From positions 62,001 through 126,000 of the forward strand of contig CANRLH010000004.1 of NCBI GenBank assembly GCA_947631455.1: a stretch of 64,000 bases of DNA, read 5' to 3'. The translations under genes and the position numbers were made by a program. The stretch's first letter is position 1; each line of letters starts with the position of its first letter. The stretch is from an uncultured Clostridia bacterium. GTDB lineage: Bacteria; Bacillota; Clostridia; Oscillospirales; Ruminococcaceae. This document shows, piece by piece, positions 1 through 64,000 of the stretch. A model generated the notes under the pieces. The model had not been told where the DNA came from, searched no databases, and saw only the letters and a program-made list of their open reading frames with translations.

Positions 1-1
1 T

Positions 2-418
2 CTATCAAGAAAAATGCTCGAAGAGATAGGTCTTGAGAAGGATGAAAAAGACATTCTCGAGGAATTTGATAATGCTTTTTCAAAGTTCATAGAGCCAGCA
101 AACAAAAACGCGATCGACTCCGCCGTGTTGAAGTCAGATTTTAATGCGGCAAATGCAGCAATCTCCACAAAGGAGTATTCAGAGTATTTAACGTACGGCA
201 GCACATGCCTCAAGACGCTGTCGGAATCGATATATGACCGAATGACCGACACCATAAAAAAGCTAAACGTCCGCGAAAACATTATAATGATCTGCATGCT
301 GTTACTTTGTGTAATGTTCGGCGGTATGATGCTGCTGACATATATGCGTTTAAAGGCACTGGCAAAAATGGCAGAGACTGATGACGAACAGTCCGACAGC
401 GCAGAGCAGATAGAATAG
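2..418 (+). CDS. C-terminal part of a single-span membrane protein, function unknown (5' end outside window)
   Basis: The reading frame is open to the left edge (four codons before the first ATG at 14), so this is probably the 3' part of a longer gene. The visible part is an acidic, helical region of about 90 residues followed by one hydrophobic segment (about residues 90-110 from the ATG, rich in Met/Leu) and a short acidic tail. No conserved motif is recognised. It lies 42 bp upstream of the cohesin-like membrane protein on the same strand with no terminator between, so the two are probably co-transcribed. Whether the ATG at 14 is a real start cannot be decided here; no ribosome site is visible in the few bases before it. 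Confidence 0.6.
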   Translation, partial: LSRKMLEEIGLEKDEKDILEEFDNAFSKFIEPANKNAIDSAVLKSDFNAANAAISTKEYSEYLTYGSTCLKTLSESIYDRMTDTIKKLNVRENIIMICMLLLCVMFGGMMLLTYMRLKALAKMAETDDEQSDSAEQIE

Positions 419-460
419 CATTAAATTTGTATCACACTTGCATGAAGGGGATGATTCTTT

Positions 461-1216
461 TTGAAACGGTTCTTAAGCGCATTTATTTGCATTGTATTGA
501 TGTCGTCAGCGGCAACAACACTTTTGGCTTCCGCCGCAGATTACACGCTTGAAATTGAAAACGGTGAGATCGATGATTACGGAAATATAACGGCTACGAT
601 AAATATTTCCGAAAACTCGGGAATATATTACGGTTCGTTCAAGTTTATATACAACAGCTCGTGCTTTGAGCTTGGAGAAATTGAGGTCAATCAGGCAAGT
701 ACAAACGGAAAAATAACAACTCAGGAGGACACTCAAAACGGCGTAGTCACCTTTACCTACTCGGCAAATGACGAGGGCGGCTGCACCTATGGAGGAGAGT
801 TTGCAAAGCTGAATATGCGTCTTATCGCTACAAGTGAACCTGTTATCTCCTTTAATCTTGATATGGCCAACATGGAGGACTTCAGCGGCAACCAGCTTGA
901 AGCAACATACAAAATAGTGCCGATACAGGTCCCTCAAAGCTTCATTGTTACCGAAGCGGCTACTGAAGAAACTCAGCAGGATACGCAAAAACCGATCACT
1001 GCCGAAACAGTCAAGGAAGTTGAAAATAAGACACAGGGCGGATTTTTCTCTGCGCTTTTAAGCGTATTAAAAACAGTGCTCATTATAATACTTATAGTTG
1101 TCGTGCTCGCTGTGATTTTGAGCTTCTTTACACGCAGATACTTCAAGAAAAAAAGGCAGAGACAAAGAGCCGAGCGTTTAAAACAGCCGAATACGCATAA
1201 CGACAGCGACAGTTAG
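461..1216 (+). CDS. Membrane-anchored cohesin-like domain protein
   Basis: A 251-residue protein starting at TTG, chosen because AAGGGG lies about 10 bases upstream and the next residues form a good signal peptide (MKRF..., ending near ASA at 24-26). Residues about 27-155 form a beta-rich domain with the cohesin-like pattern of an initial extended strand, a YYGSFKFIYNSS block and an F-L-L-x-x-E type motif. A Thr/Glu/Gln-rich linker follows (about 160-190), then a strong membrane span (about 198-222) and a basic tail (RRYFKKKRQRQR). Predicted topology is outside cohesin-like domain, inside tail. Cohesins bind dockerins, and a dockerin enzyme lies at 51973-53955, so this could be a surface anchor; binding is inference. 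The fold call is by eye and moderate. Confidence 0.6.
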   Translation: MKRFLSAFICIVLMSSAATTLLASAADYTLEIENGEIDDYGNITATINISENSGIYYGSFKFIYNSSCFELGEIEVNQASTNGKITTQEDTQNGVVTFTYSANDEGGCTYGGEFAKLNMRLIATSEPVISFNLDMANMEDFSGNQLEATYKIVPIQVPQSFIVTEAATEETQQDTQKPITAETVKEVENKTQGGFFSALLSVLKTVLIIILIVVVLAVILSFFTRRYFKKKRQRQRAERLKQPNTHNDSDS

Positions 1217-1223
1217 ATCGTAT

Positions 1224-1263
1224 AAAAAACTGCGGAGAGCATTTAGCTTTTCCGCAGTTTTTT
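1224..1263. terminator. Bidirectional intrinsic terminator
   Basis: The arms AAAAAACTGCGGA and TCCGCAGTTTTTT flank a short loop. T-runs occur in both directions, which fits its position between two convergent genes (cohesin-like protein on plus, GH59 on minus). Confidence 0.85.
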
Positions 1264-1289
1264 GTTGATATTCAGATAATTTCATTTCC

Positions 1290-3791
1290 TCACGGTATAA
1301 TCTCAAAGGTATCGACCGTTAGCCTTCCGCTCAGAACCGTTATTTTAAATGTATGTGATCCAGCCGAAAATCCGCTTAACGCAAGAGATGTCTGATGAAC
1401 GTCCGTCTTTGATATATTCGCACGCTCACAAACTGTATTACCGTCGATTTCTACCTTAACACACGCCTCATTGCCGATACCGCTTACGATGTTTACTCCG
1501 ATGCCTGAAAAAGAAAATTCCAGGCTGTCTCCCGATGAACCGGAAACTGCTCGCGTGCGGTTTCGGTAATTGTACGATTCACCTGACCTTAGCTCCCAGC
1601 TTCCGCTGTAAGATATTTCGTCTGACAAAGCGTCTATTTTCTTTACATATCCAATCAAGCCGCTTACCTCATCAGCAGCGAGATTTTTAAAAGAGTTATT
1701 TGCAAACGCGCTGAAAATTGCAGCCCTTCCTGAAGTGTATCCACAATTGTCCTCAAAAGTATGGAGGAGTGTACCGTCTGCATAGTAGGAGATCTTATTC
1801 CCGATAGCCTCTACCTTAAGACAGTGTTTTGCTTGAGGCGTAAATCCATCTATTTTACCCTCGAATATAACAAAAGTATTTTTTACTGCCTGCCAAATTC
1901 CATCAGAAAACAGCCTTATTGAATATCCCTTACTTTGCGTGCCTGAATATCTCAAGCCTATCCCGACATAGTTTTTGAGCGTCTCAGGCGCATTTTCATC
2001 AAAATAAACTTCTGATGACACCGCATAATCAGCCCAGTTTTCCCCGCCTACCTGCGTGCAGGGATCAACGTCCCAGCGAACGCTCTGCTGCGCACCCCAG
2101 CCATAGGGGCGGTCATCATATGTGACCTTCTGAACAAGCCGCCCGCCTGACACCTCAAACGCGCCACAGATATCCGTATGATAAAGCGGAGCACCTCCGC
2201 GTGAGGATAGGAAATCATCGCTGTAATCATAATTCTCATAATATGGAAGCGGAATATCATACTTGAGCTTTTTGTGCTGAAAATCAGATGTTTTACAATC
2301 AAGAAAGCTCTTCTGCCCTTTTAAAGTTGTAATCGTGACGACGGAATACGGCTCAACCTTTACAAAGCATTTTCCGTCATTGAGAAAGATCTCACCGGTT
2401 TTAGCTAGCCAATTTACAGGCTCACAACCCCTTGTAGTCCAAACAGAAAGAGCGCCGTCTCCTTTTTTTAAATTCTTGACAAATATGTTATAGCTTCTTG
2501 ATATATCGGAATCGTTCACGAAGATCATCGTAAAGTCGCCCGTTTTTTTGTCAGCAAGAGTTATGTAGTTGTTTGTAGTATTAACAAGCCCGTGGCCGTC
2601 GCCTGTTTCGTTATTTTTATCCCCGTCCCCGAAGCAAGCGTTTTTGACATATCTCATATCATTCGTCAAAAATCTTGTAAAGTGGTTGGCTATTGCCGCT
2701 CCCACCTCAACGCTATAATATCCGCTCCATGGAGTATCAGCGGTTATAAGCTGTTTGGGCGTATAAGCAGAGCCTGAGTAATACGAAGATATCGCAGGCT
2801 GAAACTCGTACATCGTCATATGCCCCTGCGGGTACATGTTTAAAATACGCGCGGCAATTTCAAGCGCACCGTTAGTTCCGCTTATCCCCTCTCCCTTTTT
2901 ATCCGGAAAGCTTACGTTTGAGATAATGTTTGCGTTTTTATTTAAAAACGGATCAAGCATAACGGCAGCGCCTTCTGAATACCATATTTCCTTTTTATAC
3001 CGATCTTTAAGCTTTTTTGCAGCATCGTTTGACCACGTTGAGTAGTGTATCCCCAGAATATCCACAGCGTCTCTGAGTTCTTCATCCTCAAGCATTGAGT
3101 AAGAGAGCTTAAACTGACCTATCTCATCAGCAGCAATTATCTTTATCTTAGAGTAATCGTATCTTCCGCCTTTTTCGCTTTTAAGCGCACGGCTAAAATA
3201 CTTTATCCATTTTATGTTTTTGTTATAATCTTCATTCAAAAAGCCGGATTCATTCGGGCAGGCGCTCACGTAATCGAATTTAAGCGCGTATGCGTCAAAC
3301 GCCGCGTCAAGTGTTTCCTTATACCAACGATATCGATTTTCAAAGCTTTCGTGCGCCCATGCAGGCTCTCCCCACTGTAAAAGATCTACTGTCACGTACG
3401 GATAAAGCTTTTTTACATCAGCCGCGAACATAAATCCCGCTCCCCTGGTTACATCAGCCGGTTCTTGGGCATATCTTTTTGTAGCCGGCTCCGCCCCGGA
3501 ACTTGAGTCAACATCCGAACCCATTTCAATCTTTATATGTGAAAGTCCTATGCCTGTTTCTCTGTTAAACAGACAATCGATAATTTCATGATAAGCGTCA
3601 TAATGCTTAGCTTTATAGTCCATCAAAAGACGTGATGAGCCGTTTGCTGATACCATTCCGAGCCTGAGCGTATCTTCAGTCAAATCGTTGCCGTCAACGG
3701 TTATAAAAAAGCGGCTGCCGGCGTCGTTTTCTTTATTTTCGATATCATATAGGCTTTCGGATAATTTTTTGGTTTCATGGCATTTGTTCAT
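1290..3791 (-). CDS. Glycoside hydrolase family 59 (galactocerebrosidase-like beta-galactosidase), no signal peptide
   Basis: An 833-residue protein. The start is the ATG at 3791, preceded by GGAGG at 7 bases; the frame stays open for 13 more codons upstream but those have no ribosome site. The order of blocks follows animal galactocerebrosidase: an N-terminal glycine/serine turn (VSANGSSRLLMDY), a TIM barrel with the acid/base Glu in ACPNES (E181 from this start) and the nucleophile Glu in WYSEG (about E273), a PWSGYY block, a beta-sandwich, and a lectin-like region with GENWADY. An extra C-terminal beta domain of about 110 residues follows. Family GH59 removes terminal beta-galactose. The N-terminus is polar, so the enzyme should be cytoplasmic, acting on imported galactosides. 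The gene is monocistronic with its own promoter. Confidence 0.85.
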   Translation of the reverse strand: MNKCHETKKLSESLYDIENKENDAGSRFFITVDGNDLTEDTLRLGMVSANGSSRLLMDYKAKHYDAYHEIIDCLFNRETGIGLSHIKIEMGSDVDSSSGAEPATKRYAQEPADVTRGAGFMFAADVKKLYPYVTVDLLQWGEPAWAHESFENRYRWYKETLDAAFDAYALKFDYVSACPNESGFLNEDYNKNIKWIKYFSRALKSEKGGRYDYSKIKIIAADEIGQFKLSYSMLEDEELRDAVDILGIHYSTWSNDAAKKLKDRYKKEIWYSEGAAVMLDPFLNKNANIISNVSFPDKKGEGISGTNGALEIAARILNMYPQGHMTMYEFQPAISSYYSGSAYTPKQLITADTPWSGYYSVEVGAAIANHFTRFLTNDMRYVKNACFGDGDKNNETGDGHGLVNTTNNYITLADKKTGDFTMIFVNDSDISRSYNIFVKNLKKGDGALSVWTTRGCEPVNWLAKTGEIFLNDGKCFVKVEPYSVVTITTLKGQKSFLDCKTSDFQHKKLKYDIPLPYYENYDYSDDFLSSRGGAPLYHTDICGAFEVSGGRLVQKVTYDDRPYGWGAQQSVRWDVDPCTQVGGENWADYAVSSEVYFDENAPETLKNYVGIGLRYSGTQSKGYSIRLFSDGIWQAVKNTFVIFEGKIDGFTPQAKHCLKVEAIGNKISYYADGTLLHTFEDNCGYTSGRAAIFSAFANNSFKNLAADEVSGLIGYVKKIDALSDEISYSGSWELRSGESYNYRNRTRAVSGSSGDSLEFSFSGIGVNIVSGIGNEACVKVEIDGNTVCERANISKTDVHQTSLALSGFSAGSHTFKITVLSGRLTVDTFEIIP

Positions 3792-3834
3792 ATAAATCCT
3801 CCGATATAAGGCATTTAAGAAAGTAGACATTATT

Positions 3835-3863
3835 ATTTTAACACATTAGAACAAAACTGTAAA
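3835..3863 (-). promoter_or_regulatory. Promoter of the GH59 gene
   Basis: On the minus strand, TTTACA (3858-3863) and TAAAAT (3835-3840) are separated by 17 bp, about 45 bp upstream of the chosen start. Confidence 0.65.
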
Positions 3864-3900
3864 TAATTTTTTACGCTCATATAAAACGGCGGTTTTCTTG

Positions 3901-3929
3901 TTGATTTTTACATATAAAAATGTTATAAT
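3901..3929 (+). promoter_or_regulatory. Promoter of the aldo/keto reductase operon
   Basis: TTGATT (3901-3906), 17 bp, TATAAT (3924-3929). It is a near-consensus sigma-A site about 80 bp before the start codon. Confidence 0.75.
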
Positions 3930-4008
3930 TGTACAAAGTTATTATTTGACTGCGGCAGCTTAAGCTGCTTATTAAGAAAATTTTTTTGTATTAAGTGGGA
4001 GGGATTTT

Positions 4009-5100
4009 ATGAAAAAGCTTGGTTTTGGATGTATGCGTTTTCCGGAAAAGGACGGAAATATCGAATACGACAAGGTGTGCAAAATGTTTGATGCTTTTAT
4101 GGCAGCAGGCTTTACATATTTTGACACAGCTCATGGATATATGGGTGAAAAGAGTGAAGCCGCTGTACGTGAGTGTCTTACTAAAAGGTACAAGCGTGAG
4201 GACTATATACTTACCGATAAGCTTACGTCAAATTACTTTGAAAAGGAAGAGGATATTTACCCCTTTGTTTTAAGCCAGCTCAAGGAGACAGGCGTTGAAT
4301 ATTTTGACTATTATCTTATGCATGCTCTCAGCTCTGAGAACTATCAAAAATATGTTTCGTGCAACGCCTTTGAAGTAGCCAAAAAGCTTAAGTCGGAAGG
4401 CAAAATAAAACACATAGGAATATCATTTCACGATACCGCGGAAATGCTCGACAGAATTTTAAGCGAACAGCCCTGCATTGAGGTCGTACAGATTCAGTTT
4501 AACTACCTTGATTATGACGACCCCGGCGTACAGAGCTACAAGTGCTACAAGGTATGCGAAAAGCACAATAAGCCGGTTATCGTGATGGAGCCTGTCAAGG
4601 GCGGAAGTCTTGTAAATCTTACGGCAGAGAGCAAATCTGTTCTTGATAAAATAGGGAGTGGCAGCTACGCGAGCTATGCGATAAGATTTGCGGCATCATT
4701 TGAAAATGTGTTTATGGTGTTAAGCGGAATGAGCAGTATTGATCAGGTTGAGGACAACGTGAGCTATATGAAAGATTTCGTGCCATTCAGTGACGAAGAG
4801 TACGAAGCCGTTAAAAAAGTAAGAAGTATAATTCGTAATGAAGATCTTATTCCCTGCACAGCGTGTCATTATTGCACTGACGGCTGTCCGAAGAGTATCA
4901 AAATACCTGAGGTAATTGCCTGCTACAACGCAAAGAAACAAAGAAAAGACTGGAATAACGAATACTATTACGGAATACACACAACTGACTCAGGAAAAGC
5001 AAGCGACTGTATAAAATGCGGAAAATGCGAAAAGGTATGTCCTCAGCATCTTAAAATAAGGGATTTGCTTTGCGATATAGCAAGCGCCTTTGAACAATAG
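4009..5100 (+). CDS. Aldo/keto reductase with C-terminal 2[4Fe-4S] ferredoxin domain
   Basis: 363 residues, start supported by GGGAGG. Residues 1-275 are an aldo/keto reductase barrel with the catalytic tetrad visible: D39 and Y44 (FDTAHGY), K71 and H105 (LMHA). The C-terminus carries two four-cysteine motifs, CTACHYCTDGCP from about residue 283 and CIKCGKCEKVCP from about residue 334, so it should bind two [4Fe-4S] clusters. This architecture is common in anaerobic Firmicutes; it suggests electron transfer to or from ferredoxin in addition to, or instead of, NAD(P)H. The physiological substrate is not known. It is followed after 22 bp by the ECF S component on the same strand. Confidence 0.9.
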   Translation: MKKLGFGCMRFPEKDGNIEYDKVCKMFDAFMAAGFTYFDTAHGYMGEKSEAAVRECLTKRYKREDYILTDKLTSNYFEKEEDIYPFVLSQLKETGVEYFDYYLMHALSSENYQKYVSCNAFEVAKKLKSEGKIKHIGISFHDTAEMLDRILSEQPCIEVVQIQFNYLDYDDPGVQSYKCYKVCEKHNKPVIVMEPVKGGSLVNLTAESKSVLDKIGSGSYASYAIRFAASFENVFMVLSGMSSIDQVEDNVSYMKDFVPFSDEEYEAVKKVRSIIRNEDLIPCTACHYCTDGCPKSIKIPEVIACYNAKKQRKDWNNEYYYGIHTTDSGKASDCIKCGKCEKVCPQHLKIRDLLCDIASAFEQ

Positions 5101-5122
5101 AACTGACGGGAGGAAAACGATT

Positions 5123-5680
5123 ATGACAAGAATAGCAAGGCTTGGAAAAACAGATATAAAGGTTCAGACGATCGCAGCATTGCTTGCGGTAATCGCTGCG
5201 ATAGCACTGCCGCAGGCGATGCATCTTATTGGCAGAGCATCGGGGCTTGGAACTGCTTTGGGTGAAACGTTTTTGCCCATGCATCTTCCGATAATTCTGG
5301 TGGGTCTTATTGCCGGCCCGTTTGCGGGAGCAATTGCCGGCGCTGCATCCCCGGCGCTTAGCTTTCTTTTGACGGGAATGCCCGGCGCAGTAATGCTTCC
5401 TTTTATGGTAATAGAGCTTTTTGCGTACGGACTTTTTGCCGGTCTGTTAAGAGATGTTAAATTGCCCTGCGCAGCAAAGGTTTTAACTGTACAGATTTTA
5501 GGACGTGTTATCAGAGCGGCAGCCATTCTCGCAGCAGTATACGTCTTTTCATACACAGGTATAGGCATCAAAGTCATTTACGCAAGCGTACTCGCAGGGC
5601 TTCCCGGACTTATACTTCAGTTATGCCTTATACCGCTGATTATATTCTGGATAAACAATTTTTCCGCAAATGAAAAATAA
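5123..5680 (+). CDS. ECF transporter S component (substrate-binding membrane subunit)
   Basis: 185 residues starting at ATG 5123, directly behind GGGAGGAAAACG; the frame is open 11 codons further upstream but without a ribosome site. The protein has about five to six hydrophobic helices with Gly/Ala-rich turns (LVGLIAGPFAGAIAGAASPA) typical of the general ECF S-component family, which binds a vitamin or cofactor precursor and docks on a shared EcfA/EcfT module. No EcfA or EcfT is in this window, so it probably uses a group II module encoded elsewhere. The substrate cannot be read from the sequence. Its stop overlaps the next gene by 11 bp, indicating translational coupling with the DUF1893 protein. 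Confidence 0.75.
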   Translation: MTRIARLGKTDIKVQTIAALLAVIAAIALPQAMHLIGRASGLGTALGETFLPMHLPIILVGLIAGPFAGAIAGAASPALSFLLTGMPGAVMLPFMVIELFAYGLFAGLLRDVKLPCAAKVLTVQILGRVIRAAAILAAVYVFSYTGIGIKVIYASVLAGLPGLILQLCLIPLIIFWINNFSANEK

Positions 5681-6086
5681 CCTTGAATATGCTTATGAGC
5701 TTTTAAAAAGCGGCGGCTATACTCTCGTTTTAAAAAGTGACGATGAAGAAATAGTATCTCACGAAAGGGGTGTAAAACCTCTTGTTAAACTTATCGACAA
5801 TGGCCGAACGCTTGAGGGATTTTTCGCTGCCGATAAGGTCGTGGGCAAGGCGGCGGCATTTTTATACGCAAAGCTCAACGTAAAAGAAATCTATGCAGAT
5901 GTAATGAGCAAATCAGCAATGCCCGTTTTAAATAAGTACAATATTTCGTACAGATATGCCGCTGTTGCAGACACCGTAAAAAACCGAAATGGAGATGGTA
6001 TCTGCCCAATGGAGCAGACTGTTTTACATCTCGACTCCGTTGACCGGGCGTATCAGGAGATAAAGAATAAGCTAGGCACATTATGA
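5670..6086 (+). CDS. DUF1893 family protein (cytidine-deaminase-like fold)
   Basis: 138 residues, matching DUF1893 by its pattern: LVLKSDDEEIVS near the start, a G-KPLV-L block, GKAAAFLYA and two late cysteine/methionine positions (GICPMEQTV). The family has a structural representative in Thermotoga (TM1506) with a deaminase-like fold but no established reaction. The start ATG lies inside the last codons of the ECF S-component gene (11 bp overlap), so the two proteins are made together and may serve one vitamin or cofactor salvage route. That link is inference from the overlap. Confidence 0.75.
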   Translation: MKNNLEYAYELLKSGGYTLVLKSDDEEIVSHERGVKPLVKLIDNGRTLEGFFAADKVVGKAAAFLYAKLNVKEIYADVMSKSAMPVLNKYNISYRYAAVADTVKNRNGDGICPMEQTVLHLDSVDRAYQEIKNKLGTL

Positions 6087-6098
6087 AATAATTTTAAC

Positions 6099-6132
6099 AG
6101 CACCTTGGGATTTAACATCCTGGGTGCTTTTA
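6099..6132 (+). terminator. Intrinsic terminator after the DUF1893 gene
   Basis: An imperfect hairpin pairs AGCACC with GGTGCT and GGA with TCC, followed by TTTTAATTT. Confidence 0.65.
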
Positions 6133-6222
6133 ATTTAACAGAAGTATTTGTAAGATGCAGTGATACACAAAAAAACGCACCCCACAAAATGAGATGCGTA
6201 AAATATATGCGACTCATGCCGC

Positions 6223-6298
6223 TGGCTGGGGTAGTAGGATTCGAACCTACGGAATACCGGAATCAGAATCCGGGGCCTTACCACTTGGCGATACCCCA
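6223..6298 (-). tRNA. tRNA-Gln (anticodon CTG)
   Basis: The minus strand folds as a complete cloverleaf: acceptor TGGGGTA/TACCCCA, discriminator G, encoded CCA end (6223-6225), T-arm GGTTCGAATCC, and a seven-base anticodon loop TTCTGAT with anticodon CTG reading CAG. It lies 33 bp downstream of the other tRNA-Gln in the same direction, so both should come from one precursor. Confidence 0.93.
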
Positions 6299-6331
6299 AA
6301 ATATTTGGCGCCGAGAAGCCTCAGCGTCGTT

Positions 6332-6407
6332 TGGTTGGGATAGATGGATTCGAACCATCGGAATGACGGAGTCAAAGTCCGCTGCCTTACCGCTTGGCTA
6401 TATCCCA
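6332..6407 (-). tRNA. tRNA-Gln (anticodon TTG)
   Basis: The minus strand gives acceptor TGGGATA/TATCCCA, discriminator A, encoded CCA (6332-6334), T-arm GGTTCGAATCC and loop CTTTGAC with anticodon TTG reading CAA. It is the first gene of the two-tRNA transcript that starts at the promoter at 6553-6581. Confidence 0.94.
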
Positions 6408-6552
6408 ATATCTATACACCACACAAACAGCTAAAAAAGTAAAGGGTAATTCCCTGAAATCTATCAATCAACCACACAAGGATCTAAAATTCAGCACCGA
6501 ATATTAAGCGTGATCCGCCGCCTTTAGGTGGTGGAAGAAGACTGCGGTATTT

Positions 6553-6581
6553 ATTTTACCATACCCCTAACTTTTTGTCAA
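6553..6581 (-). promoter_or_regulatory. Strong promoter of the tRNA-Gln pair
   Basis: On the minus strand, a consensus TTGACA (6576-6581), 17 bp, and TAAAAT (6553-6558). It leaves about 140 nt of leader before the first tRNA. The leader contains a GGATC/GATCC hairpin but I recognise no RNA family in it. Confidence 0.8.
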
Positions 6582-6666
6582 TACTTTCAGTCAATTTTTC
6601 TAAAAAAAGCAAACTGCCCGATGCTATTCGGACAGTTTATATATAATGTATGTCCAGTGCCTGATA

Positions 6667-7824
6667 CTAATCCGCCGCAGGAATAAACGGCGTAACTGTG
6701 CTGGTCGTCACCTTAGGATCAACAGTCTCTTTAGAATCAAAAACGCTTGCGGAAGTATTTGTCTGTGCTGCCGACGATTCCTGTGCTGCAGCCGCATCAG
6801 AATTGTTAAAATCATTGCCGTCCTGATTTTCCGCAGGAGCACTGGTAGTCTGAGCCGCTGTCTTTTCAACGGCAACCGTCACGATATAGCCGTCTATATT
6901 GTTTCCGGATACGGCGTATGTATACTCCTCACCGTTATCCTTTATAGGAACAGTCACTTCAGTGGAATTGCCTTTTTTCATCTCTGTGTAATAAATGGCA
7001 TACTTAACTCCGTTTGAAGCGTTATACTCAAGCGGGCTGTCATAGGTGTAGCTCTTTACGTACTCAAGATACTCCTCAAGGCAGAAGCCGTTTGCACTCA
7101 TGACCTCTGCATGCGGAAGACCAACATATCTTATAAGCGCAGGATTTGCCTGAGCAGAGGTAATATCATTCTTTCCCTCAGGATATCTTACAACAAAGCC
7201 GTATTTTGCCATATTTTCGGTTATCCACGAAAAATCTCCCGTTCCGTCAAAAGTTCCCATACTTCCGTCGCTCCATGTTCCCAGACTCAGTGAAAGCCCG
7301 GTTCCGACATCGTTGCTGCCGGCTGCAAAGGGTTCACCCTCCTGAGAATCGCTTGCAACAAAACCGCTGGAAATGAAAAGCGTTGAGTTCTGAGACTTTT
7401 TATAAAAATCGCTGACCATTGACTGAAGCTGAAGAGCCGCAGACTCTGTGGCAGTAACATAGCTGTCAGTAAGAGCAAATATCTGATTTCCGTCACTGTC
7501 GGTATTATACCCCATCAAAGACACTACCTCTTCAGAAACGTCCTTATCGAAGGCATGCTCACCGTTTACGAGGACAAGATTCCCCTGTGAAAGAGCCTCA
7601 TCGTTTTGCAGCGTTACAGATTTAGATGCCTTAAACAGATCAGACTCAGATTCCTTTTGAGCGACCTTGTTTTCTGTGACCGTCTGAACCTTCTTGGCGT
7701 TAGGGTCGATATCGGCAGAACCGTCAGAACAAGCAGCGCATATGATGAGAATTATGAGCAAAATTATTGCGAGCAAAACCGCAACATTTTTATATTTCAA
7801 ATTTTTCCATATACTTTTCGACAT
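6667..7824 (-). CDS. Membrane-anchored VanY-like (peptidase M15) protein lacking the zinc ligands
   Basis: 385 residues; ATG 7824 is chosen because GGAGGAATAATA precedes it. A basic N-terminus and one strong hydrophobic segment (about residues 13-31) anchor it outside the membrane. Residues about 80-265 follow the D,D-carboxypeptidase VanY pattern: LVLVNG, SSGF (152-155), a TGLSLSLG block, YGFVVRYPEGK (208-218), IRYVG and a GFCLEEYLEY block. The residues that hold zinc in active members are absent: the SxHxTG histidine is replaced in GSNDVGTG (169-176), the following Asp is Ser, and the WHxR histidine is Leu in ALIRYV (229-234). It should bind or scaffold rather than cut peptidoglycan. A Ser/Thr/Ala-rich tail ends the protein. 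Confidence 0.8.
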   Translation of the reverse strand: MSKSIWKNLKYKNVAVLLAIILLIILIICAACSDGSADIDPNAKKVQTVTENKVAQKESESDLFKASKSVTLQNDEALSQGNLVLVNGEHAFDKDVSEEVVSLMGYNTDSDGNQIFALTDSYVTATESAALQLQSMVSDFYKKSQNSTLFISSGFVASDSQEGEPFAAGSNDVGTGLSLSLGTWSDGSMGTFDGTGDFSWITENMAKYGFVVRYPEGKNDITSAQANPALIRYVGLPHAEVMSANGFCLEEYLEYVKSYTYDSPLEYNASNGVKYAIYYTEMKKGNSTEVTVPIKDNGEEYTYAVSGNNIDGYIVTVAVEKTAAQTTSAPAENQDGNDFNNSDAAAAQESSAAQTNTSASVFDSKETVDPKVTTSTVTPFIPAAD

Positions 7825-7858
7825 TATTATTCCTCCGTAAAATCTTAAAGATAAAATA

Positions 7859-7887
7859 ATTATACCACACATTTCAAAACTTTTAAA
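7859..7887 (-). promoter_or_regulatory. Probable promoter of the VanY-like gene
   Basis: On the minus strand, TATAAT (7859-7864) lies 17 bp from a weak -35, TTTAAA (7882-7887). Confidence 0.5.
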
Positions 7888-8024
7888 GAGGAAATTACAA
7901 AGTGTGACTTTTTACACAAAATTTGTGTTCTCAAATTGTAACATTTGCATATATTTGCAAACAAACAGGTTTACACATATTCATAAAGCTTGCGATAAGA
8001 CTCAAAAAGTTAAAAAAGGTGCAA

Positions 8025-8054
8025 AAAATCAGGTCCGAAGATAATCTTCGGACC
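8025..8054 (-). terminator. Intrinsic terminator of the Asn-rich small gene
   Basis: A perfect 10-bp stem GGTCCGAAGA/TCTTCGGACC with a 3-base loop. On the minus strand it is followed by TGATTTTTT. Confidence 0.85.
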
Positions 8055-8075
8055 CGCTAAATAATTAAGCCATAT

Positions 8076-8240
8076 TTAGAAGTTTGAGTTGTTTGAGTTA
8101 TTTGAGTTGTTAGAATTTTTATTGCTTGGGCTCTGCTTTTTGTTTGAACCGCTGTTAGGCGCCTTGTTAGAAGGGCTGTTCTGTTTATTTTCCGAATTAT
8201 TCGGTGCTTTGTTTTGTGAATTGTTATTCTGGTTTTGCAT
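8076..8240 (-). CDS. 54-residue Asn/Ser-rich low-complexity protein
   Basis: The ATG at 8240 is preceded by AAAGGAGTGATTGTAAC, a strong ribosome site, and a clean terminator follows the stop, so this small frame looks like a real gene although it has only 54 residues. It is almost entirely Asn, Ser, Gln, Lys and Pro, with tandem KAPN and NSPSNK units (residues 11-14, 21-27, 38-42) and an NNS triplet tail. It has no hydrophobic segment and no known domain. It is divergent from mscL. Comparable Asn/Gln-rich small proteins occur in spore-forming Firmicutes, but a spore or stress role here is only a guess. Confidence 0.7.
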   Translation of the reverse strand: MQNQNNNSQNKAPNNSENKQNSPSNKAPNSGSNKKQSPSNKNSNNSNNSNNSNF

Positions 8241-8328
8241 GTTACAATCACTCCTTTCAATAGTATTATCTGAAGAACACACAGATTTATTATCGGAAAA
8301 TTTTGTATTAAGCAATTTTAAAAAGTTG

Positions 8329-8357
8329 TTGCTTTTTGTAAAAAAAAGTGTTAAAAT
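8329..8357 (+). promoter_or_regulatory. Promoter of mscL
   Basis: TTGCTT (8329-8334), 17 bp, TAAAAT (8352-8357), about 38 bp before the start codon. Confidence 0.65.
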
Positions 8358-8394
8358 GTATATCAAGAAATAAAATGCAAGGGAGGTAAGGGTA

Positions 8395-8793
8395 TTGAAA
8401 AAAATAATCAAGGAATTTAAGGAATTTATTTCCAGAGGAAATGTAGTTGACATGGCAGTCGGCGTTGTAATAGGCGCTGCATTCAAAGCCATAGTTGATT
8501 CGTTTGTAGCTGATCTTCTGACCCCGATAATCGGCATCTTGCTTAAGGCAGTCGGAATTCAGGAAGATTTTGCAGCGTGGAAGATCTACGGATTCGGCAT
8601 AGGCAACTTTATCAACACAGTGATAAGCTTCTTTATCATTGCACTCGGTGTATTTATAATGGTAAAGGCTATCAATGCAATGCGCAATCTGTCAAAGAAG
8701 AAGGAAGAGGCAGTTGAGGAAGCTGTAGTTGAGACCGATCTTTCCGTTTTGCAGGAGATAAGAGATATGCTCAAAGAGCAAAACAGCAAATAA
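8395..8793 (+). CDS. mscL: Large-conductance mechanosensitive channel MscL
   Basis: 132 residues, beginning at TTG behind GGGAGG (8381-8386). It shows the MscL order: an amphipathic N-terminal helix (KEFKEFISRGNVVDMAVGVVIGAAF), first membrane helix with the GxxxGAAF pore-lining pattern, a periplasmic-type loop, a second helix (NFINTVISFFIIALGVF) and a charged C-terminal helix that forms the cytoplasmic bundle. The channel opens under membrane tension to release solutes after osmotic downshock. It is a single gene with its own promoter and terminator. Identity is secure. Confidence 0.97.
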   Translation: MKKIIKEFKEFISRGNVVDMAVGVVIGAAFKAIVDSFVADLLTPIIGILLKAVGIQEDFAAWKIYGFGIGNFINTVISFFIIALGVFIMVKAINAMRNLSKKKEEAVEEAVVETDLSVLQEIRDMLKEQNSK

Positions 8794-8817
8794 TATTTAA
8801 TATTAAAAGCTATTAAG

Positions 8818-8843
8818 CAGACGGTTAACTCCGTCTGTTTTTT
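8818..8843 (+). terminator. Intrinsic terminator of mscL
   Basis: The stem CAGACGG/CCGTCTG has a short loop and is followed by six T. Confidence 0.9.
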
Positions 8844-9160
8844 ATAATAACATCAAAAAATTTAATGTTAATTTGCATGATTATATTTATTCGATTTATT
8901 TGCATTATTTTTTAATATAAAAATAATAACAAAACTTTATTACATATCACAGCATTTTATCCTTTATATGCCAACATTAAAATTTTTACAGGCTTTACTT
9001 ATGTGGTCATCATTCTGAAATGCAAATAAAAGCCTATTTTCTATAATAATTTATGCACAAATTAAATATTCGACAAAAAATGACATTTATTTTCACTGAT
9101 TTTTCAACATAAAAAATGTCAAAATAGATAGATTTTTGTAAAAAACACAGTAAAAAATCA
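8844..9160. other. AT-rich intergenic stretch with inverted repeats, no gene seen
   Basis: This is a very AT-rich gap between mscL and the AraC gene with no supported frame. It holds a weak inverted repeat AGGCTTT/AAAGCCT (8990-8996 and 9029-9035) followed by TTTT, which could be a backup terminator, and a spaced inverted repeat TGACATTT/AAATGTCA (9081-9088 and 9114-9121) upstream of the AraC promoter that could be an operator. Confidence 0.5.
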
Positions 9161-9189
9161 TTGACTTATTTAAAATAATGTGTTAAAAT
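9161..9189 (+). promoter_or_regulatory. Promoter of the AraC-family gene
   Basis: TTGACT (9161-9166), 17 bp, TAAAAT (9184-9189), about 49 bp before the ATG, which has GGAGG 10 bases upstream. Confidence 0.75.
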
Positions 9190-9237
9190 ATTATTTGAAT
9201 AAATGCTTATATATGTAGCAATATCGGAGGAAAAACT

Positions 9238-10104
9238 ATGATAACAGAAAACAAAGTTGAAGGAAACGGTAAATCCTATTACGTTTACCCGGTGATCAAT
9301 ACAGATCCGGGGCACGAGGGTTCGCTTCCGATTTACGTTTACGGAATCGGATCTAACGAGTGTGAGCGTCACGTTATACGTGAGCGCGGATATACACATC
9401 CGCAGATAATATACTCATTTGCCGGAGAAGGTATCTTGAAAATCGACGGGGTCACGCACACGATCGCTCCGAACACGGGATTTTTCATACCGGCAAATGT
9501 TCCGCATGAGTATTACGGAATCAGCAATGAGAACTGGTCTACAAAGTGGGTCGTCCTGTCGGGCTTTGCAGTTGAACAAACTCTGGAGTCTCTTGGACTT
9601 GACAAGCCCTGCATTATTTCACTTGGAAACACCTCAAGGCTTGATAAACTCATTACTGAGATGTACTATTCCATAATCAGAGACAGTTATTATGGATCTA
9701 TGACAGCTGCGGGACTTCTGTATTCATTCCTGCTTGAGTTTTACAAATACACAAGCAATCAGGGCAAGATCGAAAACCTAGCGGCGAACTCGCCTCTTAA
9801 CAAGGTTTTGGCATACATAGATTTGCACTATGCAGACAATCTTACTCTTGAGAGCATGTGTTCAGTGTCTGACGTTTCACCGCAGCATCTGTGCAGACTT
9901 TTCAGAAGAAAGCTAAATATCCGTCCTATGGAATATATCGCGAAAAAGAGGATTCAGGAGGCAAAAGCGCTTCTTTTAAATTCCCCGAGAAACATAGCTG
10001 AGATCTCAAGGATTGTCGGATATAACAACTGTAATTATTTCTGCATCACCTTTAAAAAGTATGAGGGCGTTTCACCGACCGAATACAGAAAGACAATGGG
10101 ATAA
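9238..10104 (+). CDS. AraC-family transcriptional regulator with cupin sensor domain
   Basis: 288 residues. The N-terminal half (about 1-150) has an AraC-binding cupin pattern (HPQIIYSFAGEGILKIDG, FIPANVPHEY), the usual place for a sugar effector. The C-terminal 100 residues contain the two helix-turn-helix motifs (LTLESMCSVSDVSPQHLCRLFRR and a second with IAEISRIVGYNNCNYFCITFKK) and the GVSPTEYRK end. It is a lone gene with its own promoter and terminator. No obvious adjacent catabolic target exists: the flanking genes are mscL and pheA. The target and ligand are unknown; sugar sensing is inference from the family. Confidence 0.9.
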   Translation: MITENKVEGNGKSYYVYPVINTDPGHEGSLPIYVYGIGSNECERHVIRERGYTHPQIIYSFAGEGILKIDGVTHTIAPNTGFFIPANVPHEYYGISNENWSTKWVVLSGFAVEQTLESLGLDKPCIISLGNTSRLDKLITEMYYSIIRDSYYGSMTAAGLLYSFLLEFYKYTSNQGKIENLAANSPLNKVLAYIDLHYADNLTLESMCSVSDVSPQHLCRLFRRKLNIRPMEYIAKKRIQEAKALLLNSPRNIAEISRIVGYNNCNYFCITFKKYEGVSPTEYRKTMG

Positions 10105-10106
10105 AT

Positions 10107-10139
10107 AAAAAGGCTTCGGAATTTTCCGAAGCCTTTTTT
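10107..10139. terminator. Bidirectional intrinsic terminator
   Basis: A perfect stem AAAAAGGCTTCGGA/TCCGAAGCCTTTTT lies between the converging AraC and pheA genes. Confidence 0.93.
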
Positions 10140-10148
10140 AATTACGAA

Positions 10149-11261
10149 CTATATCTCTTTAAAGTTTCCTAAGAACTTAAAATACGCAAGCTCGTTAAAT
10201 AGCTCGCTTAAAAGGCTCATTACCTCCTTGTTTTTGACACTTCCTTCAAAGTCGAGATAAAACACAACGTCAAAGTCTTTAGATGCAATCGGTTTGTTTT
10301 CAAGCCTTAAAAGGTTAAGCCCGGATACCGAGAATTTTGTCAGCAGCCGATAAAGCGCCGAGCGGCTGTGCGGAAGCGAAAGCGATACGCTTATGATATC
10401 TGCACCGTCAGCAATAAATATGTCTTTTGATATAAGAATAAATCTGGTATAGTTTTCCGCGGCGTTACCTATTCCCCTGCGGATTATATCAAGCCCCAGT
10501 TCTTTTGCGCACTCCTCAGAGCAAATCGCTGCATACGGCTCTGAAGAATTTTTGACAAACTCAGCAGCCAGCGCTGTGTTTACATACTCTTCGGTCGCAA
10601 GCGAATTCTGCTTTAAAAACTCACTGCACTGCATAAGTCCCTGTTCGTGTGATAAAACTGTTTTCACCTTATCAAGGCTCACTCCTTTGCGAACGGCAAG
10701 GCAGTGATCCACCTTTACTCTTGTACCTCCTGCAATATAGAAGTTATATTGCTTCATCAGCTCGTATGTTTGAGTCACAGATCCGGCAGTCGAGTTTTGA
10801 ATAGGAAGTATTCCGAAGTCGCACTCCCCTTTTATGACAGCATCGAAAACCTCATCAAATGTGTTATAAAACCGTATTTCGGCTTTCTCGGAAATCTGTC
10901 CGCAGGCTATCTGGGAATAAGAGCCATATGTCCCCGGACACGCGATCCTGCCTATGGAGCTAAAGTCAAGTACCTTGTGTTTGATTTCGCTTGTTGCGGG
11001 GAAAAACTCCTGATACTGTCTTGACTTTGAAATATCCATGATAGTATTAAATAAAATTTCAGCTCCGTTTTTAAGATCATCCGGCACACTGCCCCGAACC
11101 TTGCTGATTATTTCCTTTTCCCGTGCGCTTTGAAATACGTCCAGACCGTGTTTGATTTTATAAAGCGCGACCTCTCTGGCAATGCCCATACGCTTTTCAA
11201 AAAGCCTGAGGATTTGCTCGTCAATTTCATTTATCTCATCTCTTAGCTCGTTAAGATCCAT
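10149..11261 (-). CDS. pheA: Bifunctional chorismate mutase/prephenate dehydratase (P-protein)
   Basis: 370 residues; GGAGG is 7 bases from the ATG. Residues 1-85 are an AroQ chorismate mutase (ELRDEINEIDEQIL, R24, K35 region); about 100-280 are prephenate dehydratase with GTYGSYSQIA, the NSTAGSV block and the catalytic TRF motif at 272-274; about 288-370 are a regulatory ACT domain. It converts chorismate through prephenate to phenylpyruvate for phenylalanine synthesis. The ACT motifs that bind Phe are SALY (301-304) and ENKP (321-324) instead of the usual GALV/ESRP, so feedback strength may differ. The gene is divergent from the esterase, with back-to-back promoters. Confidence 0.95.
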   Translation of the reverse strand: MDLNELRDEINEIDEQILRLFEKRMGIAREVALYKIKHGLDVFQSAREKEIISKVRGSVPDDLKNGAEILFNTIMDISKSRQYQEFFPATSEIKHKVLDFSSIGRIACPGTYGSYSQIACGQISEKAEIRFYNTFDEVFDAVIKGECDFGILPIQNSTAGSVTQTYELMKQYNFYIAGGTRVKVDHCLAVRKGVSLDKVKTVLSHEQGLMQCSEFLKQNSLATEEYVNTALAAEFVKNSSEPYAAICSEECAKELGLDIIRRGIGNAAENYTRFILISKDIFIADGADIISVSLSLPHSRSALYRLLTKFSVSGLNLLRLENKPIASKDFDVVFYLDFEGSVKNKEVMSLLSELFNELAYFKFLGNFKEI

Positions 11262-11313
11262 CTTTACCTCCGGTGATTTAATATAAAAAGCAATAAGCTT
11301 GTCGACAAAATAT

Positions 11314-11342
11314 ATTTTACTATAAATTCCTCATTTTTTCAA
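11314..11342 (-). promoter_or_regulatory. Promoter of pheA
   Basis: On the minus strand, TTGAAA (11337-11342), 17 bp, TAAAAT (11314-11319). Confidence 0.7.
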
Positions 11343-11348
11343 TATCTA

Positions 11349-11377
11349 TTTACAAAAATAAGACGATGTGATAAAAT
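11349..11377 (+). promoter_or_regulatory. Promoter of the esterase gene
   Basis: TTTACA (11349-11354), 17 bp, TAAAAT (11372-11377), 36 bp before the ATG. It is almost adjacent to the divergent pheA promoter. Confidence 0.7.
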
Positions 11378-11412
11378 TAAGTAAAATCTTAAGTTAACAA
11401 GAGGAGAAATTT

Positions 11413-12240
11413 ATGATTTACGAAACCACAAAATTAAAGGTAGATTACAGCCGTGCGGGAATAACCTATGAAGGACTTGAGCCTTCCCTGACAGTTTACG
11501 CACCGGATAAAAGCCCCGAGATCAACACAAAGCCTTATCCTGCAGTGCTTATCCTGCCGGGCGGCGGATATGATTACTGCTCAGACCGTGAGGCGGATCC
11601 TGTTGCCCTGCGCTTTATGGGTCTTGGCGTTGCTTCGTTCGTGCTGAGGTATTCATGTGTCAAGAAAAAATTCCCCACAGCTCTTTTAGAGGCGCTCACC
11701 GCAATGAGATACATAAAGAAAAACGCTGACAGATTTTTCATAGATCCTAATAAGCTATCAGTCATGGGCTTTTCTGCCGGAGGGCACTTAGCGGCTTGCG
11801 TTTCAAACTTTTATCACGATAGTGAGATACTTTCTCTGATTGGTGCCGATGAAAATGAGGTAAAGCCATACAAATCTGTTTTATGCTACCCTGTTTTGAC
11901 AAGCGGCAAATTCACTCACGAAAGCTCAATTTTAAACCTTCTGGCAGACGGCGGCGACGATATTCTCAGAAACAAACTTTCACTGGAAACACAGGTCAGT
12001 GAAAAAACTCCGCCGACATTTCTTTGGCATACCGCCGATGACGACTGTGTACCGGTAGAAAACTCGATCTTTTATATGGAAGCGCTGTCAAAGGCAAAGG
12101 TCCCGTTTGAAGCTCACATTTATGAATGGGGAGGTCACGGACTCAGCCTGTGCGACGAAACTACTGTAAATCAGCCGTATCAGATGATGCCCGTTAATGC
12201 GCAGTGGGCAATGACAGCGGCTGAATTTATGAAAAGATAA
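11413..12240 (+). CDS. Alpha/beta hydrolase, acetyl-xylan-esterase-like
   Basis: 275 residues with no signal peptide, so cytoplasmic. It has the oxyanion-hole turn LPGGGY (about residues 46-51), the nucleophile elbow GFSAGG (serine near 120), an Asp in the HTADDDCVP segment and a His in EWGGHGLS, which together complete a serine hydrolase triad. The HSL/BD-FAE-type pattern with PGGGY and GFSAGGHLA is shared with esterases that deacetylate short xylo-oligosaccharides inside the cell. Such a role would fit a fibre degrader, but the substrate is not proven. It is a single gene with promoter and terminator. Confidence 0.85.
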   Translation: MIYETTKLKVDYSRAGITYEGLEPSLTVYAPDKSPEINTKPYPAVLILPGGGYDYCSDREADPVALRFMGLGVASFVLRYSCVKKKFPTALLEALTAMRYIKKNADRFFIDPNKLSVMGFSAGGHLAACVSNFYHDSEILSLIGADENEVKPYKSVLCYPVLTSGKFTHESSILNLLADGGDDILRNKLSLETQVSEKTPPTFLWHTADDDCVPVENSIFYMEALSKAKVPFEAHIYEWGGHGLSLCDETTVNQPYQMMPVNAQWAMTAAEFMKR

Positions 12241-12266
12241 GAAGAGATAAAAAGGTAAATACGTTT

Positions 12267-12313
12267 AAACGGCTTTCAAGCACTAGATTAGCTTGAAAGC
12301 CGTTTTGTTTTTT
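12267..12313 (+). terminator. Intrinsic terminator of the esterase gene
   Basis: A perfect 15-bp stem (AAACGGCTTTCAAGC and its complement) with a 9-base loop, followed by TTGTTTTTT. Confidence 0.95.
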
Positions 12314-12451
12314 AATATAACCAAGCGGTCAAATATTAACCAATAATGAACAATGAAAACATTCCGTGAACGAATATTGTATATTTTATAAATAATGTAC
12401 GTTTGCGTGCAATTTCAGGGGAAAAAGCGCCTATTAGTGAAAGGTGTTTTA

Positions 12452-14380
12452 CTAAACATCTGAATCCTGATTGCCGCTTGAAAGCTCAAAAGCGCCGGTA
12501 TAAAGCTGATAGTATTTGCCCTTTTGAGCAATAAGCGCATCATGGTTTCCACGCTCGATGATCCTTCCGAGCTCAAGCACCATAATAACGTCTGAGTTCT
12601 GAATGGTAGAAAGTCTGTGCGCAATAACGAAAACCGTTCTGCCGCACATCAGGCTGTCCATACCCTTCTGAACTATGCGCTCGGTTCTTGTGTCTATTGA
12701 GGAAGTAGCCTCGTCCAGGATCATGACAGGCGGATCCGCAACAGCACACCTGGCAATAGATAAAAGCTGTCGTTGTCCCTGAGAAAGCGACGCGCCGTTT
12801 TCGGTTATCTCGGTATCATAGCCATCAGGCAGTCGCATTATAAAGTCGTGTGCGTTGGCAAGCTTGGCTGCCGCAATACACTCCTCGTCGGTAGCTTCAA
12901 GTCTTCCATAGCGTATGTTCTCCATAATTGTCCCGGTGAACAAATTGGTGTCCTGCAAAACTATTCCCAGCGAACGTCTTAAGTCAGACTTCTTTATCTT
13001 GTTTATGTTTATTCCGTCATATCTTATTTTACCGTCGGCAATATCATAAAAGCGGTTGATAAGATTCGTAATGGTCGTTTTTCCGGCGCCGGTTGCTCCT
13101 ACAAACGCAACCTTTTCACCGGGGCGGGCGTATATAGAAATATCGTGCAAAACTATCTTTTCCGGAACATATCCGAAGTCGACATCATCAAGAACCACAT
13201 CACCCTCAAGCTTTGTATAGGTTACAGTTCCGTCCTTGTGAGGATGCTTCCACGCCCACATTTCAGTGCGCTCCTCACACTCTTCGATCTCACCGTTTTT
13301 GTTATACTTTGCGTTTACAAGCGTAACATAGCCATCGTCCGTTTCAGGCTGTTCGTCTAAAAGGTCGAAAACTCTCTTTGATCCCGCAAGAGCCATTACA
13401 ACAGCATTTATCTGCTGAGAAATCTGAGTTATCGGCTGCGTAAAGTTACGTGAAAGCTGCAAAAACGACACTATAACTCCTATCGTTATTCCGCTGACGG
13501 CACCACTTAAAGCAAGCGCTCCACCTACAACTGCTATCAGAACATACTGAACATGTCCCAGATTTCCCATAATAGGCATGAGGATGTTTGCATATTTATT
13601 TGCCTGAAATGCGTTTTCAACAAGCTCTTCATTTATGCTGTCAAAGCCGTCCTTGCATTTCTGCTCGTGGGTAAAGGCTTTTACTACTTTTTGTCCCGTT
13701 ATCATTTCTTCGATATATCCGTTGATCTGACCTATCGACTTTTGCTGAAGCACAAAGTGCTTTGAGCTTCTTGAACCGACATATTTTACGATGAACAGCA
13801 TCACTACAACCGTCAGAAGGACAAAAATCGTCAGCCAAATGTTTTCGCGTATCATCGCAACGAGTGCAACCAGTATAGAAAACATTGAAGACATAGTCTG
13901 AGGAATACTCATTCCTATCATCTGGCGCAGGGTATCGGTATCGTTTGTGTAACGGCTCATCAGATCTCCGTAAAGATGCGTGTCAAAATACTTTATCGGC
14001 AAGGACTGCATATGACAAAACATATCGTCCCTGACCTCCTTAAGCATTCTCTGGGAAACGATCGCCATCAGATAGCTCTGAAGCCAGCTTGCAAAAATTC
14101 CTAATGCAAACAGCGCTCCCAGCTTTATAAGGGCGATAAGCAAAGGATTAAAATCCGCGGTTTTCTGTCCCAGCAAAGGAACTACATAATCATCTATTAG
14201 AGAGCCCAGAAATACGCTTGAGGTAGTTGTCGCAACTGCCACTGTGATAATACAGACAAGCACAATTATAAAATACAGACGGTTTTTACCCCTTAAGTAC
14301 GAAAAAATCCTTTTTATGATCTTTCCCGGATTGTCTATTTTGGGTCTGGGCCCCATATTTCTCGGTCTAGGTCCCGGCAT
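12452..14380 (-). CDS. ABC exporter half-transporter with the catalytically complete Walker B
   Basis: 642 residues: a Pro/Arg-rich N-terminus, six membrane helices (about 35-330) and a nucleotide-binding domain. Walker A is GATGAGKT (428-435), the signature is LSQGQ (532-536), Walker B ends in a normal catalytic Glu (E557 in LDEATS), and the H-loop histidine is H588. An insert of about 45 residues (345-392) sits between the two domains. The start ATG shares one base with the stop of the upstream ABC gene (TAATG), so the pair is translated together and should form a heterodimer. Its noncanonical signature completes the partner's inactive site. MarR-linked exporters of this type usually expel drugs or bile-like compounds. 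Confidence 0.92.
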   Translation of the reverse strand: MPGPRPRNMGPRPKIDNPGKIIKRIFSYLRGKNRLYFIIVLVCIITVAVATTTSSVFLGSLIDDYVVPLLGQKTADFNPLLIALIKLGALFALGIFASWLQSYLMAIVSQRMLKEVRDDMFCHMQSLPIKYFDTHLYGDLMSRYTNDTDTLRQMIGMSIPQTMSSMFSILVALVAMIRENIWLTIFVLLTVVVMLFIVKYVGSRSSKHFVLQQKSIGQINGYIEEMITGQKVVKAFTHEQKCKDGFDSINEELVENAFQANKYANILMPIMGNLGHVQYVLIAVVGGALALSGAVSGITIGVIVSFLQLSRNFTQPITQISQQINAVVMALAGSKRVFDLLDEQPETDDGYVTLVNAKYNKNGEIEECEERTEMWAWKHPHKDGTVTYTKLEGDVVLDDVDFGYVPEKIVLHDISIYARPGEKVAFVGATGAGKTTITNLINRFYDIADGKIRYDGININKIKKSDLRRSLGIVLQDTNLFTGTIMENIRYGRLEATDEECIAAAKLANAHDFIMRLPDGYDTEITENGASLSQGQRQLLSIARCAVADPPVMILDEATSSIDTRTERIVQKGMDSLMCGRTVFVIAHRLSTIQNSDVIMVLELGRIIERGNHDALIAQKGKYYQLYTGAFELSSGNQDSDV

Positions 14381-16116
14381 TACTCAAGCCCTCCCTTCTG
14401 CTGAGAGTTGTATATCTCCTTGTATATCTCGTTTTGCGAAAGAAGCTTTTCATGCGAAGCAAAAGCATTTATCCTTCCGCCGTCAAGAACTATGATTTTG
14501 TCTGAATCCTGAACAGACGAAACACGCTGAGCAATAATAATCTTTGTGGTGTTCGGGATCTCCTCAGCAAACGCCTTTCTTATAAGAGCATCCGTTTTGG
14601 TATCGACAGCGCTCGTCGAATCGTCGAGAATAAGTATCTTTGGTTTTCTTATAAGCGCACGGGCAATACACAGCCTCTGCTTTTGTCCGCCTGATACATT
14701 TGCGCCGCCCTGCTCTATATAAGTATCATATCCGTCAGGAAATGTGTTTATAAACTCAGCCGCCTGTGCAAGCTCACACGCGTGAACGATCTCCTCATCG
14801 GTAGCGTCTTCCTTGCCCCAGCGCAGATTGTCCTTTATGGTTCCTGAAAACAGTACGTTTTTCTGAAGCACCATTGCGACCTCATCACGAAGCGCGGCTA
14901 GATCGTAATTCTTGACGTTTTTTCCGCCGACCAAAACCTCTCCCTCGGTGACATCGTAAAGTCGCGGAATAAGCTGAACAAGAGTGCTTTTTGAAGAACC
15001 GGTAGCCCCGATTATTCCAATCGTCTCTCCGGAATTTATCTTAAGATCAACATTACTTAAGCATGCCCTTTCAGGGTCATTTGCATAGCTGAAGGTGACG
15101 TTTTTAAACTCGATGCTTCCATCGGGAATATCATAGTCCGGATTTTCAGGAGGAGTTATATCCGGCTCCTCTACCAGAACCTCATGTATTCTCTGAATAG
15201 ATGCGCGAGACATTATGATCATTACCATGATCATCGAAAGCATCATCAGACTCATCAGCATCTGCATAGCGTATGTAAACATACTGGTAAGTTCACCTGT
15301 GGTTAGCGCAGTTTCTGAACTGTTTACAACAATCGTCGCACCGATCCACGATATGGCAATGATAGAACCATATACGCAAAGGTTCATTACCGGCGTATTT
15401 AGAGCTATTATTTTTTCTGCCTTTGAACCGAGTTTATATACGTATTCCGATACATCAAAAAACTTTTTCTTTTCGTGTTCTTCCCTTACAAAGCTTTTTA
15501 CAACCCTTATTCCGTGAAGATTTTCTCCGACGATATTGTTAAGCTTGTCATAGCCCTTGAACATCTTCATAAATACCGAGTGTACCCTTGTTATTATAAG
15601 ATACAAAGCTATCGCAAGTATAGGTATTACCGCAATAAATATCAGCGAAAGCTTAAAGTTTATCGTCATCGCCACAGTGACAGACGAAATAAGCATAATT
15701 GGCGATCTTATCGCTCCTCTTATAAGCATCTGATATGCGTTTTGTACATTTGTGACATCTGTGGTAAGACGAGTTACAAGCGATGATGTTTTAAACTTAT
15801 CAATGTTTTTAAAAGAAAATCTCTGGATATTGTAAAACATATCCTTCCTGATATTTTTTGCTACACCCGAAGACGCCTTTGCGGCAAACAAACCTGACAG
15901 CACTCCGCAGGAAAGCGAGCATATACACGCCACAAGCAGAATTGCTCCCGTGATCAGAATATATCTCATATCCTGCTTTAAAATTCCGTTGTCAATAAGT
16001 CTTGCCATTAGAACCGGAATAATAACCTCCAGCACTACTTCTCCTATTACAAATGCGGGAGCAAGCACCGACGAAAGCTTATATTCCCGGACGCATTTTA
16101 AAAGTCTTTTTATCAT
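14380..16116 (-). CDS. ABC exporter half-transporter with degenerate ATPase site
   Basis: 578 residues, six membrane helices (about 15-305) then an ATPase domain. Walker A is GATGSSKS (370-377) and the signature is VSGGQ (474-478). The residue that is normally the catalytic Glu after Walker B is Asp (D499, in LDDSTS), and the H-loop residue is Gln (Q530, IAQR), so its own ATP site should be slow or dead, as in TM287/288 and BmrCD-type heterodimers. It overlaps marR by 4 bp (ATGA) and the partner gene by 1 bp. The substrate is unknown. Confidence 0.92.
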   Translation of the reverse strand: MIKRLLKCVREYKLSSVLAPAFVIGEVVLEVIIPVLMARLIDNGILKQDMRYILITGAILLVACICSLSCGVLSGLFAAKASSGVAKNIRKDMFYNIQRFSFKNIDKFKTSSLVTRLTTDVTNVQNAYQMLIRGAIRSPIMLISSVTVAMTINFKLSLIFIAVIPILAIALYLIITRVHSVFMKMFKGYDKLNNIVGENLHGIRVVKSFVREEHEKKKFFDVSEYVYKLGSKAEKIIALNTPVMNLCVYGSIIAISWIGATIVVNSSETALTTGELTSMFTYAMQMLMSLMMLSMIMVMIIMSRASIQRIHEVLVEEPDITPPENPDYDIPDGSIEFKNVTFSYANDPERACLSNVDLKINSGETIGIIGATGSSKSTLVQLIPRLYDVTEGEVLVGGKNVKNYDLAALRDEVAMVLQKNVLFSGTIKDNLRWGKEDATDEEIVHACELAQAAEFINTFPDGYDTYIEQGGANVSGGQKQRLCIARALIRKPKILILDDSTSAVDTKTDALIRKAFAEEIPNTTKIIIAQRVSSVQDSDKIIVLDGGRINAFASHEKLLSQNEIYKEIYNSQQKGGLE

Positions 16117-16586
16117 AAGTAAGTGTTATCCCCTTCCCGTTTAGTCTGCTCTAAAGCATTCTGACCGATCTTTCTCAAAACGCTCATAAATGCCGAGAGC
16201 TCTTCATCTGAAACTCCCCTTCTCAAAGCATTTTCCTGCTCAGCCCTGTCCTCCTCGGCAATGGCGTGTATCTTAAGCGCCTTATCTGTCAGAACAAGCT
16301 TTTTTAAGCGCGCATCACCCTTTACGCTTTCTCGTATCACCAAGCCCTTTTCCTCAAGTGACGAAAGCATTTTTGATACCGACGAGCGACGAATCGAAAA
16401 CTGCTTTTCAAGGTCCTTTTGATAGATATCGCCGCTTGACCTGGCGATATACCCTATCACCCAGCCGTTTGTACTTCCGAGTACATTGTCGATATACTTG
16501 TGCCGCTGTGACGACTCGATCATACGCCTTATGGTGTGTGCAAGCTTGCATATCTCAGGGCCTATCTGATATTCTGCGTAATTCAT
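16113..16586 (-). CDS. MarR-family repressor of the ABC exporter operon
   Basis: 157 residues with the MarR winged helix: a recognition region (IYQKDLEKQFSIRRSSVSKMLSSLEEKGLV, about 54-83) and a wing (GDARLKKLVLT) flanked by dimerisation helices. It is the first gene of marR-abc-abc. Directly before it lies a perfect promoter whose start region carries a 29-bp palindrome (16620-16648), the obvious binding site, so it should repress its own operon until a ligand, probably an exporter substrate, binds. ATG is preceded by AAAGGAGAAGTAA. Confidence 0.93.
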   Translation of the reverse strand: MNYAEYQIGPEICKLAHTIRRMIESSQRHKYIDNVLGSTNGWVIGYIARSSGDIYQKDLEKQFSIRRSSVSKMLSSLEEKGLVIRESVKGDARLKKLVLTDKALKIHAIAEEDRAEQENALRRGVSDEELSAFMSVLRKIGQNALEQTKREGDNTYL

Positions 16587-16619
16587 TTACTTCTCCTTTC
16601 ACACACAATCCTTTGATTT

Positions 16620-16648
16620 GTTAGCTTTGAAACAGTTTCGTTTCTAAC
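16620..16648 (-). promoter_or_regulatory. Predicted MarR operator palindrome
   Basis: The pattern GTTAG-N5-AAAC-N-GTTT-N5-CTAAC is symmetrical over 29 bp. It begins one base downstream of the -10 box, so a bound dimer would block transcription. Confidence 0.8.
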
Positions 16649-16677
16649 ATTATATAGTTTTATTTTCAATTTGTCAA
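16649..16677 (-). promoter_or_regulatory. Promoter of the marR-ABC operon
   Basis: On the minus strand, TTGACA (16672-16677), 17 bp, TATAAT (16649-16654). It is fully consensus. Confidence 0.92.
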
Positions 16678-16685
16678 GGAGAATT

Positions 16686-16714
16686 TTGCAATTTTTTTAA
16701 AACTATGCTATACT
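16686..16714 (+). promoter_or_regulatory. Promoter of queH
   Basis: TTGCAA (16686-16691), 17 bp, TATACT (16709-16714), about 43 bp before the ATG. Confidence 0.7.
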
Positions 16715-16756
16715 TACTATAGAATTATACATCCTTTACTCGGAGGCGAAGGTTTT

Positions 16757-17350
16757 ATGAATTACGACAGACAGCTCGATACTATTATATGTGAGTTAAA
16801 CGGCAAAAAGCCGTCGCTTCTCCTTCACGCTTGCTGCGCTCCGTGTTCAAGCTATGTGATTGAATACTTAAGCCCTCACTTTGAAATAACTCTGTTTTTT
16901 TCAAATCCAAACATATCCCCGGAAGAAGAATATCAGAAACGGCTTTGCGAACTTAAAAAACTTGTTTTAGAAATGGGACTTTCGGTAAAAATAATAGAGG
17001 ACGATTATTCGCCTAAGGATTTTTTTGATATGGCAAAAGGTCTTGAAACACTTCCCGAGGGCGGCGAGAGATGCAGAAAATGCTACCAGCTTAGGCTTCA
17101 TAAAACTGCCGCTTTGGCAAAACAAGGCGGGTTTGATTACTTTTGTACCACACTTTCAATCAGCCCTTACAAAAACGCTCAGTGGATAAACGAAATAGGC
17201 GAGGAGCTTTCAAAGGAGTTTGGCGTACCTTTTCTCCCAAGCGACTTCAAAAAGAAAAACGGCTACAAAAGAAGTATCGAGCTTTCAAGAAAGTATGACC
17301 TTTACCGTCAGAATTTCTGCGGCTGTGTATTTTCTATGAAAAATAAATAG
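16757..17350 (+). CDS. queH: Epoxyqueuosine reductase QueH
   Basis: 197 residues, formerly DUF208. It has the family's cysteine layout: HACCAPC near the start (C26, C27, C30), CRKC (C106, C109) and FCGC near the C-terminus, residues that hold a [4Fe-4S] cluster and a second metal. It carries out the last step of queuosine synthesis, reducing epoxyqueuosine to queuosine at the wobble base of GUN tRNAs; it replaces cobalamin-dependent QueG. The start is supported by CGGAGG. No other queuosine gene is nearby. Confidence 0.93.
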   Translation: MNYDRQLDTIICELNGKKPSLLLHACCAPCSSYVIEYLSPHFEITLFFSNPNISPEEEYQKRLCELKKLVLEMGLSVKIIEDDYSPKDFFDMAKGLETLPEGGERCRKCYQLRLHKTAALAKQGGFDYFCTTLSISPYKNAQWINEIGEELSKEFGVPFLPSDFKKKNGYKRSIELSRKYDLYRQNFCGCVFSMKNK

Positions 17351-17410
17351 CGCCACGGTATTTGCACAACCTTGAATAATAATATAAAAATTATAACGGA
17401 GGAATAAAAA

Positions 17411-18043
17411 ATGGATAAGAATGTAATGTTTAAAATAAGCTACGGTCTATTCGTGCTTAGTACAAAAAACGACGAAAAGCAGTCGGGCTGCATTGTAAAC
17501 ACGGTCATTCAGCACACCACAGAGCCTAACCAGATCTCGGTCACCGTTAATAAGTCAAACTATACCCTTGAGCTTATCAAGAAAAGCGGTATCTTCACAG
17601 TCTCTGTTCTTGATGAGTCCGCACCGTTTTCCGTCTTTGAACACTTTGGATTCAGAAGCGGCCGCGACTGTGACAAATTCGCAGACTTTACTGACAAAAA
17701 GACCGGCGATAACGGCGTCTATTACATCACAAAGGGCGCTAATTCCTATATCAGCGCAAAGGTGACTGAGATGAAGGACTTAGGCTCACATATGCTTATT
17801 ATTGCCGAGGTCACGGACGGCGGGATACTTTCCGACATCCCATCTATGACCTATAATTATTACTTTGCAAATGTAAAGCCAAAGCCTAAAAAGGTTCAAA
17901 GCAGCGGTAAGGTTTGGGTCTGCAAGATATGCGGATATGTTTATGACGAGAGCAAGACGGGTATTCCCTTTGACGAGCTTCCCGACGACTTTATCTGTCC
18001 TTTGTGCAAGCACCCGAAAAGCGATTTTGTTTTGCAGGAATAG
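17411..18043 (+). CDS. Flavin reductase-like/rubredoxin fusion (high-molecular-weight rubredoxin)
   Basis: 210 residues. Residues 1-155 are an FMN-binding flavin-reductase-like domain (GCIVNTVIQHT, SVLDESAPF), and the last 50 residues are a rubredoxin with the two iron-binding CxxC motifs CKICGY and CPLCKHP. In Moorella and clostridia, such NAD(P)H:rubredoxin proteins feed electrons to flavodiiron or peroxide-reducing enzymes, so this is likely part of oxygen defence. GGAGG lies in the 60 bp after queH; a shared transcript with queH is possible. A strong terminator follows. Confidence 0.92.
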   Translation: MDKNVMFKISYGLFVLSTKNDEKQSGCIVNTVIQHTTEPNQISVTVNKSNYTLELIKKSGIFTVSVLDESAPFSVFEHFGFRSGRDCDKFADFTDKKTGDNGVYYITKGANSYISAKVTEMKDLGSHMLIIAEVTDGGILSDIPSMTYNYYFANVKPKPKKVQSSGKVWVCKICGYVYDESKTGIPFDELPDDFICPLCKHPKSDFVLQE

Positions 18044-18057
18044 CTTAATATGCAACG

Positions 18058-18089
18058 AAAAAGCGAGAGAAAAACCTCTCGCTTTTTTT
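18058..18089. terminator. Bidirectional intrinsic terminator
   Basis: Stem AAAAAGCGAGAG/CTCTCGCTTTTTT between the converging rubredoxin gene and argF. Confidence 0.92.
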
Positions 18090-18113
18090 ATGAACGAATC
18101 TTTATGCAGTGCC

Positions 18114-19037
18114 TTATTCCTCCTCGGAACTTCCTTTCATGCACAGAACCATAACAGCCTTTTGTGCGTGAAGACGGTTTTCAGCCTCCTCAAATATCTC
18201 ATCAGCGTGAGCCTCAAAGACCTCCTCGGTGATCTCCTCACCTCTGTGAGCCGGAAGACAGTGCTGAACCATACACTCGTCATTAGTTACAGCCATAAGC
18301 TCGTCGTTTACCTGATAACCGTCAAAAGCTATCTTGCGCTTTGCGGTCTCCTCCTCCTGTCCCATAGATGTCCAGACATCCGTAAATACAACATCCGCAC
18401 CCTTTGCGGCTTCAAGCGGAGCATTTGTAATTTTAAATTTATCTCCGTACTCCTTAGCAAAATCAAGAACAGACTTATCCGGACGGTAGTCATCAGGGCA
18501 GGCGACAGACACCTCCATACCGACCTTTAAACCACCGACAATAAGCGAATTTGCCATATTGTTTCCATCGCCGATATAGCACATTTTAAGTCCGTCAAAG
18601 CGTCCCTTGAACTCCCTTATCGTCATAAGATCGGCTAGAACCTGACACGGGTGGCAAAAATCTGTCAGTCCGTTTATTACAGGAATAGAGCCGTATTTTG
18701 CAAGGTCCTCGACCTCTTTTTGCTCAAATGTGCGTATCATTATTCCGTCTATGTACCTTGAAAGTACACGGGCGGTGTCCTGCACCGGCTCGCCGCGGCC
18801 TATCTGTAGATCCCGGTTTGACAAAAACAAAGCATTTCCTCCGAGCTGATACATACCCGTCTCAAACGAAACACGAGTCCTTGTAGAGGACTTCTGAAAA
18901 ATCATTCCGAGAGTTTTTCCCTTAAGAAGCTTATGCTCTATACCGTTTTTCACCTCGTACTTAAGCTGATCAGCCAGATTCAAAATCTCAATTATCTCCT
19001 CTTTCGTAAGATCAAGAAGCTTTAACAGGTTTTTCAT
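18114..19037 (-). CDS. argF: Ornithine carbamoyltransferase
   Basis: 307 residues, the usual length. It shows the carbamoyl-phosphate loop SSTRTR, the HPCQ motif, and the ornithine-side HCLPAHRGEE motif. It forms citrulline from ornithine and carbamoyl phosphate in arginine synthesis; with argG and argH in the same array the direction is biosynthetic. It is the last gene of the minus-strand arg array, 15 bp after argD, and a strong terminator follows. ATG is preceded by AAGGGAGAAACG. Confidence 0.97.
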   Translation of the reverse strand: MKNLLKLLDLTKEEIIEILNLADQLKYEVKNGIEHKLLKGKTLGMIFQKSSTRTRVSFETGMYQLGGNALFLSNRDLQIGRGEPVQDTARVLSRYIDGIMIRTFEQKEVEDLAKYGSIPVINGLTDFCHPCQVLADLMTIREFKGRFDGLKMCYIGDGNNMANSLIVGGLKVGMEVSVACPDDYRPDKSVLDFAKEYGDKFKITNAPLEAAKGADVVFTDVWTSMGQEEETAKRKIAFDGYQVNDELMAVTNDECMVQHCLPAHRGEEITEEVFEAHADEIFEEAENRLHAQKAVMVLCMKGSSEEE

Positions 19038-19052
19038 AATCGTTTCTCCCTT

Positions 19053-20228
19053 CTAATTTTCAAGACAAGAGCTGAGTATTTTAAGTCCCTTGTCGATTTG
19101 TTCATATGTTATAGTAAGCGGTGGTAATAGCCTTAGCTTTTCTTTTGCTGTAAGCACCAAAAGCCCGTTGTCAAGGCACTTTTTACAAAGCGCCGATGCG
19201 TCCTCACCCTCAAGCTCAATGCCTATCATCAGACCAAGTCCGCTTACGGATTTTACTTTTTCCATTTTTAAAAGCTCATTTTTTATATATTCGCCCTTCT
19301 TTGCGACCTCATCTAAAAACTCAGCGTTCATTACCCTGTTTAAAACAACATTTCCGCCTGCACAGCAAATGGGATTTCCGCCGAAGGTAGAGCCGTGCGT
19401 GCCTTTTGTAAGAACATCACAGCAGCTTTCGTCTGCCATACACACGCCTATCGGGATTCCGCCGGCCAGCCCCTTTGCAAGAGTTGTAATATTAGGCTTT
19501 ATTCCGTAATGCTCGCTTGCCAAGAATTTCCCGGTTCTTCCCACTCCCGTCTGTACCTCGTCACAGATAGTGAGAATATCCCTCTTTGCACACTCCTTTG
19601 CAATCGTGCTGACGTAATCATAATTTAGCGGGATAACTCCGCCCTCGCCCTGTATACACTCAAACATCACAGCGCAAACCGTATCCTTATTTTCTTCAAG
19701 AAGCTTTATAAGCGCCTCGGTATCGTTAGCGGGAGCGTATATAAATCCCTCCGCAAACGGGAAAAAGTAATTGTGAAAAGCCTCCTGACCGGTTGCGGTC
19801 AGCGTCAGAAGCGTTCTTCCGTGAAAACTGTTTACAAGAGTAATTATATTATGTCTGCCCTTGCCGTATTTATCATAGGAATACTTTCTCGCAAGCTTTA
19901 TCGCACACTCGTTAGCCTCCGCCCCGGAGTTTGCAAAAAACAATTTGGAGTATCCACACCCGTTTGTAAGCTTATCCGCAAAATCTGCGGACACCTTTGT
20001 ATAATAATAGTTTGACGTATGCTGAATGGTATGCGCCTGCTGTGACACGGCGTCAGCCCACTCCTGATCGCAAAAGCCCAGACTGTTTGTTCCTATTCCT
20101 GAGCCGAAGTCGATATATTCCTTTCCGTTTTCGTCGGTCGCATTGGTAGTCTCGCCCTTTTTAAGCACCACATCATAGCGTCCGTAGGTAGGCATTATAT
20201 GCTCGTTAAATTTATCTATCGTATTCAT
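19053..20228 (-). CDS. argD: Acetylornithine aminotransferase
   Basis: 391 residues, class III PLP transaminase. Visible are the FANSGAEANE phosphate-binding segment, SFHGRT, the PLP-contact Asp in CDEVQTGVGRTG and the Schiff-base lysine in TTLAKGLAGG. It converts N-acetylglutamate semialdehyde to N-acetylornithine with glutamate as donor. It lies 37 bp after argB and 15 bp before argF on the same strand. Some ArgD enzymes also act on succinyl-diaminopimelate; nothing here settles that. Confidence 0.96.
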   Translation of the reverse strand: MNTIDKFNEHIMPTYGRYDVVLKKGETTNATDENGKEYIDFGSGIGTNSLGFCDQEWADAVSQQAHTIQHTSNYYYTKVSADFADKLTNGCGYSKLFFANSGAEANECAIKLARKYSYDKYGKGRHNIITLVNSFHGRTLLTLTATGQEAFHNYFFPFAEGFIYAPANDTEALIKLLEENKDTVCAVMFECIQGEGGVIPLNYDYVSTIAKECAKRDILTICDEVQTGVGRTGKFLASEHYGIKPNITTLAKGLAGGIPIGVCMADESCCDVLTKGTHGSTFGGNPICCAGGNVVLNRVMNAEFLDEVAKKGEYIKNELLKMEKVKSVSGLGLMIGIELEGEDASALCKKCLDNGLLVLTAKEKLRLLPPLTITYEQIDKGLKILSSCLEN

Positions 20229-20265
20229 TGGTCTTTCCTTTTTATGTATGTTATTTGTGTTTTAG

Positions 20266-21126
20266 TTACATAAACTGCGTTCCGACACCTTCGTTTGACA
20301 AGAGCTCAATAAGGATCGAGTGCGGGACTCTTCCGTCTATGATACAGGTCTTTTTAACTCCTCTCCTAACCGCTTCTACACAGCAGTCGATCTTTGGTAT
20401 CATTCCGCCGCTTATTATCCCTGTCTTTTTAAGGTACGGAACCTCTGAGACATTTACTGCGGGAATTAGCGTGGATTCATCGTTCTTGTCCTCCAAAAGA
20501 CCTGCGATGTCCGTCATTAAAATAAGATTTTCCGCTCTTAAGCAGGAGGCTATCCTAGCCGCCGCGGTATCTGCATTTATGTTATATGTATTTCCGTCCT
20601 CGCCGGTGGCGACTGTTGAAATAACCGGAATGTATCCGTTTGAAATAGCGTCAAGTATCGGCTTTGTCGTAACTCGTTTTATATCTCCAACATAGCCGAG
20701 ATCTGTTTCCGACTGCTTTTTCTCGGCAACGATTATCTCACCGTCAATGCCGCAAAGACCAAGCGCCTTCCCACCGTGAAGCTGGATATTTGACACAAGC
20801 TCCTTATTGACCTTTCCGGCAAGTACCATTTTAACTATGTCGATAGTTTCTTCATCAGTATAGCGAAGCCCTCCGATAAATTTGCTCTCTATCCCTACCC
20901 TTTCAAGCATCGAGTTTATCTCAGGCCCTCCGCCGTGGACAAGTACGACGTTTATTCCGACCTCCGCAAGAAGTACAATATCGCTCATTACCGCCTCTTT
21001 CAGCGCTTCATTCGTCATTGCATTTCCGCCGTATTTTACTACAACTATTTTATTGTGATACTTCTGTATATACGGCAAAGCGTCCATCAGAACCTTTGAC
21101 CGTGTGTAATTTGAAATTACTTCCAC
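20266..21126 (-). CDS. argB: Acetylglutamate kinase
   Basis: 286 residues with the amino-acid kinase fold: KYGGNAM at the ATP lysine, VHGGGPEI, the acetylglutamate loop FIGGLRYTDE, an NINADTAAARIA motif, LMTDIAGL and GGMIPKI. It phosphorylates N-acetylglutamate and is the usual arginine-inhibited step in organisms with ArgJ. The N-terminal extension before KYGG (about 25 residues, SNYTRSKVLMDALPYI) is the type found in arginine-sensitive hexameric kinases, so feedback inhibition is likely. Confidence 0.97.
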   Translation of the reverse strand: MEVISNYTRSKVLMDALPYIQKYHNKIVVVKYGGNAMTNEALKEAVMSDIVLLAEVGINVVLVHGGGPEINSMLERVGIESKFIGGLRYTDEETIDIVKMVLAGKVNKELVSNIQLHGGKALGLCGIDGEIIVAEKKQSETDLGYVGDIKRVTTKPILDAISNGYIPVISTVATGEDGNTYNINADTAAARIASCLRAENLILMTDIAGLLEDKNDESTLIPAVNVSEVPYLKKTGIISGGMIPKIDCCVEAVRRGVKKTCIIDGRVPHSILIELLSNEGVGTQFM

Positions 21127-21157
21127 TGTTTATTCTCCTCCAAAATTTTATCTTACC

Positions 21158-22396
21158 CTACGACCTGTAATCTCCATTTATTTTAACATAATCATATGTG
21201 AGATCACAACCCCAAGCAGTGGCTTTGCCATTGCCGTTACCTATATTTATATCAATTATTATTTCATCCTCAAGCAGAATTTCCTTTGCATCTTCCTCGG
21301 AAAATTCAACTCCAGATCCGTTTTCACAGACAAGAATTTCTCCTTTTTTACTTTTAAGCTTTACCGAAACCTTGTTAATGTCAAACTCCGCCTTTGCATA
21401 GCCTATCGCGCAGAGTATCCTTCCCCAGTTTGCGTCTGCGCCAAACATTGCGCACTTGAAAAGCGGTGAGCATATAACGCTTTTTGCAACCGTTCTTGCC
21501 GTTTCAAAATCCTTTGCGCCTGACACGCTGCACTCCAAAAGCTTTGTTGCGCCCTCGCCGTCGGCGGCTAACATTCTTGTCATATTCATCATAACAGCAT
21601 ACAATGCTTGTTTGAAGGTTTCAAAATCCGCATTATCACTCATTATCTCATCATTGCCCGCAAGTCCGTTTGCCATAACCGATACCATATCATTTGTCGA
21701 AGTATCACCGTCAACCGACAGGCAGTTGTAAGTAGTTTCAACGACCTCGCTCAGCGCCTTTTGAAGCATATTAACAGATATATTAACATCTGTCGTTATA
21801 AAATTCAAGGTAGTAGCCATATTCGGGTGGATCATTCCGCTGCCCTTTGCCATACCGCCAAGGCGGCAGGTCTTTCCGCTTATCTCAAACTCAACAGCGA
21901 CCTGCTTCATTACCGTATCGGTAGTCATAATTGCATTTGCCGCCTTGTCGTTTCCCGAGTATGAAAGCCCCTCGACAAGCGGTTTTATTCCGCTTTCAAT
22001 AGGCTCAATTGGCAGAACCTGTCCGATAACTCCCGTTGAGGCAACTATAACCTCATCGCTCGGTATTCCGAGAGCATCGCCCGCAAGAGAACACATTCTC
22101 TCCGCCTTTTGCTCTCCATCTGCATTGCAGGTATTTGCGTATTTCGAATTTGCAATGACCGCTCTTGACTTTCCGCCCGTTTTTTCAAGATGCGCTTTTG
22201 TAACATAAATCGGCGCGCCCTTTACCTTGTTCTGCGTGTAAACGCAGGCGGTATTGCAAAGCGTATCTGAAACTATAAGCGCTAAGTCGTTTTTATTCTT
22301 ATCAGAATTAAGTCCGCAGTTTACGCCGTTTGCCTTAAAGCCCTTTGCGGCGCACACTCCGCCCTCAATAAATTTATCGTTGCCCTTTAGCTGCAT
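21158..22396 (-). CDS. argJ: Glutamate N-acetyltransferase/amino-acid acetyltransferase ArgJ
   Basis: 412 residues. The autocleavage motif is HPNMATTL, with cleavage before the nucleophile threonine at about T195, giving alpha and beta chains; KGSGMIHP and TSTNDM (SVDGDTSTND) are also present. It recycles the acetyl group from N-acetylornithine to glutamate, and may also use acetyl-CoA. No argA or argE is seen, consistent with the cyclic pathway. It lies 30 bp after argC. The ATG follows AGAGGATAAAAAA. Confidence 0.96.
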   Translation of the reverse strand: MQLKGNDKFIEGGVCAAKGFKANGVNCGLNSDKNKNDLALIVSDTLCNTACVYTQNKVKGAPIYVTKAHLEKTGGKSRAVIANSKYANTCNADGEQKAERMCSLAGDALGIPSDEVIVASTGVIGQVLPIEPIESGIKPLVEGLSYSGNDKAANAIMTTDTVMKQVAVEFEISGKTCRLGGMAKGSGMIHPNMATTLNFITTDVNISVNMLQKALSEVVETTYNCLSVDGDTSTNDMVSVMANGLAGNDEIMSDNADFETFKQALYAVMMNMTRMLAADGEGATKLLECSVSGAKDFETARTVAKSVICSPLFKCAMFGADANWGRILCAIGYAKAEFDINKVSVKLKSKKGEILVCENGSGVEFSEEDAKEILLEDEIIIDINIGNGNGKATAWGCDLTYDYVKINGDYRS

Positions 22397-22426
22397 TTTT
22401 TTATCCTCTCATTTTTACACTTAACT

Positions 22427-23380
22427 CTATTCAAGCCCTGTTTTTTCATCTATCCCGAGCATTATATTCATACACTGTACCGCCGCTCCGCTTGCTCCTT
22501 TTCCAAGATTATCAAGTCTTGAACACAAAAGCACCTGCTCGTCATTTCCGCATACAAAAATCTGCATATCGTTTGTACCCTCCAGTGTATTGGCAGCAAG
22601 GAAACCATCCGACAGAGTTTTTGTTCCTCCAAGCTCCATAACTTTAACAAAATGCTCGTTTTTATAATGCTCGCTTAATGCCTTGTGTATATCAGACGCT
22701 GTGTATCTGCCGCCCAAAAGCCTTGTTATTATCGGCACGGTAACTACCATTCCCGCATAATAATCGTCGACGATCGGGTTGAACATCGGCTTAAACTCAA
22801 GCCCTGTAACCGACTGCATTTCAGGAAGATGCTTGTGATTCTGCGTAAGCGCATACTGTCTTGGAGAAAAGCACTCCCTCGGTTTATCACCATTCTCAAG
22901 AGCAGCTATCATCTTTTTTCCGCCGCCGGAATATCCCGACACCGCATGGCATGTAACTGGATAATCCCGTGGAATTATCCCTGCCGACACAAGCGGATAG
23001 ACAAGACTTATAAAGCCGCTTGCATAGCAGCCGGGAACAGCAACTCTGCTTGATTTTTTTATTTTTTCTCTATGTGCTGAAGATAGCTCGGGAAAGCCGT
23101 ATGCCCATTCAGGATCTGTCCTGTGAGCGGTAGATGCGTCAATTATCTTTGTATGGTCGTTATTTTTATCAATAAGCGATACTGATTCGACCGCCGCTTT
23201 ATCAGGCAGACACAGAAAAGTAATATCCGACTCATTTATAAATTTAGCACGCTCACTTTTGTCCTTGCGCTTTTCTTCATCTATAAGCATAATTTCAAGG
23301 TCGTCACGGTTCTTAAAACGCTCATAAATTTTCAGCCCCGTCGTGCCCTCTTTTCCGTCGATAAACACCTTTGTTTTCAT
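22427..23380 (-). CDS. argC: N-acetyl-gamma-glutamyl-phosphate reductase, type 2
   Basis: 317 residues from ATG 23380, chosen over an upstream TTG (23398) because GAAAGG sits 10 bases before the ATG. It has FIDGKEGTTGLKI at the NADP site, the nucleophile cysteine in VPGCYASGF and a conserved HKHLPEM histidine block. The short form with the EGTTG start is the type 2 subgroup. It reduces N-acetylglutamyl phosphate to the semialdehyde between ArgB and ArgD. It follows argH closely. Confidence 0.96.
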   Translation of the reverse strand: MKTKVFIDGKEGTTGLKIYERFKNRDDLEIMLIDEEKRKDKSERAKFINESDITFLCLPDKAAVESVSLIDKNNDHTKIIDASTAHRTDPEWAYGFPELSSAHREKIKKSSRVAVPGCYASGFISLVYPLVSAGIIPRDYPVTCHAVSGYSGGGKKMIAALENGDKPRECFSPRQYALTQNHKHLPEMQSVTGLEFKPMFNPIVDDYYAGMVVTVPIITRLLGGRYTASDIHKALSEHYKNEHFVKVMELGGTKTLSDGFLAANTLEGTNDMQIFVCGNDEQVLLCSRLDNLGKGASGAAVQCMNIMLGIDEKTGLE

Positions 23381-23394
23381 AAACTTACAGCCTT

Positions 23395-24771
23395 TCAATA
23401 CCTCTCTAAATTGTCTATCACATACTCTATCTGCGCCTTCACGCTCTCGGGAGACGGACCTCCCTGAGATTTTCTCTCGTTTACACAGGTGTCAAGAGAA
23501 ATAGCTTTATAGACATTCTCATCAAAGCTATCGCTCAGCTTTTTATACTCGTTCATCGGAAGCGTTTCCAATGTAACGCCAAGCTCGATACATCTTTTAA
23601 CAAGCGTTCCGGTGATCTTATATGCGTCCCTGAAGGGTAAGCCCTTTTTTACGAGATAATCTGCACAGTCGGTCGCATTTATAAATCCCTTTGCCGCAGC
23701 CAGCCGCATATTGTCACTTAGCACCGTCATAGTTGAAAGCATCGGTATAAATGTGCTTATGCATAGCTTTACCGTATCGACCGCGTCAAATATCGCTTCC
23801 TTATCCTCCTGCATATCCTTGTTATACGCAAGCGGAAGATTTTTCATCATCGACAAAAGTGTGTTAAGATCCCCATATACCCTTGCGGTCTTTCCTCTTA
23901 TAAGCTCGGTTATATCCGGATTTTTCTTCTGCGGCATAATGCTTGAGCCGGTTGCGTATGCGTCGTCAAGCTCGACAAACTTAAACTCCCACGAGCACCA
24001 CATTATTATCTCTTCAGAAAACCTAGAAAGGTGCATCATCAGAATAGAAACAGTGCTTGCAAGCTCTATACAGAAATCCCTGTCCGAAACTCCGTCAAGC
24101 GAATTCTGACAGACCTCTGAAAATCCAAGAAGCTCACAAACTCTTTGCCTGTTTATCGGATAAGTGGTTCCCGCAAGCGCACCCGAGCCGAGCGGAAGCT
24201 TATCGGTTCTTTTATATGTATCTTTCAACCTGTCCAGATCACGAAGCAGCATATTCGCATATGCCATAAGGTGATGCGCGAAGGTTATCGGCTGGGCTCT
24301 CTGAAGGTGGGTATATCCCGGCATTACAGTGTTAAGATGCTTACCCGCAAGACCTGTAACAGTCCTTATAAGCTCCTTAACAAGCTGCGTGATCTCCACT
24401 ATTTCATCGCGAAGATACATTCGTATGTCAAGCGCTACCTGATCGTTTCTGCTTCTTGCGGTATGAAGCCGCTTTCCTGCATCACCGATCCTTTTTGTAA
24501 GCTCCGCCTCGACAAACATATGAATATCCTCGGCGGTGGGATCGACCTCAAGCTTTCCCGTCTCAATATCCGAAAGTATTTGATTCAATCCGTCAATGAT
24601 CTTTTCGCTGTCTGATTTATCTATTATCCCCTGCTCTGAAAGCATGGTCGCGTGTGCTATTGATCCTTTTATGTCCTGTTTATACATTCTTGCATCAAAC
24701 TTGACTGACGAATTAAAGTCGTTTACACGCTCATCTATTTCTTTTGAAAATCTTCCCGCCCACATCGGCAT
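23395..24771 (-). CDS. argH: Argininosuccinate lyase
   Basis: 458 residues, fumarase superfamily. MWAGRFSKE at the start, TARSRNDQVA, the catalytic His in GYTHLQRAQP and the signature loop GSSIMPQKKNP with its catalytic Ser are all present. It splits argininosuccinate to arginine and fumarate, the last step of the pathway. It is separated from argG by 93 bp that contain a hairpin with a following T-run on the minus strand, which may set its level relative to argG. Confidence 0.97.
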   Translation of the reverse strand: MPMWAGRFSKEIDERVNDFNSSVKFDARMYKQDIKGSIAHATMLSEQGIIDKSDSEKIIDGLNQILSDIETGKLEVDPTAEDIHMFVEAELTKRIGDAGKRLHTARSRNDQVALDIRMYLRDEIVEITQLVKELIRTVTGLAGKHLNTVMPGYTHLQRAQPITFAHHLMAYANMLLRDLDRLKDTYKRTDKLPLGSGALAGTTYPINRQRVCELLGFSEVCQNSLDGVSDRDFCIELASTVSILMMHLSRFSEEIIMWCSWEFKFVELDDAYATGSSIMPQKKNPDITELIRGKTARVYGDLNTLLSMMKNLPLAYNKDMQEDKEAIFDAVDTVKLCISTFIPMLSTMTVLSDNMRLAAAKGFINATDCADYLVKKGLPFRDAYKITGTLVKRCIELGVTLETLPMNEYKKLSDSFDENVYKAISLDTCVNERKSQGGPSPESVKAQIEYVIDNLERY

Positions 24772-24800
24772 AACGAATCTCTCCTTTTAAATCTGCCTAT

Positions 24801-24841
24801 AAAAACCTGTAAGGGCAGCACGGAAAATGCTACCCTGACAG
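24801..24841 (-). terminator. Hairpin with T-run between argG and argH (possible attenuator)
   Basis: On the minus strand, CTGTCAGGGTAGCA pairs with TGCTGCCCTTACAG with one mismatch and a G-T pair, followed by GTTTTTAT. It may end part of the argG transcripts or stabilise a processed end. Confidence 0.6.
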
Positions 24842-24864
24842 TTTATTTATTTGACTTTGATCTT

Positions 24865-26094
24865 TTACTGCTTGCTGCGCTTCTGATCAAGCTTTGCTTT
24901 TACCTTTATAGGTAATCCAAACAGATTTATAAAGCCTGCCGAATCCTTCTGATCGTATACGTGATCTTCATCAAAGGTCGCGACCTCTTCGTCATAAAGG
25001 GTGTAGGGAGAGGTAACTCCCGCGTTTATCATATTGCCCTTGTAAAGCTTTAATCTTACATCTCCCGTAACGGTTTTCTGCGTTTCGGTTACAAATGCTG
25101 AAAGCGCTTCTCTGAGCGGTGTGAACCACTGGCCGTTATATACGATATCCGCAAACTTTATTCCCAGATACTGTTTTACTCTCGCGGTTTCCTTGTCGAT
25201 AGTTATAGTCTCTAAAACCTCATGGGCACGGTAAAGAATAGCTCCTCCCGGGGTTTCATAAACGCCTCTTGACTTCATACCCACAAGGCGGTTTTCTACA
25301 AGGTCCTCAATGCCTATTCCGTTTTCTCCGCCAAGCTTGTTAAGCGTTTTGACTATCTCCACTCCGTCCATTTGTTTGCCGTCAATAGCGGTCGGTACTC
25401 CCTTTTCAAAGTGAATAGTAACATATGTCGGCTTATCCGGAGCCTGAATCGGAGATACGCCAAGCTCAAGAAAGCCCTCCTTCTCATACTGAGGCTCGTT
25501 TGCAGGGTCTTCAAGATCAAGCCCCTCGTGAGATAGATGCCACAGATTCTTGTCCTTTGAATAGTTTGTTTCTCTGTTTATCTTAAGCGGTATGTTGTGC
25601 GCCTCGGCATAATCTATTTCCTCATCTCTGGACTTTAAATCCCAGATCCTCCACGGAGCGATGATCTGCATATCAGGTGCAAAAGCCTTTATTGCAAGTT
25701 CAAATCTTACCTGATCGTTGCCCTTTCCGGTGCAGCCGTGACATATAGCATCAGCACCCTCTTTTATAGCGATCTCCGCTATCCTCTTCGCAATAATTGG
25801 CCTTGCAAAAGATGTTCCCAGCATATATCTGTTTTCATAGATCGCACCCGCCTGTACCGTCGGGAAAACATAATCCTCTATAAATTCCTTGTTAAGATCC
25901 TCAATATAAAGCTTTGATGCTCCAGTCTTTAATGCCTTTTCCTCAAGGCCGTCAAGCTCTGTTCCCTGACCTACGTTTCCGGAAACTGCAATTACCTCAC
26001 AGTTGTTATAGTTTTCCTTAAGCCACGGAATTATGATAGATGTATCAAGCCCTCCCGAATATGCAAGAACTACTTTTTTGATTTCTTTTGCCAT
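24865..26094 (-). CDS. argG: Argininosuccinate synthase
   Basis: 409 residues from ATG 26094 (AGGAGAAAGTGAAA upstream; an in-frame GTG two codons earlier is too close to the ribosome site). It has the N-type PP-loop AYSGGLDTS, the [15 protein letters not shown] block and the SPYTLYDE-type end. It joins citrulline and aspartate using ATP. It is the first gene of the arg array and has a good promoter. Confidence 0.97.
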
Positions 26095-26138
26095 TTTCAC
26101 TTTCTCCTTTTTAAATTTGTTTTTACTTTCAAATGTAA

Positions 26139-26166
26139 ATTATACACATAAATTTGCCAATGTCAA
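26139..26166 (-). promoter_or_regulatory. Promoter of the arg array, with a palindrome over the -10
   Basis: On the minus strand, TTGACA (26161-26166), 16 bp, TATAAT (26139-26144). TGTATAATTTACA (26134-26146) is symmetrical as TGTA-N5-TACA and overlaps the -10. It could be a repressor site; it is only a loose match to known ArgR boxes. Confidence 0.75.
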
Positions 26167-26204
26167 GAGTTTATTCAACAAAATTTATAAAAAGTTCTGA
26201 AATT

Positions 26205-26242
26205 AACAAATATCCTGCATATAATACGCATATATGCAGGAT
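26205..26242 (-). terminator. Hairpin after the 98-residue membrane protein gene
   Basis: Perfect 11-bp stem ATCCTGCATAT/ATATGCAGGAT with a 9-base loop and a modest T-rich tail on the minus strand. Confidence 0.65.
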
Positions 26243-26260
26243 GTAATGAATATTTATACA

Positions 26261-26557
26261 TTATTTTCGTTTACGGTTTTTTATTCTTTCATATTCAAGC
26301 TCATCAGGATCGATCCCTGCTGCCCTTAAATCTGCGCTGAGCTTTACACTCAACCTTTTTCTCGCCGTTCGGACGTAAATATCAAGCGATATTGCCGCCG
26401 CTGCGCACAAAACCGCAACTATTATAATAGGTATGCCTGAACCGACAGACATTGCTACAATAGCCAGAATTACTGCCGCAACGTATAGCACCATATAGAT
26501 TATCATCAGCACGCTGAGGCGATTGACTTCCTTAACAGGATCTATTATCTCTTTCAC
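26261..26557 (-). CDS. Small two-span membrane protein, unknown function
   Basis: 98 residues. Two hydrophobic helices (about 16-37 and 42-62) form a hairpin with a short glycine-rich turn, followed by a basic, soluble tail (RTARKRLSVKLS...) that ends in KNRKRK. The ribosome site is GGAGAAAATAA before the ATG. It lies 17 bp after trmB and is probably in its operon. No known domain is recognised. Confidence 0.75.
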   Translation of the reverse strand: MKEIIDPVKEVNRLSVLMIIYMVLYVAAVILAIVAMSVGSGIPIIIVAVLCAAAAISLDIYVRTARKRLSVKLSADLRAAGIDPDELEYERIKNRKRK

Positions 26558-26574
26558 TGTATTTATTTTCTCCT

Positions 26575-27243
26575 TTACAGATATGCTTCAAGTCTGTATA
26601 TTCTACATCCGTCGCTTAAAAAGCGTCGCTCATATTCGGTGAGGATATTGCCCTCAAAATCGCTTGCGTGTAAATCAAAAGTGACGTTTTTTAGCTTAAA
26701 ACCCGATTGCGAAAGCTGCTCTATCGAAAACTCAAAAAAGTGTGCATTATCGGTTTTCTGATGTATCTCAGCACCGTCAGCCATAAGATTTTTATAAATC
26801 TCAAGAAAACTTGTGTGAGTAAGCCTGTGAGAGGCATATCGCTTTTTCGGATATGGACAGGAAAAGTTTAAGTATATCCTGCTGACACTTTTATTCTTAA
26901 GATATCCGGGAAGATACTCAGCAGGTCCGAGCAGAAACTTAAGATTTTTTACGCCCGTCGCCTTCGCTTTTTCTGCGGCATCAACTATTACATTGCTTAT
27001 CTTTTCTACCGCCAAAATATTTATCCCGGGATTTTTCAGCGCTAGCTCTGTTGCAAAGCTGCCTTTGCCGCAGCCTATTTCAAGATACAGCGGATTGTCA
27101 TTTCCGAAAATCTCCCTTATGTCAAGGTAATCGTTCTTTTGCGCAAAGGTCTTGAAATTCCTGTCCTCTGAATACATACTGATTATGACATCCTTGCAGG
27201 CTTCCAGGCGCTTATCAAGGTTCTTTTTTCTTCGCATTCTCAT
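26575..27243 (-). CDS. trmB: tRNA (guanine-N7)-methyltransferase
   Basis: 222 residues, normal length. The start MRMRRKK matches the typical MRxRxK N-terminus. The SAM site is EIGCGKGSF, followed by the family block LNFSCPYPKKRYASHRL (normally NFSDPWPKKRHxKRRL, with Cys-Pro-Tyr here) and the C-terminal TEYERRF. It methylates G46 of tRNA variable loops. It lies 27 bp after the EAL gene and before a small membrane protein. One odd point is the DPWP to CPYP change at the substrate site. Confidence 0.93.
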   Translation of the reverse strand: MRMRRKKNLDKRLEACKDVIISMYSEDRNFKTFAQKNDYLDIREIFGNDNPLYLEIGCGKGSFATELALKNPGINILAVEKISNVIVDAAEKAKATGVKNLKFLLGPAEYLPGYLKNKSVSRIYLNFSCPYPKKRYASHRLTHTSFLEIYKNLMADGAEIHQKTDNAHFFEFSIEQLSQSGFKLKNVTFDLHASDFEGNILTEYERRFLSDGCRIYRLEAYL

Positions 27244-27270
27244 ATATAAATCATCCCAAAACCTACCGCG

Positions 27271-28479
27271 CTATTCCAAAGTCCTTGAAAGTGTTATCGC
27301 AAGAAGATCCTCCGACGACGGGTTATTAACATAATAATTGGTCGTTTCTACTCTTCTGTAAATTCCGTCGTCACCAAGCTGCCGGGTTATGACCGTTCTG
27401 GTAGTCTGACCGTTTTTTATACTTGAAATCTGGTCCTGAAGATCAAAAGTATCCGCAAAAAGCTTCCTGTCATCCGGGTGCATGGTGGAAGCGCCGTGCC
27501 GGACCAGATCAGTATAAACTCCCGTTGACGGGCAGGATTTTGTTGAAAAGTTTTCATAGACCATCATGTAAAAACTGTTTTTGGTAAGATTGCTGATTAT
27601 AATAAGCGGAAATCTCATAAACACGGCGTCAAGCAAAAGCTGAGTTGCACTTGCATGAGACTGAGTGACGAGAATATCCTCCGAATCAGACACATTATCA
27701 CTGCACTCGATAAGCTTTTTAAAATCCTCCTCCGGCATAGGCTTTGCAAAGAGAAAGCCCTGGATAATATCGCATCCGCAGGTGCGGAGAAAGCCAAGCT
27801 GTTCCTTGGTCTCTACCCCCTCCGCGACGGTCTTGAGCTTAAGCCTGTGTGCAAAATCAAAAATGCTCTCTAAAACTATTCTTTCCTTCTCGTTCTCACA
27901 GTTTCCGCTTAAAAGCGATCTGTCTATCTTCAGCACGTTTGCGGGAACATCCTTGACAAAGTTAAGAGATGAAAGGCCGCTGCCGAAATCGTCAATGGCG
28001 GCGTCAAAGCCCGAACCTCTTACATTCTTTACAAATTCTATTACCGTTTCACCGCTATAGGTGAGCGCCGATTCAGTTATCTCAATCTCTATATACTTAT
28101 GTGAAAGACCGTAGCCGTCTACTATCTCACAAATGCGATTTACCGTGTCCGGTTCTTTTGTGTGGATCCTTGAAAAGTTAACCGATACAGTAACGACCTT
28201 TCTGCCGCTGTCGATCTCCTGCCTTAAAAAACGGCAGGTCTTATCAAGCATATACCAGTCAAGATCCACTACCAGCCCGGTTTGCTCCAGCATCGGAACA
28301 AATAACGCCGGGGATATAAAATCACCGCCCGGTGTTATCCACCTCGCTAAAGCCTCAGCACCGACAAGCCTTCCGTTGACGGCATCATACTTGGGCTGAT
28401 AAAACACCTTGATATCATTATTTTTGATAGCTTTTACGATAAGCTCATCAATGTTTTCTACGCAGACTTCAAAACTCAT
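27271..28479 (-). CDS. EAL-domain cyclic-di-GMP phosphodiesterase with C-terminal PAS-like domain
   Basis: 402 residues, soluble. Residues 10-255 are an EAL domain with the catalytic set intact: E42 (EALAR), N101, E133, the DDFGSG loop (D163, D164), K184, E220 in VAEGVE and Q240, so it should hydrolyse c-di-GMP to pGpG. Residues about 275-400 look like a PAS-type fold (MVYENFSTKSC, HPDDRKLFADTF, RRVETTNYYV), an unusual C-terminal position for a sensor. No GGDEF domain is present. The AAAGGATC ribosome site is close to the ATG. Confidence 0.88.
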   Translation of the reverse strand: MSFEVCVENIDELIVKAIKNNDIKVFYQPKYDAVNGRLVGAEALARWITPGGDFISPALFVPMLEQTGLVVDLDWYMLDKTCRFLRQEIDSGRKVVTVSVNFSRIHTKEPDTVNRICEIVDGYGLSHKYIEIEITESALTYSGETVIEFVKNVRGSGFDAAIDDFGSGLSSLNFVKDVPANVLKIDRSLLSGNCENEKERIVLESIFDFAHRLKLKTVAEGVETKEQLGFLRTCGCDIIQGFLFAKPMPEEDFKKLIECSDNVSDSEDILVTQSHASATQLLLDAVFMRFPLIIISNLTKNSFYMMVYENFSTKSCPSTGVYTDLVRHGASTMHPDDRKLFADTFDLQDQISSIKNGQTTRTVITRQLGDDGIYRRVETTNYYVNNPSSEDLLAITLSRTLE

Positions 28480-28529
28480 GATCCTTTACCCGCTGCCTTT
28501 AGCAGCATTTCCCCTGTTTATAAGTATTA

Positions 28530-29009
28530 TTATAAATATATATCCAAGTCACTGTCGCCTTTTTCAAAAGCGTTATCTACGGGATCCTTTGCTATATCTT
28601 CTTCGGTTCTCTTAATCTCCTTAAGCTTCTCCTCCTGATATTCAAGCTGTGACTTTTCAGAAAGCCCTTGCTCTTTATCCTGTGAAGGCGCTGCATCCGA
28701 AAGCTTATTGCGTTTGCGTTTAACTGCGCTTAAAATTACAAAAACTATTATTCCGATGCACAGCACGATCTCTTCTATTTCCAGAATAAAAATAAGCGTT
28801 CTGCTTGAGGAGAATCCGGGCATCTGTGTTATCAACGTGGACGCAGTGGCCGCTGCCATAAGAAGATAGTGTATTCCGCCTTTTCTGTAAAACTGTATAA
28901 AAAACACCGCTACCGCAGCCACTACAAATATAATATGGGCAAGCAGAGGAAACGGAGTGTATACATTTTGCAAGGTTTCCTGAACCGGCTCGGTTACTTG
29001 GGTAAACAA
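28530..29009 (-). CDS. Three-span membrane protein with charged cytoplasmic tail
   Basis: 159 residues from TTG 29009, chosen because GAAAGGACGATATA precedes it; the frame is open 21 codons further but those include the ribosome site itself. Three hydrophobic helices (about 26-45, 49-63 and 77-97) are followed by a highly charged tail of about 55 residues rich in Glu and Lys, likely helical or coiled coil. No domain is recognised. It precedes the EAL gene by 50 bp on the same strand, so the two could form a membrane signalling unit, which is inference. Confidence 0.7.
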   Translation of the reverse strand: MFTQVTEPVQETLQNVYTPFPLLAHIIFVVAAVAVFFIQFYRKGGIHYLLMAAATASTLITQMPGFSSSRTLIFILEIEEIVLCIGIIVFVILSAVKRKRNKLSDAAPSQDKEQGLSEKSQLEYQEEKLKEIKRTEEDIAKDPVDNAFEKGDSDLDIYL

Positions 29010-29043
29010 ATATATCGTCCTTTCTGATTTAAACTTATATTTA

Positions 29044-29072
29044 AGTATATCACAATACATCATAAAAAGCAA
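29044..29072 (-). promoter_or_regulatory. Promoter of the membrane protein/EAL/trmB run
   Basis: On the minus strand, TTGCTT (29067-29072), 17 bp, TATACT (29044-29049), about 35 bp before the TTG start. Confidence 0.65.
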
Positions 29073-29222
29073 GATTTTGCTATATTTCTTTTTTCAAAAG
29101 ACTAATATCCCGACAATAATATAAATCACCTAAAAATCCGATATAATTAAACCACATACTCTTTTCACATTTCTTATCTGATAAACATAATATACTGTAA
29201 GCTAAGAAAATGAGGTGACATT

Positions 29223-31058
29223 ATGTGCGCTATTGCCGGTGCAATAAATCAAAGCGATTTATTTTACAATGATCCGAGGGTTGCTGTCGAGATAAGAAAC
29301 TGTCTTAAGCACCGAGGTCCGGATCAGGACGGAATTTACATAAAGGACGAGGCTGTGCTTATTCATACGCGGCTTGCAATAATTGATGTCGAAAACGGGA
29401 TACAGCCCATGATTGCAGAACACGGCGGCGAGGAGTACGTTATAGTATATAACGGCGAGCTTTATAACACTGATGAAATCAAGTCGCAGCTTATAAGCCT
29501 TGGCCACGAATTTAAAACTCACGCCGATACCGAGGTCGTTCTGAAAGCGTTCATTCAGTGGCGCGAGGACGCTTTAAAGCGCTTCAACGGAATCTTTGGC
29601 TTTGCCATTTGGGAGGCTAACAAAAAAAGTCTTTTTATCGCACGTGATAAATTAGGCGTGAAGCCATTGTTTTACGGGCTTTTCGGGGATAAGCTATTAT
29701 TCGCAAGCGAGATAAAAGGCATTCTGTGTAACCCGATCGCAAAGCCGAGAGTAAACACTTCAGGCATTGCAGAAATTATGCTGATAGGTCCGGGAAGAAC
29801 AAGCGGTTTCGGAGTTTTTGAAAATATATACGAGCTTAAACCCGGTGAATGTGGGTATTTTAAAGACGGCAGACTGAAGACTCATATGTATTTTGAGCTT
29901 TCGGAGCAAGAAAACAATGAGAGCTTTGACGAAGCCTTGGAACACACAAAATTCCTTGTTACCGACGCCATAAAGCGACAGATGGTATCTGATGTGGGTA
30001 TAGGCACATTTCTTTCCGGCGGACTTGATTCAAGCGGAATATCCTCAATAGTATCAGGCATTCTTAAGGAAAACGGAGAGCAGCTTAAAACCTTTTCCGT
30101 TAACTATCTTGACAACGACAAATACTTTAAGAAAAATAAATTTCAGCCAAACAGCGATAACGAATTTATTAAGATAATGCGCGACTATCTTGACAGTGAC
30201 CACCGAGTGATAACCGTCGATACGCCCGAGCTTGTTGAGACAAACTACCGCGCCGTGGATTCAAGAGACCTTCCCGGAATGGTCGACGTCGACTCCTCCT
30301 TAATGCTGTTTTGCGAAAAGGTCAAGGAGGATCGCTCTGTTGTGCTTTCAGGCGAGTGCGCGGACGAACTGTTCGGAGGTTATCCGTGGTACAGAGATAA
30401 GGAAATAAGAATGATCGACGGCTTTCCATGGTCACAGACGACCGCTTTAAGAGCCTCTCTTTTAAACGACAGAATAAAATCCAGAATAAACCCGCAGGCG
30501 TTTGTTTACCAGAAGTATAAGGATACCATAAGCAAAGTGAGCGGAGAGTTCGATAAAACCGAAACCGACAAGCGAATGAGAGAAATGTATCTGTTAAACG
30601 TGTACTGGTTTATGCAAAATCTGCTTGAGCGAAAGGACAGAATGAGCATGAGCTGCGGACTTGAGGTGAGAGTTCCGTTTTGCGATTACAGAATTGCGGA
30701 GTATATGTATAACGTGCCTTGGGAATACAAAGACTACAAGGGCAGAGAAAAAGGCCTTTTGAGAAAAGCGCTTGAAGATGTTCTTCCAAAAGAAATAGTT
30801 TGGCGAAAGAAAAGTCCTTATCCTAAAACACACAACCCCAGCTATACTAAAGCGATAGATAAGGAGTTTAAGAAAATGGCTGAGGATAAAAACTCTCCGA
30901 TTTTTGAAATACTGAAGCAATCCGAGGTCAAAAAGCTTGTCGACACAACCGACACAGTTTACTGGTACGGTCAGCTTATGGCAACGCCGCAGACAAAAGC
31001 GTATCTTTTGCAGGTGAATTACTGGATAAAGAAAAAGAACGTAATATTCGTAGATTGA
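29223..31058 (+). CDS. asnB: Asparagine synthase (glutamine-hydrolysing)
   Basis: 611 residues. Cys2 (MCAIAG) is the Ntn glutaminase nucleophile, with RLAIID and YNGELYN in the glutaminase half (1-205). The synthetase half has the PP-loop FLSGGLDSS, SGECADELFGGYP and the ERKDRMSM and EVRVPFCD blocks. It makes asparagine from aspartate, ATP and glutamine in the cytosol. AsnB-like proteins also amidate peptidoglycan or peptides, but the length and full synthetase motifs favour asparagine synthesis. ATG follows TGAGGTGACATT. Confidence 0.95.
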   Translation: MCAIAGAINQSDLFYNDPRVAVEIRNCLKHRGPDQDGIYIKDEAVLIHTRLAIIDVENGIQPMIAEHGGEEYVIVYNGELYNTDEIKSQLISLGHEFKTHADTEVVLKAFIQWREDALKRFNGIFGFAIWEANKKSLFIARDKLGVKPLFYGLFGDKLLFASEIKGILCNPIAKPRVNTSGIAEIMLIGPGRTSGFGVFENIYELKPGECGYFKDGRLKTHMYFELSEQENNESFDEALEHTKFLVTDAIKRQMVSDVGIGTFLSGGLDSSGISSIVSGILKENGEQLKTFSVNYLDNDKYFKKNKFQPNSDNEFIKIMRDYLDSDHRVITVDTPELVETNYRAVDSRDLPGMVDVDSSLMLFCEKVKEDRSVVLSGECADELFGGYPWYRDKEIRMIDGFPWSQTTALRASLLNDRIKSRINPQAFVYQKYKDTISKVSGEFDKTETDKRMREMYLLNVYWFMQNLLERKDRMSMSCGLEVRVPFCDYRIAEYMYNVPWEYKDYKGREKGLLRKALEDVLPKEIVWRKKSPYPKTHNPSYTKAIDKEFKKMAEDKNSPIFEILKQSEVKKLVDTTDTVYWYGQLMATPQTKAYLLQVNYWIKKKNVIFVD

Positions 31059-31083
31059 CTTTTTTATATCGGTCTGATAAAAT
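31055..31083 (+). promoter_or_regulatory. Promoter of the Thr/Gln-rich membrane protein gene
   Basis: TTGACT (31055-31060), 17 bp, TAAAAT (31078-31083). The -35 overlaps the asnB stop codon. Confidence 0.75.
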
Positions 31084-31122
31084 ATATTCAGTACACAATA
31101 TATTCTGAAAGGACTGATAGCT

Positions 31123-31806
31123 ATTAAAAAATTGTTATGCCTGGTCATTTGCCTTATTACTTCCGGATTTTGTCTCACATTCTTTGTAAATGCCGAGGAC
31201 GAAGCGCTCACAGACACGGTGACGCAGGAGCAGATGACCGAGAACGATCCTGCTCAAACTGAGCCTGTGCAAGAAACGACCTCACAAATCCAGACGATCA
31301 CCGAGGCGCCTACCGCTCAACCGACTTCACAAACCTCTAGTCAGACCACTACGTCAGCAAAGTCAACATCAAAAGATTCCCAAACGCCTACCGAGGCTTA
31401 TGCTCCGGATGTAACATACGCTCCTGATGTTGCTGAGATGACAAACGCTCCCTATGAAACCGAATATCAGGCTCAGGATCAAACGCAGAATTATGAGACC
31501 GAGACTACTGAGAGCAAAAAGGCAAAGGAAACGACCTCAACGCCGGCTTATATGAAGCTTTTATTTCCGATAATGGCGATGATAGCAATTGTTCTTGCTG
31601 CGGCAATAATAATAGTAGTTATTTGGATAAAACGCAAGGGCAGGGCGGCAAATCTGCAAGGCGACAAAGATGACGATTCAGAAGAGGGCGTTTATGACGA
31701 CGACGGGAACTTCTATCCAGGATATTACGACGAAAACGGCGCCTTTATAGAAACGCGTGACGGTTACTATAACTCAAAGGGAAAATTCATAAAGTACGAT
31801 AAATAA
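31123..31806 (+). CDS. Secreted-stalk, single-span membrane protein; probable ATT start
   Basis: About 227 residues. GAAAGGA (31107-31113) is 9 bases before an ATT codon at 31123 that would give a classic IKKLLCLVICL signal peptide. The first conventional start, TTG at 31132, is 18 bases from the ribosome site and loses the lysines, so ATT is preferred. A Thr/Gln/Ser-rich stalk (about 28-145, many TT, PT and TE pairs) is followed by a membrane span (about 147-170), a basic stop-transfer and a cytoplasmic tail with three Y-[DN]-x-x-G-x-F units (VYDDDGNF, YYDENGAF, YYNSKGKF). The function is unknown. It is monocistronic. Confidence 0.7.
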   Translation: MKKLLCLVICLITSGFCLTFFVNAEDEALTDTVTQEQMTENDPAQTEPVQETTSQIQTITEAPTAQPTSQTSSQTTTSAKSTSKDSQTPTEAYAPDVTYAPDVAEMTNAPYETEYQAQDQTQNYETETTESKKAKETTSTPAYMKLLFPIMAMIAIVLAAAIIIVVIWIKRKGRAANLQGDKDDDSEEGVYDDDGNFYPGYYDENGAFIETRDGYYNSKGKFIKYDK

Positions 31807-31808
31807 AC

Positions 31809-31836
31809 AAAGCCCCGACTATCGCAGTCGGGGCTT
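31809..31836. terminator. Hairpin between converging genes
   Basis: Perfect 12-bp stem AAAGCCCCGACT/AGTCGGGGCTTT with a 5-base loop. It serves the plus-strand membrane protein and probably the MATE gene. Confidence 0.8.
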
Positions 31837-31872
31837 TAAGTATGTTGATGAATCTTTCCGTATACCTTTAAA

Positions 31873-33252
31873 TCAGTCTGCAAGCGGTTTTATTACATTT
31901 TTGTATATTCTTGAAAAGAATATCACGCAAAGAATAAGCGACATAACTTCCGCTATCGGGAAAGACATCCATATTACGTTTATTGAACCGAACACGCTGG
32001 CAAGTATATATGCAGCAGGTATGAGTATCAAAAGCTGTCGGCAAATGGATATTATCATCGAGTATATTCCGTGGCCGAGCGCCTGGATAGTGGATATGAT
32101 TATTATGCAAAATCCCGCAAACAAAAACGACGGCGCTATTTCACGAAACGCTATTGAGCCCATCTTTATCATCTCAGGATCGTCAGTGAACATTCTCAAA
32201 AACAGAGAAGGCACGATCTCAAACAGCGAAAATCCCACGACCATAACCGAAACCGCAATTATCATTCCCAGCTTCATTGTGGACATTATGCGCTTTTTGT
32301 GATTTGCCCCGTAATTATACGCGATAATAGGTACCATGCCGTTATTCATTCCGAATATCGGCATGAATATAAACGATTGTACTTTAAAGTAAACGCCAAG
32401 AACATTTACGCCGTTTTTTGCGACATTCTCAGGGAACATATAACAGATTTTATTTAACGTAAGCGTCATTACAGAGGTTATCGACTGCATTATTATTGCG
32501 GGAACACCCACTGAGTATATCTTCTTTATAATCCTTCCGGAAGGTCTGAATCCCTTAAGCGAAATGTTTATCTCCTTATTAAACTTTAAGTTAAACACTA
32601 ATCCCATAAACGCCGCTGCTATCTGTCCAATAACCGTTGCTATTGCCGCTCCCATAGCGTCAAGCTTCGGAAAACCGAAATATCCGAATATGAGTATCGG
32701 GTCAAGGATCAGATTTATTATCGCTCCGGTACCCTGCATTATCATACTGTAAATCGTTTTTCCCGTAGACTGCAGCAGCCGCTCAAATGTTATCTGGAAA
32801 AACAGACCGAATGAAAATATCGTGACCACCGACAAATAATCAGTTCCGTAATCTTGTATCGTCTTTGTCGGCGTTTGAAAGCTGTAAAACATTTTTACTG
32901 CAAAAAGTCCGAACAAAAGCGCCAAAACCCAGGAAAGCACAGTTAAAAACAATGCGTTTGTCGCCGTCTTGTTAGCCTCTGAAAACTTTTTCATTCCAAG
33001 GTTTTTGGATAAATACGCGTTTATTCCGACACCTGTTCCCGCTGCTATCGCTATCATAAACGTCTGTACCGGAAACGCCAGCGAAACGGCAGCAAGCGCG
33101 TGTTGCTCTTCATCGACCCTCGCGACAAAAATACTGTCCACAATATTGTACAGCGCCTGAACGAGCATTGAAATTATCATCGGCAACGACATTGTGATAA
33201 GCAGCTTGTTTGTGGGCATTGTACCCATTTTGTTTTCTTTTATTTCTTCCAT
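31873..33252 (-). CDS. MATE family efflux transporter
   Basis: 459 residues with 12 hydrophobic helices and the internal two-fold repeat of MATE proteins (LLITMSLPMIISMLVQALYNIVDSIFVAR near the start; PAIIMQSITSVMTLTLNKI at the start of the second half). It exports cationic compounds using sodium or proton gradients across the membrane. The N-terminus (MEEIKENKMGTMPTNK) is the common Firmicute form. It is a single gene. The substrate cannot be told. Confidence 0.94.
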   Translation of the reverse strand: MEEIKENKMGTMPTNKLLITMSLPMIISMLVQALYNIVDSIFVARVDEEQHALAAVSLAFPVQTFMIAIAAGTGVGINAYLSKNLGMKKFSEANKTATNALFLTVLSWVLALLFGLFAVKMFYSFQTPTKTIQDYGTDYLSVVTIFSFGLFFQITFERLLQSTGKTIYSMIMQGTGAIINLILDPILIFGYFGFPKLDAMGAAIATVIGQIAAAFMGLVFNLKFNKEINISLKGFRPSGRIIKKIYSVGVPAIIMQSITSVMTLTLNKICYMFPENVAKNGVNVLGVYFKVQSFIFMPIFGMNNGMVPIIAYNYGANHKKRIMSTMKLGMIIAVSVMVVGFSLFEIVPSLFLRMFTDDPEMIKMGSIAFREIAPSFLFAGFCIIIISTIQALGHGIYSMIISICRQLLILIPAAYILASVFGSINVIWMSFPIAEVMSLILCVIFFSRIYKNVIKPLAD

Positions 33253-33308
33253 TCTTTTTATGTCCTTTCATATCTCTTTCATAAATCCTCTTAACACACA
33301 CAAGTGTA

Positions 33309-33337
33309 ATTATACCACTTTTTTGTCGATTTTGAAA
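33309..33337 (-). promoter_or_regulatory. Promoter of the MATE gene
   Basis: On the minus strand, TTTCAA (33332-33337), 17 bp, TATAAT (33309-33314). Confidence 0.65.
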
Positions 33338-33404
33338 GGCATAAAACAGAGAAAAACTAAAAACAAAATAAGATGTTTTTTGGCGTATTATACAAAATGA
33401 TCTC

Positions 33405-33941
33405 TCAGAGTTTTAATAAATCCTTTGCCTTTAATATTGCAAGCTGCGTTTTTGCATCCGGTATCTCATCATTTATAACCATTTCATACGCCTTGTCAAA
33501 TGGGATCTTAACAACATCTATAAACTCACCCTCGTCAAGGTGATTATCTGCGAATGTAAGATCTGTCGCCAAAAACATATATATTATCTCAGTGTCATAA
33601 GCAACCGTCGGGTAAAGCTTGCCAAGACTTATAATTTTACCCGGCACAGCGCCTATTTCTTCCTTTAACTCTCTGGTTCCGCAGGCAATAGGTTCTTCTC
33701 CCTCTTCACGTTTTCCTGCCGGGATCTCCAAAAGTACAGTCTTATACGGATAGCGAAACTGCTTAACAAAATAAACATCTCCGTTGCTATCAATCGGAAG
33801 CACACACACACCTCCCGAATGATGCACCAGTTCCCTTATTGCTTTCTCCCCGTTTTCAAGCTGAGCCACTTCCCTTGTGACCCTTATGATTTTTCCGTTG
33901 TAGATCTCCTCAACCGACAGAGTCTTTTCATCTAAGTGCAT
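33405..33941 (-). CDS. NUDIX hydrolase, ADP-ribose pyrophosphatase type
   Basis: 178 residues from ATG 33941, directly after AGGAGGAAAAGAAA; that ribosome site lies inside the end of the YfhO gene, so the two overlap by 10 bp. The full Nudix box is visible: G-x5-E-x7-REL-x-EE-x-G (GKREEGEEPIACGTRELKEEIG). The domain order and the ALxNG-like N-terminus match ADP-ribose pyrophosphatases, which cleave ADP-ribose to AMP and ribose phosphate. The link to the YfhO protein is probably only operon organisation. Confidence 0.93.
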   Translation of the reverse strand: MHLDEKTLSVEEIYNGKIIRVTREVAQLENGEKAIRELVHHSGGVCVLPIDSNGDVYFVKQFRYPYKTVLLEIPAGKREEGEEPIACGTRELKEEIGAVPGKIISLGKLYPTVAYDTEIIYMFLATDLTFADNHLDEGEFIDVVKIPFDKAYEMVINDEIPDAKTQLAILKAKDLLKL

Positions 33942-36256
33942 TTTCTTTTCCTCCTTGCGCTCACAATTATATATACCACAAAAATACATACGCCGGCAGC
34001 GCTGAGCACTGCGCCCTCCTTTACGCCATAGGTAAAGTATGAAAATTCAATTTTGCTTTTCCCCTTTTCTACATAAACGGCAGTAAGCCCGTTATCAACC
34101 TTTAATACCTCTGCTTCGTTTCCGTTTACCTTCGCCGAAAAGCCCTTGTCATACGGCACGCTGAACAGAACCACTCCTCCCGTGTCAGCATCAATATTCG
34201 CTGAAAAACCGTATGCTGTATACTCAAAATCATTACAACAGGAATTTCTCAGCTTATCCGCCGCGTCCTTTAACACAAAGGTATTAAACACCGTTTTTGG
34301 CTTCTGCACCTCTGTCAATACACCCGAAAGCGCTTTTTGCGTATCTTTATCGAGTACTACCGAATCAAGCAGCATCTGACACTTCTGATAAGTTGAAAAT
34401 CCGCTGAAATCCTCATCTGAAATGTAGCGGTCAAACAGTATTCCCATAGGCAGATAATTCTCGTTTTCGTAAATCTTATATCCGCTTTGTGTGCCTATAT
34501 GCTTGAAGCCCTTTTCGTCAAAGTTGTTTGTATCGTCATCATCTATCTCATCAAGATAATATTTAACCGACAAAAGCGAACGCAATGGTGTGTATTCAGT
34601 ATCTATTCTCGACGCGACATCTCTTGTTAAGCCCAAAGAAATATAAAATTCCATTATTGACGTGGAAACATTCGTGTTAAAGCACCTCATGGTCGAATAG
34701 TCCCAAAACATAGGAAAATTGTCAGTGTTCTCACTGGTTTCTATCCGGTAAAATGTATCGGACTCAGGAAGGCTTATATCAGCGTTTACAGACTTTGACA
34801 GATAATTATCAGGATACGGTCCCTGAGAAATTCCGTAATATATGTTTATTAACAAAAACACGGCGCAGCAGCCGACAGTCATCAGTGCAACCTTGCGGCA
34901 ATATCTTTCGTCTTTCTTAATATAGTATATCAAAAGAACCGCAACAAGAAAAAACGCAATTGTTATCACCGCCTGCAAAACAAACAGCATATCGTACTCC
35001 GCCATTTCAAAGAAACGGATATTTCCGTCTTCGTCTCTTGTGGGCAGAAAGTATATAAGAATAAACAGCGCCGTTATTATTCCCGTTGGTATAACGCCCT
35101 TTTTTATGTCAATCTCGTCCGCCTTATCAAAGCAGTATGCTGTCATCAACGCAGTTATAAGCGAAAATTCAAAAAACCATCTTGCATAATAAGTCGTGTT
35201 AAAAAGCTGAAATGAAGCATTCAGTATCGGCACAAGTGCTATTACAAAAAGTATTATGCAAAGCGTTTTTAAAAAGCTTTTTTTCTTGCACCTTATATAC
35301 GCCGTTACGCCTATCATTGAAAATAGCGGCAGATATCCCGCGATGGACGCCCAGTTAGCGCTGTCGGGACTGAAAAGATTGCTGCGTGCCGGAGGGTCTG
35401 GCATCATAAAAAATGACTGAATAATCCTGAGCCATCTGTACTTATCTGAATATACGACCAGATCAAGACCTGACAGCGTTTCATCAAGGCGGGGATTATC
35501 CATAACAGACAAAGCGCTTGGCAACAAAAGTATTGCTGCAATAAGTATTCCCATTGAGCACTCTAAAACAATTCCTACACACTTCTTTATAGTAATATCA
35601 AAGCCCTCGCCTTTGTATATGCAGCGCACAGCAAAATATATCAGAAAGAATATTCCCTCTGAAATAAAAAAGTAGTAGTTTGTAAATGCCACTAACGCAG
35701 TAACAAGAGCCAGAACTCCCCTTCTGCCGTCATTTACATACATCTCAAGAGCCAGAAGCAACAAAGGAAAGAACGCGGCTGCATCGTGAAAATGATAAAA
35801 AAAGAAATTATAACACTGCGCTGATGAAAAAGCGTATAGCATTGAGCCAATAAAGCATGCGGAATTTTTCTTAAGAAACCTCTGCATAAAGGCATATGAC
35901 GTTAAGGCAGCAATTGCCGTCTTTATCGCCATGATTATCGGCATAACATATATCACCGCGCTCTGAGGCACAAGCAGCGTAAGATAGAAAAACACGCTTC
36001 CTGTATTGTAAAACGAGTACGCTGTAAAAAGACTTGAGCCTAAATCTGTTCCCCAGTCAAAGCCAAAAAGTCCGTTTTGTCTTATCTCTTTATTTACGTG
36101 ATAGTAAAAAGGTATCTCCTGTGAATTGTAGTCTCCGTAATAGGTGAATATCCCGTCGTTATATATTATCATCGGCAGCATTACCACAAGCATTATAAAA
36201 AACGCCGTGAAGAACACAGACGCATAACTCTTTTTCAGGCTCAGGCTTCTTTCCAA
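33932..36256 (-). CDS. YfhO-family polytopic membrane protein (GT-C-like)
   Basis: 774 residues starting at TTG behind GGAGG. About 13 membrane helices fill residues 10-475, with the DYNSQEIPFYYH and GFDWGTDLGSSLF motifs of YfhO proteins in the first outer loop, followed by a large outside domain and a last helix near 750. YfhO proteins resemble GT-C glycosyltransferases and in Gram-positives help glycosylate lipoteichoic acid or other envelope polymers. The exact reaction is not established for this one. It overlaps the NUDIX gene and is divergent from yjbQ. Confidence 0.9.
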   Translation of the reverse strand: MERSLSLKKSYASVFFTAFFIMLVVMLPMIIYNDGIFTYYGDYNSQEIPFYYHVNKEIRQNGLFGFDWGTDLGSSLFTAYSFYNTGSVFFYLTLLVPQSAVIYVMPIIMAIKTAIAALTSYAFMQRFLKKNSACFIGSMLYAFSSAQCYNFFFYHFHDAAAFFPLLLLALEMYVNDGRRGVLALVTALVAFTNYYFFISEGIFFLIYFAVRCIYKGEGFDITIKKCVGIVLECSMGILIAAILLLPSALSVMDNPRLDETLSGLDLVVYSDKYRWLRIIQSFFMMPDPPARSNLFSPDSANWASIAGYLPLFSMIGVTAYIRCKKKSFLKTLCIILFVIALVPILNASFQLFNTTYYARWFFEFSLITALMTAYCFDKADEIDIKKGVIPTGIITALFILIYFLPTRDEDGNIRFFEMAEYDMLFVLQAVITIAFFLVAVLLIYYIKKDERYCRKVALMTVGCCAVFLLINIYYGISQGPYPDNYLSKSVNADISLPESDTFYRIETSENTDNFPMFWDYSTMRCFNTNVSTSIMEFYISLGLTRDVASRIDTEYTPLRSLLSVKYYLDEIDDDDTNNFDEKGFKHIGTQSGYKIYENENYLPMGILFDRYISDEDFSGFSTYQKCQMLLDSVVLDKDTQKALSGVLTEVQKPKTVFNTFVLKDAADKLRNSCCNDFEYTAYGFSANIDADTGGVVLFSVPYDKGFSAKVNGNEAEVLKVDNGLTAVYVEKGKSKIEFSYFTYGVKEGAVLSAAGVCIFVVYIIVSARRKRKCT

Positions 36257-36284
36257 CTTTCTCCCTCCTTATCACGCTTATGTA

Positions 36285-36314
36285 ATTATACTACATAAAA
36301 GCCTTGTCAGTCAA
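36285..36314 (-). promoter_or_regulatory. Promoter of the YfhO-NUDIX operon
   Basis: On the minus strand, TTGACT (36309-36314), 18 bp, TATAAT (36285-36290). Confidence 0.7.
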
Positions 36315-36316
36315 TA

Positions 36317-36345
36317 TTGAAATAATACCGCTTTTGTGTTATACT
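36317..36345 (+). promoter_or_regulatory. Promoter of the YjbQ-YdcF pair
   Basis: TTGAAA (36317-36322), 17 bp, TATACT (36340-36345), 26 bp before the ATG. Confidence 0.75.
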
Positions 36346-36370
36346 GATTAAAAAACATAGGAGTGAAACA

Positions 36371-36769
36371 ATGGTATACGAATATTCATTAAAAACAGAG
36401 CGACAGAACTTTTACAACATAACAAGCTCTGTCAGGGACGCTGTCAAACGCAGCGGTGTTATAAACGGCATAGCGGTGGTTTACTGTCCGCACACTACCG
36501 CCGGCATAACCGTAAATGAAAACGCCGATCCTGATGTTGTGAAGGACCTTTTGTTCGCGCTTGATATGACATATCCCGACCGCAAGGAATTTCGCCACGC
36601 TGAGGGAAACACGGCGGCTCATCTTAAATCATCAGTAATGGGCGTATCCAAAACGATAATTATAGATAACGGCAGACTTATGCTTGGGACCTGGCAGGGA
36701 GTGTACTTTACCGAATTCGACGGTCCAAGAATAAGAAAGTATTACGTTAAGGTTATTTCACAAGAATGA
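36371..36769 (+). CDS. YjbQ/UPF0047 family protein (secondary thiamine-phosphate synthase type)
   Basis: 132 residues, the standard length. It shows the family motifs PHTTAGITVNEN, the HAEGNTAAHLKSS histidine block and GTWQGVYFTEFDGPR. Members have weak thiamine-phosphate synthase activity and form trimers; the true role is still uncertain. Its stop overlaps the next start by 4 bp (ATGA), so it is coupled to the YdcF-like protein, with no obvious functional tie. Confidence 0.93.
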   Translation: MVYEYSLKTERQNFYNITSSVRDAVKRSGVINGIAVVYCPHTTAGITVNENADPDVVKDLLFALDMTYPDRKEFRHAEGNTAAHLKSSVMGVSKTIIIDNGRLMLGTWQGVYFTEFDGPRIRKYYVKVISQE

Positions 36770-37527
36770 GCACGGTCAGATATTTTTTGCTCGCTGTTGA
36801 GATAATTGGGCTTTGTGTTTTTCTGCTCCCGATCTTTGTAGACACGATGAATGCAGGCAACACAATAGGAATTTTGTTTTTTACAGCGCTTTTATTCGTA
36901 ACCGCGCTATTTGACAGGGTTTCATCATTTGTGGGACTTGCTTGGCGACACGCGCTGGGAAAAGCTGTCTTGATCGCTGCGGCAGTCCTTATCGCGGTAT
37001 TTATCACACTTGCGGCACTTTTATCTGCATTGATGATAAAAGCACAGCTAAATAAGCCCATCGGTAAAACTACAGTTATTGTTTTAGGCTGTAAGGTAAA
37101 GGGTGACCGGCCGAGCAGAATGCTCAGATATCGGCTTGATGAGGCTTATGACTATCTTAAAGATAACAAAAACGCCGTTTGCATCGTTTCAGGCGGCAAG
37201 GGCAAGGACGAGGCTATTTCCGAGGCGCGGTGTATGTTTAACTATCTGACAAGCAAAGGTATATCGCCAGACAGGGTAATAATGGAGGATAAAAGCACCA
37301 ACACCTATCAAAATATCACTTTCTCCAAGGAAATAATCAAGCAGAGAAATCTGCCCGAAAATATTACGATAGTCACCGACGGATTTCACCAATACAGAGC
37401 GTCTTTCATCGCTAAGCGGTGCAAAGTCAAGAAAAGCTACTCCCTTTCAGCAAAAACCGAGCTGTTTTTCCTGCCGACCTATTGGGTAAGAGAATGGGCA
37501 GCAATTTTATACGAATGGGTAAAATAA
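36766..37527 (+). CDS. YdcF/SanA-type DUF218 membrane protein
   Basis: 253 residues. Three hydrophobic helices (about 5-25, 33-47 and 65-88) precede a DUF218 domain with VIVLGCKVKGDRPS, the VSGGKGKDEAISE block, the EDKSTNTYQNI motif and a late TDGFHQYRA. The family includes SanA and ElyC, which affect envelope integrity, probably by handling lipid carriers. The domain should face outside. It is coupled with the gene before it and followed by a strong terminator. Confidence 0.88.
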   Translation: MSTVRYFLLAVEIIGLCVFLLPIFVDTMNAGNTIGILFFTALLFVTALFDRVSSFVGLAWRHALGKAVLIAAAVLIAVFITLAALLSALMIKAQLNKPIGKTTVIVLGCKVKGDRPSRMLRYRLDEAYDYLKDNKNAVCIVSGGKGKDEAISEARCMFNYLTSKGISPDRVIMEDKSTNTYQNITFSKEIIKQRNLPENITIVTDGFHQYRASFIAKRCKVKKSYSLSAKTELFFLPTYWVREWAAILYEWVK

Positions 37528-37533
37528 AGTAAT

Positions 37534-37576
37534 ACAGGGGCGTCATCTGATAAAATGACAGCCCCTGTTTTTTTGT
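37534..37576 (+). terminator. Intrinsic terminator after the YdcF-like gene
   Basis: ACAGGGGC pairs with GCCCCTGT, with an inner TCAT/ATGA, followed by a long T-run. Confidence 0.9.
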
Positions 37577-37610
37577 TTATTTGATAATAAATAGTGTTTT
37601 TCCTGACTAC

Positions 37611-38180
37611 TTATGCGTTCTCTTTTTTTCCTTTATAAAACAAATGAGATACAACCGAAACAATTAGTAAAATTATCCATCCAAATAATATAACAAACAG
37701 CTCGTGAGAATTAAAATATGTATTGAATCCCACTGAATTTCTAAGTGAAACGAATGCGTTCGGAAGAACCCACATTATCAGATATGACGCTGTCGCTAAA
37801 AAGGTTAAGCACAGACACATCATATTCTTCTTGATCAGCCCAGCTACAAAAAAGTAAACCAGCAACAAGATATATATTATTTCAAATGTGGAAAGCGGGA
37901 AATCAAAGTCGAGCCCGACTATGAACATCGCTATTATAAGCTTTGCCAAAAGAAATAAAATTGCAGCAGCAGATAATGCACTGACAAAGTATGACTTAGC
38001 TTTACAAAACTTTATCAAAGCAGCCGCCATTATTATTATACTCAGCGCACAGGCTAAAGCCGTTGTTATCACATAGCTTGTCTGAGAATATGTAAACTCT
38101 AAAATAAGTCTTGAAATTGATAATACCGCAAGCATCAAAGAAAAAGGTATTGCCTGCATAAATAACGATTTCTGTTTCAT
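37611..38180 (-). CDS. Six-span membrane protein, unknown function
   Basis: 189 residues from ATG 38180, behind GGAGGCTATCA; the frame is open further upstream without a ribosome site. It has about six hydrophobic helices with short loops and a basic C-terminal end (FYKGKKENA). I recognise no family. It has its own promoter and lies alone between the converging YdcF gene and the glycolytic block. AT content is higher than in neighbours. Confidence 0.75.
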   Translation of the reverse strand: MKQKSLFMQAIPFSLMLAVLSISRLILEFTYSQTSYVITTALACALSIIIMAAALIKFCKAKSYFVSALSAAAILFLLAKLIIAMFIVGLDFDFPLSTFEIIYILLLVYFFVAGLIKKNMMCLCLTFLATASYLIMWVLPNAFVSLRNSVGFNTYFNSHELFVILFGWIILLIVSVVSHLFYKGKKENA

Positions 38181-38248
38181 TGATAGCCTCCATTCCAACG
38201 TGCAACTCTTAAGAAAACTTAACTGCAAACTAAAATTCTCCTATCTTT

Positions 38249-38276
38249 ATTGTAGCATACTTCACAGAAAATTCAA
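38249..38276 (-). promoter_or_regulatory. Promoter of the six-span membrane protein gene
   Basis: On the minus strand, TTGAAT (38271-38276), 16 bp, TACAAT (38249-38254). Confidence 0.65.
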
Positions 38277-38384
38277 CCAATTTTTGCTAATTTTTTTAAG
38301 TTTATATAAATTATACAATTATATCTTTTATTATTATGCAACATATACAAGGTACATAATTTATTATTTAAAACTTAAAAAGAC

Positions 38385-38415
38385 AAAAAATAAAGGCACG
38401 CTGCTGCATGCCCTT
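38385..38415 (-). terminator. Intrinsic terminator of the glycolytic block
   Basis: On the minus strand, a 10-bp stem AAGGGCATGC/GCGTGCCTTT with a 4-base loop, followed by ATTTTTT. Confidence 0.88.
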
Positions 38416-38436
38416 AAATGTATATATTTACGGTAC

Positions 38437-40005
38437 TTATACCATACTGTCTTCCCAGCAGTCGGGCGCTTCAATTCCCAAAATCTTAAGCACCGTGGGA
38501 GCGACGTTTGCAAGCCCATAGTTCCCCTCTTTTATCTCAAACTCTGTATCCTTATCGTATATTATGAAAGGAACTCTGTTAAGAGAGTGAGCCGTGCGCG
38601 TCTGGATCTCGCCCTTCTTGTTTTTCTCAAGCATCTCATCGGCGTTTCCATGGTCTGCCGTAACTATAAGCGTGCAGTCATATTCGTCAACTACCTTAAG
38701 AAGCCTTGAAAGTCCAAGGTCAACAGACTCAACACCGATAATCGTGGCGTCCATATTTCCCGTATGTCCGACCATATCACCGTTAGGATAATTGCATCTT
38801 AAAAAGCCGTACTTTCCGCTCTTTATTGCCTCGATCAGATCGTCAGTTACCTCCGCAGATTTCATCCACGGGCGCTCGTCAAACGACACCTTATCCGAGG
38901 GAATCTCCTTCCAGGTCTCGAGCTTTTCGGAAAACTTTTCGCTTCTGTTTCCGTTCCAGAAATATGTCACATGACCGTACTTCTGCGTTTCAGATACCGC
39001 GTACTGATTTACTCCCGCATTGACCAGGACCTCTGAAAGAGTATTAGTTATCTCCGGCGGATTGACAAGATACTTTTTAGGAAGATTCAAGTCGCCGTCA
39101 TACTGAAGCATTCCTGCGTATACGACATCAGGTACAAACTCCCTGTCAAACTTGTCAAAATCTTTGTCGTCAAATGCCATTGAAAGCTCTATCGCCCTGT
39201 CGCCTCTGAAGTTAAACAAGATAACGCTGTCTGAGTCAAGAATTTTTCCGACAGGCTCACCGTTTTCCGCAATTACAAACGCAGGGAGATCCTGATCTAT
39301 TATTCCTTCGGTTTCCTTTCTTGCCGTTTCAATAGCAATGGTAGCGTTTGCAAACTGTCTGCCCTTTCCGAGCACATGTGTATCCCAGCCAGCCTTTACC
39401 ATAGCCCAGTCAGCCTGATACCTGTCCATAGTTATCTTCATTCTTCCGCCGCCTGACGCTATTCTTGAGTCAAAGTTACCGTCGTTTAGTGACTTCATAT
39501 GGTTTTCAAGCTCATCAACATACTGCAAAGCCGATGTTGCCGGAACGTCTCTACCGTCGAGAAGAATATGACATCTCACCTTTTTAACTCCGTCATCCTT
39601 CGCCTTTGAGATCATCTTTTCAAGATGTGATATGTTCGAGTGAACATTGCCGTCGGAAAGAAGTCCGATAAAGTGCAGCGTAGAATCTTTTGCATTGCAG
39701 TTTCCAACAATTTCCTTCCACGTATCGCTGTTAAACATCTTTCCGCTCTCGATTGATTCGTTAACAAGTTTTGCCCCCTGGGAGTAGATCTGTCCACAGC
39801 CAAGTGCGTTGTGTCCTACCTCAGAGTTGCCCATATCATCGTCTGTCGGAAGTCCGACTGCGCCGCCGTGAGCCTTTAAAGACGTATTCGGACACTGCGC
39901 CAAAAGCTTATCAAGCGTTGGCGTATTAGCCTGAGATACAGCATCACCAAGCCCGGTAACAGAGTATCCTACACCGTCCATTACTACTAAAACAACAGGT
40001 TTCAT
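38437..40005 (-). CDS. gpmI: 2,3-bisphosphoglycerate-independent phosphoglycerate mutase
   Basis: 522 residues, alkaline-phosphatase superfamily with two manganese ions. Metal ligand D10 (VMDGVG), the phosphorylated serine S61 in MGNSEVGH, LLDGRDVPA, GGGRMKITMDRY and the TADHGNADEM metal motif near the C-terminus are all seen. It interconverts 3- and 2-phosphoglycerate in glycolysis. It is the last gene of pgk-tpiA-gpmI and is followed by a good terminator. Confidence 0.97.
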   Translation of the reverse strand: MKPVVLVVMDGVGYSVTGLGDAVSQANTPTLDKLLAQCPNTSLKAHGGAVGLPTDDDMGNSEVGHNALGCGQIYSQGAKLVNESIESGKMFNSDTWKEIVGNCNAKDSTLHFIGLLSDGNVHSNISHLEKMISKAKDDGVKKVRCHILLDGRDVPATSALQYVDELENHMKSLNDGNFDSRIASGGGRMKITMDRYQADWAMVKAGWDTHVLGKGRQFANATIAIETARKETEGIIDQDLPAFVIAENGEPVGKILDSDSVILFNFRGDRAIELSMAFDDKDFDKFDREFVPDVVYAGMLQYDGDLNLPKKYLVNPPEITNTLSEVLVNAGVNQYAVSETQKYGHVTYFWNGNRSEKFSEKLETWKEIPSDKVSFDERPWMKSAEVTDDLIEAIKSGKYGFLRCNYPNGDMVGHTGNMDATIIGVESVDLGLSRLLKVVDEYDCTLIVTADHGNADEMLEKNKKGEIQTRTAHSLNRVPFIIYDKDTEFEIKEGNYGLANVAPTVLKILGIEAPDCWEDSMV

Positions 40006-40072
40006 TCTATTTACTCCTTAAAATTACAATGTATTTGTTCAGGTAACACAATATAAGTACAATTGCACAAAA

Positions 40073-40846
40073 TTATCCGTTTACTGCCGCATGTACTATC
40101 GTATTAAAGTCGTTTGCCTTGAGCGAAGCTCCGCCGATAAGTCCTCCGTCAACATTTTCCTTTGATAAAAGCTCCGCGCAGTTCGCAGCATTCATAGAGC
40201 CACCGTACTGAATGGTAACAGCCTGAGCCGTAGCCTCATCATAAAGCTTTGCAAGAGTGCTGCGGATAAGAGCGCAAACCTCTTCTGCCTGATCTGCAGT
40301 TGCAGTCTTTCCGGTGCCTATCGCCCAAACAGGCTCATAAGCAATAACTGTCTTTTTAACGTCCTCAGCGGAAACATCGTACAGATCAAGCTTTATCTGA
40401 CGTGAAATGACCTCTTCAGTAATATTGCACTCGCGCTCCCAAAGAAGCTCACCCACGCATACTATCGGCTTTAAGCCTGCCGCCAGAGCAGCCTTTGTTC
40501 TCTTGTTGACTGTCTCATCGGTCTCGCCGAAATACTGCCTTCTTTCAGAGTGACCTATAACTACATACTCAACGCCAAGCTCTGTGAGCATATCGGCAGA
40601 AATCTCGCCCGTGTACGCTCCGCTCTTTTCAAAATGCACATTTTCCGCACCGATTTTGATATTTGTTCCCTCTGTTGCAGCGATGGCGGTTTCAAGATTT
40701 GTAAAAGGAACACACGCCACTACCTCGACTTCACCGGCATTTGCTACAAGAGGCTTTATCTCTTCCAAAAGAGCCTTTGCCTCAGGCCTTGTTTTGTTCA
40801 TTTTCCAGTTTCCGGCAATAATTGCCTTTCTTACAGTCTTTTTCAT
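40073..40846 (-). CDS. tpiA: Triosephosphate isomerase
   Basis: 257 residues. The substrate lysine is in AGNWKMNK, the catalytic histidine in IGHSERR, the catalytic glutamate in AYEPVWAIGTG, and the phosphate loop in YGGSMNAAN and GGLIGGASL. It interconverts dihydroxyacetone phosphate and glyceraldehyde 3-phosphate. It lies 73 bp after pgk; that gap has a short TGCCCG/CGGGCA hairpin that may tune expression. Confidence 0.97.
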   Translation of the reverse strand: MKKTVRKAIIAGNWKMNKTRPEAKALLEEIKPLVANAGEVEVVACVPFTNLETAIAATEGTNIKIGAENVHFEKSGAYTGEISADMLTELGVEYVVIGHSERRQYFGETDETVNKRTKAALAAGLKPIVCVGELLWERECNITEEVISRQIKLDLYDVSAEDVKKTVIAYEPVWAIGTGKTATADQAEEVCALIRSTLAKLYDEATAQAVTIQYGGSMNAANCAELLSKENVDGGLIGGASLKANDFNTIVHAAVNG

Positions 40847-40919
40847 AATTAAACTTCTCCTATTCGTTATTTAAAGTAAAAGGACTGCCCGAAATTTAAC
40901 GGGCAATCCCAAGTGTTCC

Positions 40920-42134
40920 TTACTTGTCGGCAATTACTGCTATTCCGGGAAGGACCTTGCCCTCAAGATACTCAAGAGACGCTCCGCCGCCTGTTGAAAT
41001 GTGGCTCATCTTATCAGCAAAGCCAAGAGAAATAACCGCAGCAGCTGAATCTCCTCCGCCGATAATTGTCGTTGCGTCAGTATCTGCCAATGCCTTGGCA
41101 ACTGCAATAGTACCCTTTGCTAGCGTCGGGTTTTCAAACACTCCCATAGGTCCGTTCCATACAACCGTCTTTGCGCTCTTAACTGCCTCTGCGTAAAGCT
41201 CAGCAGTCTTGGTTCCTATGTCAAGTCCCATTTTATCCGCCGGAATAGTCTCTGCTACCTCAACCTCAATTTCAGTATCAATCGGATCTGGGAACTCAGC
41301 CGCAATGGTTGTATCAACCGGCAATAAAAGCTTCTTTCCTGCCGCTGCTGCCTTTTGGATCATTTCCTTGCAATAATCAATCTTGGTATCATCAACAAGG
41401 CTCGTTCCGACTTCCTTTCCCTGTGCCTTTAAGAAAGTATATGCCATTCCGCCGCCTATAATAAGTGTGTCGCACTTTTCGATAAGATTTGAAATAACGT
41501 TTAACTTGTCAGCAACCTTTGCGCCTCCTAAAATTGCAACAAAAGGTCTTACAGGATCCTCAACTGCATTGCCGAGGAAGTTTATCTCCTTCTGCATAAG
41601 ATAACCTACGGCAGTTTCCTTTACAAACTTGGTAACGCCTGCGGTAGAAGCGTGAGCTCTGTGCGCAGAGCCGAATGCGTCCATAACAAAAACCTCATTG
41701 TCTACCAGGTCGGCAAGCTCCTTAGCAAAATCATCACCGTTTTTGGTTTCCTCCGCACCGCGGAATCTTGTATTCTCAAGCACGACTATCTCGCCCTCGT
41801 TCATTTCACTAACAGCCTTTTTCGCATTGTCACCCACTACTGTGTCATCCTTTGCAAAAGTAACCTTTGCGTTGATAAGCTCTGCTAATCTGTCCGCTGC
41901 CGGCTTAAGTGAAAACTTATCCTCAGGGCCGTTCTTCGGCTTTCCTAAGTGCGAACACAACACTACCTTACCGCCTTCCTCGACCAGCTTTTTGATGGTC
42001 GGCAAAGCAGCTGTTATCCTGTTATCGTTGGTGATAACTCCGTCCTTAAGCGGAACATTAAAGTCAACTCTTACCAAAACCTTTTTGCCCTTTACGCTAA
42101 GGTCTTCAACCGTAACCTTGTTAAGTCCTGCCAT
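40920..42134 (-). CDS. pgk: Phosphoglycerate kinase
   Basis: 404 residues, two-domain kinase. RVDFNVP near the start, SHLGKP, the GPMGVFE loop and the GGGDSAAAV motif for nucleotide and hinge are present. It makes ATP from 1,3-bisphosphoglycerate in glycolysis. It is first in the glycolytic block; a glyceraldehyde-3-phosphate dehydrogenase gene is not adjacent. It has its own promoter. Confidence 0.97.
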
Positions 42135-42210
42135 ATTATAATACCTCTCTTAAAATATATTTGACTTCGCACTTTTCTGCGAACCCACTTTGCGAAAACA
42201 CGCTAAGTAT

Positions 42211-42239
42211 ATTGTATACCATTTTAATCCAAATTACAA
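42211..42239 (-). promoter_or_regulatory. Promoter of the pgk-tpiA-gpmI operon
   Basis: On the minus strand, TTGTAA (42234-42239), 17 bp, TACAAT (42211-42216). A small hairpin TTCGCA/TGCGAA (42166-42183) sits in the leader. Confidence 0.72.
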
Positions 42240-42304
42240 GTGGCTTTTTGACATAATTTACATAGTTTTAATATTTTGTCTACCAGAAAATTTCTGTAAG
42301 ATAC

Positions 42305-43183
42305 TCAGCACTCTGTTTTACCCTTTATGACAACACCGGCAACTCTGTGACCTGCATTGCACGCAACTGCTGCTCCTATCTGACAATAGTCAGCCGGAGG
42401 ATAGCCAAGCATCTTTTCCATTGCCTTTGCCATTTCATCTCTTAAAGTCTCGTCGCTTCCCCAAATGATGACATACGGTGTTTTCGGGATCATATCATCA
42501 GCCGCAATATCAGTAATTGTCGGGATAATACTCTTTTCGCCCCTTACCTTTTTAAGTATTGACGAAACTCCGTGAGAAATTTTCAAAATAGGCTTCAGCC
42601 CCAGAAGCTCCCCCGCAAAAGCTGCGGCTGCGGATATTCTTCCCGACTTTTTTGCGTACTTTAAATTGTAGCACGCAAACAAGACATATGAGCTTTTAAG
42701 CCAGTCGTTTATAAACGCGATTATTTCATTTGCCTTGACGCCGTTTTTTGCCTTAATTGCCGCCTGAACTACGGCGTATCCGTAAACCCCGGTATAGTTG
42801 TCGCTGTCTATAATGTGGATATTCAGCTTTCCCTCAAGTTCCGGGTGCTTTATGTAAAAATTTTTCTTAGCTATAACGGCATTGTCATATGTTGCAGAAC
42901 CATGAGATGAAATAGTTATGTTTATTACGTCCGATACAGATTTATCCTTTGATATTTCCTCGTAAGCGTCAAGCCATTCTATGCTTGTGACCTGACTTGT
43001 CGCGGGTATTCCATCGTAATCATCCATAACCTTGTAAAAATCAAAGTTGTCTATATCGACCCTCGGAAGATAACTTTTATCACCGACCGCCACTTTAAAC
43101 GGAACTATCTTAACCCCCAGTTCTTGCTCTTCTTCCTTAGTGATATCACAAGCGGCATCAGAAAGAATCAATACCCTTCCCAT
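42305..43183 (-). CDS. DegV/FakB-type fatty-acid-binding protein
   Basis: 292 residues from ATG 43183 (AAAGGA upstream); the frame extends 44 codons more but that part overlaps trmL in another frame and has no ribosome site. DegV features are LILSDAACDIT at the start, PATSQVTSIEW, the ISSHGSATYDNA fatty-acid pocket region, and KSGRISAAAAFAGELLGLKPIL. FakB proteins hand a bound fatty acid to the kinase FakA for incorporation into lipids. No fakA is near. It is the last gene in the long 42-51 kb run. Confidence 0.9.
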   Translation of the reverse strand: MGRVLILSDAACDITKEEEQELGVKIVPFKVAVGDKSYLPRVDIDNFDFYKVMDDYDGIPATSQVTSIEWLDAYEEISKDKSVSDVINITISSHGSATYDNAVIAKKNFYIKHPELEGKLNIHIIDSDNYTGVYGYAVVQAAIKAKNGVKANEIIAFINDWLKSSYVLFACYNLKYAKKSGRISAAAAFAGELLGLKPILKISHGVSSILKKVRGEKSIIPTITDIAADDMIPKTPYVIIWGSDETLRDEMAKAMEKMLGYPPADYCQIGAAVACNAGHRVAGVVIKGKTEC

Positions 43184-43229
43184 CACTGTATCATTCCTTT
43201 CATATGTTTTTAATAGCCTTAAGCATCGG

Positions 43230-43724
43230 CTACCAGGTGTATTTAGTAAGGCTTCCCTCTCGGGTAAGATCGGGAAAATCCCATTGGCGCAGTACCTCAT
43301 AAACCGCAACTGCAACCGAATTTGAAAGATTAAGACTTCTTAAATCTTTACGCATCGGTATCCTTACGCACGATTCTTTGTTTTTATAAAGCAAATCCTC
43401 TGGCAATCCCTTGTCCTCTCTGCCGAAAATAATATAAGCGTTGTCCGGGTAATTGATCTCGGTGTATACATTTTTAGCTTTTGTAGTAAAAAAATAATAC
43501 TCACCCGAAGTCCTTTCAAAGAATTCGTCCAGATTGTCATACTCATACACCTTAAGCTTATCCCAGTAATCAAGCCCTGCGCGCTTTAGCTGCCTATCGC
43601 TTATTTCAAAACCGTATGGCTTTACAAGGTGAAGCGCCGCGCCGGTTACGGCACAGGTCCTTGAGATATTACCTGTATTTTGCGGAATCTGCGGCTCTAC
43701 AAGAACAATATTTAGATTTTTCAT
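43230..43724 (-). CDS. trmL: tRNA (cytidine/uridine-34-2'-O)-methyltransferase TrmL
   Basis: 164 residues, a minimal SPOUT methyltransferase. It has EPQIPQNTGNISRTC near the start, the FGREDKGLPEDLL knot motif and RIPM...RSLNLSNSVAVAVYE at the SAM-binding knot. It methylates the wobble nucleotide of tRNA-Leu species. The ATG follows the pyrF stop by two bases with no separate ribosome site, so it is translated by coupling. Confidence 0.95.
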   Translation of the reverse strand: MKNLNIVLVEPQIPQNTGNISRTCAVTGAALHLVKPYGFEISDRQLKRAGLDYWDKLKVYEYDNLDEFFERTSGEYYFFTTKAKNVYTEINYPDNAYIIFGREDKGLPEDLLYKNKESCVRIPMRKDLRSLNLSNSVAVAVYEVLRQWDFPDLTREGSLTKYTW

Positions 43725-43726
43725 TT

Positions 43727-44656
43727 TCACAATGTGATTTTAGGAAGATACGACAGAATATCCTCTTTCATTCTTATGCATTCACGTCTTGCGGCGCGGG
43801 CATACTCCTCTTCGTCGCACTCTTCCTTTTTATATGCGCACATTATGGCACGAGAGGAATTTACTATCGCTCCAAGTCCGTTTGAGTCAAACGCCTTTGA
43901 AACTCCCTCTGCGCCGCCGCCCTGCGCTCCGTAACCCGGTACCAGAAAAAAGGTATTAGGAAGCTTTGCTCTCATCTCCGCAAGCTGTTCGGGGTAGGTA
44001 GCGCCTACTACCGCTCCTACTGAGGAATACCCGAGTTTTCCGGGAGCGGTCTCTCCCCACTTCTCACACATTTCCCCCATCAGTCCGTAGACGGTCTTAT
44101 CTCCTATCTTCTGATCCTGAAGCTCTCCGCTGGACTTGTTTGAAGTTTTTACAAGAACAAAAATTCCTTTGTCGCTCTCTCTACACTCCTTTAAAAGCGG
44201 CTCTACTCCATCGGTCCCTAAATAGCCGTTCACCGTCATAGCGTCTGCGCCAAACGGCGTGAGTTCCTCATCGTCCACCAAAACCGTTCCAAGGTGAGCT
44301 GCCGCATACGCTTCCATAGTAGCACCTATGTCGCTTCTCTTGGCATCAGTTATAACATACATTCCTTTTTTCTGAGCGTAAGAAATTGTTTTATAAAGCG
44401 TTTTTACGCCTTGATATCCGTACATTTCATAATATGCTGCCTGTGGCTTTATCGCCGGAACTATATCGCATATTTCGTCAATTATTCCCTTGTTAAACTC
44501 TAAAACCGCCTTGGCAGCGCCCTTTAATGTCTTACCGTATTTCTTATAAGCCTTTTTCTTTATAAATTCAGGCACATATTCAAGCCTTGGATCAAGCCCC
44601 GCAACGGTAGGGTTCTGTGTTTTGATTATTTTCTCAATAAGTCTGTCAAATGACAT
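43727..44656 (-). CDS. pyrF: Orotidine 5'-phosphate decarboxylase (type 2)
   Basis: 309 residues, the longer group found in many bacteria and mycobacteria. It has VAGLDPRLEYVPEF at the start, the catalytic DAKRSDIG motif (Lys and Asp charges) and VPGYGAQGGGAEGV at the phosphate site. It makes UMP by removing carbon dioxide. It lies 22 bp after pyrC; other pyrimidine genes are not in the window. Confidence 0.96.
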   Translation of the reverse strand: MSFDRLIEKIIKTQNPTVAGLDPRLEYVPEFIKKKAYKKYGKTLKGAAKAVLEFNKGIIDEICDIVPAIKPQAAYYEMYGYQGVKTLYKTISYAQKKGMYVITDAKRSDIGATMEAYAAAHLGTVLVDDEELTPFGADAMTVNGYLGTDGVEPLLKECRESDKGIFVLVKTSNKSSGELQDQKIGDKTVYGLMGEMCEKWGETAPGKLGYSSVGAVVGATYPEQLAEMRAKLPNTFFLVPGYGAQGGGAEGVSKAFDSNGLGAIVNSSRAIMCAYKKEECDEEEYARAARRECIRMKEDILSYLPKITL

Positions 44657-44678
44657 ATTTAACTCTCCTTATTTTTGA

Positions 44679-45941
44679 TCAGTTTAAGCTGTAAACGACC
44701 TTTCCTTTTGAGATCGTATATACAGCTCTTCCTTTAAGCCTTTCGCCCTTGAATACACTGTTTTTGCTCTTTGAATGAAGTTTTTCAGCAACTACATCCC
44801 ACTCCATCTCGGCATCTACAACGGTGATATCAGCAGGGTATCCGGGCTGTATTTTAAGAGTGGGCAAAGAAAGTATCCTACGCGGGTTCTCGCTCATAAC
44901 TCTCTGCACGTCACTCATGCTCATTTTCCCGGTGTGATAAAGCTTTGTAAGTGTCGCGCCAAGTGAGGTCTCAAGTCCGACTACACCGTTAGGAGCTTTG
45001 TGAAAATCAGCCTTTTCCTCCTTGGTGTGCGGAGCATGATCGGTCACAATGCAATCTATAATTCCGTCGACAACAGCAGCTTCGATCGCCTTTCTGTCAT
45101 CCTCCTCTCTCAGCGGAGGATTCATTCTGTAATCCGCATCCTGAGCTTTAAGCTTTTCATCGGTATAGGTAAAATAATGCGGCGCGGTTTCGCAGGTGAC
45201 CTTTACTCCATCGGCCTTTGCAGCTCTGATTATATTAACCGAGCCTTTTGTAGATACATGACATATATGCACTCTTGCATCACAGCTCATAGCAAGCGCT
45301 ATTTCACGCGCGGTGATGTAATCCTCGCTTGCCCTATCCATTCCAGAAACGCCGAGCAGTCTGCTCACCTTTCCCTTATTCATAATTCCACCGTTGATAA
45401 TTTTTAAATCCTCACAGTGGCTTAAAACCAAAAGCCCGTTTTCGTCAGATTTCTCAAGCGCTTGACGCATAAGCTCGGCATTTTCTACCGGTCGTCCATC
45501 ATCTGATATTACCTTTATCCCGAGCCTTTTATACATATCAAAATCTGCAAGAGCTTCCCCTTTCATTCCCTTTGTAACACATGCTGCGGGGATCACATCT
45601 ATACCGGTCTGCTCAGCCTTTTTAAGGATATATGAAATAACATCTTCGCTGTCAACGGGAGGAGCAGTATTAGGCATACATACAACTGCCGTAAATCCTC
45701 CTGCTTTTGCAGCGCTTGCACCGGTCAGTATGTCCTCCTTGTGCGTTTGTCCGGGGTCCCGAAAATGCACATGCATATCGCACAGACCCGTCAAAGCGTA
45801 AAGCCTTCCCTCTCCGTTGATGACCTCTGCGTCTTCTTCGTTTATGTTATCCGAAACCTCTTTGATAAGTCCGTCTTCAATAAGAATATCGCAAAGAGTT
45901 TTATCGCAAAGCCTTACGCTTTTTAAAAGAAGTCTCTTCAA
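44679..45941 (-). CDS. pyrC: Dihydroorotase
   Basis: 420 residues, type I dihydroorotase. The zinc histidines HVHFRDPGQTHKE (HxH) follow the first strand; DDGRP, a SHCED segment, HICHVSTKGS and the catalytic Asp in IVTDHAPHTKEEK complete the site. It closes carbamoyl-aspartate to dihydroorotate. It is coupled to the lipoprotein gene upstream by only 2 bp. Identity is clear. Confidence 0.96.
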   Translation of the reverse strand: MKRLLLKSVRLCDKTLCDILIEDGLIKEVSDNINEEDAEVINGEGRLYALTGLCDMHVHFRDPGQTHKEDILTGASAAKAGGFTAVVCMPNTAPPVDSEDVISYILKKAEQTGIDVIPAACVTKGMKGEALADFDMYKRLGIKVISDDGRPVENAELMRQALEKSDENGLLVLSHCEDLKIINGGIMNKGKVSRLLGVSGMDRASEDYITAREIALAMSCDARVHICHVSTKGSVNIIRAAKADGVKVTCETAPHYFTYTDEKLKAQDADYRMNPPLREEDDRKAIEAAVVDGIIDCIVTDHAPHTKEEKADFHKAPNGVVGLETSLGATLTKLYHTGKMSMSDVQRVMSENPRRILSLPTLKIQPGYPADITVVDAEMEWDVVAEKLHSKSKNSVFKGERLKGRAVYTISKGKVVYSLN

Positions 45942-45943
45942 AT

Positions 45944-46432
45944 CTACTTTTCCTCAATTCCTAAAATTCCATATGTCAGTGTAACAAGGTTGTCTGTTTC
46001 CAACGCTGTGTCAAGAGAATTCAGCCGTGCGACTATCTCGTTCGCTTCTAGTGATACCCCGTCTCCCTTAGACTCAATATACATAACGATCCTTCTAACC
46101 GTTTCGTTCTTTGCGTTTGCATTAGACTGCATCCAGTCACCGTAGGTAAGAGCTTTTACCGCATCCTCATTAACACTTATTGGTTCCTGGGTCATATCAG
46201 CTGCATCGTCTGATCCGGTCGTTATCTGAGCCTGAGATGCGTCCTCTTCGGTTTTACTTTGTTCTTCGGTTTTGTCATCACTCGCAGAGTCTGTCTGCTC
46301 AGCGGTTATCTCAACAGGTTCAGTCGTTGTCTTAATTTCAAAAGAGTCCGGCTGAGAAGACGGAACATCAGTGCAGGCACAAAATACCGCCGACATCATA
46401 ACAGCACAAACTAACGCTGATAGCTTTTTCAT
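45944..46432 (-). CDS. Small Thr/Glu-rich lipoprotein
   Basis: 162 residues with a lipoprotein-type signal (MKKLSALVCAVMMSAVFCAC; the last Cys, C20, is the likely lipidated residue, although the lipobox FCAC is not ideal). A disordered linker rich in Thr, Glu, Ser and Asp (about 21-90) leads to a compact helical domain of about 65 residues with YGDWMQSNANAKNETVRRIV. The function is unknown. It lies 19 bp after ilvD and 2 bp before pyrC, an odd place for an envelope protein. Confidence 0.78.
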   Translation of the reverse strand: MKKLSALVCAVMMSAVFCACTDVPSSQPDSFEIKTTTEPVEITAEQTDSASDDKTEEQSKTEEDASQAQITTGSDDAADMTQEPISVNEDAVKALTYGDWMQSNANAKNETVRRIVMYIESKGDGVSLEANEIVARLNSLDTALETDNLVTLTYGILGIEEK

Positions 46433-46451
46433 AATTATCGTCCTTTCCTTT

Positions 46452-48119
46452 TTATTCCTTTGTTTCCAAAATTGCTCCTCTGTTACCGGATGTAACTAAT
46501 GAAGCATATCTTGCAAGATATCCGGTAGTTATCTTAGGCTTTCTGGGCGTCCACTTTGCCGTTCGCTCAGCCATTTCCTCATCGCTTATTTTTACTTCAA
46601 TCTTATTTGCGGGAATGTCAATACTTATAATATCCCCGTTTTGAATCATGGCGATCGGTCCGCCAACGGCAGCTTCAGGAGAAACGTGTCCAATAGCTGC
46701 TCCTCTTGTAGCTCCGGAGAATCGTCCGTCAGTGATAAGCGCTACGGTAGAGCCGAGCCCCATTCCGATTATAGCTGATGTGGGGTTGAGCATTTCTCTC
46801 ATTCCCGGACCGCCCTTAGGTCCTTCATATCTTATAACCACAACGTCTCCGTCCTTGATTTTTCCGCCGAGAATAGCACTCATTGCATCCTCCTCGCAGT
46901 CGAATACCCTTGCAGGGCCCTCGTGCCTGAGCATTTCCTCAGAGACCGCCGAACGCTTTACAACGCATGAATCGGGAGCCAGATTTCCTCTGAGCACCGC
47001 AATTCCTCCGGTCTTTGAATACGGATCGTCTATCGGTCTAATTATATCCGTATTTTTGTTTTCGCAGCCCTTGATATTCTCAGCCACGGTCTTACCCGTA
47101 CAGGTCATTATATCCGTGTGCAGAAGATCATGCTTGTCAAGCTCGTTCATAAGCGCATAAACTCCGCCCGCTTCGTCAAACTCTTCTATATAATTCCTTC
47201 CGGCAGGCGCAAGATGACAAAGGTTGGGCGTTTTATCTGAAATCTCATTTGCAATGTCAAGGTTTATTTCTATTCCGCATTCGTGAGCAATGGCAGGAAG
47301 ATGAAGCATTGAGTTTGTCGAACAGCCAAGAGCCATATCACAAGCAAGTGCATTCATAAACGCGTCCTTAGTCATGATATCACGCGGCTTTATGTCGCGC
47401 TTTAAAAGCTCCATGATCTGCATACCCGTATGCTTCGCAAGCTCTATTCTCCGCGAATAAACGGCAGGGATCGTGCCGTTTCCCCTTAAAGCCATACCCA
47501 GCACCTCTGTAAGGCAGTTCATTGAGTTTGCCGTATACATTCCCGAACACGAACCGCAGGTAGGACAGGTCTTATACTCGTACTCCTTTAACTTATCGTC
47601 GTCTATTTTTCCGGCATTATACTCACCCACCGCTTCAGAGATCGAGCTGAACGATGTTTTCTTTCCGTCAATGTGTCCTGCCAGCATCGGGCCTCCCGAA
47701 ACAAAAATCGTCGGAATGTTAAGCCTCGCTGCCGCCATGAGCAGCCCCGGAACATTTTTGTCGCAGTTCGGCACCATTACAAGCGCGTCAAACGCATGAG
47801 CCATCGCCATAGCCTCGGTCGAATCCGCAATGAGGTCACGGGTAACAAGAGAATACTTCATTCCCTGATGTCCCATTGCTATACCGTCACAAACCGCAAT
47901 CGCCGGAAAAACTATCGGAGTTCCGCCTGCCATAGCAACGCCGAGCTTTACTGCGTCGACTATCTTGTCGATATTCATATGCCCCGGTACTATTTCGTTA
48001 TAAGACGATACTATACCGACCAAAGGACGCGCTACCTCCTCCTCAGTCAGTCCCAATGCGTGAAACAGCGCTCTGTGCGGAGCGTTATTTACTCCCTCCT
48101 TGATAGGATTACTTTTCAT
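46452..48119 (-). CDS. ilvD: Dihydroxy-acid dehydratase
   Basis: 555 residues. The three iron-sulfur cysteines are seen: C in NCDKNVPG, C in [17 protein letters not shown] and C at the start (SDGIAMGH region has the family's VCDGIAMG). GGSTNS is replaced by GCSTNSMLH, a normal variant. The C-terminal [12 protein letters not shown] and GHVSPEA motifs are present. It makes the 2-keto acids for valine and isoleucine synthesis, using magnesium and an iron-sulfur cluster. It follows aroK by 24 bp. Confidence 0.97.
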
Positions 48120-48143
48120 TTTTAGGTCAGTCCTTTCCTGTAT

Positions 48144-48641
48144 TTAGTCATAAAGCTTTGACAGTATGTTCTTTGCCACGGTAAGAGCACCGTGATTTCC
48201 GTTTACCGTAAAGCTTGAATTTTTAATATACTTCGGCTTTCTGTCGTTATACCGATTTAAAAGCTCCTCTTTAGTTGAATTTGCGGCGATGGGGCGGTTC
48301 GGGTCGTCCTTTATTCTCATGTAACAGGTGTTAAACTTAACGTCTATAAAAATCACCGTTCCTATTTCCTTGGCTGCACGACCATTCTCATCTCTTAAAA
48401 GCGCTCCCCCACCGGTGGCTATAACTCCCGTTTTTCCGACAAATGACTTTATCACCTTGGTTTCAATGTCTCTAAAATACTCTTCTGAGCATTCTGAAAA
48501 TATCTCGGGAATGGTTTTACCCTCAAGCGTTTCTATGTAATCATCCATGTCGGTGAAATCGCACCCCAAAAGCCTTGCAAGCCGCTTTCCGACTGTTGTT
48601 TTTCCGCAGCCCATAAACCCACACAGAAATATCGGCCTCAT
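48144..48641 (-). CDS. aroK: Shikimate kinase
   Basis: 165 residues, usual length. P-loop GFMGCGKTTVGK, the shikimate-binding DMDDYIE (with the conserved Asp and Arg pair), TGGGALL and the lid RPIA and YNDRKPKY motifs are present. It phosphorylates shikimate. It overlaps aroE by 1 base and so forms a translational pair for the shikimate pathway. Confidence 0.97.
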   Translation of the reverse strand: MRPIFLCGFMGCGKTTVGKRLARLLGCDFTDMDDYIETLEGKTIPEIFSECSEEYFRDIETKVIKSFVGKTGVIATGGGALLRDENGRAAKEIGTVIFIDVKFNTCYMRIKDDPNRPIAANSTKEELLNRYNDRKPKYIKNSSFTVNGNHGALTVAKNILSKLYD

Positions 48642-49489
48642 CAGTTAAAATTCCTCTTTACAATTTCGTTCATCTCACTGATAATACTGTTTACTTCATC
48701 AGCTGTATACTCGTCTCCGTCCCATATCCTGTGTGCAGACACCGCCTGCCAGACAAGCATTGCCATTCCTCCGGCAGTTTTAATACCCATTTCTCTTGCC
48801 TTTTTTAAAAGAAGGGTCTCACCCGGATTGTAAACGATGTCAAACACAGCCTTCGCCCTTTCAATTATTTTATCCGGTACAGGACAGGCGTCAACTTTAG
48901 GATACATTCCCACAGGGGTCGCGTTAATTAAAAGATCATAGTCTTTTTGATCGTCTATATCAGTGTTTAAAACTATACTAACCTCGGCGTTCGGTCTTAC
49001 TGCAAGTATTTCACTTTTTGTCTTTTGTGCAAGCGGCATATCGCTTTCAAGCACCGCGATATTAAGCCGTGCCCCTGCAAAGGCTGCCTCAATCGCAGCC
49101 ATTCTTCCTACTCCTCCGCAGCCGATCAGAACGACCTCACCTGAAAGATCGGCCCCCATTGAACGAACGGTTTCCAAAAAGCCGTCACAGTCTGTATTGT
49201 ATCCTGTTAAAATTCCGTTTTTGTTGTCGACACAGTTTACTGAATTATATCTCTTTGCAGAATCATCAAGCCGATCTAAAAGATCTATAACTGCCACTTT
49301 ATGAGGAATTGTTACGTTGTATCCGGCCAAGGAGTCGAGTTTATCCTTGCTTGCTTTCAAATCCTTCGGGCATATTTCCATAACGTCGTACTCAAACTCA
49401 CGGTTTTTAAGTTCAAACAGCCTTTTGTGGATTGGCGGCGACATGGTGTGTTTAAGAGTTTCTCCCACTACTGCATATCTTCTTTGCAT
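48641..49489 (-). CDS. aroE: Shikimate dehydrogenase
   Basis: 282 residues from ATG 49489 (GGAGATGAAATC upstream; a TTG six codons earlier has none). The shikimate site shows HTMSPPIHK, the catalytic Lys in NVTIPHK, the Asn in NTDCDGF and the NADP fold GCGGVGRMAAIEA. It reduces 3-dehydroshikimate. It lies 14 bp after the dCMP deaminase gene. Confidence 0.96.
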   Translation of the reverse strand: MQRRYAVVGETLKHTMSPPIHKRLFELKNREFEYDVMEICPKDLKASKDKLDSLAGYNVTIPHKVAVIDLLDRLDDSAKRYNSVNCVDNKNGILTGYNTDCDGFLETVRSMGADLSGEVVLIGCGGVGRMAAIEAAFAGARLNIAVLESDMPLAQKTKSEILAVRPNAEVSIVLNTDIDDQKDYDLLINATPVGMYPKVDACPVPDKIIERAKAVFDIVYNPGETLLLKKAREMGIKTAGGMAMLVWQAVSAHRIWDGDEYTADEVNSIISEMNEIVKRNFN

Positions 49490-49503
49490 GATTTCATCTC
49501 CGA

Positions 49504-49983
49504 TCAAAGCTTTATGTATATCTCTCTGTTTGTTCTTTCATATTTACGGCATTTTACACCCGATTTTTCAAACATTGAAACAGAAGCTTTTACAGCGTCA
49601 GAATCGGGATATTTGTTGTCAGCGTATATAACCTCTTTAATTCCGCTCTGAATGATCGCTTTAGCACATTCGTTGCACGGAAACAAGGTAACGTATATCC
49701 TTGCGTTTTGTGTGGTAACAGCCTGCCTGTTTAAAATCGCGTTAAGCTCTGCGTGGCACACAAACGGATACTTCGTCTCCAGCGCATCGCCCTCTCTTTC
49801 CCAGGGCATATCGTCGTCATTGCAGCCTATCGGCATACCGTTATAGCCCACCGATATTATCTTGTTTTCATCACTTACAATACATGCGCCGACCTGAGTA
49901 TTTGAATCCTTACTGCGCATAGCGGAAAACATAGCCACTCCCATAAAATACTCATCCCATGAAATATAGTCGGTTCTTTTCAT
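49504..49983 (-). CDS. dCMP deaminase (ComEB-like)
   Basis: 159 residues with the zinc deaminase site HAELNAI (H77 and E79) and PCNEC (C103, C106). The N-terminal WDEYFMGVAMFSAMRS and the GYNGMPIGC loop match dCMP deaminases. It makes dUMP for thymidylate synthesis. It also resembles B. subtilis ComEB, but no competence genes are near. Confidence 0.94.
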   Translation of the reverse strand: MKRTDYISWDEYFMGVAMFSAMRSKDSNTQVGACIVSDENKIISVGYNGMPIGCNDDDMPWEREGDALETKYPFVCHAELNAILNRQAVTTQNARIYVTLFPCNECAKAIIQSGIKEVIYADNKYPDSDAVKASVSMFEKSGVKCRKYERTNREIYIKL

Positions 49984-50002
49984 AACTGCCTCCCATAAAA
50001 GC

Positions 50003-50596
50003 TCAGTCGCCGAAATCGTCCGAATGTCCTCTAATGTAATTTACCAGAAGCCTGTTTATATCTTTTTTTGAAATCTCAGTTTCAAATTCGTAGTCGAGGT
50101 CGGTGAGTTTATTATTCCCATAATCCAGCATAAATCTTGAAAAGTACTCCTCACCGTGCTTATTAAGAAGCTTTTCGTAACCATCCTTGGAGCTTTCGGT
50201 TATCTCTGAAAGCGTATACTCCTTAAGCTCCCTAAAGCCCTCTATTGCAAAATCCACAAACCGGGCATTTTGTGAGTTTTCGTAAAACTTGTTGAACCCG
50301 TTTTTCTCAAATTCGTCTACAAGAAGCTTTATGCCATATACTACGCCGCAAGGTTTTGGAAGTCCTAAAAGGGTATCGGTTTTTTCTTTTCCTTCCTCTA
50401 CGCCGTCATCCATCTTTCGCTCTATCCATATGCAGACTGCCTTGACCAAATCATCGCTTGAAATCTCATCTATCTGCTCTATGGTAAGCTCACGGTAGTC
50501 AATGTCCTTATCACCAACATCGACTGACAGACTTTCAAGAAGCCTGTCAAGCTCCTCTTCAGATTCCGTTTTTTCCTTCAAATCAAAAAGTCCCAT
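50003..50596 (-). CDS. DMP19/DUF4375-like cytoplasmic protein
   Basis: 197 residues, acidic and mostly helical. The core pattern (LTIEQIDEISSDDLVKAVCIWIE, LPKPCGVVYGIKLLVDEFEKNGFNKFYENSQ, then a helix around FVDFAIEGFRELKEY) resembles DUF4375/DMP19 proteins, whose function is not firmly known (one member inhibits a DNA-binding protein by DNA mimicry). It lies 7 bp after the glucokinase gene in the same transcript. The assignment is by eye. Confidence 0.6.
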   Translation of the reverse strand: MGLFDLKEKTESEEELDRLLESLSVDVGDKDIDYRELTIEQIDEISSDDLVKAVCIWIERKMDDGVEEGKEKTDTLLGLPKPCGVVYGIKLLVDEFEKNGFNKFYENSQNARFVDFAIEGFRELKEYTLSEITESSKDGYEKLLNKHGEEYFSRFMLDYGNNKLTDLDYEFETEISKKDINRLLVNYIRGHSDDFGD

Positions 50597-50603
50597 AATT
50601 CTC

Positions 50604-51563
50604 CTATAGTCGCTTATTAAGCCCTAAGAACGCCGCTCCGATAATACCCGCATCATTTCCCAATGTCGCGATAACTATCTTCGTATTTTTAGGCGAATTT
50701 CTCGTATACACCTCTTTTGAAACTATCTCCTTAACGGGGACTAAAAGCTCATCCCCCTCGTTGCACACCCCGCCGCCTATGCAAAGCACATCCGGCTGAA
50801 AAATGTTTATCATATTAGTGATTCCCAAAGCAAGGTACTTTATATACTTATCGCAAACATCTTTTGCAATTTCGCATCCCATGCGCATAGCGTTAAAAGA
50901 ATGCCTTGCAGAAACTTTACCGTCGTTTTCAGCCATTTTCGCCATTATGCAGTCCGGATGTTCTTTGATAGCCTCCCTTGTCATACGCACAAGTCCTGTA
51001 GCAGATGAAAAGACCTCAAAGCAGCCCTTTCTGCCGCAGGTGCATTGGGGTCCGGACGGATCAATCACCGTGTGTCCTACCTCCGCTCCGGCATAGTTAA
51101 AGCCGGAATAAATCCTGCCGTTTATTATTATTCCACCGCCTACTCCCGTTCCGAGAGTGATGCAGACAGCGTCGTTTGCACCTTTTGCCGAACCGGCCAG
51201 AAACTCACCGTAAGCCGCTGCATTAGCATCATTTTCAATATATACCGGCATATCTATATGTTTTTTTATTTCTCTAGCCATATAAAAATCGTTAAATCCA
51301 AGATTGCACGAATACTCAATAACTCCGCTGTCAGTGTTTGCGATCCCGGGAGTTCCGATACCGATGCTCACCACATCCGAAAGCGATATACAGGCAATTT
51401 TTGCGGCTTCTTTTACCAGATCAGCTATATCGGCACATATTTCCTCTCCCAGCCTTGGAAGATTTGTCTTTCTTTCAGCTTTTGATATTATTTTATACTC
51501 CTCATCGACAATTCCCGCAACGATATTTGTTCCGCCGAGGTCGACTCCTGCATAATACTTCAA
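50604..51563 (-). CDS. ROK-family glucokinase
   Basis: 319 residues starting at TTG; the upstream AAGAAAGAAGTG is a weak ribosome site and no ATG is in frame. It has the phosphate-binding DLGGTN near residue 8, the GTPGIAN block, a sugar site ENDANAAA, the GTGVGGG motif and the ROK zinc motif CTCGRKGCFE (about 172-181). ROK glucokinases phosphorylate glucose in the cytosol. It starts the 42-51 kb run of core genes and has a strong promoter. Confidence 0.9.
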   Translation of the reverse strand: MKYYAGVDLGGTNIVAGIVDEEYKIISKAERKTNLPRLGEEICADIADLVKEAAKIACISLSDVVSIGIGTPGIANTDSGVIEYSCNLGFNDFYMAREIKKHIDMPVYIENDANAAAYGEFLAGSAKGANDAVCITLGTGVGGGIIINGRIYSGFNYAGAEVGHTVIDPSGPQCTCGRKGCFEVFSSATGLVRMTREAIKEHPDCIMAKMAENDGKVSARHSFNAMRMGCEIAKDVCDKYIKYLALGITNMINIFQPDVLCIGGGVCNEGDELLVPVKEIVSKEVYTRNSPKNTKIVIATLGNDAGIIGAAFLGLNKRL

Positions 51564-51678
51564 ATCATTAACACTTCTTTCTTAAACGGATCATTCAATA
51601 TTATCATAGTTCCACTGCTCTTAAATATGCGTTTACCTCTGTCATTTAAGCCATATTAACCAAATGTTACATATAGTT

Positions 51679-51707
51679 AGTATACCATATAGGCGTTTTA
51701 AAGTCAA
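51679..51707 (-). promoter_or_regulatory. Promoter of the glucokinase operon
   Basis: On the minus strand, TTGACT (51702-51707), 17 bp, TATACT (51679-51684). It leaves a leader of about 110 nt before the TTG start and lies just downstream of the RNA element's terminator. Confidence 0.8.
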
Positions 51708-51720
51708 CGCCGTATAACAC

Positions 51721-51748
51721 AAAAACCGCAGGGAAAATCCCTGCGGCT
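51721..51748 (-). terminator. Intrinsic terminator of the RNA element / GH30 transcript
   Basis: On the minus strand, a 9-bp perfect stem CCGCAGGGA/TCCCTGCGG with a 3-base loop, followed by five T. Confidence 0.88.
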
Positions 51749-51912
51749 GAGCGTTTCAAAAACTTTTTCACACGCTTTGAAGGACAAACACGATCGCTGA
51801 GGGCAAAGCCTTGCTACGCATTTTCCTGAGTACCCCTTTTAATAGCACCTCGCCATGCGGTGGAGTGATCTTAATGTTTCCCTGCGGCGGCACATGTCTG
51901 CCTAAGCGAATT

Positions 51913-51942
51913 ATTATAATGTTTTACTCCACCTTTGTGCAA
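51913..51942 (-). promoter_or_regulatory. Possible internal promoter of the RNA element
   Basis: On the minus strand, TTGCAC (51937-51942), 18 bp, TATAAT (51913-51918). Transcription would begin near 51907. The spacer contains one arm of the GGTGGAGT inverted repeat. Confidence 0.55.
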
Positions 51943-51972
51943 GGCCTATGCTTAATAAACGTAAATCACGCA

Positions 51973-53955
51973 TTACCACAAATAGCCTGAGCCACGAACG
52001 TGTGCATTTATCACTCCGACATCTGATGTTGTTATATCACCGTCGCCCGATACATCCGCTACTGTAAAGTAGTATCCTGTAAGCTCTGTCATGCCAACAG
52101 CATCAGCATTTGCAAGCCCTACGTCAGCCGTTGTGATCTCTCCATCGCCGTTGACGTCACCCTTTAAATGCAGCTCTGCATCCAGCACAGCTCCTTCTTC
52201 GCCTAACGTAAGATCATATTTTCTGGTAACGCAATTATCTTTTTCAAAAACAACTGTGTATTCGCCTTGTAAAACATTTTCTGCGGAATATGTCATATCC
52301 GAAGCCGAAGTGGTTTCATAAGCTACAAGACCTGAATTATTATCAACAAAGGTTACATCTACCGGCGTGCTGTCTGTTCCCGGAGCTTTTACCGTTCCGG
52401 TCACTGTTTTCCCTTCCGGCATAGTAACACCGTTTACAACAAATGTCGTTATCGAGTTTGCCTTAAGCGTAGCTTCAAACGTGCCGTTTGTCACCGTAAG
52501 CGGCGAAAGCTCCGCCCAGTTCTCACCTGTAGCCATATCTCCACTGGTTCTTATAACGTCAACAGTAGTTCCTTTTTTACCGAACGACGCAAGGTCGTAT
52601 TTAACCGTCTTGTCAGAACCGCTTGTATTAAATGCTACAATCTTTAACTGCTCGTCTGTGTTATTTATAGCAGAAGTTGTGGCATAGTCGCTTGTAGAAA
52701 TAATCGTATCGCCGGGACGAATATATCTCGTATACTGCCCGAATCCGTAATACTTCTTTGTCAAGACAACACTTTCCGTATTCATATCAGCATAGCATAC
52801 TCCCCAGAAACCGTTTGTATCAACATCGTGCTGGCTCATAGTGTCTGGGTCGAATTGATTGTTTTTGTCACAGTAAGAGCCTATCGCCTGCCACATAATC
52901 CATGCCGACGGCTTAAGATCATTTAAGTCGGCCGTTATCTGTGATGCAAAATTAAGAGCAGCTCCCATTTCTCCGGAGTTGGCTCCTTTTGTTCCCCCGT
53001 TATCCGTTTCACTCATCCACAAGTTCACACCCGCTTCTTCGGCTTTTTTTCTCAAGGCTTCGGAGTTATAAGTAGTGTATGTATGAGTATTGTATCTTTC
53101 AAGTTTTCCTAACGCCTCTTCTGATAACTTATTCAAGCTTTTGTTTGTATCAAACGGACTTGTCTCATCCAACCCCGACAGCAAAAGATCACCCAATCCG
53201 TGCTTTTGCATAGCCTCGTCCATCGCAAGTATCATAGCAGACTGATTTTCTCCGGCAGTAACCGAACATCCCTCCTGCTTAACTCCGTAATATGATACGT
53301 TCCAGCCATTTGTCGGCTCGTTCATAGGCTCAACACTTACAACATTTACTCCCTCGTCAACGTAATGTTTTACAACAGTCGCCATATATTCTGCAAAGTC
53401 GTCCATCTTATCAATAGTTATGTTGTCCTTCACAGAATCATTAGTGCCTGAGGTACAACCGCTTCTCGTCATAAAATACGGAGCAGAGTTTGAAAACATC
53501 TCCACCAGCATATCAGGGCACTCCTCTATCGACTTCATAAGTACATTTCTCTGATTCGCGTCCTTTGTGAAATCGTAATCAAAAGTGCCTGTCGCCGCAT
53601 TGTAATTTGTCCAGTAGCCCGGCATGTTAGAATCCGAACGGGCTATATGATCGTGGGTAGGATCATCACCGCCGCCGACATTATATCTTATAATGTTGAG
53701 CCCTAATCCGGTGTCGGCATTATACAAAACCTTTGCCGCTTCCCTCGAAGCCTTTTCCGAACTGCCGATTCGGTTTCCGTACCACGCAAGGCTTGTTCCC
53801 CAGCCCTCAAAAACTCCGCCGTTTATAGTCGAGGCGTTTGCGGGGTTAATCTTAACCGTAGTGACATCTGCTTCCGCCGCTGTTGCACTTACTCCGGCGC
53901 AGGAAAAAGAAATAGCCAGTGCCGAGCAAGCTGCTAAAATTTTTTTGCTATTCAT
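51973..53955 (-). CDS. Secreted GH30 glycoside hydrolase with dockerin
   Basis: 660 residues. A signal peptide (1-27, ending ATAAEA), a GH30 barrel with GGVFEGWGTSLAWYG, the acid/base Glu E213 in EPMNEP and nucleophile E316 in LWMSETDNGG, then a beta-sandwich (about 400-505), a carboxypeptidase-regulatory-like domain (about 513-590) and a type I-like dockerin with two calcium loops (GDVNGDGEITTADV and ADVSGDGDITTSDV, about 599-655). The GWGTSLAW start is closest to endo-beta-1,6-galactanase or GH30_5-type enzymes, but xylanase-type substrates remain possible. It should attach to a cohesin scaffold outside the cell. It has its own promoter. Confidence 0.9.
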   Translation of the reverse strand: MNSKKILAACSALAISFSCAGVSATAAEADVTTVKINPANASTINGGVFEGWGTSLAWYGNRIGSSEKASREAAKVLYNADTGLGLNIIRYNVGGGDDPTHDHIARSDSNMPGYWTNYNAATGTFDYDFTKDANQRNVLMKSIEECPDMLVEMFSNSAPYFMTRSGCTSGTNDSVKDNITIDKMDDFAEYMATVVKHYVDEGVNVVSVEPMNEPTNGWNVSYYGVKQEGCSVTAGENQSAMILAMDEAMQKHGLGDLLLSGLDETSPFDTNKSLNKLSEEALGKLERYNTHTYTTYNSEALRKKAEEAGVNLWMSETDNGGTKGANSGEMGAALNFASQITADLNDLKPSAWIMWQAIGSYCDKNNQFDPDTMSQHDVDTNGFWGVCYADMNTESVVLTKKYYGFGQYTRYIRPGDTIISTSDYATTSAINNTDEQLKIVAFNTSGSDKTVKYDLASFGKKGTTVDVIRTSGDMATGENWAELSPLTVTNGTFEATLKANSITTFVVNGVTMPEGKTVTGTVKAPGTDSTPVDVTFVDNNSGLVAYETTSASDMTYSAENVLQGEYTVVFEKDNCVTRKYDLTLGEEGAVLDAELHLKGDVNGDGEITTADVGLANADAVGMTELTGYYFTVADVSGDGDITTSDVGVINAHVRGSGYLW

Positions 53956-53994
53956 AAACGTTTCCCTCCTGTATTAAAAGGTTTGTTTTCTTAC

Positions 53995-54023
53995 ATTATA
54001 AGTTTAACATTTGTCCTTTACAA
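53995..54023 (-). promoter_or_regulatory. Promoter of the GH30-dockerin gene
   Basis: On the minus strand, TTGTAA (54018-54023), 17 bp, TATAAT (53995-54000), with GGAGGG close to the ATG. Confidence 0.7.
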
Positions 54024-54042
54024 AAACTATATAAAACTTGCT

Positions 54043-54858
54043 CTATAATATATTGTTTTTGCTTTTTGACAAAATCCGCTTTCTGAATTCATTTGGTGAA
54101 ACGTCATAGTGCTCCTTGAATTTTCTGGCCATATCGCTTGAACTGGTAAAGCCGCATCTACCGGCAATTTCCGATATTTTGAGCTGTGAATCGTGAAGCA
54201 TATTATAAGCCTTTGTAAGCCGTGTGAGCGTAAGATAATTTCTCGGAGACATTCCCGTCTGCTTTTTAAATATATGTGTGAGGTAAAATTTACTTATATA
54301 AAACTTGTCCGCTATATCTGAAATAAGTATCTGCTCCCCGCAGTTTTCCTGAATATATCTTTGTATCTCAAATACCATCTTGTCGGATTTTTTCATCATT
54401 TCCTCAAGGTATCCAGAGCTCCTAAAAAAATGTATAAGCATCTGGGTCACCGAAGAAATTACAGCATCCTCAGATAAGATATCGTTTGTCTTGAGTTCTC
54501 GCCTGATTTTCTCGAAATAACCAAGGCAGTTAAAGTCATCCTTCAAAACTATCGGACGTTTTGTTATAAATCCCATAATCATATTATAGATTGCGTCCGA
54601 ATAGAACTCTCTTGTATATGTCCAAGGATTTAAAAATATTATCGTTCGCTCATATTGATCAGAATCTTTTATGACTATTCTGTGCTTTATACAACTCGGG
54701 ATAATACACACCGTATTATCAGTCATATGAAATTCGTCATCACCGCACACGATCGATATATGCCCCTTGTGAAGATATAAAATCTCACATGAGGTATGCT
54801 GATGGCTTGGAAAAACCAGTATGCTATCATAGTATTTAAAATGCTCTATGCAGCTCAT
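54043..54858 (-). CDS. AraC-family regulator, upstream of the GH30 gene
   Basis: 271 residues from ATG 54858, placed behind AAAGGAGTTTGAA; an ATG 13 codons upstream has no such site. The N-terminal cupin has HQHTSCEILYLHKG and PSCIKHRI; the C-terminal 100 residues have two helix-turn-helix motifs (ISDIADKFYISKFYLTHIFKK and ISEIAGRCGFTSSSDMARKFKE) and the DVSPNEFRKR end. Its position 87 bp upstream and in the same direction makes it a plausible regulator of the GH30-dockerin gene, though the GH30 gene has a separate promoter. The ligand is unknown, probably a sugar. Confidence 0.9.
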   Translation of the reverse strand: MSCIEHFKYYDSILVFPSHQHTSCEILYLHKGHISIVCGDDEFHMTDNTVCIIPSCIKHRIVIKDSDQYERTIIFLNPWTYTREFYSDAIYNMIMGFITKRPIVLKDDFNCLGYFEKIRRELKTNDILSEDAVISSVTQMLIHFFRSSGYLEEMMKKSDKMVFEIQRYIQENCGEQILISDIADKFYISKFYLTHIFKKQTGMSPRNYLTLTRLTKAYNMLHDSQLKISEIAGRCGFTSSSDMARKFKEHYDVSPNEFRKRILSKSKNNIL

Positions 54859-54950
54859 TTCAAACTCCTTTGCAATATATAATTTACCAGTTCCCATTTA
54901 AAACAAGATATCATAAACAGTGCTTGTTTTCAGGATTTTATCATTATTAT

Positions 54951-54986
54951 AAAAGGGGAAAACCTCACTCTCGGTTTTCCCCTTTT
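54951..54986 (-). terminator. Intrinsic terminator of the leu operon
   Basis: Perfect 14-bp stem AAAAGGGGAAAACC/GGTTTTCCCCTTTT with an 8-base loop, T-rich on the minus strand. Confidence 0.9.
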
Positions 54987-55004
54987 AAGCTTTCATAAAA
55001 CTTT

Positions 55005-56081
55005 CTACTTGATCTCCTTCGCAATAAGATCTCCCATCTCACTGCATGAAACCTGCGTTTTGCCTTCGCTCATAATATCGCCTGTTCTGAAACCGTCGTT
55101 AAGCACAGTATCAACAGCACTTTCAATAGCGTCTGCCTCTTTTGACATATCAAATGAATATCTCAGCATCATAGCAGCAGAAAGAATTGTCGCTATCGGA
55201 TTAGCCTTGTTCTGTCCGGCAATATCCGGCGCTGAGCCGTGAATAGGCTCATACAGTCCCAAAGTTCCCTCACCGAGCGATGCGGACGGTATCATTCCAA
55301 GCGAGCCTGTTATCATAGACGCCTCATCCGACAGAATATCTCCAAACAAATTCTCTGTAACCAAAACGTCAAACTGAGCAGGATTACGAACCAACTGCAT
55401 TGCTGTATTGTCAACCAGAATGTCTGAAAACTCAACGTCAGGATATTCCTCAGCGACCCTGTGAGTAACCTCTCTCCAAAGGCGGGAAGAATCAAGTACA
55501 TTTGCCTTGTCGACCGAGTGGACCTTTTTTCTTCTCTTTCTTGCCATTTCAAAGGCAACTCTTGCGATCCTTTCTACCTCATAGTCTGAATACGCCATAG
55601 AGTCACATGCAGTTTTTACTCCGTTTTCATCAACAGTCGTTGACCTCTTTCCAAAATACGCTCCGCCAATAAGCTCACGTACTATAACAAGATCAAGCCC
55701 GTTTTTTGTGATCTCCTCCTTAAGCGGACAAGCACCTGAAAGTGCGGGAATAAGCTTTGCCGGACGGATATTTGCAAACAGCTTAAGCGCTCCTCTTATA
55801 CCAAGAAGTCCTGCCTCCGGGCGTTTATCTCCCGGAAGATCGTCCCATTTATGTCCGCCTACCGCTCCGAGTAAAACGCTGTCCGAGTCAAGGCACACCC
55901 TTACCGTTTCCTGAGGCAGAGGTACGCCTGTTGCGTCAATAGCGCAGCCGCCCATAAGCACATCACGATACTCAAATGTATGTCCGTAGACTTTAGCTAT
56001 CCTGTCAAGCACCTTCTGCGCCTCGGTGACAATTTCGGGGCCTATTCCGTCTCCCTTTATAACTGCTATCTTCTTAATCAT
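55005..56081 (-). CDS. leuB: 3-isopropylmalate dehydrogenase
   Basis: 358 residues, standard length. It has KGDGIGPEIV, the GAVGGHKWDDL loop, the RELIGGAYFG block with the catalytic Tyr, the KANVL lysine and the DNTAMQLV, GTLGLYEPIHGSAPDIAG signature. It oxidises 3-isopropylmalate with NAD in leucine synthesis. It is last in leuC-leuD-ybjQ-leuB; leuA is not in the window. Confidence 0.97.
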   Translation of the reverse strand: MIKKIAVIKGDGIGPEIVTEAQKVLDRIAKVYGHTFEYRDVLMGGCAIDATGVPLPQETVRVCLDSDSVLLGAVGGHKWDDLPGDKRPEAGLLGIRGALKLFANIRPAKLIPALSGACPLKEEITKNGLDLVIVRELIGGAYFGKRSTTVDENGVKTACDSMAYSDYEVERIARVAFEMARKRRKKVHSVDKANVLDSSRLWREVTHRVAEEYPDVEFSDILVDNTAMQLVRNPAQFDVLVTENLFGDILSDEASMITGSLGMIPSASLGEGTLGLYEPIHGSAPDIAGQNKANPIATILSAAMMLRYSFDMSKEADAIESAVDTVLNDGFRTGDIMSEGKTQVSCSEMGDLIAKEIK

Positions 56082-56111
56082 TTTTTGTTCTCCCTTTTGA
56101 TATGCTGTCTA

Positions 56112-56426
56112 TCATCCTATAAACTTGACCGCCGTTCCCGTAACCAAGATCTCAGCCGCGCCCGACATCACTGCGGACGACGAATATCTTACTCCGATTA
56201 TAGCGTCAGCTCCGAGCTTCTGTGCCTCTTCAACCATACGCTGTGTGGCAATTTCTCTGGCCTCGTTTATCATTTTGGTATAGCTTTTAAGCTCTCCTCC
56301 TACCATAGTTTTAAAGCCCTGTCCTATGTCCTTAAACATATTCTTTGACTGTATCGTGCTGCCCTTTACAATAGAAATAGGCTGATACTTCTGATCTCCT
56401 AAGTTTTCAATAGAAAAAATATACAT
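56112..56426 (-). CDS. YbjQ/UPF0145 family protein inside the leu operon
   Basis: 104 residues, the full length of this small family, a pentameric beta/alpha protein. It shows GSTIQSKNMFKDIGQGFKTMVGGELKSYT, REIATQRMVEEAQKLGADAIIGVRY and the last strand VTGTAVKF. It is annotated elsewhere as a putative heavy-metal-binding protein without proven function. It sits between leuD and leuB with gaps of 78 and 30 bp, and has GGAGGAAAAGCAA before the ATG. Confidence 0.92.
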   Translation of the reverse strand: MYIFSIENLGDQKYQPISIVKGSTIQSKNMFKDIGQGFKTMVGGELKSYTKMINEAREIATQRMVEEAQKLGADAIIGVRYSSSAVMSGAAEILVTGTAVKFIG

Positions 56427-56504
56427 TTGCTTTTCCTCCTAAAGTTTCTATTCTTATTAAAACGACTGATTTACAATTTTTCTTTTTACTGAAATCAGCG
56501 CTAT

Positions 56505-56996
56505 TTACCCCTTTATGGAATTCAAAAGACCGTTTTTGTTTATTATGTTTTTTATAAACTCAGGGAATGGGTTTCCCTTATATGTCTTACCTGTTGTTTT
56601 ATCGGTAATAACTCCCGTGTCAAAATCTATTTCCACATTGTCGCCGTCTTGAATTCCTTCCGCCGCCTCAGGACACTCAATTATAGGAAGCCCTATGTTT
56701 ATAGAATTTCTGTAAAAAATTCTTGCAAAGGTCTTTGCAATAACGCAGGAAATACCGCTAGCCTTTATTGCAATAGGCGCGTGCTCTCGGGATGAGCCAC
56801 AGCCGAAATTACTCTTTGCTACCATAATGTCGCCGTCTCTGACTTTATTTACGAACTCCGTATCTATATCTTCCATACAGTGGGAAGCAAGCTCCTTGTG
56901 ATCGGCGGTATTCAAATAACGCGCGGGAATAATAACATCTGTATCAACATTATCTCCGTATTTATGTACTTTTCCTGATACTTTCATCAAATACAC
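56505..56996 (-). CDS. leuD: 3-isopropylmalate dehydratase small subunit
   Basis: 163 residues, the short archaeal/clostridial type. [13 protein letters not shown] near the start, [14 protein letters not shown] and [11 protein letters not shown] are the swivelling-domain motifs. With LeuC it isomerises 2- to 3-isopropylmalate through isopropylmaleate. It begins 3 bp after the leuC stop, so they are coupled and form the heterodimer. Confidence 0.97.
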
Positions 56997-56999
56997 TCC

Positions 57000-58262
57000 T
57001 TACATTATTTCACTTGGCTGTGAGATCTTTCCTGTAACCGCGCTTGCCGCCGCAACATATGGAGAGGCAAGATATACTTCGCTTTCCGGGTGACCCATTC
57101 TTCCGACAAAATTTCTGTTTGTAGTGGCAACAGCCCTTTCGCCTTTGGCAAGTATCCCCATATGACCGCCGAGGCAAGGTCCGCAGGTCGGAGTAGAAAC
57201 TGCACATCCCGCATCAATAAATATTTTTAAAAGTCCCTCTTCCATTGACTGAAGATACACCTTCTGAGTTGCGGGAATAACTATACAACGAATGTCTTTT
57301 GCTACCTTTCTGCCTTTTAAGACCTCTGCCGCTGCACGCATATCCTCAATTCTTCCGTTTGTGCAGGATCCTATAACTACCTGATTTATCTTAACATCAC
57401 CTATCTCATCAAATGTTTTTGCATTCTCAGGTAAATGCGGGAAAGAAACAGTCGGCTTTATATCGCTTAGGTTTATATCGTAAACCGCCTCATACTCCGC
57501 ATCGTCGTCCGCAGAATAATATGTAAACTCATCAGTCACTCTTTCCTTTACATACTCAAGAGTAACATCGTCAACAGCAAATATTCCGTTTTTAGCGCCT
57601 GCTTCAATAGCCATATTTGCCATACACAGTCTATCCTCCATGGTAAGGTTTTTAAGCCCCTCACCCATAAATTCCATAGACTTATACAATGCGCCGTCAA
57701 CGCCTATCATTCCTATAATATGTAGTATAACGTCTTTACCGCTTACATATTTGTTAAGACTTCCCGTTATATTAAATTTCAGTGCAGCAGGAACCTTGAA
57801 CCAAGCCTTTCCGGTAGCCATTCCCGCCGCCATATCGGTAGAACCGACTCCCGTTGAAAAAGCGCCCAGCGCTCCATAGGTACAGGTGTGAGAGTCTGCG
57901 CCTATTACACAGTCTCCGGGCTTGACAAGTCCTTTCTCCGGCAGCAGAGCGTGTTCAACGCCCATATCACCGACATCGTAAAAATTCACAACGTCATATT
58001 TATTGCAGAAATCTCTGCACTGTTTACACTGTGTGGCCGCCTTGATATCCTTATTTGGTGCAAAGTGATCCATTACCATTGATATTTTAGTTTTGTCAAA
58101 AACGTCTGAAAACCCAGCCTTATCAAACTCATTTATCGCAACAGGCGAGGTGATATCGTTTCCCAAAACCATATTGAGCTTTGCCATTATTAAATCTCCT
58201 GCTTTAACGCACTCTTGTCCCGCGTGCGCTGCCAAGACCTTCTGAGTCATTGTCATACCCAT
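57000..58262 (-). CDS. leuC: 3-isopropylmalate dehydratase large subunit
   Basis: 420 residues from ATG 58262 (AGGAGAAGAAAAT upstream). The aconitase-fold iron-sulfur cysteines are in GSCTNGR (first) and [16 protein letters not shown] (second and third), and the ADSHTCTYG and [10 protein letters not shown] motifs are present. It is the catalytic subunit with the [4Fe-4S] cluster and opens the leu operon. Homoaconitase is an alternative but the leuB and leuD neighbours decide. Confidence 0.96.
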
Positions 58263-58293
58263 ATTTTCTTCTCCTTTATTAGTATCTAAAATA

Positions 58294-58322
58294 ATTATAT
58301 CACAACCGCTATTTATTTGCAA
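58294..58322 (-). promoter_or_regulatory. Promoter of the leuC operon
   Basis: On the minus strand, TTGCAA (58317-58322), 17 bp, TATAAT (58294-58299). The leader is short and I see no T-box. Confidence 0.8.
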
Positions 58323-58401
58323 CTGTTTGTTTATGCATCCGATCATTCCTCAGGTTTTTAACTCTCCACATCTACAGACAACGCCGGGATTTACCAAAAA
58401 C

Positions 58402-58435
58402 AAAAACCACACTCAGCATATGAATGTGGTTTTTT
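58402..58435 (-). terminator. Intrinsic terminator of the ferredoxin gene
   Basis: On the minus strand, AAAAACCACA pairs with TGTGGTTTTT, followed by GTTTTTGG. Confidence 0.82.
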
Positions 58436-58451
58436 GCTATGTAACTAAATA

Positions 58452-58622
58452 TTAGTCGGCATTCGGTGCGCCTACAGGACAAGTTCCTGCGCATGCTCCG
58501 CAATCAATGCAGGTATCAGCGTCGATAACGTACTTTCCGTCACCCTCTGAAATTGCGCTTACAGGACAATCAGCTGCACAAGCGCCGCATGAAATGCACT
58601 CATCTGAAATTTTGTATGCCAT
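58452..58622 (-). CDS. 2[4Fe-4S] ferredoxin (56 residues)
   Basis: A complete small gene: ATG behind GGAGGGTATAAATC, 56 codons and TAA. Both clusters have the classic CxxCxxCxxxCP motif (CISCGACAADCP and CIDCGACAGTCP), separated by a short linker, the clostridial ferredoxin type. It is a soluble low-potential electron carrier used by pyruvate:ferredoxin oxidoreductase, hydrogenases and similar enzymes. It is monocistronic, with a terminator 17 bp after the stop. Confidence 0.95.
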   Translation of the reverse strand: MAYKISDECISCGACAADCPVSAISEGDGKYVIDADTCIDCGACAGTCPVGAPNAD

Positions 58623-58789
58623 GATTTATACCCTCCTCTAAGGTTTTTATAAAAGGCTTCTCACCTTTCTACTATATATAATAACATATTTTTTATAAAA
58701 TGCAAGAGAATTTGTAAAAATAAAAATTTTTACTTTTCTTAGTTTGTGGTATGTCTGATTACATTTTCCATTGATATAACCGGTAAAAT

Positions 58790-59809
58790 TTATAGGATTT
58801 TATACATTCTCTCATAATAACTCACATACTCACCCGATATGATATCCTCCCACCAATCGCGGTTGTCTAGATACCACCGTATAGTTTTCTTTATTCCGTC
58901 CTCAAACTTTGTCTCAGGCAGCCAGCCAAGTTCATTATGAATCTTTGTCGGGTCTATCGCGTATCTCAGATCGTGTCCCTTTCTGTCTGTGACATATGTT
59001 ATAAGGCTCTCGGGCTTGTTGAGCTCCTTGCAGATAAGCTTTACAATGTCAATATTTCTCATCTCGTTGTGTCCGCCGACATTGTAAATCTCACCCACTC
59101 GTCCCTTGTGGATTATCAGATCTATCGCCTTGCAGTGGTCTTCAACATAAAGCCAGTCTCTCACATTCTCTCCCTTTCCATATACCGGAAGAGGCTTGTC
59201 ATTTAAGGCATTCGCTATCATAAGCGGTATCAGCTTTTCAGGAAAATGATAAGGCCCATAGTTGTTTGAGCATCGGCTTATTGTTACTGGTAGCCCGTAT
59301 GTCCTGTGATACGCAAGAACCAGCAAATCAGCGCTTGCCTTTGATGCGCTGTACGGTGAGCTTGTATGGATAGGCGTCTCCTCTGTGAAAAACATACCCG
59401 GACTGTCAAGCGGAAGATCTCCGTATACTTCATCTGTTGAAACCTGATGATATCTTGTGATTCCGTACTTCCTGCAGGCATCCATAAGAACTTGTGTGCC
59501 AAGGATATTCGTCTGCAAAAACACCTCCGGGTTTTCAATAGAGCGGTCAACGTGGCTTTCTGCGGCAAAGTTTACCACTATATCCGGATGCTCTTCTTCA
59601 AAAAGCTTGTATACTCCCTCTCTGTCGCATATATCCAGCTTTACAAATCGAAAGTTTGTATTATTCATTACCGATTCAAGCGTTGAAAGATTTCCCGCAT
59701 ATGTCAGCTTGTCAAGACAAACTATACGGTAGCTAGGATGCTTTTTTAACATATGAAATATAAAGTTACTTCCTATAAATCCGGCTCCTCCGGTGACGAT
59801 TATGGTCAT
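58790..59809 (-). CDS. rfbB: dTDP-glucose 4,6-dehydratase
   Basis: 339 residues from ATG 59809 (GGAGGAAAATCA upstream). Short-chain dehydrogenase fold: GGAGFIGSNF for NAD, SHVDRSIENP, STDEVYGDL and the catalytic YSASKAS, with NNYGPYHFPEKLIP. It makes dTDP-4-keto-6-deoxyglucose, the branch point to rhamnose and other deoxysugars for cell-surface glycans. It overlaps rfbA by 4 bp (ATGA) and is the last gene of the cluster in this direction. Confidence 0.96.
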   Translation of the reverse strand: MTIIVTGGAGFIGSNFIFHMLKKHPSYRIVCLDKLTYAGNLSTLESVMNNTNFRFVKLDICDREGVYKLFEEEHPDIVVNFAAESHVDRSIENPEVFLQTNILGTQVLMDACRKYGITRYHQVSTDEVYGDLPLDSPGMFFTEETPIHTSSPYSASKASADLLVLAYHRTYGLPVTISRCSNNYGPYHFPEKLIPLMIANALNDKPLPVYGKGENVRDWLYVEDHCKAIDLIIHKGRVGEIYNVGGHNEMRNIDIVKLICKELNKPESLITYVTDRKGHDLRYAIDPTKIHNELGWLPETKFEDGIKKTIRWYLDNRDWWEDIISGEYVSYYERMYKIL

Positions 59810-60684
59810 TGATTTTCCTCCGTTAGAGATATGATATATTTTCCGTAGTCGGTCATTTTTAACTCTTCGCCTATTATTTTTAATTGCTCGGTAGATATAT
59901 AGCCTCTTCTCCACGCTATTTCTTCTATACACGATATGTAAAAGCCCTGCATCTCCTGAATGGTCTTGACAAAGCCGCTTGCCTTATGCATTCCCTTGGG
60001 CGAGCCTGTATCTAGCCACGCCATTCCCCTACCCATAAGGGTAACATGCAATTTGCCTTTCTCAAGATAGCTGTTGTTTATCGAAGTTATCTCTATCTCT
60101 CCACGCTTTGATGGTTTTACGCTTTTTGCTATATCAACTACTTCATTATTGTAAAAATACAGTCCGGGAACCGCATAATTGGATTTAGGCTTTTTAGGCT
60201 TTTCTTCAATAGATATAACCCTATTGTTTTCATCAAACTCAACTACTCCGAACTCCTTTGGATTTTTTACGGGATAGCCGAATATCGCCGCGCCGTATTC
60301 TTCCGCCTGCTGTCTTGCCTGTGACAAAATTGTTGAAAAATACTGTCCGTAAAACACATTGTCTCCAAGAACAAGACAAACACTGTCTGAACCGATAAAA
60401 TCAGCGCCAAGTATAAACGCATCGGCAAGTCCCCTGGGCTTGTCCTGTACCTTATACTCTATATGCACGCCTATCCTGCTTCCGTCTCCCAAAAGCTTCT
60501 CATAATTTCCTATGTCATCAGGTGTTGAAATCAGCAGAATTTCCTTTATATTCGCAAGCAAAAGCACTGATAACGGATAATATATCAGCGGCTTATCATA
60601 TATCGGCAAAAGCTGTTTTGATACTGCTATTGTATTCGGATATAGTCTTGTTCCTTTTCCTCCTGCCAGTATTATACCCTTCAC
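59806..60684 (-). CDS. rfbA: Glucose-1-phosphate thymidylyltransferase
   Basis: 292 residues: GIILAGGKGTRLYP with the catalytic pocket, KQLLPIYDKPLIYYPL, LGDNVFYG and GMAWLDTGS. It makes dTDP-glucose from glucose 1-phosphate and dTTP, the substrate of rfbB. It overlaps both neighbours by 4 bp, so rfbB, rfbA and glf are one coupled unit. Confidence 0.97.
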   Translation of the reverse strand: MKGIILAGGKGTRLYPNTIAVSKQLLPIYDKPLIYYPLSVLLLANIKEILLISTPDDIGNYEKLLGDGSRIGVHIEYKVQDKPRGLADAFILGADFIGSDSVCLVLGDNVFYGQYFSTILSQARQQAEEYGAAIFGYPVKNPKEFGVVEFDENNRVISIEEKPKKPKSNYAVPGLYFYNNEVVDIAKSVKPSKRGEIEITSINNSYLEKGKLHVTLMGRGMAWLDTGSPKGMHKASGFVKTIQEMQGFYISCIEEIAWRRGYISTEQLKIIGEELKMTDYGKYIISLTEENQ

Positions 60685-61859
60685 TTTTGTTCCTCCAGAC
60701 GCTCTCTTATCGCTTCAAATTTTTCTAATGCGTGCTCTATACAAATGTCCATATTGTAATATTTAAATTCCGCTAACCTTCCGCACAGCACAATGTTTCC
60801 GTATTGCTCCGCTTCTTTTACATATTTGGCATATATCTCGTTACTGTCCTCTGTTACCACAGGGTAATATGGTATATTGCCGGTATCTGAGTTTTTATCG
60901 TACCACATAGGGTATTCTGTCGCTACGACACTGCCGCTTACATTCTTGTCACTATACATTAGCTTACGATATTCTGTACTGCGAGTTTTGCCTTTTGCCT
61001 GAGGAAAAGAAATTATCTCAGCAGGAAGCACACTGTCGTTGTTAAAATACTCGTAACGAATCTCAAGTGACCTATATGGAAGACTACCGTATTTGTAGCT
61101 GAATAACTCATCAATTGGTCCGGTGAACACCAACAGATCAACCTTTTTTCCATCATACATTACCGTGTGAGTTTCATTATCAAACTTTATATGTTCAAGC
61201 GCATCGGTATTCAGACTAACATCTATATTCGGATGATCAAGCATATTTTTAAATATCTCTGTAAATCCATTTACCGGCAGATACTGAAAGTCCTTATTCA
61301 AGTACCGTTCGTCATAATTCATTGCCATCGGAACCCGGTCAAGAATGTATTTGTCGATTTCGTCAACACCTATGCCCCACATCTTAGATGTATAGGTTTT
61401 GAAAGCTTTTTCAAAAAGAAGTGTGCCAAATTCACTTATCTCCTTGTCCTCATGATCAACAAGCTCCAAAACCGGCACTCTATCCCTGCCGGCAAACTTT
61501 TTTCTCATTTTAGATAACAGCATTTCAGATTCTTTAGCACCGACAAGCTGCTGCAATGTTCGGAAATTAAAAGGGAGCTGAACATATTCGCCGTCGATAA
61601 AGCTTAAAAGCTTTGTGTCATGCGGAAAGAGTTCTCCGTACTGCTTTAAAAACTCAATGATAAAATATTTATTTGTGTTTAGAAAGTGCGGTCCGTATTT
61701 TTGGATAAGTATTCCGTTTTCATCATACTCATCAAACATATTTCCGCCAATGTGCGGACGCTTTTCAATTACTTCAACCTTTCTATTGCACTCTTCTGCT
61801 ATCTTTCTGGCTAAAATACTTCCCGAAAAGCCTGTTCCGACTACAATAATTCTGCCCAT
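60681..61859 (-). CDS. glf: UDP-galactopyranose mutase
   Basis: 392 residues from ATG 61859 (GAGGAATAAT upstream; an ATG four codons earlier has a weaker site). FAD-binding VGTGFSGSI, the HIGGNMFDEYD and YGPHFLNTN blocks, the PFNF and EYRKLMYSD blocks are typical. It interconverts UDP-galactopyranose and UDP-galactofuranose, so the cell makes a galactofuranose-containing surface glycan. Confidence 0.96.
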   Translation of the reverse strand: MGRIIVVGTGFSGSILARKIAEECNRKVEVIEKRPHIGGNMFDEYDENGILIQKYGPHFLNTNKYFIIEFLKQYGELFPHDTKLLSFIDGEYVQLPFNFRTLQQLVGAKESEMLLSKMRKKFAGRDRVPVLELVDHEDKEISEFGTLLFEKAFKTYTSKMWGIGVDEIDKYILDRVPMAMNYDERYLNKDFQYLPVNGFTEIFKNMLDHPNIDVSLNTDALEHIKFDNETHTVMYDGKKVDLLVFTGPIDELFSYKYGSLPYRSLEIRYEYFNNDSVLPAEIISFPQAKGKTRSTEYRKLMYSDKNVSGSVVATEYPMWYDKNSDTGNIPYYPVVTEDSNEIYAKYVKEAEQYGNIVLCGRLAEFKYYNMDICIEHALEKFEAIRERLEEQK

Positions 61860-61872
61860 ATTATTCCTCATT

Positions 61873-62757
61873 TCATAAGTTTTCTTTTACCCACTTTGCT
61901 GTCTTTAAAATACTTTCCTTAAAGTCTGCCTTACACTCAAAGCCATCTTGTATCTCGTCCTTTAACTTAGTATAATCAATATATGTATTTTCCGACATTT
62001 CGCCAAAAGTAAACTGCCTTTCCGGGCAGAGTACTATTCCCATCTCAAGTATCTTTTCTTTAAAAGTTGTTATATTGCTATGACCTATGTAATACTCAAT
62101 AAATGGCTTGCCATTTTCTCCACATTGGATAAGTCCTTTGACCGTATCATCTATATATACCCAATCGTTAGGATTATTTCCCTCTACAAGCTTAAGCGGC
62201 AAATTATTAATCATTGCAGTTACTATGGTGTTAACAGCCTTTTTTGATCTATCTCCAATACCAAATGTATTTGTTAAAATAACTTTATTATAATCCATGC
62301 TGTTGCAATTCGAAATATATGCACATATGTCTCCCGCTGCTCTTTTAGCAATTCCATATATATCTATTGTAAAGCTATTAGTTTCGCTGCTTTTCATATT
62401 TTCATAACTGGAACTTGCAAATATAAATTTTCGGCAAAACTTTACGGAGTCTTTACATACACTCGCCGCAACAGATATATTATTCGTTTGCAACTGTACA
62501 TTATAGCGATCTTCAGCACCCATAGATCCTCCCCAAGACATATAGTACAGTACATCAACAGTATCTTTTATATGTTCAGAAAGGTTTTCTTTTTTTAAAT
62601 CAATTTCAACAGGTACAAATAAATTGTAATTACATAATGAAGTTAAATTTTCGCCATTTAAATCTACTCCATATACTGTGTAGCCTTTTTCAAGTAATGC
62701 TTTTGTCAGCGCTCCGCCGATAAATCCTCCTGCCCCGGTCACTATTGCTTTTTTCAA
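61873..62757 (-). CDS. NAD-dependent sugar epimerase/dehydratase (SDR)
   Basis: 294 residues. GAGGFIGGAL for NAD binding and YGIAKRAAG as the YxxxK catalytic pair are present, with an ASSSYEN serine. It is not a match to rfbD: the substrate is not identifiable, and it could reduce or epimerise a UDP- or dTDP-sugar in this cluster. Its codon use and AT content are higher than the neighbouring core genes, which hints at recent transfer. It lies 14 bp before glf and 13 bp after rfbC. Confidence 0.85.
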   Translation of the reverse strand: MKKAIVTGAGGFIGGALTKALLEKGYTVYGVDLNGENLTSLCNYNLFVPVEIDLKKENLSEHIKDTVDVLYYMSWGGSMGAEDRYNVQLQTNNISVAASVCKDSVKFCRKFIFASSSYENMKSSETNSFTIDIYGIAKRAAGDICAYISNCNSMDYNKVILTNTFGIGDRSKKAVNTIVTAMINNLPLKLVEGNNPNDWVYIDDTVKGLIQCGENGKPFIEYYIGHSNITTFKEKILEMGIVLCPERQFTFGEMSENTYIDYTKLKDEIQDGFECKADFKESILKTAKWVKENL

Positions 62758-62770
62758 CTTAACACCTCAT

Positions 62771-63316
62771 TTAAAAATTTATGTCACTGTCTTTTAAAAA
62801 CGGTGCATCTTTATCCTTCTGAGAGACAACAGGCGTTATGTTTCCCCAATCTATTCCAATATCCGGATCATTCCATGCAATTGCTCGATCAAACTCAGGG
62901 TAATATAATTCATCGACTTTATACTGCACCTCTGTATCATCAACAAGTGACATACATACATGTCCAAAACCTTTTGGAATGAATATCTGCTGCTTTTTTT
63001 CAGCATCTAATTCAATGGAAACATATTTTTTATATGTTGGTGATTTTTTTCTTAAATCAACAGCTATATCAAGAATCTTACCCCTTGTGCAACGCAACAA
63101 CTTCGCCTGTGCCCTAGGTGCATTCTGAAAGTGAATTCCTCTTATAGTGTATTTTTTTAAAGAAAGCAAGTGATTGTCCTGAACAAACACAGTGTTTATT
63201 CCAAATTTCTCCATAGTTCGTTTTGAGTATGATTCCATATAATAACCTCTGAAATCCTCAAATACACTCGGAGTAAACAATATTACCTCAGGTATTTTCA
63301 GTCTATATGCTTCCAT
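62771..63316 (-). CDS. rfbC: dTDP-4-dehydrorhamnose 3,5-epimerase family protein
   Basis: 181 residues, RmlC cupin. It has FEDFRGYYMESY, NHLLSLKKYTIRGIHFQ with the catalytic His, a catalytic Tyr region YKVDELYYPE and GFGHVCMSL. It epimerises C3 and C5 of the keto-sugar made by rfbB. It stands with rfbA and rfbB but rfbD (the reductase) is not visible, so rhamnose or another deoxysugar could be the end product. Confidence 0.93.
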   Translation of the reverse strand: MEAYRLKIPEVILFTPSVFEDFRGYYMESYSKRTMEKFGINTVFVQDNHLLSLKKYTIRGIHFQNAPRAQAKLLRCTRGKILDIAVDLRKKSPTYKKYVSIELDAEKKQQIFIPKGFGHVCMSLVDDTEVQYKVDELYYPEFDRAIAWNDPDIGIDWGNITPVVSQKDKDAPFLKDSDINF

Positions 63317-63319
63317 CGT

Positions 63320-64000
63320 TTAACACCCTCTCGCCTCTTCGACAATCTCAGCCTGTCTTAATATAGCCTTGTAATTTTCTTCTCTTTGCTCTTTATCATT
63401 TACACACCGGCAGAACTTTTCTATAGACTTTTTAAAGGTATCGTCTGCCGATAGCTTCATAATCTCTGTTTCGTTTCCCACTGTCACCTCAGCAGCAGGC
63501 TCAAACCCGTCCGGTGCTGTCAGTATCCTGCCCGTGCGAATAAACCCTTTACTTCCCCATATCTCAAGCTCACATTTATAGCTGTTATCCATTCCGAATG
63601 ACAGCTGTGCTGTAACTCCTTTGTCATTTACCATTGCAGCACTGCCGTAGATATCAACATCAAACTCATCTGTGTAATTAAGATTTGAATATTTAAGCCG
63701 TGCTGTGTTTCCAAGAAGCATTGAAGCAAGCTTTATAGTGTAACCTCCGCAGTCTAGCAGCGCTCCACCGCCAAGCTCCTTATTGTATCTGAAATCGTTT
63801 TTCTGACGTTGCGGAAATCCGAACGCTATTCGATAAAGTCTTACATCGCCTATCTTTCCGCCTTTTACTATATCCTGTATCTCTTCTATCTGATTATGAA
63901 ACTGAAACATATAGTTTTCATGCACTGCAAGCCCCTTTTCTCTTGCTATCTCCAAAAGATCTCTTGTGTCACCGGCACTGGTAGTTGACGGCTTTTCAAG
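63320..64000 (-). CDS. Gfo/Idh/MocA oxidoreductase, C-terminal part (5' end outside window)
   Basis: The frame is open to the right edge; a TTG at 63955 is not the true start because the upstream codons (LEKPSTTSAG) form the family's conserved EKP catalytic segment. The visible 226 residues have VHENYMFQFHN, the RIAFGFPQR block, GGGALLDCGGYTIKLASML and a C-terminal substrate domain. These NAD(P)-dependent enzymes oxidise or reduce sugars; here it would be another nucleotide-sugar step. It is 3 bp upstream of rfbC. Confidence 0.88.
   Translation of the reverse strand, partial: LEKPSTTSAGDTRDLLEIAREKGLAVHENYMFQFHNQIEEIQDIVKGGKIGDVRLYRIAFGFPQRQKNDFRYNKELGGGALLDCGGYTIKLASMLLGNTARLKYSNLNYTDEFDVDIYGSAAMVNDKGVTAQLSFGMDNSYKCELEIWGSKGFIRTGRILTAPDGFEPAAEVTVGNETEIMKLSADDTFKKSIEKFCRCVNDKEQREENYKAILRQAEIVEEARGC

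Follow-up and report, generated by a model that had tools for sequence, protein, structure and literature searches.

The minus-strand segment between a GH30-dockerin gene and a ROK-family glucokinase gene in the window (the whole 64-kb stretch of DNA that was analysed) is best understood as a degenerate copy, probably unable to move, of a MITE-like and probably IS1182-mobilised element that would now provide the 3′ tail and the terminator of the GH30 gene, a reading that we consider likely. At the level of sequence, homology, dispersal, ends, target duplications and covariation are established for the element family as a whole. The evidence for each is laid out below, together with the alternatives that bear on the role of the window copy and on the molecular form in which the fold acts.

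The structured segment in the window

The GH30-dockerin gene (51973-53955) and the glucokinase gene (50604-51563) both lie on the minus strand, and the gap between them is devoid of open reading frames of at least 60 amino acids, in agreement with the first-pass annotation, which had described it as gene-free and equipped with a strong terminator. The latter was equally confirmed in the form of an intrinsic terminator hairpin followed by its first T's (51748-51724, minus strand; 1 site compared to 0.5 ± 0.9 in shuffles), read here as the right-hand copy of a target hairpin, and the element would thereby end the GH30-dockerin transcript. Positions 51740-51947 contain no open reading frame of at least 60 amino acids and thus no DDE transposase within the window copy. 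The segment folds with a minimum free energy of −73.5 kcal/mol (z = −2.44), which was equalled in 2 of 200 shuffles.

The conserved part (51910-51777, minus strand) is organised as successive hairpins, P1 to P3, which are followed by a 3′ hairpin and then by the terminator. P1 (51878-51910) carries the conserved loop GACATGTGC on a stem with 8 of 12 positions in Watson-Crick pairing; the P2 region (51841-51868) is shortened and weakly paired; P3 (51777-51830) retains the conserved stretches AGCAAGGC and AGCGAT...GTGTTTGTCC; and the right-end hairpin (51748-51776) includes a degenerate right terminal repeat, AGCGTGTGAAAAAGTTTTTGAAACGCTCA, all on the minus strand. This arrangement differs from the three-way junction of perfect long-range helices proposed earlier. 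The 7-bp helix (GCCTTGC/GCAAGGC) and the 8-bp helix (GGTGGAGT/ACTCCACC) of that proposal do exist; however, they are at chance level and outside of the conserved fold. Among dinucleotide shuffles of the first 190 nt of the segment, with the terminator left out, 145 of 300 contained a perfect long-range helix of 7 bp or more, and 48 of 300 contained one of 8 bp or more. Since the left arms of both helices are placed upstream of the conserved core, the junction is without comparative support, and we reject it in favour of consecutive hairpins.

Distribution of the element family

A covariance model built without the window recovers the segment at 55.9 bits (E = 2.8e-12), as the sole match at E ≤1 in 64 kb. 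When 216 bases of the segment were compared by BLAST with 297 genomes from its family, 17 of them, its own included, gave matches at E ≤0.01. The best match outside its own genome reached E = 9.5e-9, the relatives belonging to other genera; the good ones have two blocks in common, AGGCGGACATGYGCCGCCG and AAAAACGCAGARCAAGGC...AGYGATTGTGTTTGTCC, and among the weaker matches are several short ones that probably arose by chance. With a covariance model of 12 sequences, the window among them, the element was detected in 31 of 396 family genomes (19 of 126 genera), in 13 of 394 genomes sampled from the order and in 2 of 391 sampled from the class, these two being of the same order and one being the window's own, which is included in all of these counts. 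Searches that spanned more than 40 genomes were run with stricter filters, at the loss of weak matches. Copy number varies from the single copy in the window's own genome up to 59 in a genome of 2.1 Mb, in which more candidates were scored.

Within the genus, the model identifies 1 of 15 genomes, with nothing at E ≤0.1 in the other 14. Conservation of the gap among relatives and covariation were the marks by which the RNA was earlier proposed to be judged, and the outcome is divided: the gap lacks conservation within the genus, whereas the RNA is strongly covarying and dispersed in other genera. The description as an unassigned structured RNA is borne out by the homologues, the covariation and the absence of a match in Rfam. 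At gathering score, Rfam models recognised only two tRNAs in the whole window and nothing at the element, the best weak match at 51600-52050 having E = 3.4; and in 19 further loci searched by E-value they gave 4 matches, all below gathering score, which we take as chance (best E 0.0084 at 28.2 bits, compared to a gathering score of 49.5). The exact P1 pattern was absent from the viral contigs searched, and plasmids and phages, searched by BLAST with one element, gave no match. Divergent relatives in two single-contig genomes (L163-L171 in G318 and G220) keep the P1 loop and show neither a right-end hairpin nor a duplicated terminator; among them, L167 and L170 look like one locus in two species.

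Conservation of the fold and the strand on which it acts

As judged from the alignments, conservation of the fold is beyond doubt. Among 102 distinct aligned copies, 96.6% of the cells pair and changes on both sides are found in 39 of 41 pairs, with a covariation score of 0.432 compared to at most 0.072 when the partners are slid; the alignment is one fitted to the model and contains the model's seed sequences. P1, counted without gaps, has 388 of 468 cells in Watson-Crick pairing over 39 distinct hairpins, as compared to at most 262 in 1000 shuffles, and its loop deviates little from G[AG]C[AG]TG[TC][GA]C. This count involves 53 of 103 matches, hand-picked so as to thin near-identical copies, 5 of the 53 being off the loop pattern.

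The mismatches in paired positions are strongly asymmetric on the sense strand. G-T exceeds A-C by 287 to 44 cells, and by 127 to 43 after removal of three G-T-dominated pairs; 28 pairs have more G-T and 7 more A-C. The 35 rows from one genome show G-T and A-C in a relation of 31 to 4, with unpaired columns in balance (58 G>A, 57 C>T). Because copies share ancestry, the close copies of that genome were recounted once per position and type, which reduces the relation to 10 to 4, or to 8 to 4 without one odd row. The bias of G-U over A-C favours the sense strand as the one on which the fold is maintained, and RNA is the simplest, not the sole, reading of it. The fold might alternatively act as single-stranded DNA or as a cruciform, for example as a substrate of transposition, which we regard as unlikely though deserving of some weight. 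The element is mobile, with hairpins as its ends and its target, and variants that differ in the middle again contain P1 and the right-end hairpin, all of which would suit a fold in DNA; single-stranded DNA, moreover, tolerates G-T as well, and the excess in close copies is as small as just noted when each position is counted once. A cruciform, however, is not expected to leave G-T far above A-C on the sense strand, and autonomous elements are found without the P1 loop motif.

Ends and target duplications of intact copies

Intact relatives have the attributes of MITEs in that they are short, free of transposase, multicopy and bounded by terminal inverted repeats. They are mostly ∼220 bp long, with variants ranging roughly from 70 to 300 bp. 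The terminal repeats comprise about 15 bp, CAGNCTGTCGAAAAA at the left and TGAGCGTGTCGAAAAA, read inward, inside the right-end hairpin. From 60 fetched copies, the layout is left end, AT-rich spacer, P1 (with GACAUGYGC as the loop in the family), P2, P3 and right-end hairpin. The ends are retained also where the middle is a different one, and so is the GACATG hairpin in all such variants but the shortest (L200). In nine such loci (L135, L141, L142, L159, L198, L110, L111, L150 and L194; about 150-300 bp), the ends are shared and the GACATG hairpin is kept while the middles differ, which suggests that several RNA types share one mobility system. A minimal element of about 100 bp (L201) consists solely of a P1 with perfect pairing and two ends of the left type that are nearly identical.

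The intact elements are commonly flanked by two direct copies of one complete terminator stem-loop. After 60 loci were entered, in 12 of which one or both ends were not found, and loci without the core pattern were dropped, direct flanking repeats of 14 to 35 nt scored above 100 shuffles in 36 of the 46 copies with both ends found. The right-hand repeat folds at ≤−10 kcal/mol in 34 of these 36, all except L088 and L099, and the score of L101 is marginal. Another 44 copies, the window's included, gave 16 above the controls, and 14 of these are hairpin repeats (weak in L004) that include 11 other genomes, with marginal, non-hairpin repeats in L165 and L169. No duplication above controls was seen in 10 of the 46 and 28 of the 44 copies, and the copies tested from G318, G220, G381 and G577 gave no hairpin duplication. 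Insertion is at gene ends: by a crude open-frame criterion applied to 36 of 40 loci, a same-strand gene ends within 150 nt upstream in 29 of 36 copies, an opposite-strand gene end is faced by 30 of 36, and none has neither. A T-rich tail accompanies the right hairpin in 21 of 31 cases as compared to 7 of 31 for the left hairpin.

A probable IS1182-type partner

The element is probably mobilised in trans by an IS1182-family transposase, as suggested by IS1182-family elements of related genomes, whose ends match and whose target is of the same kind. Two such elements, L236 (1562 bp) and L247 (1522 bp), have the ends CAGCYTGTMGAAAAA and CAGACTGTCGAARAA, which match those of the RNA element, and both are placed between terminator hairpins, in the form of 39-bp identical copies at L236. 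The hairpins at L247 (G415:C44) have identical stems and inverted loops, as if one had flipped. The ends of a third element (L237) match too, but the terminators to its left and right differ. Of five transposases tested, four score above the NCBIfam cut-off for IS1182, and the fifth, that of L237, is truncated and below it. In each of four genomes (G415, G025, G134 and G137), inspection by eye showed both the RNA element and an IS1182-type end similar to it in sequence.

Transposases with the PF13751 domain were detected in 12 of 29 further carrier genomes, and were detected neither in the other 17 nor in the window's own genome; another 4 carrier genomes, including the 59-copy draft, gave 0 of 4. 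The 59-copy genome and the window's genome are both drafts, one in 60 contigs and the other in 19. Lone terminal-repeat matches in one genome had no transposase recognisable by eye in the first 420 nt inward. The RNA core is absent from 20 IS1182 loci, and the loop motif is absent from the 6 of them that were tested.

The window copy as a degenerate member

Like other members of the family, the window copy has the right-end hairpin directly followed by the terminator hairpin, and its right end aligns to the typed right-end consensus better than any of 1000 shuffles. At the other side, the stretch where the left terminal repeat is expected (51911-51947, minus strand) is unrecognisable, with 197 of 200 shuffles aligning as well, and the left copy of the terminator hairpin is absent (row L039). 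With both features missing, the window copy is a degenerate member at best, and an intact, mobile copy is excluded.

The degenerate copy might have been co-opted as a small RNA or a 3′-UTR regulator, freed from the GH30 transcript or made from an internal promoter, which we consider improbable. Core and 3′ end are still recognisable though the left end is gone, the copy is the only one in its genome, and a promoter-like site upstream of P1 matches at 10 of 12 positions. However, orthologs are missing from 14 genomes of the same genus, P2 is shortened and P1 imperfect, and the internal promoter of the first-pass annotation did not withstand comparison with shuffled sequence: 2 sites were found compared to 1.4 ± 1.5 in the controls, and one of the two is the glucokinase promoter. 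The −10 box of the internal site ends at 51913, only 2 nt before P1, so that transcription beginning at the customary spacing would leave out part of P1. Of 101 aligned copies, 9 have an exact TATAAT in the 40 nt preceding the core, whereas none of 40 copies from the 59-copy genome has one; a chance-level site of such rarity in other copies is rejected as a feature of the family.

A 6S-like RNA and a sugar-responsive leader of the glucokinase gene, both suggested in the first-pass annotation and favoured by the position upstream of a sugar kinase and the promoter-like site, are extremely improbable. The segment has no match to RF00013 even at E ≤10, and the 6S match of this genome is on another contig (G000:C2:22253-22467, minus strand; 70.3 bits to RF00013). 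Between the RNA and the glucokinase gene are located the terminator and a separate promoter-like site, TTGACT-17-TATACT (51707-51679, minus strand), downstream of the RNA; wherever the region upstream of a relative's glucokinase gene was readable, the promoter sequence TTGACTTT recurs at the locus (13 of 13). The glucokinase gene is present in the rest of the genus, in whose 14 other genomes the model finds no RNA, and relatives of the RNA are placed at the ends of many genes. The leader is thus unsupported.

Immediately upstream of the glucokinase gene, two relatives (L222 and L223) have leuB, which in the window is two genes further up, so that the block of AraC-type regulator, GH30 and RNA element in the window may be a gain; in 51679-56081, these three separate leuB from the glucokinase gene. 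GH30 was found in none of the glucokinase loci of 14 relatives (about 1.5 kb of flank), and no empty site was recognised among them, 13 having a readable upstream region. By eye, the 3′ half of the terminator looks similar to the region upstream of glucokinase in the nearest relative (L220), where the element is absent. We also observed perfect complementarity of 11 nt between the 3′ arm of P1, CCGCAGGGAAA (51887-51877, minus strand), and that of the terminator (51736-51726, minus strand); in this one copy the P1 arm could compete with terminator folding, whether by chance or in the manner of an antiterminator-like switch.

Discussion

We envisage the insertion of the element as follows. An IS1182-family transposase, acting in trans, would recognise the target hairpin and cut at the base of the hairpin on both strands, with the effect that, after insertion, a left hairpin would precede the element and a right hairpin would be followed by the original T-run. 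With the T-run kept at the right hairpin, the upstream gene would still be terminated and its transcript would gain the element as a structured 3′ tail, the position that the window copy would have on the GH30 transcript. Protection of the 3′ end, protein binding via the GACAUGYGC loop and assistance in the element's own spread are candidate roles of the RNA. Our bet is on a selfish element that, by means of its folded tail, ensures a proper end to the host transcript. A direct part of the RNA in the mobility machinery, with the GACAUGYGC hairpin recruiting or controlling the IS1182 transposase or helping to choose terminator targets, appears quite improbable; if true, DDE transposition would here be assisted by an RNA, in a system duplicating terminators as a whole.

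Long direct repeats are listed in some IS1182 entries, in the light of which the whole-hairpin duplication would be less new. Terminators are insertion sites also of group IIC introns, which are larger ribozymes and are not known to duplicate their target on insertion; unlike these, the RNA element has terminal inverted repeats and duplications and is without a match in Rfam. The RNA element is close to the IS1182 family (including IS1272/TnSha1), the terminal repeats of L236 and L247 resembling its own. The targeting of hairpins and terminators is shared with IS1272, for which the accessible text of PMC4923244 describes a blunt cut with deletion of part of the stem-loop and no duplication, whereas the RNA element carries no transposase and duplicates the whole hairpin. 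Pneumococcal BOX, RUP and SPRITE elements and the QMITEs are described, in the accessible parts of PMC3049150 and PMC10969869, as short, non-autonomous and multicopy, with inverted repeats and structured transcripts. The RNA element resembles them in being short and non-autonomous, with inverted repeats and many copies, and differs from them in targeting a whole terminator hairpin, which is duplicated at 19-35 bp, as well as in an internal fold that covaries across genera and families. Surveys of noncoding RNA have come upon multicopy structured motifs that are thought to be selfish, leaving open whether they act in RNA or DNA form (accessible text of PMC11109978); the RNA element was identified with none of the mobile or repeat candidates in that text, and might prove identical to one of the 250 candidates placed in its supplements. 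Neither the family nor whole-terminator duplication is described in the open-access literature searched, and the combination of such duplication with a strongly covarying passenger was found neither there nor in Rfam. MITEs whose transcripts are structured and IS1182 elements that seek palindromes are both familiar, and it is the present family that is apparently uncatalogued.

Lastly, the current study has importance in advising caution, for a structured stretch that follows an enzyme gene may be the relic of a mobile element and no regulator of its neighbours. It adds a repeat family, absent from Rfam and from the literature searched, to an important order of gut bacteria, some hosts of which have dozens of copies at the ends of their genes. 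It raises the testable question of why a transposon passenger retains a conserved, RNA-like fold. The pattern of duplication, finally, suggests a gentle strategy of insertion, whereby the whole terminator is copied and a working one is left behind.
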